Assembly (NCBI GenBank): GCA_017613855.1
Contig: JAGACY010000319.1
Coordinates: 1-13,156, forward strand
Direction of reading: 5' to 3'
DNA length: 13,156 nucleotides
From: Pseudomonadota bacterium
GTDB taxonomy: Bacteria; Myxococcota; Bradymonadia; UBA4248
Numbering within the stretch: position 1 is the first letter of the stretch; each line of letters begins with the position of its first letter. Under the pieces are notes generated by a model, which searched no databases, was not told where the DNA came from, and was given only the letters and a program-made list of their open reading frames with translations. This document shows, piece after piece, positions 1-13,156 of this stretch. The position numbers were made by a program, and so were the translations under genes.

Positions 1-680
1 ACGAAAAGGGCGTTTTTGCCTGTCAGCCGGTATGGAGTGAACTCGCTCTGAATAAGCCTTTCGACAACGAAAAGGGTGAGGTTTCGTATGCGATTCAGGG
101 ATCATCGGTCAAACTGGATACGCTCGTAGCCAAGAGTCCCGAGCAGCCGACACAGCAGTTCGTCATTTCGAGCGACATCTCGGCAAGTTGCTGGATTCTG
201 CATTACCTGACCAGACTGCTGGCGGCATTGGCAGCGTTGATTCTGCTTTTGGGCGAGGTGCTCAAACCCAGATTGCCCAAGATCAAAAAGATATCATTAA
301 AATCTAAGTATAATGGTGAAGACTATGATGATGATAGAATCAAACCGAGAGATTTTACCTCCGCGTTATCCAAATCTCCCGGGTGGACTTTGTTTACTGC
401 ACAAAAAGGTAAACTGCCCGTCAGAATAGATAATAAAACCATACCATTTGAACTCAAAGCAACCCAAAGAGGGGCTGATAGGAGAATGCAGGTAACCAAT
501 ATCAGCAGCTTACAAAAGATGATTGGTGAAGATATTCTTTCGATTAGTATTGGTTCTACAAGAATTGATGATACGACCAAACGAGGGGATAAACCTATCT
601 CGTTGGGCACAAGGGATGGGGCCATTACGATTCAGACCTCTGAAAAAGAGTATCGGGTTGACATACAAAAGAAGAAATAA
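1..680 (+). CDS. C-terminal part of a single-pass membrane protein (possibly the vWA partner of the tubulin-like gene)
   Basis: The reading frame is open from the left edge (first full codon at 3) to TAA at 678-680, so the true start lies outside the window. About 60 visible residues precede a hydrophobic stretch (visible residues about 63-84, Leu/Ala-rich). A strongly basic segment (KPRLPKIKK) follows, so by the positive-inside rule the tail is cytoplasmic and the preceding part is outside. The roughly 130-residue tail is rich in short beta-like stretches and Lys/Arg and has no motif I recognise. Tubulin_2-type genes are often found next to von Willebrand A membrane proteins, and the topology and position fit that partner. 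No MIDAS motif is visible here, so the vWA call is inference only. The gene ends 70 bases before the tubulin-like gene on the same strand. DNA encoding the tail is clearly more AT-rich (32% GC in 301-360) than DNA before it (57% in 181-240). An internal TTG at 228 would start inside the membrane helix and is not a credible start. Confidence 0.7.
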   Translation, partial: EKGVFACQPVWSELALNKPFDNEKGEVSYAIQGSSVKLDTLVAKSPEQPTQQFVISSDISASCWILHYLTRLLAALAALILLLGEVLKPRLPKIKKISLKSKYNGEDYDDDRIKPRDFTSALSKSPGWTLFTAQKGKLPVRIDNKTIPFELKATQRGADRRMQVTNISSLQKMIGEDILSISIGSTRIDDTTKRGDKPISLGTRDGAITIQTSEKEYRVDIQKKK

Positions 681-750
681 CAGCGAACAAGCGTCAGAAT
701 TATAAATAATGAAAGCTTTGATTTGCTTTCACATATAAAAAGGAGAAAAC

Positions 751-3700
751 ATGATCGCACCCACATTACTCGTTGGCCTTGGCGGCATTGGTTCTAAGAT
801 TGTCTCGAAAGTGGCGAATCGCGTGCGCGAGGAAATCGACGAATCACTCCAGAATCGCATTGCGTATGCGGTTTTTGATACCGATATCAATGAACTCCAG
901 GAGATACATCTCAAGAATTCCCGGATTACGCCCATCCAGACTTCGACTAAGCTGACAGTAGGCGAGTACCTGAATCTCGATGCCCATGCACGCGATGGTT
1001 GGTTCCCGGTCAATCCGATTTTGAACAGCAAAACCCTGACCGAAGGTGCCGGACAGGTGCGTGCGATCTCACGACTCGCTTTTGAAACTGCCGTTCGTGC
1101 CGGAGAGATGGAAGCACTGCACCAGACCATCGAATCGCTCTATAAACTCGAACAGAACCAGGCCGAACAAGCATTGCGCATCGTTGTCGCAAGCTCGCTT
1201 TGCGGCGGTACGGGGTCGGGGCTCATTTTGCCGGTTGCACTCTATATTCGTAACTTTCTGAGCACGCGATTCCGTCAAAGTGCGAATATCATGCGCGGCT
1301 TTTTCCTGATGCCCGAAATCCTTTACCACGTCATACCAGGTGAGGTCGAACGGAACAATCTGCGATGCAATGCATACGCTACCATTCGCGAGCTCGATGC
1401 CTTCTTAATGAAGGGCGACGGCACGCTTCCTGCGCAGTTTGATGGTACCTTTAGCCTCGAATTTCCGCGTCCGGGTTCAAATGAGTACGACGAATACAAC
1501 GTACGCCCGTACGATTTCTGCTTCCTGTTTGACGCACAGAATACCCAGGGACGTAAACTCAACAGCTATGGTCAATATCTCGAACACGCTGCCAACTGCA
1601 TCTATGCACAGTCGATTGGCCCGATGAACAAGCGAAGCAATTCGAGCGAAGACAACACGATCCGAGAATTGTGCGCTGAACGCGGCCGCAATCGTTATGC
1701 AGGCGCTGGCAGTTCCAGCATCGTTTATCCGATTAAAGATGTTGAAAAATATATTGCTCTTAATTGGACAAAACAATGTGTCTCAGAGTCATGGTTACAG
1801 TTCGATAAAACCTTTTTCCAAAAAGGTAACAATAAAGACGAAAACAGAAACAGAACAAAAGATTATTGTCTTTCCGTTACATCAAAGGCTGAATCGAACA
1901 ATTTATTGGCAAAATATATTATTGAACAATGCACCATTTTAGCGAAGGATCCTGGCAAAAAAACAAAATCTAAATGGGTATCCTATATCGATGCACTCAA
2001 AGCCGTTTGCGAAAAACATTGGCCTGATGATAAGATTAGAAAAGAAATTGAAAGTAAATCAGACATCGTCAATCAGGAAGGCACACCGAATGACAGTGAT
2101 ATCCAGGATAGTATGAATTCACTGGTCAGTCAGTACAATTTACTCAAAAAGTCTCTTGAGGAAACCACAAAAAGTTGGACGAGGGGCCTTTTTGATCAAA
2201 GACAGTTTAATGAGCAGGATAAAGAAATTCCTGACCATTCCATTCAAAAATATATCAAAAATGATGGAAAAACCATCCATCCCAACGCGATTCGCTTCTT
2301 TATCAGCATGGCATCACTGGAAATTCACGAGAAAGCTCAAAATGTGAGCCGTGAACTTGATAAGCTTAAAGAAGATATAGATGGCTCTGTTGGTGATGGT
2401 CTGAAAGAGGCTGGCAAGAAAAAAGGCGATAGCGTTTTGAATAGTCTCACAGGCAAGGCGGGGAACTTAGAGGACAAAGAAGGGGCTACGAATTGGATAA
2501 CCCAGTTCAAAGAAGATATTATTAAATATAAAAATCTGTTTTTACAGAAAGCTGTTTTCGAATATGCGGAAACAGATTTGTCCAACATTCGTGATTCAAT
2601 CGAAGCATTTTATGATTCACTCCAGGAAGGCATTCAGGATGTGGATAAGGAGCTCCGTATTATTTCAAAGAAATTCATGCCGTATCCGGGGCGCACGACG
2701 CGCTATGTTTGTGCCACAAAAGAAATGCTCGAAAAAATGGTTCAGGCAAATCCCTATACAGGAAATGCCAATGCTGTAGATCCGGAGCTGTCACTGAATA
2801 TACTAAACAAAGTATTTGAATTCGCCGATTTGAAAGCCAATGAGCCGGAAAAACGTGTTGGGTTCTTCAGAAGTATGTTTACTGACCAGATCGTCGGTCA
2901 CTTTATTAAAGAACTCAAAGAAGCGCATTCATCCAAAATCTATATGAATGTCATCGACGCCATTGAACGCGAAATCGAGTTGAGTAAAAAAGAAGCGGAT
3001 CCGAACAGAATCGATCAGGCCGTGACCGATATCATTAATGACACACGCAAACTGGCTGCTCCGTTTATCGAATCACCACTTGGCGAGCATCGTCCGCCGG
3101 TTGCAGCCTGTTCTTACCATCCATCGCTCGACCCGGGTGACGATTCGCCGCGTTCTGCGCTTATTGGCAAGGTCCTCAACAATTACGGTGCCGTTCCCGA
3201 TGACGATATTCCACCCGAAATGATATTGTTCTATCAATCGGTGTATGGTCTGCGCGCCAATATTCTCTCTAAATTCGCTCCGTCCAAGAAGCTTCTGGCC
3301 AGCAACGAAATTCGCGATGCCGGCGAATATTACAAAGCTTATTTTGATATCACGAATCAGATCGTGCCCAAAACAAGCAAAACTCCGGTCATTACGCCGC
3401 ATATCGATAAAACCTGGCATATCATCAATGTTATGCCCGATCTCGACGAAACGAGCCAGAAGAATCAGGAAGACCGCATTTACAGAGCATTTTTATATGC
3501 ATGGCTGTATAAATATATTCGTTACGAAAAATATTATCAGAACAAGATCTATGCGCTGAGCCTGAAAGGGTCCAAATCTGAGGAATTTGTCGTTTCGAAT
3601 AAAACACCGTGCGATCGTTATTATGAAGTACTCGACGCGCTCATTATCAATCCTGTCGTCGTGGGTAATATTCTGAAATCGGTCGAAGAAAGAATTAACA

Positions 3701-4185
3701 AGGAGCTCAACCGCACGTGCAATCTCAAATTTGAGAGTAGCGAGCTGATGCAGCGCCTGAATTCACTCACGATTCAAGGGGCCGATACCAGCGAGGAAGA
3801 TAAGCCGAAAGATGCCGAAGAATGTACACTTTTCGATTTGGCGGTTCTCCTCAAACAGTCCACGCCTCCCTCGGAATTCCGTACTGAAGTCGGTTGCGAT
3901 ATGCTTGTTTCGATGTTCCGCGCGATGCTCGATTATATCAAACGCATCACGGCTCCGATGGAAGTTCCTAATGTTTTCGGCGATTTCGTCAACAAACAAT
4001 ACGAGAAGTTTAAAGCCAACTGCAGCCGATACGCGCGTTTTGGATTCAATCATTATTTCTGGGAACTCATTCGTTCGGTCGTCGATTTGCTTCAGAGCGA
4101 AGAGTTTGCAGAGACAGGCCTTTATGAGGCCGGTGAACGCATTGATGAGGATTTCAGCGATTTTTCGGATCATCTCCTCTCTTGA
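751..4185 (+). CDS. Tubulin/FtsZ-like domain protein (Tubulin_2 type), 1144 aa
   Basis: The N-terminus carries a GLGGIGS nucleotide-binding loop at residues 9-15, and CGGTGSG at 151-157 is the tubulin/FtsZ T4 phosphate-binding signature. A MPE segment (187-189) and NAYATIREL (207-215) follow, where FtsZ relatives contact the nucleotide. The head probably spans residues 1-330. The rest, to 1144, is mostly charged and helical and has no fold I can name. Residues 331-630 come from markedly AT-richer DNA and look like a variable insertion; after about 640 the composition returns to normal. The length is far above FtsZ (about 400) but fits large bacterial Tubulin_2 proteins. There is no membrane helix, so it is probably a cytosolic GTP-binding, possibly filament-forming protein. 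Neighbouring genes on both sides encode membrane proteins, suggesting it acts at the membrane. The ATG at 751 follows AGGAG at 741-745 with good spacing. The tubulin-like call is firm; polymerisation and GTPase activity are inferred. Confidence 0.88.
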   Translation: MIAPTLLVGLGGIGSKIVSKVANRVREEIDESLQNRIAYAVFDTDINELQEIHLKNSRITPIQTSTKLTVGEYLNLDAHARDGWFPVNPILNSKTLTEGAGQVRAISRLAFETAVRAGEMEALHQTIESLYKLEQNQAEQALRIVVASSLCGGTGSGLILPVALYIRNFLSTRFRQSANIMRGFFLMPEILYHVIPGEVERNNLRCNAYATIRELDAFLMKGDGTLPAQFDGTFSLEFPRPGSNEYDEYNVRPYDFCFLFDAQNTQGRKLNSYGQYLEHAANCIYAQSIGPMNKRSNSSEDNTIRELCAERGRNRYAGAGSSSIVYPIKDVEKYIALNWTKQCVSESWLQFDKTFFQKGNNKDENRNRTKDYCLSVTSKAESNNLLAKYIIEQCTILAKDPGKKTKSKWVSYIDALKAVCEKHWPDDKIRKEIESKSDIVNQEGTPNDSDIQDSMNSLVSQYNLLKKSLEETTKSWTRGLFDQRQFNEQDKEIPDHSIQKYIKNDGKTIHPNAIRFFISMASLEIHEKAQNVSRELDKLKEDIDGSVGDGLKEAGKKKGDSVLNSLTGKAGNLEDKEGATNWITQFKEDIIKYKNLFLQKAVFEYAETDLSNIRDSIEAFYDSLQEGIQDVDKELRIISKKFMPYPGRTTRYVCATKEMLEKMVQANPYTGNANAVDPELSLNILNKVFEFADLKANEPEKRVGFFRSMFTDQIVGHFIKELKEAHSSKIYMNVIDAIEREIELSKKEADPNRIDQAVTDIINDTRKLAAPFIESPLGEHRPPVAACSYHPSLDPGDDSPRSALIGKVLNNYGAVPDDDIPPEMILFYQSVYGLRANILSKFAPSKKLLASNEIRDAGEYYKAYFDITNQIVPKTSKTPVITPHIDKTWHIINVMPDLDETSQKNQEDRIYRAFLYAWLYKYIRYEKYYQNKIYALSLKGSKSEEFVVSNKTPCDRYYEVLDALIINPVVVGNILKSVEERINKELNRTCNLKFESSELMQRLNSLTIQGADTSEEDKPKDAEECTLFDLAVLLKQSTPPSEFRTEVGCDMLVSMFRAMLDYIKRITAPMEVPNVFGDFVNKQYEKFKANCSRYARFGFNHYFWELIRSVVDLLQSEEFAETGLYEAGERIDEDFSDFSDHLLS

Positions 4186-4195
4186 TATATTTGGC

Positions 4196-4346
4196 AGAGG
4201 GGGCAGCCGCCCCCTGCGCGTCTATGGGCGCGGCGTATCGAGCGCATGCGAGATAGACGCGCCGCGGGCGCGTATTGAGCGAAAGCGAAATAGCGCCGCA
4301 CCCATACGACGCTACCCCCACTGCGGGGCTGCGCCCCGCAACGCCC
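4196..4346. repeat. GC-rich structured intergenic repeat element (REP/MITE-like)
   Basis: This stretch between the tubulin-like gene and the next gene is about 71% GC over 4201-4350 by hand count, against roughly 45-50% in the conserved parts of the genes. It contains nested symmetry. There is a 7-bp hairpin at 4198-4204/4209-4215 with loop AGCC. A perfect 10-bp inverted repeat lies at 4216-4225/4253-4262. Arms at 4223-4235 and 4294-4306 match in 12 of 13 positions. An 8-bp hairpin occurs at 4322-4329/4333-4340 with loop TGC. There is also an imperfect 24-bp direct repeat (20 of 24 identical) at 4233-4256 and 4270-4293. The arms overlap, so alternative folds would compete. No transposase and no T-run follow. 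It most resembles a dispersed extragenic palindromic element or a small non-autonomous mobile element. A structured RNA regulator in the operon is the alternative. The class is inference; the symmetry and composition are directly visible. Confidence 0.65.
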
Positions 4347-4431
4347 CTCAGTCTTTCAGAAAACACCAGGTTTTGTCCCGCGATAGCATCATCCTTGAGG
4401 AACTTTTTCTCATTCGATAAGGCAGATCAGT

Positions 4432-7038
4432 TTGTTTACCGTTGTTTTTTCCAGCGTACACTCTAGTCAATGGCGCAAAGACTACGATTTCCTGTTTCAA
4501 CCACTGCGCGAGACAGGGGAACTCTGTTTTTGCGATTGGTATGATGACGAGGACAAGAAAACCATCGAGGAAGCTGTCCCCGGACTGTACGGGATCATCA
4601 AAGGAAAAAAAGAATGGCGCGCTATCATACTGAACCTGGATTCGCTGAAGCTCTATCCGCCGGAACAGGCAGATCCTTCGGAGGTTGAGATGTCCTCCGG
4701 GACGGCTGCGTCTTCGGGGGCGCAAACTGCTTTGCATGCTGACACGCCGGAGACATCATCTCCCGCAGATCATGACAAAGAGGGTGCCGCTGCTGCCGAC
4801 AGCAAATCAGAGGCACCACAAAATGCTGTAGCCTCATCCGAGATATTTTGCCCAAAATCGCAGAATCCTTTTGATTATTCCGAAAGCGACAAAGACCCGG
4901 ATCCCCATCAGAGCCGGGTCCCTATTATCCGACTCGCTCACATGCTGGCTGGATATGAGTTCACGGATATTCAAGGATTTGAGCCTGTTTTTGAATATTT
5001 CGACAGCGAACTTGATAAGAAATGCGTCATTACCGAAAAATCGCTCGACGCCTTTTATGCGATACAGAAGCATTTCGATGAAGTGCGCTTTATGGCACAG
5101 CTTCCCGATGCAAATGGAGCTGAGCTGCCCAAAACAGCAGATGAGGCAGATATCGAAATATTCGATGCCGCCACAAAATCATTTTTGACGGCAAAAGATG
5201 ATTCCATCCCCGTTCTGACCGATTCATCGTTCGATTCTTTTATCTGCCGCGCCGTTCGCCGCAATTCTCCTCAACAGAATAAAAACTTCGAACGCAAGCC
5301 GGATGAAATCGAACTCGTTTATGCCCCTTGTGCGGACAATGACGAAGAGGATGTCGAAACGATTCGTCTTTCTCTGTCGGAATTTCGGAGGATTGGCAAT
5401 GTCCTGCACCGCGAGGAGCATTTGACTCCGGTTTACCGCACGATTCATGCCGACGATGCTATTCTTGAGAAGCAGGATCGGCTCAAGAAATCCTATCAGT
5501 TTGCTGACAAACGTCCGACGGAACTGCTGCTCTTTGCCACGCGTCATATCGCCGAAGTGGATGAGAAGAAGAGCATTTGCAATGCCTGGAATCGTGTCAC
5601 GCACATTGAGCCGGCGCTTTTCTGGCAAACCAACCACTATCCGACATGCTGCCGTTTTCTGTATATGGATATCATGAGCCAGGATCGCATCCGATTCAAA
5701 CAGGATTTGATTCAGTTCTGGCTGGCAGTCCTTCTTTTGGCTCATAACAACCTCGAATCCGGCGTTCTCAAGGCATACAACCTTTACCGCATTCACCTCG
5801 ATATCGACGAGACTGAATTCTTTTACGCGCTCAACCGTCAGCTCAATACGCTCGAAGCAGCCTACAACGTTGTACAAACCGAACTTCAGTTCAAGCCGGA
5901 ATCTTCGTTTGCTCCCGATGAAAATCTGCTCGACAATGAAACGGTGACGATCAATTTCGTCAATGACAAAGCTGCCGAAATGCTTCACTCAAGAGAGATA
6001 GAATACTACAGTGAAGGCGATCGCAGGCTGGAACAGAAAAGACGCGAAGAAGAGAATCAGAAAATCAGCGATGAGAAGCAGAAATCCCTCAAGGTGAGCA
6101 ACAAACAGCGAGAACTCGATCGGGCCGTCAGCAATATCCGCATGCGCGCTTATAGTTTCCTGCCAAAGCATTATGTGCTCGATGAATACCAGACCATAGA
6201 ACTTCAAAAGAAGAAAATGGCCCTGGAACGCAGTCTTATAAAGAGTGGTTCACATTCTCCCGAAGTATTTGAAGCCACACAGAAACAAGAGCAGGAAGAG
6301 CAGGAAAAGATTATTAAGGGTGCCCATGAAAAATTAGAGACCCAAAAAGCCACACTTATGAATCGCGATGTCATCAAATATGCGGGCATTGTTGCCGCAT
6401 GCATCGTCGTTCTGGGCAATGGGACATATATTATACAATCCGCAGTCCATTCGGATACCGCATGGAGCAATTTCAGTGCGTTGGGAGCATCGCTGCTTGT
6501 GACGTTATTCATCATTGTGTGTGGTGCAGCCTGTGCGCTTTTTATGATTCGGCGTAACCATGCTGATCTCAAACGCGCCGTGGATGCGCATGAACGGACA
6601 ATACAGGATTTGAACAAACGTGAGCATATACACGAACAGGTTCACGGAGATTTCTATTCAGATTTGCTGACTTACTTTAAACTGCAGGCGATATATCGGG
6701 GTATTCATAATCGCAAAGAAGATGATATCGATTCGCGCAAACAATTGATTGGTTATTCGAGTGCGATCAAGGATGCCATGCGGCGGGATGAACACTGGCT
6801 CAATCTGTATGGGTTTGAACGCATTCCGGTCAAATTGTTATACACGGATGGTTTTTCCGAAAAGCCGAACAAAAATCCTATTTTTTATTTCGAATCCGAT
6901 AACGGGGAATATACCGTGTCATTGAATAAAACCACCGAGCTTTTGTCCGTCTATCGTATTATTAAGCAGATTACTATCGAACGCGATTATCTTCAGGACG
7001 ATGAATCCGAGGATGTCATGGATGATAACAGGGGGTAA
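4432..7038 (+). CDS. Coiled-coil protein with a two-helix membrane hairpin, 868 aa, unknown function
   Basis: I do not recognise a named family. Residues 1-75 look like a compact alpha/beta domain. Residues 80-137 are a low-complexity Ala/Ser/Glu/Asp linker. A mixed domain follows, and residues about 395-500 are a helical segment. Highly charged helices (about 520-570 and 590-645, runs of Glu/Lys/Gln/Arg) are probable coiled coils. Two membrane helices follow (about 648-669 and 682-706), joined by a short polar loop. Basic residues flank the pair (Lys649, Arg707-708), so both large parts should be cytoplasmic. The final 160 residues form a charged C-terminal domain. The start is TTG: an in-frame TGA at 4396-4398 blocks extension upstream, and the next ATG (4690) would delete the N-terminal domain. 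A weak AAGG (4419-4422) precedes it. The stop lies 3 bases before the next gene's ATG. A membrane adaptor or scaffold for the tubulin-like protein is my inference from context. Confidence 0.8.
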   Translation: MFTVVFSSVHSSQWRKDYDFLFQPLRETGELCFCDWYDDEDKKTIEEAVPGLYGIIKGKKEWRAIILNLDSLKLYPPEQADPSEVEMSSGTAASSGAQTALHADTPETSSPADHDKEGAAAADSKSEAPQNAVASSEIFCPKSQNPFDYSESDKDPDPHQSRVPIIRLAHMLAGYEFTDIQGFEPVFEYFDSELDKKCVITEKSLDAFYAIQKHFDEVRFMAQLPDANGAELPKTADEADIEIFDAATKSFLTAKDDSIPVLTDSSFDSFICRAVRRNSPQQNKNFERKPDEIELVYAPCADNDEEDVETIRLSLSEFRRIGNVLHREEHLTPVYRTIHADDAILEKQDRLKKSYQFADKRPTELLLFATRHIAEVDEKKSICNAWNRVTHIEPALFWQTNHYPTCCRFLYMDIMSQDRIRFKQDLIQFWLAVLLLAHNNLESGVLKAYNLYRIHLDIDETEFFYALNRQLNTLEAAYNVVQTELQFKPESSFAPDENLLDNETVTINFVNDKAAEMLHSREIEYYSEGDRRLEQKRREEENQKISDEKQKSLKVSNKQRELDRAVSNIRMRAYSFLPKHYVLDEYQTIELQKKKMALERSLIKSGSHSPEVFEATQKQEQEEQEKIIKGAHEKLETQKATLMNRDVIKYAGIVAACIVVLGNGTYIIQSAVHSDTAWSNFSALGASLLVTLFIIVCGAACALFMIRRNHADLKRAVDAHERTIQDLNKREHIHEQVHGDFYSDLLTYFKLQAIYRGIHNRKEDDIDSRKQLIGYSSAIKDAMRRDEHWLNLYGFERIPVKLLYTDGFSEKPNKNPIFYFESDNGEYTVSLNKTTELLSVYRIIKQITIERDYLQDDESEDVMDDNRG

Positions 7039-7041
7039 TGA

Positions 7042-10000
7042 ATGGAAGGCTTGACGGTATTCGAACAGATTAAACTGTTTGTATTTCTGATTCCGTTTAT
7101 ACTTTTGTGCATTGCCTGCTATAAACTGGCGCTTCCTCACAAAAGACGCGGAAGACAGGTTCTCATGCCGGTTTTGGCGATTTTACTGTCGATCTATGCC
7201 ATTTTTAAGATTCAGCAATTTACTTCTGAACTTCACGCTTATTTAGAATATGTTTTCAGCCTTATAGACCATCCCGAACAAGCTTTGCCCGAGAATCAGG
7301 CCGTCAATGAAGCCGTCAATCAATTGATAGACGGTGCCGTTGGTTCTTCCGGCGGCGGCAATGAAGTTTCCGAGGCCATAAAAAAACAGTTCGCAGATAT
7401 AGAAATTCCCCCTTCCGTTCGTTCGAACCTTGCGCGCCTGCGTTCCTTTTTGGGCGATGCTTTCGACCTGAATCTGCTCATAGCCTATATCGTCAATTTT
7501 GCGGCGATAATGGCTTTTATGATTATAAAAGGCATCCTGCTGCCCATTCTGAGCCGTGTCTGGTCGAATGACGAACTCATGAAATTGACTGCATCACGCT
7601 GGTATGATTTTCATGAGCTTCCTCCCGGCTATTACAAAAGACATGAGAATGCAAACAAAGATAAGGGGCAAAAGGACGCTAAAAATAATTCTAACGCTAA
7701 AAATAATTCTAAAAAGAAGAACAAAAAGGAGGCCGATAATGACGATGAGCTGAGTGGCTGGTTTGTCAAACCGCAGACGACGAGCTACCATAAATTGCTT
7801 TTGGCTGCTTACGTCGGGGTATTCGTAGCGGTCTCTCTTGTATTTCTCGTTTCGGTATTCCATCCCGATTGGGCTTTCTTCAAGGCATCCTTTTATCCAG
7901 TCTTTATCATTATTGTCTTTGGCGAAGTCGTTGCATTTTTAGATGGTTTGGTTTTCGTCGAAGAGCCTGTAGAGATAAAAGTAGAAGAGCCCAAAAGAGA
8001 GATTCGCGATCCGAAGTATCGCAAGATATGGGAAGAGTTTCGCAACATCTATCCCGACAATATATTGAGAAGAACGCCCGATATACTCGAAGACACCTGT
8101 CTTCCGGATCCTCCTGTTATCGACAAAGACCTCAGCTTTTTAACTCAGTCGGATGATGAAAACCTTAAGACCGTCGCCATGCTGTTTGAGCATCTCGATG
8201 ATCAGGAGTTTGAACCGAGTTATGTCGAGGGGTGTCTGCGCCTTTTGCAAGGCAAGAGTACTCTCTTTTGCAATCCTTTTTATGAGGACCTTGACAGATA
8301 TCTTTTCCCTCCCATTATCTACAATTTGCTGTCCTATAAAAAATGTCTCTTTATTATGGGACGCGATTCGACTGCGGAAGATTTTTGCGCTTGGCTGAAA
8401 AAAGGCATTAAAGATTTTGTAGGTGCAGATGGACTCTGGCAGACCGAAATCATATCCGAAGCTCCAATCAATTTTGATTTGGGCATATTAAAATTCAGCG
8501 ATATCTATAATCTCAAAGTTCTCAATACCCATCGCGAATTTTTCTCGGAAGTTCGTTTTGTATTTATTCTCGAACCATCTAAAATTCTTGCCACCGGGCA
8601 GTTGGCACTGAGTCTGATCATCAATCAGTTAGCACTCGACCAGTGTGATGCGATAACCTATTGTGCGTGTGATCACAACTGTGACGGCCTCGTCGACTGT
8701 CTCTCGCATGCGCTCAAGACGAGCATGACCCATGTGATTGCCACACTTCCGGGCAATGGTTCGAATCTGCAGGTATTCTGGGATGCCGACAGCCAGAATA
8801 TGCAGTATAAAATTCTCGATAATGTCACGCACTACCTCGGTATTGGTACCGAAATCAGCCTGATCGGCATGCGCTATGGTGTTTGCAATTCGGGGGCTGC
8901 TTGGGGCAACGACATTGCACATCAGAACGAATGTTGGTTCTCTTGTGATAAATTCCCCATCATGGATATGATGTGGATTGCGGGGCAGTATTACAATCAG
9001 ATATGCCAATATATCAGAAAGCCCATTGGTCAGGAGCAGTTCAACAAGGCGCTCGAAGTCCGAGCCAATATCTGGCATTGTCCCAAGGCCGAAAGCACTT
9101 ATCTCATTGTCGAAGATGAATACAATAACCTCTTCGAAATGTCGCGCATCTTCTCATCGCGTTCACTCAAGGAAGGGTTTATCAATGTCATCAGCGGCCA
9201 TTATTTGCTCCGCGATTACATGATTGAATATATCGATCTGTTCCAGAGCGATGCCAAGGCCATCCCGACGGTGGTGCCCGATTATGCCCGGACAGAACGC
9301 AATGTCATCTTAAAACTCCTGATGATGATGACAGCGCGGCCGCTTTCTGAAGATTTTGTGCGTCAGGAGCTGCGCCAGGCGGGATTGATTGAAACGGTTA
9401 AAGCAGACCTGGACACCAACAGACTGAAGAATAAGGCAAAGAAATCCAATGAACTGTTCCAAAAGTTTAATAAGAAGATCGAAGAGCATCTGTTAATCCC
9501 ACCAGAAGACAATGGTCTGACGCTCGATATCAAAGAAAAGACCTCGGATGATGGATTTACCGTCGAAAAAGAGTATTTCTATATCATCAAACCGGGCGAT
9601 AATCCGATCAACTGTTATCTGAAAAACCTGACCAATGCCTACTTCATTTCCGAAGATGAAGCGGAGAATAAACACTTTATCAGCGCCAAATTGTATGGCC
9701 ATGTGCTGCAGAGTTATTTGCCCGGACAGTTTATTACTCTGGACGGCAAGTATTATCAGGTTATGTCAATTTCCGATAAAAACGGCATTACTCTGAGGCG
9801 TGCAGCAGATCATATCCATAAGCGTCTGTATTACCGACAGGTACGCGATATTCTGTTAAAAGAATGGGTTTTTGACGGTTCAATGGGGGCCTGTCAGCAT
9901 ATTACTTTTACATCCGGCATGCAGATGGAGATTGCACGCGGCTTTGCAAATTATGATGTCAAAGCGCCTGGCTATCTTGAGTGCGCACCGTATAATGATA

Positions 10001-12330
10001 TTAAACATGCACGTTATTTTGAACTCAATAAGATATATGATGATACTTTTGTCTATTCTGAACCCCTTGAACTGCGAGAATCTCCCTCGATACGTGCAAA
10101 AGTGATTACAAAAATTGAGGTAAAAATAGATGAGAATAAGAAAAAAATAGCCAACCAATTTTCAATTATTGACAGGTATCACGGATGGTACAAAACAGAA
10201 TATAAAGGACAGACGGGGTGGATATATCCAAAGAACGAGCTTGATCGTTCCTATTCCCACAAAACAGCGCTTCGCCTTCGTCTGCCCCAGATTGCCCGGA
10301 ATGTCATCGATTATAAACTGGAAGATATCGAAAACTGTGCACGTGCAGAAGCCGAGGCGGTCCAAAGGGAATGTGCTGCTGTCGATCAAAAGGCTGAAGA
10401 AGAAATTGCCAAAAAATCCCATGAGATTCGAAACAAAGAGAAGTTCGACCAGATACAGGATGATGCGTTTATCCAGGCAGACAATGCCAAAAAGATTATT
10501 CGTGAAAAGGCTGTTGCCAATCAGGCTGCCTGTCTTAAACTGCGCGATGCGTTAAAGAATTGCCAATTCAATGAAGAGCGTGAAGAACGCAGATTGGCAT
10601 CAGATCCCGTTCAAGCCACTAAGCCTCTGACTTCGGACGAACAGATTAAAAAGGATGAAGACTACTTAACGGAGGTCTTTTTAAGCCTGAATAAGCCGGA
10701 GATTATCGAAAGAGTTCGATTCACCCTATGCCTCATGCTCAGCGAAATCTTTAAGACAACCTATCCCGAAGCATGGCAATATATTAACGTCGTCACAGAA
10801 GTCGATCCCGAATTGCTTACCGGCAACCTCAAATATGCCAACTATCACCTTATAGATGAGTCCAAAACCAAACAGACAAAGGCTGAAAACGTCGAAGCTC
10901 AAGGCGATAATACAACGGTTGCAGCTGAGGTTAAACCGTCTCTACTTCAGGAACCCCAGTCGGTTGAGCGCGCAGTGGAACCGAAAGAAACGCTGTCTGA
11001 ATCTGCTGAAGCCACAATTGAAACGGATGCTGAACAAACGCCAGACGAGGCAGATGCTCATGCGGCGGCGATGGATCCTTCCATGGCTGCAGAAAAGGAT
11101 GCGCAATCGTCAGTCTCTTCTGAGGAGCTGAACAAAGCGCTTGCTGAATGGTCAACTGCTTCTGAAGAATCAACAGAACCGAACGTTTCCGATTTCGATC
11201 TGGGGTTGCTCGATAACATCGAATCAGCCCAAGCCGTAATCGATGCACAGGAAGACTCTGCCAATGCATCGGCGGATTCCGATGCTGCAGAAAATAAACC
11301 TCGCAAGTACAAGAGCGCAATCGAAGCTGTATTGGCACATCCGAATATACAGCTTGCCGATCTGTATGCCAAACTGCCTCCTGCCAATGGTAAGCTTAGA
11401 GAATTAAAAGTCTCTCCCACCGGTACATTGAATATCATGCAGGATGGACAGAAGGTTTTGATTTCGGATGAGAATGTAGACGAATTGCTGAAAGCGGCTA
11501 AACCGAAGGAACCTGGCACTATTGAACTTAAAATGGAGGACATGAATTCGTCTGATTCGTCCGGTTCAGAGCCCGATGCCACAGAGGGGGTGGCCTCGGA
11601 TAATCCTTCTGTAGCTAAAGATGTGGCTGGTTCGAAGTCTGTTGTGTCTTCTGAGCAGACGCAGACCGTTTCCTGTCCGGGAGAAAATGGCGTCGCCGAA
11701 GGTGCAGCAAATGCCGCATGTGAAGCCGACACGAGCAATGCGAATAGCAACCAGCAGGGATACATCTATGTTTTGGAAGACAGTGAAATCGACCTCGGGT
11801 TGACGGTTTCGGTCGAGCGCTATTTGGATAAATACTTAGAAATCATCTACGATGTACTTGTCTGGCATTCCCAGAAGATGAAAGCGGGACTTGAGCCCGC
11901 GCAAAATGCCGATTCGGCAACAGATTTTGAGATTAATCTCAATGTTGAGGACGATGTTCCCGACGCGACATCGGATGAGAAACCAAAGGGCTTGTTTGCC
12001 CGGTTCATAGAATGGCTCAAAAAACTCTTTGAATCGAAAAAGCCGGCTTCCGCGGAACAACCCCAGGACACGACTGATCCGGCAGACGTAATCCACGAAG
12101 ATAAACCGCTGCAAAAACCACTGCGCAATTATATCGATCAGTGTTTCCTCAAATACGGCGATACGAAATACGACAAAGCCCTGGCCATCAAGGAGACCAT
12201 CGCCTATCTCGGTTTGCTGGGGTACGATTCCAATCGTTTCGACAAGGCACGCTTTAAGGCGCAGGAAACCAGAAATAAAAAAGAAGCAGATGCAAAAGAA
12301 AAGTGCGGAGATGAGTCTTCCGGCAAATAA
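7042..12330 (+). CDS. Five-TM protein with degenerate Hrq1/YprA-like SF2 helicase scaffold and SH3b domain, 1762 aa
   Basis: Membrane helices lie at about 11-31, 39-58, 144-167, 252-273 and 281-300. Basic loops (32-38 and the Lys-rich 175-235) point to N-out and C-in, leaving about 1450 residues cytoplasmic. That region follows the order of Hrq1/YprA helicases. A Walker A-equivalent position at about 411-420 reads NPFYEDLDRY, a DEAH-equivalent at 508-513 reads FILEPS, and a motif III-equivalent lies at 540-545. A HYLLRDY/PLSED block spans 720-771, and PGQFITLDGKYYQV covers 894-907. C-terminal blocks lie at 1221-1255 and 1574-1612. None of the catalytic motifs is intact, so ATPase activity is unlikely. 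An SH3b domain (about 1002-1066, with GWYKTEY and GQTGWIYP) interrupts the scaffold. A charged helix (about 1085-1170) follows, and an acidic linker (about 1274-1572) interrupts it again. The last 140 residues include an amphipathic helix (1650-1664). The ATG follows AGGGGG at 7030-7035. The gene and membrane segments are firm and SH3b is likely; the helicase relationship is by-eye inference. Confidence 0.82.
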   Translation: MEGLTVFEQIKLFVFLIPFILLCIACYKLALPHKRRGRQVLMPVLAILLSIYAIFKIQQFTSELHAYLEYVFSLIDHPEQALPENQAVNEAVNQLIDGAVGSSGGGNEVSEAIKKQFADIEIPPSVRSNLARLRSFLGDAFDLNLLIAYIVNFAAIMAFMIIKGILLPILSRVWSNDELMKLTASRWYDFHELPPGYYKRHENANKDKGQKDAKNNSNAKNNSKKKNKKEADNDDELSGWFVKPQTTSYHKLLLAAYVGVFVAVSLVFLVSVFHPDWAFFKASFYPVFIIIVFGEVVAFLDGLVFVEEPVEIKVEEPKREIRDPKYRKIWEEFRNIYPDNILRRTPDILEDTCLPDPPVIDKDLSFLTQSDDENLKTVAMLFEHLDDQEFEPSYVEGCLRLLQGKSTLFCNPFYEDLDRYLFPPIIYNLLSYKKCLFIMGRDSTAEDFCAWLKKGIKDFVGADGLWQTEIISEAPINFDLGILKFSDIYNLKVLNTHREFFSEVRFVFILEPSKILATGQLALSLIINQLALDQCDAITYCACDHNCDGLVDCLSHALKTSMTHVIATLPGNGSNLQVFWDADSQNMQYKILDNVTHYLGIGTEISLIGMRYGVCNSGAAWGNDIAHQNECWFSCDKFPIMDMMWIAGQYYNQICQYIRKPIGQEQFNKALEVRANIWHCPKAESTYLIVEDEYNNLFEMSRIFSSRSLKEGFINVISGHYLLRDYMIEYIDLFQSDAKAIPTVVPDYARTERNVILKLLMMMTARPLSEDFVRQELRQAGLIETVKADLDTNRLKNKAKKSNELFQKFNKKIEEHLLIPPEDNGLTLDIKEKTSDDGFTVEKEYFYIIKPGDNPINCYLKNLTNAYFISEDEAENKHFISAKLYGHVLQSYLPGQFITLDGKYYQVMSISDKNGITLRRAADHIHKRLYYRQVRDILLKEWVFDGSMGACQHITFTSGMQMEIARGFANYDVKAPGYLECAPYNDIKHARYFELNKIYDDTFVYSEPLELRESPSIRAKVITKIEVKIDENKKKIANQFSIIDRYHGWYKTEYKGQTGWIYPKNELDRSYSHKTALRLRLPQIARNVIDYKLEDIENCARAEAEAVQRECAAVDQKAEEEIAKKSHEIRNKEKFDQIQDDAFIQADNAKKIIREKAVANQAACLKLRDALKNCQFNEEREERRLASDPVQATKPLTSDEQIKKDEDYLTEVFLSLNKPEIIERVRFTLCLMLSEIFKTTYPEAWQYINVVTEVDPELLTGNLKYANYHLIDESKTKQTKAENVEAQGDNTTVAAEVKPSLLQEPQSVERAVEPKETLSESAEATIETDAEQTPDEADAHAAAMDPSMAAEKDAQSSVSSEELNKALAEWSTASEESTEPNVSDFDLGLLDNIESAQAVIDAQEDSANASADSDAAENKPRKYKSAIEAVLAHPNIQLADLYAKLPPANGKLRELKVSPTGTLNIMQDGQKVLISDENVDELLKAAKPKEPGTIELKMEDMNSSDSSGSEPDATEGVASDNPSVAKDVAGSKSVVSSEQTQTVSCPGENGVAEGAANAACEADTSNANSNQQGYIYVLEDSEIDLGLTVSVERYLDKYLEIIYDVLVWHSQKMKAGLEPAQNADSATDFEINLNVEDDVPDATSDEKPKGLFARFIEWLKKLFESKKPASAEQPQDTTDPADVIHEDKPLQKPLRNYIDQCFLKYGDTKYDKALAIKETIAYLGLLGYDSNRFDKARFKAQETRNKKEADAKEKCGDESSGK
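7678..7713 (+). repeat. 18-bp tandem duplication in the Lys/Asn-rich loop of the five-TM protein
   Basis: Two adjacent 18-bp units (7678-7695 and 7696-7713) match in 17 of 18 positions and encode AKNNSN then AKNNSK. They lie in the basic cytoplasmic loop between membrane helices 3 and 4. The frame is kept, consistent with replication slippage in a disordered loop. Confidence 0.8.
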
Positions 12331-12370
12331 GTTTCTTTGCGACTGATACGATGGTGAATCAAATTGTGAT

Positions 12371-12398
12371 TGCGGGGGCGTTGGAGGCTCCCGCATTT
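12371..12398 (+). terminator. Probable intrinsic terminator of the tubulin-like gene block
   Basis: A 9-bp stem (TGCGGGGGC at 12371-12379 with GCTCCCGCA at 12387-12395, one G-T pair) encloses a 7-base loop and is followed by TTT. It begins 40 bases after the stop codon of the five-TM gene and precedes the differently organised lipoprotein gene. The T-tract is short, so termination may be partial; the fold is visible and the role is inferred. Confidence 0.5.
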
Positions 12399-12489
12399 GG
12401 TATGGGAACAATGACATTCACGAGTTGACCGTCGTATTCACGATGAGTTTGTTTTGTGAAAGACGATTGGGGCTTTCATAAAACCATTT

Positions 12490-12618
12490 ATGATTTGTAT
12501 TTGGTTTCAAATAGTTGCTATATTCTTCATTGTGTTGCTTGCTGTCAGTCACTCAAAAGGTTTCAAAGCAATCAGAAAACTGAAGGTACGCATTGAGAAT
12601 CATGATAACCCGAATTGA
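12490..12618 (+). CDS. Possible small single-pass membrane peptide, 42 aa
   Basis: An ATG at 12490 opens 42 codons ending with TGA at 12616-12618. The peptide has about 18 hydrophobic residues from residue 2 (MICIWFQIVAIFFIVLLAVS at its N-terminus). A basic tail containing KGFKAIRKLK follows, which fits a small N-out, C-in membrane peptide. There is no convincing ribosome binding site: the nearest G-rich stretch (12469-12473) is too far upstream. A 6-bp AT hairpin (12477-12482/12487-12492) covers the start codon. A possible extended -10 promoter for the next gene lies inside it, so the two readings compete. Chance hydrophobic ORFs are common in T-rich intergenic DNA. It resembles no family I know. 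Confidence 0.27.
   Translation: MICIWFQIVAIFFIVLLAVSHSKGFKAIRKLKVRIENHDNPN
12516..12524 (+). promoter_or_regulatory. Possible extended -10 promoter for the lipoprotein gene
   Basis: TGCTATATT fits the extended -10 pattern TGnTATAAT with one mismatch. A poor -35 candidate (TTGTAT, 12495-12500) sits 18 bases upstream. It would give a leader of about 120 nucleotides before the ATG at 12652. It lies downstream of the probable terminator, where a promoter for the lipoprotein gene is expected. Sequence match only. Confidence 0.3.
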
Positions 12619-12651
12619 ATGTATTTGGGAACTGGAGGCGAGGTCGCTGTT

Positions 12652-13156
12652 ATGAAGAAGAGGATTGCTTTATCATTGTCATGTTTAGTCGTTTTGGGAT
12701 TGTACGGGTGCAGTGACGATGATTCGGGGGCAAAGCAGGAAGAAAGCCCCAAATGCACGTTTGAAGCTCCTTATTGCGATAGTCAAATCCTGCATGTGTG
12801 TTCGAATGGCACAGAGACAACCGAGACCTGTGATGGCACATGCAACTCAAAGGAAGGCAAGTGTGAGGCAGGCGAAGACCCGGCCGATCATTCCTGCGAT
12901 GCTGGCAAGCACTATGATGAAACGCTCAATGAATGTGTAGACGACCCCGAAGTTCTGTCCTGCGATTCCGGCAAGCACTATGATGAAACGCTCAATGAAT
13001 GTGTAGATGATCCCGAAGTTCCGTCCTGCGATCCCGGCAAGCACTATGATGAAACGCTCAATGAATGTGTAGATGATCCCGAAGTTCCGTCCTGCGATCC
13101 CGGCAAACACTATGATGAAACGCTCGATGAATGTGTGGATGATCCCGAAGTTCCGT
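12652..13156 (+). CDS. Cys-rich lipoprotein with tandem 22-residue repeats (3' end outside window)
   Basis: The N-terminus is a lipoprotein signal peptide: MKKR, then a hydrophobic core, then LYGC with the lipidated cysteine at residue 20. Tyr at -2 is slightly unusual. Ser at +2 followed by Asp residues argues for outer-membrane or surface placement if E. coli sorting rules apply. Residues 35-71 form a small domain with six cysteines (35, 42, 50, 60, 64, 71), probably disulfide-bonded. From residue 81, four 22-residue repeats are visible, each with two cysteines, a GKHYDETL core and an acidic DDPEV tail. The array is still open at the right edge, so full length and C-terminal domain are unknown. 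GAGGT at 12640-12644 is 7 bases before the ATG. Such lipoproteins are typical of Myxococcota-like bacteria (my recollection). It is not obviously part of the tubulin-like block, because a likely terminator lies between. Function unknown; a surface adhesive or stalk role is possible. Confidence 0.85.
   Translation, partial: MKKRIALSLSCLVVLGLYGCSDDDSGAKQEESPKCTFEAPYCDSQILHVCSNGTETTETCDGTCNSKEGKCEAGEDPADHSCDAGKHYDETLNECVDDPEVLSCDSGKHYDETLNECVDDPEVPSCDPGKHYDETLNECVDDPEVPSCDPGKHYDETLDECVDDPEVP
12892..13155 (+). repeat. 66-bp tandem repeat array (four units visible)
   Basis: Units lie at 12892-12957, 12958-13023, 13024-13089 and 13090-13155, each encoding 22 residues with two cysteines. Units 2 and 3 differ at one base, units 3 and 4 at three, and units 1 and 2 at five. 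The near-identity at DNA level means recent duplication or ongoing homogenisation. Copy number probably varies between strains, and the array continues past the window edge. Confidence 0.95.

What the first reader, a model, noticed from the sequence alone, without database searches (positions are those of the whole stretch)
8221..12000. Membrane-anchored pseudo-helicase: Hrq1/YprA-like scaffold with all catalytic motifs lost
The cytoplasmic region of the five-TM protein reproduces the order and spacing of Hrq1/YprA (MrfA)-type SF2 helicase elements. The Walker A position (about 411-420), the DEAH position (508-513, EPS instead) and the SAT position (541-545, CACDH instead) lack catalytic residues. 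Non-catalytic family elements remain: HYLLRDY...PLSED, PGQFITLDGKYYQV, and the IYVLEDSEIDLGL block near 1575. A helicase fold reused as a membrane-bound structural or nucleic-acid-sensing part of a tubulin-like system would be new to me.
Basis: inference. Interest (0 to 1): 0.8.

Follow-up and report, generated by a model that had tools for sequence, protein, structure and literature searches.

The report
Membrane-bound dead helicase beside bacterial tubulin
A bacterial membrane protein has the predicted shape of a DNA-repair helicase but lacks that enzyme's ATP-burning motifs, and its gene travels with one for a tubulin-like protein, which suggests an old motor fold reused as a switch or scaffold at the membrane.

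Summary
The 1762-aa protein (7042-12330) has five predicted TM helices and a large core. AlphaFold models of the window protein (residues 1-1200) and of a 39%-identical homologue both give MrfA/YprA as top Foldseek match in the PDB (E 2.5e-16 and 3.3e-21). The ATPase motifs are replaced in a uniform way in the 210 homologues listed: no GK[ST] at the P-loop site, (I/V/L/M/A)EPS in place of DExH (only the glutamate kept), no SAT at its site, no QxxGRxGR. At the SAT site stands a near-invariant, EF-loop-like DxNxDGxVDxxS, the most conserved 16-residue stretch of the protein. The gene order vWA, Tubulin_2, 2-TM protein, pseudo-helicase holds in 5 of 5 spanning loci. Further, 18 core/tubulin pairs lie on contigs of identical length (0.55 expected; one pair named, Clostridia), and distances correlate (r 0.878, 0 of 5000 permutations). 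I found no description of it in the papers searched. Sequence-level support is weak for RecA1 and moderate for the canopy. The mechanism, a membrane-anchored ligand-gated hinge or scaffold for the tubulin-like polymer, is inferred; nucleic-acid binding is untested.

The parts
3..680 (+). C-terminal end (one TM) of the upstream vWA-type protein; the vWA/MIDAS part lies outside the window
   Evidence: the relatives' copies at this place carry LVYDDSGSM (MIDAS) in 6 of 6 loci looked at; Pfam weak: VWA_2 E 0.037 in 1 of 2 copies scanned, none in the other
751..4185 (+). Tubulin_2 (FtsZl1) protein, 1144 aa, with CGGTGSG at residue 151
   Evidence: PF13809 E 1e-60; motif
4432..7038 (+). 868-aa protein with two TM segments near residues 650 and 678; its relatives stand at the same place
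   Evidence: two TM segments in 4 of 5 copies scanned, one in L012
7042..12330 (+). membrane-anchored pseudo-helicase, 1762 aa (the finding); its start codon follows the previous stop codon after 3 bases
7057..7956 (+). residues 6-305: five-TM membrane domain
   Evidence: hydropathy scan; helices in model
8128..8742 (+). residues ~363-567: RecA1-like domain
8272..8295 (+). residues 411-418 NPFYEDLD at the Walker A (motif I) position; D416 in 210 of 210; no GK[ST] here in any
8569..8580 (+). residues 510-513 LEPS at the DExH (motif II) position; E 209, P 210, S 208 of 210
8662..8709 (+). residues 541-556 CACDHNCDGLVDCLSH at and after the SAT (motif III) position; EF-loop-like DxNxDGxVDxxS
8743..9276 (+). 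residues ~568-745: RecA2-like domain; E691, D692, E693 and N696 in 210 of 210; no QxxGRxGR
9289..9501 (+). residues ~750-820: helical domain after RecA2
   Evidence: model helices; equivalence to the helical domain of YprA proteins is inferred
9517..9996 (+). residues ~826-985: beta-rich region matching the OB/connector canopy of MrfA, with LPGQF..GKYY (9718-9756)
   Evidence: hhalign canopy segment scores above 150 of 150 column-shuffled decoys, though HHalign's own probability is only 1.7%
10066..10227 (+). residues 1009-1062: inserted bacterial SH3_3 domain; these columns are filled in at most 5 of 210 homologues
   Evidence: PF08239 31.1 bits, cut-off 27, when the 72-aa piece is scanned alone; 23.4 bits, below cut-off, in the whole protein
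10297..10599 (+). residues 1086-1186: predicted long helices (coiled-coil-like insert); columns 1100-1190 filled in at most 9 of 210 homologues
10849..11751 (+). residues ~1270-1570: acidic low-complexity linker; columns 1280-1560 filled in about 11 of 210 on average
11764..11928 (+). residues 1575-1629: block IYVLEDSEIDLGL... at the place of the DUF1998 core; the four cysteines are absent
   Evidence: correspondence to LFLYDGxxGGxGL of MrfA-type proteins read by eye, inferred

Best explanation
It is a membrane-anchored, catalytically dead relative of MrfA/YprA-type SF2 helicases: five TM helices, then RecA1, RecA2, a helical domain and an OB/connector canopy on the cytoplasmic side (topology inferred). 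It is a standing partner of a Tubulin_2 (FtsZl1) protein, a vWA protein and a two-TM protein. Shown by computation: the predicted fold, the uniform loss of ATPase motifs, the gene order, and parallel divergence with the tubulin. Inferred: the two RecA lobes still form a clamp, but the old ATP cleft now holds a conserved acidic, EF-loop-like site (D416, E511, D544, N546, D548, D552) that binds a metal or small ligand instead of driving ATP hydrolysis. The protein would work as a ligand-gated hinge or scaffold that ties the tubulin-like polymer to the membrane and to the vWA protein. Rough odds by step: helicase-type fold 0.95, no canonical ATPase 0.93, partner of this Tubulin_2 clade 0.9, hinge/scaffold mechanism with a repurposed cleft 0.4.
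Against: The RecA1 profile alone is not significant against MrfA (21 of 150 decoys score as high), and HHalign's own probability for the canopy is only 1.7%; column shuffling is a lenient decoy. In VIA-align the RecA lobes fit generic DEAD-box helicases as well as or better than MrfA (rank 27, not in the 50 rows), so the MrfA link rests on Foldseek's whole-length match and the canopy. Overall rmsd of the MrfA matches is high (about 8-11 A). The motif I, Ia and Ib sites are only mildly conserved (top 17%, 30% and 27% of windows). A basic residue (K or R) stands somewhere in 411-419 in 105 of 210, mostly at 415, two before the position aligned with the Walker lysine. The catalytic glutamate and R750, R753 remain, so an unusual NTPase is not excluded. 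The EF-loop reading lacks the usual acidic residue at position 12 (S555), and the best PDB sequence match of that piece is not significant (E 1.2). The tree correlation does not separate partnership from a shared species tree. No step of the mechanism has been tested.
Confidence: 0.6

Rival explanations
1. It is a membrane-bound nucleic-acid sensor or anchor: ATPase lost, but the RecA groove and canopy still hold single-stranded nucleic acid near the membrane, for example to tie DNA or RNA to the tubulin-like filaments.
For: The canopy is the part with profile similarity to MrfA and it carries a nearly invariant basic set (K903, R919, R920, H924, R928, R932, R935). The motif Ib region aligns in order with the TNPDML region of MrfA-type proteins and keeps an aspartate (D487 189 of 210).
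Against: By eye motif Ia reads GR[DH]S instead of the PTxAL-like stretch; no window partner matches a nucleic-acid enzyme in Pfam or NCBIfam.
Confidence: 0.25
2. It is still an NTPase or phosphate-compound enzyme: the cleft between the RecA lobes uses a new set of residues (D416, E511, D544-D552, E691-E693).
For: Acidic residues at the old cleft positions are invariant or nearly so, and the motif II glutamate is kept in 209 of 210; K or R within 411-419 in 105 of 210.
Against: The position aligned with the Walker lysine is L in 186 and never K or R in 210; the Walker B aspartate is I/V/L in 203 and M/A in 7; no QxxGRxGR; no NTPase family match for this protein in Pfam or NCBIfam.
Confidence: 0.15
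3. It is an effector platform in a conflict or defence system: the core is a regulator and the domains exchanged on it (subtilase, transglutaminase-like, DUF6055-like) are the effectors.
For: Homologues carry an N-terminal subtilase plus Big_2, or a C-terminal Transglut_core or weak DUF6055 match; a profile of the family's C-terminal part matches the solved transglutaminase-like chain 9crn_A, E 1.5e-26.
Against: No such domain was found in the window protein; PADLOC has no match for the 3 window proteins and 1 homologue scanned; no relative in viral contigs (A2 query) or plasmids (P0036 query).
Confidence: 0.12
4. The resemblance is only a generic two-RecA arrangement from another lineage, and the MrfA match is a coincidence of fold.
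For: RecA1 profile not significant (21 of 150 decoys); DEAD-box proteins score as well or better in VIA-align.
Against: MrfA chains rank 1-3 and 1-4 in two Foldseek searches of 350,542 chains, E 3.3e-21 to 3.1e-10; canopy profile above all decoys.
Confidence: 0.07

Closest known systems
MrfA / YprA / Hrq1-type SF2 helicases (DUF1998, MZB; PDB 6znp, 6znq, 6zns)
   Same: Order and predicted fold: strand before RecA1, RecA1, RecA2, helical domain, OB/connector canopy; top Foldseek match twice
   Different: Five TM helices in front, ATPase motifs and the four-cysteine pattern absent in the 210 listed homologues, SH3 and linker inserts in the window protein, tubulin operon instead of repair or defence genes
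FtsZl1 / Tubulin_2 operons with vWA proteins (Makarova and Koonin 2010, PMC2875224; parts 1 and 2 of 5 read)
   Same: Same tubulin family (PF13809; the equation FtsZl1 = Tubulin_2 is mine), vWA neighbour and membrane proteins; the paper notes unnamed associated families (A1-A2, B1-B9)
   Different: No helicase-like protein is named in the parts read; our core may be one of the unnamed families, which could not be checked (supplements not available here)
YprA family survey: DISARM, Druantia, Dpd, ARMADA, BRIGADE, TALON (PMC12458937; abstract, passages and section 7 read)
   Same: OB-CON-DUF1998 canopy; Dpd lost the four cysteines according to section 7
   Different: Those are described as helicases, mostly in defence systems; the main text has no occurrence of tubulin, transmembrane or vWA
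Pseudohelicase Utp25 (PMC9539457, search listing with start of abstract only)
   Same: A helicase-like protein called a pseudohelicase
   Different: Ribosome assembly in yeast; no membrane part (recalled)

Membership tests
MrfA/YprA/Hrq1 SF2 helicase family | two RecA-like domains in SF2 arrangement | tested here: met
   window model; homologue model
MrfA/YprA/Hrq1 SF2 helicase family | Walker A TxSGK[ST] | tested here: not met
   TxSGK[ST]-type pattern 0 of 210 anywhere, GK[ST] at the site 0 of 210; controls 19 of 19, but frames were chosen for GK[ST]. A loose [AG]xxxxGK[ST] string occurs somewhere in 4 of 210 and 1 of 19 controls
MrfA/YprA/Hrq1 SF2 helicase family | DExH motif II | tested here: not met
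   aligned position is xEPS, E 209, P 210 of 210; DExH-like strings somewhere in 12 of 210, DEAD in 7, not at this site; controls 19 of 19, chosen for it
MrfA/YprA/Hrq1 SF2 helicase family | SAT motif III | tested here: not met
   SAT at the site 0 of 210; the string SAT occurs somewhere in 107 of 210 and in 14 of 19 controls
MrfA/YprA/Hrq1 SF2 helicase family | QxxGRxGR motif VI | tested here: not met
   0 of 210 against 19 of 19 controls; shorter GRxGR in 2 of 210; structural counterpart not resolved
MrfA/YprA/Hrq1 SF2 helicase family | OB/connector canopy | tested here: met
   hhalign score above 150 of 150 decoys, HHalign probability 1.7%; Foldseek alignments of 774 and 826 columns
MrfA/YprA/Hrq1 SF2 helicase family | DUF1998/MZB four-cysteine cluster | tested here: not met
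   CxC..CPxC pattern 0 of 210; controls 19 of 19, but these were picked by a PF09369 match; no MZB match in the window protein
MrfA/YprA/Hrq1 SF2 helicase family | ATP-driven translocation on DNA | not testable with these tools
   needs biochemistry
FtsZl1/Tubulin_2-vWA module | linked Tubulin_2 gene with GTP-binding signature | tested here: met
FtsZl1/Tubulin_2-vWA module | linked vWA gene with MIDAS | tested here: met
   MIDAS motif in 6 of 6 relatives' loci; the window holds only the C-terminal end of its copy, and Pfam support is weak
EF-loop calcium sites | DxDxDG-type loop with acidic position 12 | tested here: inconclusive
   loop pattern in 209 of 210, position 12 is Ser in 210; PDB match E 1.2, no Pfam match
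known antiphage defence systems | match to a PADLOC model | tested here: inconclusive
   0 families for 3 window proteins and P0026; library of 2023 only

The most novel reading that the evidence does not exclude
A helicase fold has been turned into a transmembrane signal converter: the dead RecA clamp senses a metal or small ligand through an EF-loop-like site that replaced motif III, and by opening or closing controls a tubulin-like polymer under the membrane, with exchangeable outer (subtilase) and inner (transglutaminase-like) enzyme domains in other lineages.
Probability: 0.3. Interest if true: 0.88.

Novelty: new variant of a known kind. Interest (0 to 1): 0.75.

Why it matters
The FtsZl1/Tubulin_2 operons were described in 2010 (PMC2875224) with many neighbours left unnamed. 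Giving one constant partner a fold, a topology and a set of invariant residues makes such a system testable. It also adds a membrane-bound, dead branch to a helicase family described in the sources read as DNA-repair and defence motors, and shows a motor cleft that seems rebuilt rather than merely lost. Source names of homologues include Clostridia, Oscillospiraceae, Peptococcaceae, Treponema, Proteobacteria bacterium and Myxococcales bacterium UBA4248.

Tried and rejected
Pfam, NCBIfam and PDB sequence searches with the window protein gave no helicase match; the relation shows by structure and, moderately, by the canopy profile. A first MrfA set was polluted by antisense ORFs and rebuilt on the right strand: 19 of 20 kept, L074 dropped because its frame lacked the strings used for choice. 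The controls were thus found by PF09369 and framed by DExH and GK[ST], so only QxxGRxGR is a free control. RecA1 and RecA2 segments alone gave no significant profile match (and for RecA1). No intermediate with intact motifs was seen among the 210 listed homologues. Neighbourhoods of eight other Tubulin_2 loci: L050 and L057 end inside the tubulin gene; in L051-L056 no ORF matched the core (best E 1.2 there, 0.62 over all eight), but in the GC-rich L055 and L056 my ORF picker did not recover the tubulin either, so there the absence rests on the genome search. Of the six core-bearing genomes, G002 has no Tubulin_2 match and its core lies at a contig start. Zinc site from C541, C543, C547, H556: considered, but the set is CCCH in only 144 of 210. 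BFVD: best match of the homologue model is a phage SF2 helicase, E 5e-6. Viral contigs (A2) and plasmids (P0036): no relative. Papers: 0 for tubulin-like + inactive helicase + von Willebrand + transmembrane, FtsZl1 + helicase, FtsZ-like + vWA domain + helicase + transmembrane + operon, YprA + inactivated helicase; 2 for pseudo-helicase, 2 for PF13809, 8 for FtsZl1, of which PMC2875224 was read in part and PMC5898192 in passages, the others as listings. That this is undescribed rests on these searches; subscription papers are not in that library.

Full report
What was checked. The finding covers residues 394-1653 of a 1762-aa ORF at 7042-12330. Every quoted block is there. A hydropathy scan gives five TM segments. 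Basic loops after TM1 and TM3 suggest N-out and C-in, so the large C-terminal part would be cytoplasmic (inference from the sequence). Library scans find no helicase: Pfam gives a sub-threshold SH3_3 match in the whole protein, which passes its cut-off when the piece is scanned alone; phmmer against the PDB gives nothing below E 0.04.

Sequence support. I took 20 MrfA-type loci, found through PF09369, from relatives of G001; 19 gave a clean helicase frame. Profile-profile comparison of the canopy segment scores above 150 of 150 column-shuffled decoys, although HHalign's own probability is only 1.7%; the RecA1 segment does not stand out (21 of 150 decoys reach it), though its best alignment runs in order from motif I to III. 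Sequence evidence is therefore moderate for the canopy and weak for RecA1.

Loss and rebuilding of the motifs. The two homologue searches list 210 different family members, the window's own included. GK[ST] at the P-loop site is found in 0 of 210; the position aligned with the Walker lysine (417) is L in 186 and never K or R. D416 and Y420 are invariant. K or R occurs somewhere in 411-419 in 105 of 210, mostly at 415. The DExH site reads (I/V/L in 203, M/A in 7)-E-P-S with E in 209, P in 210 and S in 208. SAT at its site is found in 0 of 210, and D544 (210), N546 (210), D548 (209), G549 (210), L550 (210), D552 (210), S555 (210) and H556 (208) follow. QxxGRxGR is found in 0 of 210 and in 19 of 19 controls; the CxC..CPxC pattern in 0 of 210, with controls picked by that domain. 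The stretch 543-558 is the most conserved 16-mer of the whole protein and 541-556 lies in the top 0.3% of core windows; motif II ranks in the top 11%, the motif I loop in the top 17%, Ia and Ib at 30% and 27%. A motif III site that merely decayed would not be the most conserved part, so I read it as rebuilt. The pattern DxNxDGxVDxxS resembles an EF loop (recalled consensus). Its best PDB sequence match also has DxDxDG-like loops, but at E 1.2, and position 12 is serine, so calcium binding is only a lead.

Neighbourhood. In the window the order is vWA protein (C-terminal end only), Tubulin_2, two-TM protein, core. The same order is found in L001, L011, L012 and L013, so in 5 of 5 loci whose contig spans it. 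L014 and L015 hold only the core, or part of it, because the contig begins or ends there. Among 189 related genomes the core is in 6 and Tubulin_2 in 52; 5 of the 6 have both (Fisher p 0.006). Two close Tubulin_2 genes end at contig edges (L050, L057), and six more distant Tubulin_2 loci show no core (with the limits told under Tried and rejected). Among 210 core and 120 tubulin proteins listed, 18 pairs share an exact longest-contig length, with 0.55 expected from near misses. One pair is named: locus tags IJA55_00835 and IJA55_00845 in a Clostridia genome, leaving room for one gene between them. Over 23 pairs the core and tubulin distances correlate at r 0.878, above all 5000 permutations; this does not separate partnership from a common species tree. 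For the 18 pairs I did not see the DNA.

Domain exchange in relatives. Some homologues have Cu_amine_oxidN1, subtilase and Big_2 in front of the membrane part (P0037), others a transglutaminase-like domain or weak DUF6055-like matches at the C-terminus, and a profile of the C-terminal part matches the solved transglutaminase-like chain 9crn_A at E 1.5e-26. The alignment consensus also has an HELTHIWQY stretch behind a CxxC region, which looks like a zinc peptidase (inferred). The window protein shows none of these.

Mechanism. The best reading is a membrane-anchored scaffold or hinge between the membrane complex and the tubulin-like polymer, with a rebuilt cleft that binds a ligand. Fold, motif loss and partnership are computed results; ligand, hinge motion and polymer control are inference. 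Nucleic-acid binding by the conserved basic canopy is the main rival.

Known or new. Makarova and Koonin 2010 (PMC2875224, parts 1 and 2 of 5 read) described the tubulin family and its vWA neighbours and left many neighbours unnamed. The 2025 YprA survey (PMC12458937; abstract, passages and section 7 read) covers repair and defence clades; tubulin, transmembrane and vWA do not occur in its main text. Searches for other descriptions found none. I file it as a new, membrane-bound and catalytically dead variant of a known fold family, not as a helicase.

Noticed in passing
window 4186-4431: The spacer between Tubulin_2 and the two-TM protein holds a GC-rich, strongly folding repeat (z -3.9) with 40 to 49 matches reported in each of four related genomes and a 25-base insert with a self-complementary stretch in the L001 copy; no Rfam match. 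It looks like an interspersed palindromic element.
   Followed up: partly
window 12892-13156: A 66-base tandem repeat (4 copies, 95% match, running off the window) inside a predicted lipoprotein gene encodes SCDPGKHYDETLNECVDDPEVP-like units; L001 has a longer relative.
   Followed up: partly
window 10066-10227: An SH3_3 domain is inserted in the canopy region; its columns are filled in at most 5 of 210 homologues.
   Followed up: partly
P0037 and proteins with the same precomputed domains: Homologues with a subtilase and Ig-like domain fused in front of the membrane part suggest an outer enzyme coupled to the inner dead helicase.
   Followed up: partly
alignment A1, C-terminal columns: The consensus ends in a CxxC region plus HELTHIWQY, perhaps a zinc peptidase, not seen in the window protein.
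   Followed up: no
genomes G001, G002, G004, G005: Four of the six genomes with the dead helicase have no MZB (active MrfA-type) match, while 126 of 189 relatives do; may be incompleteness.
   Followed up: no
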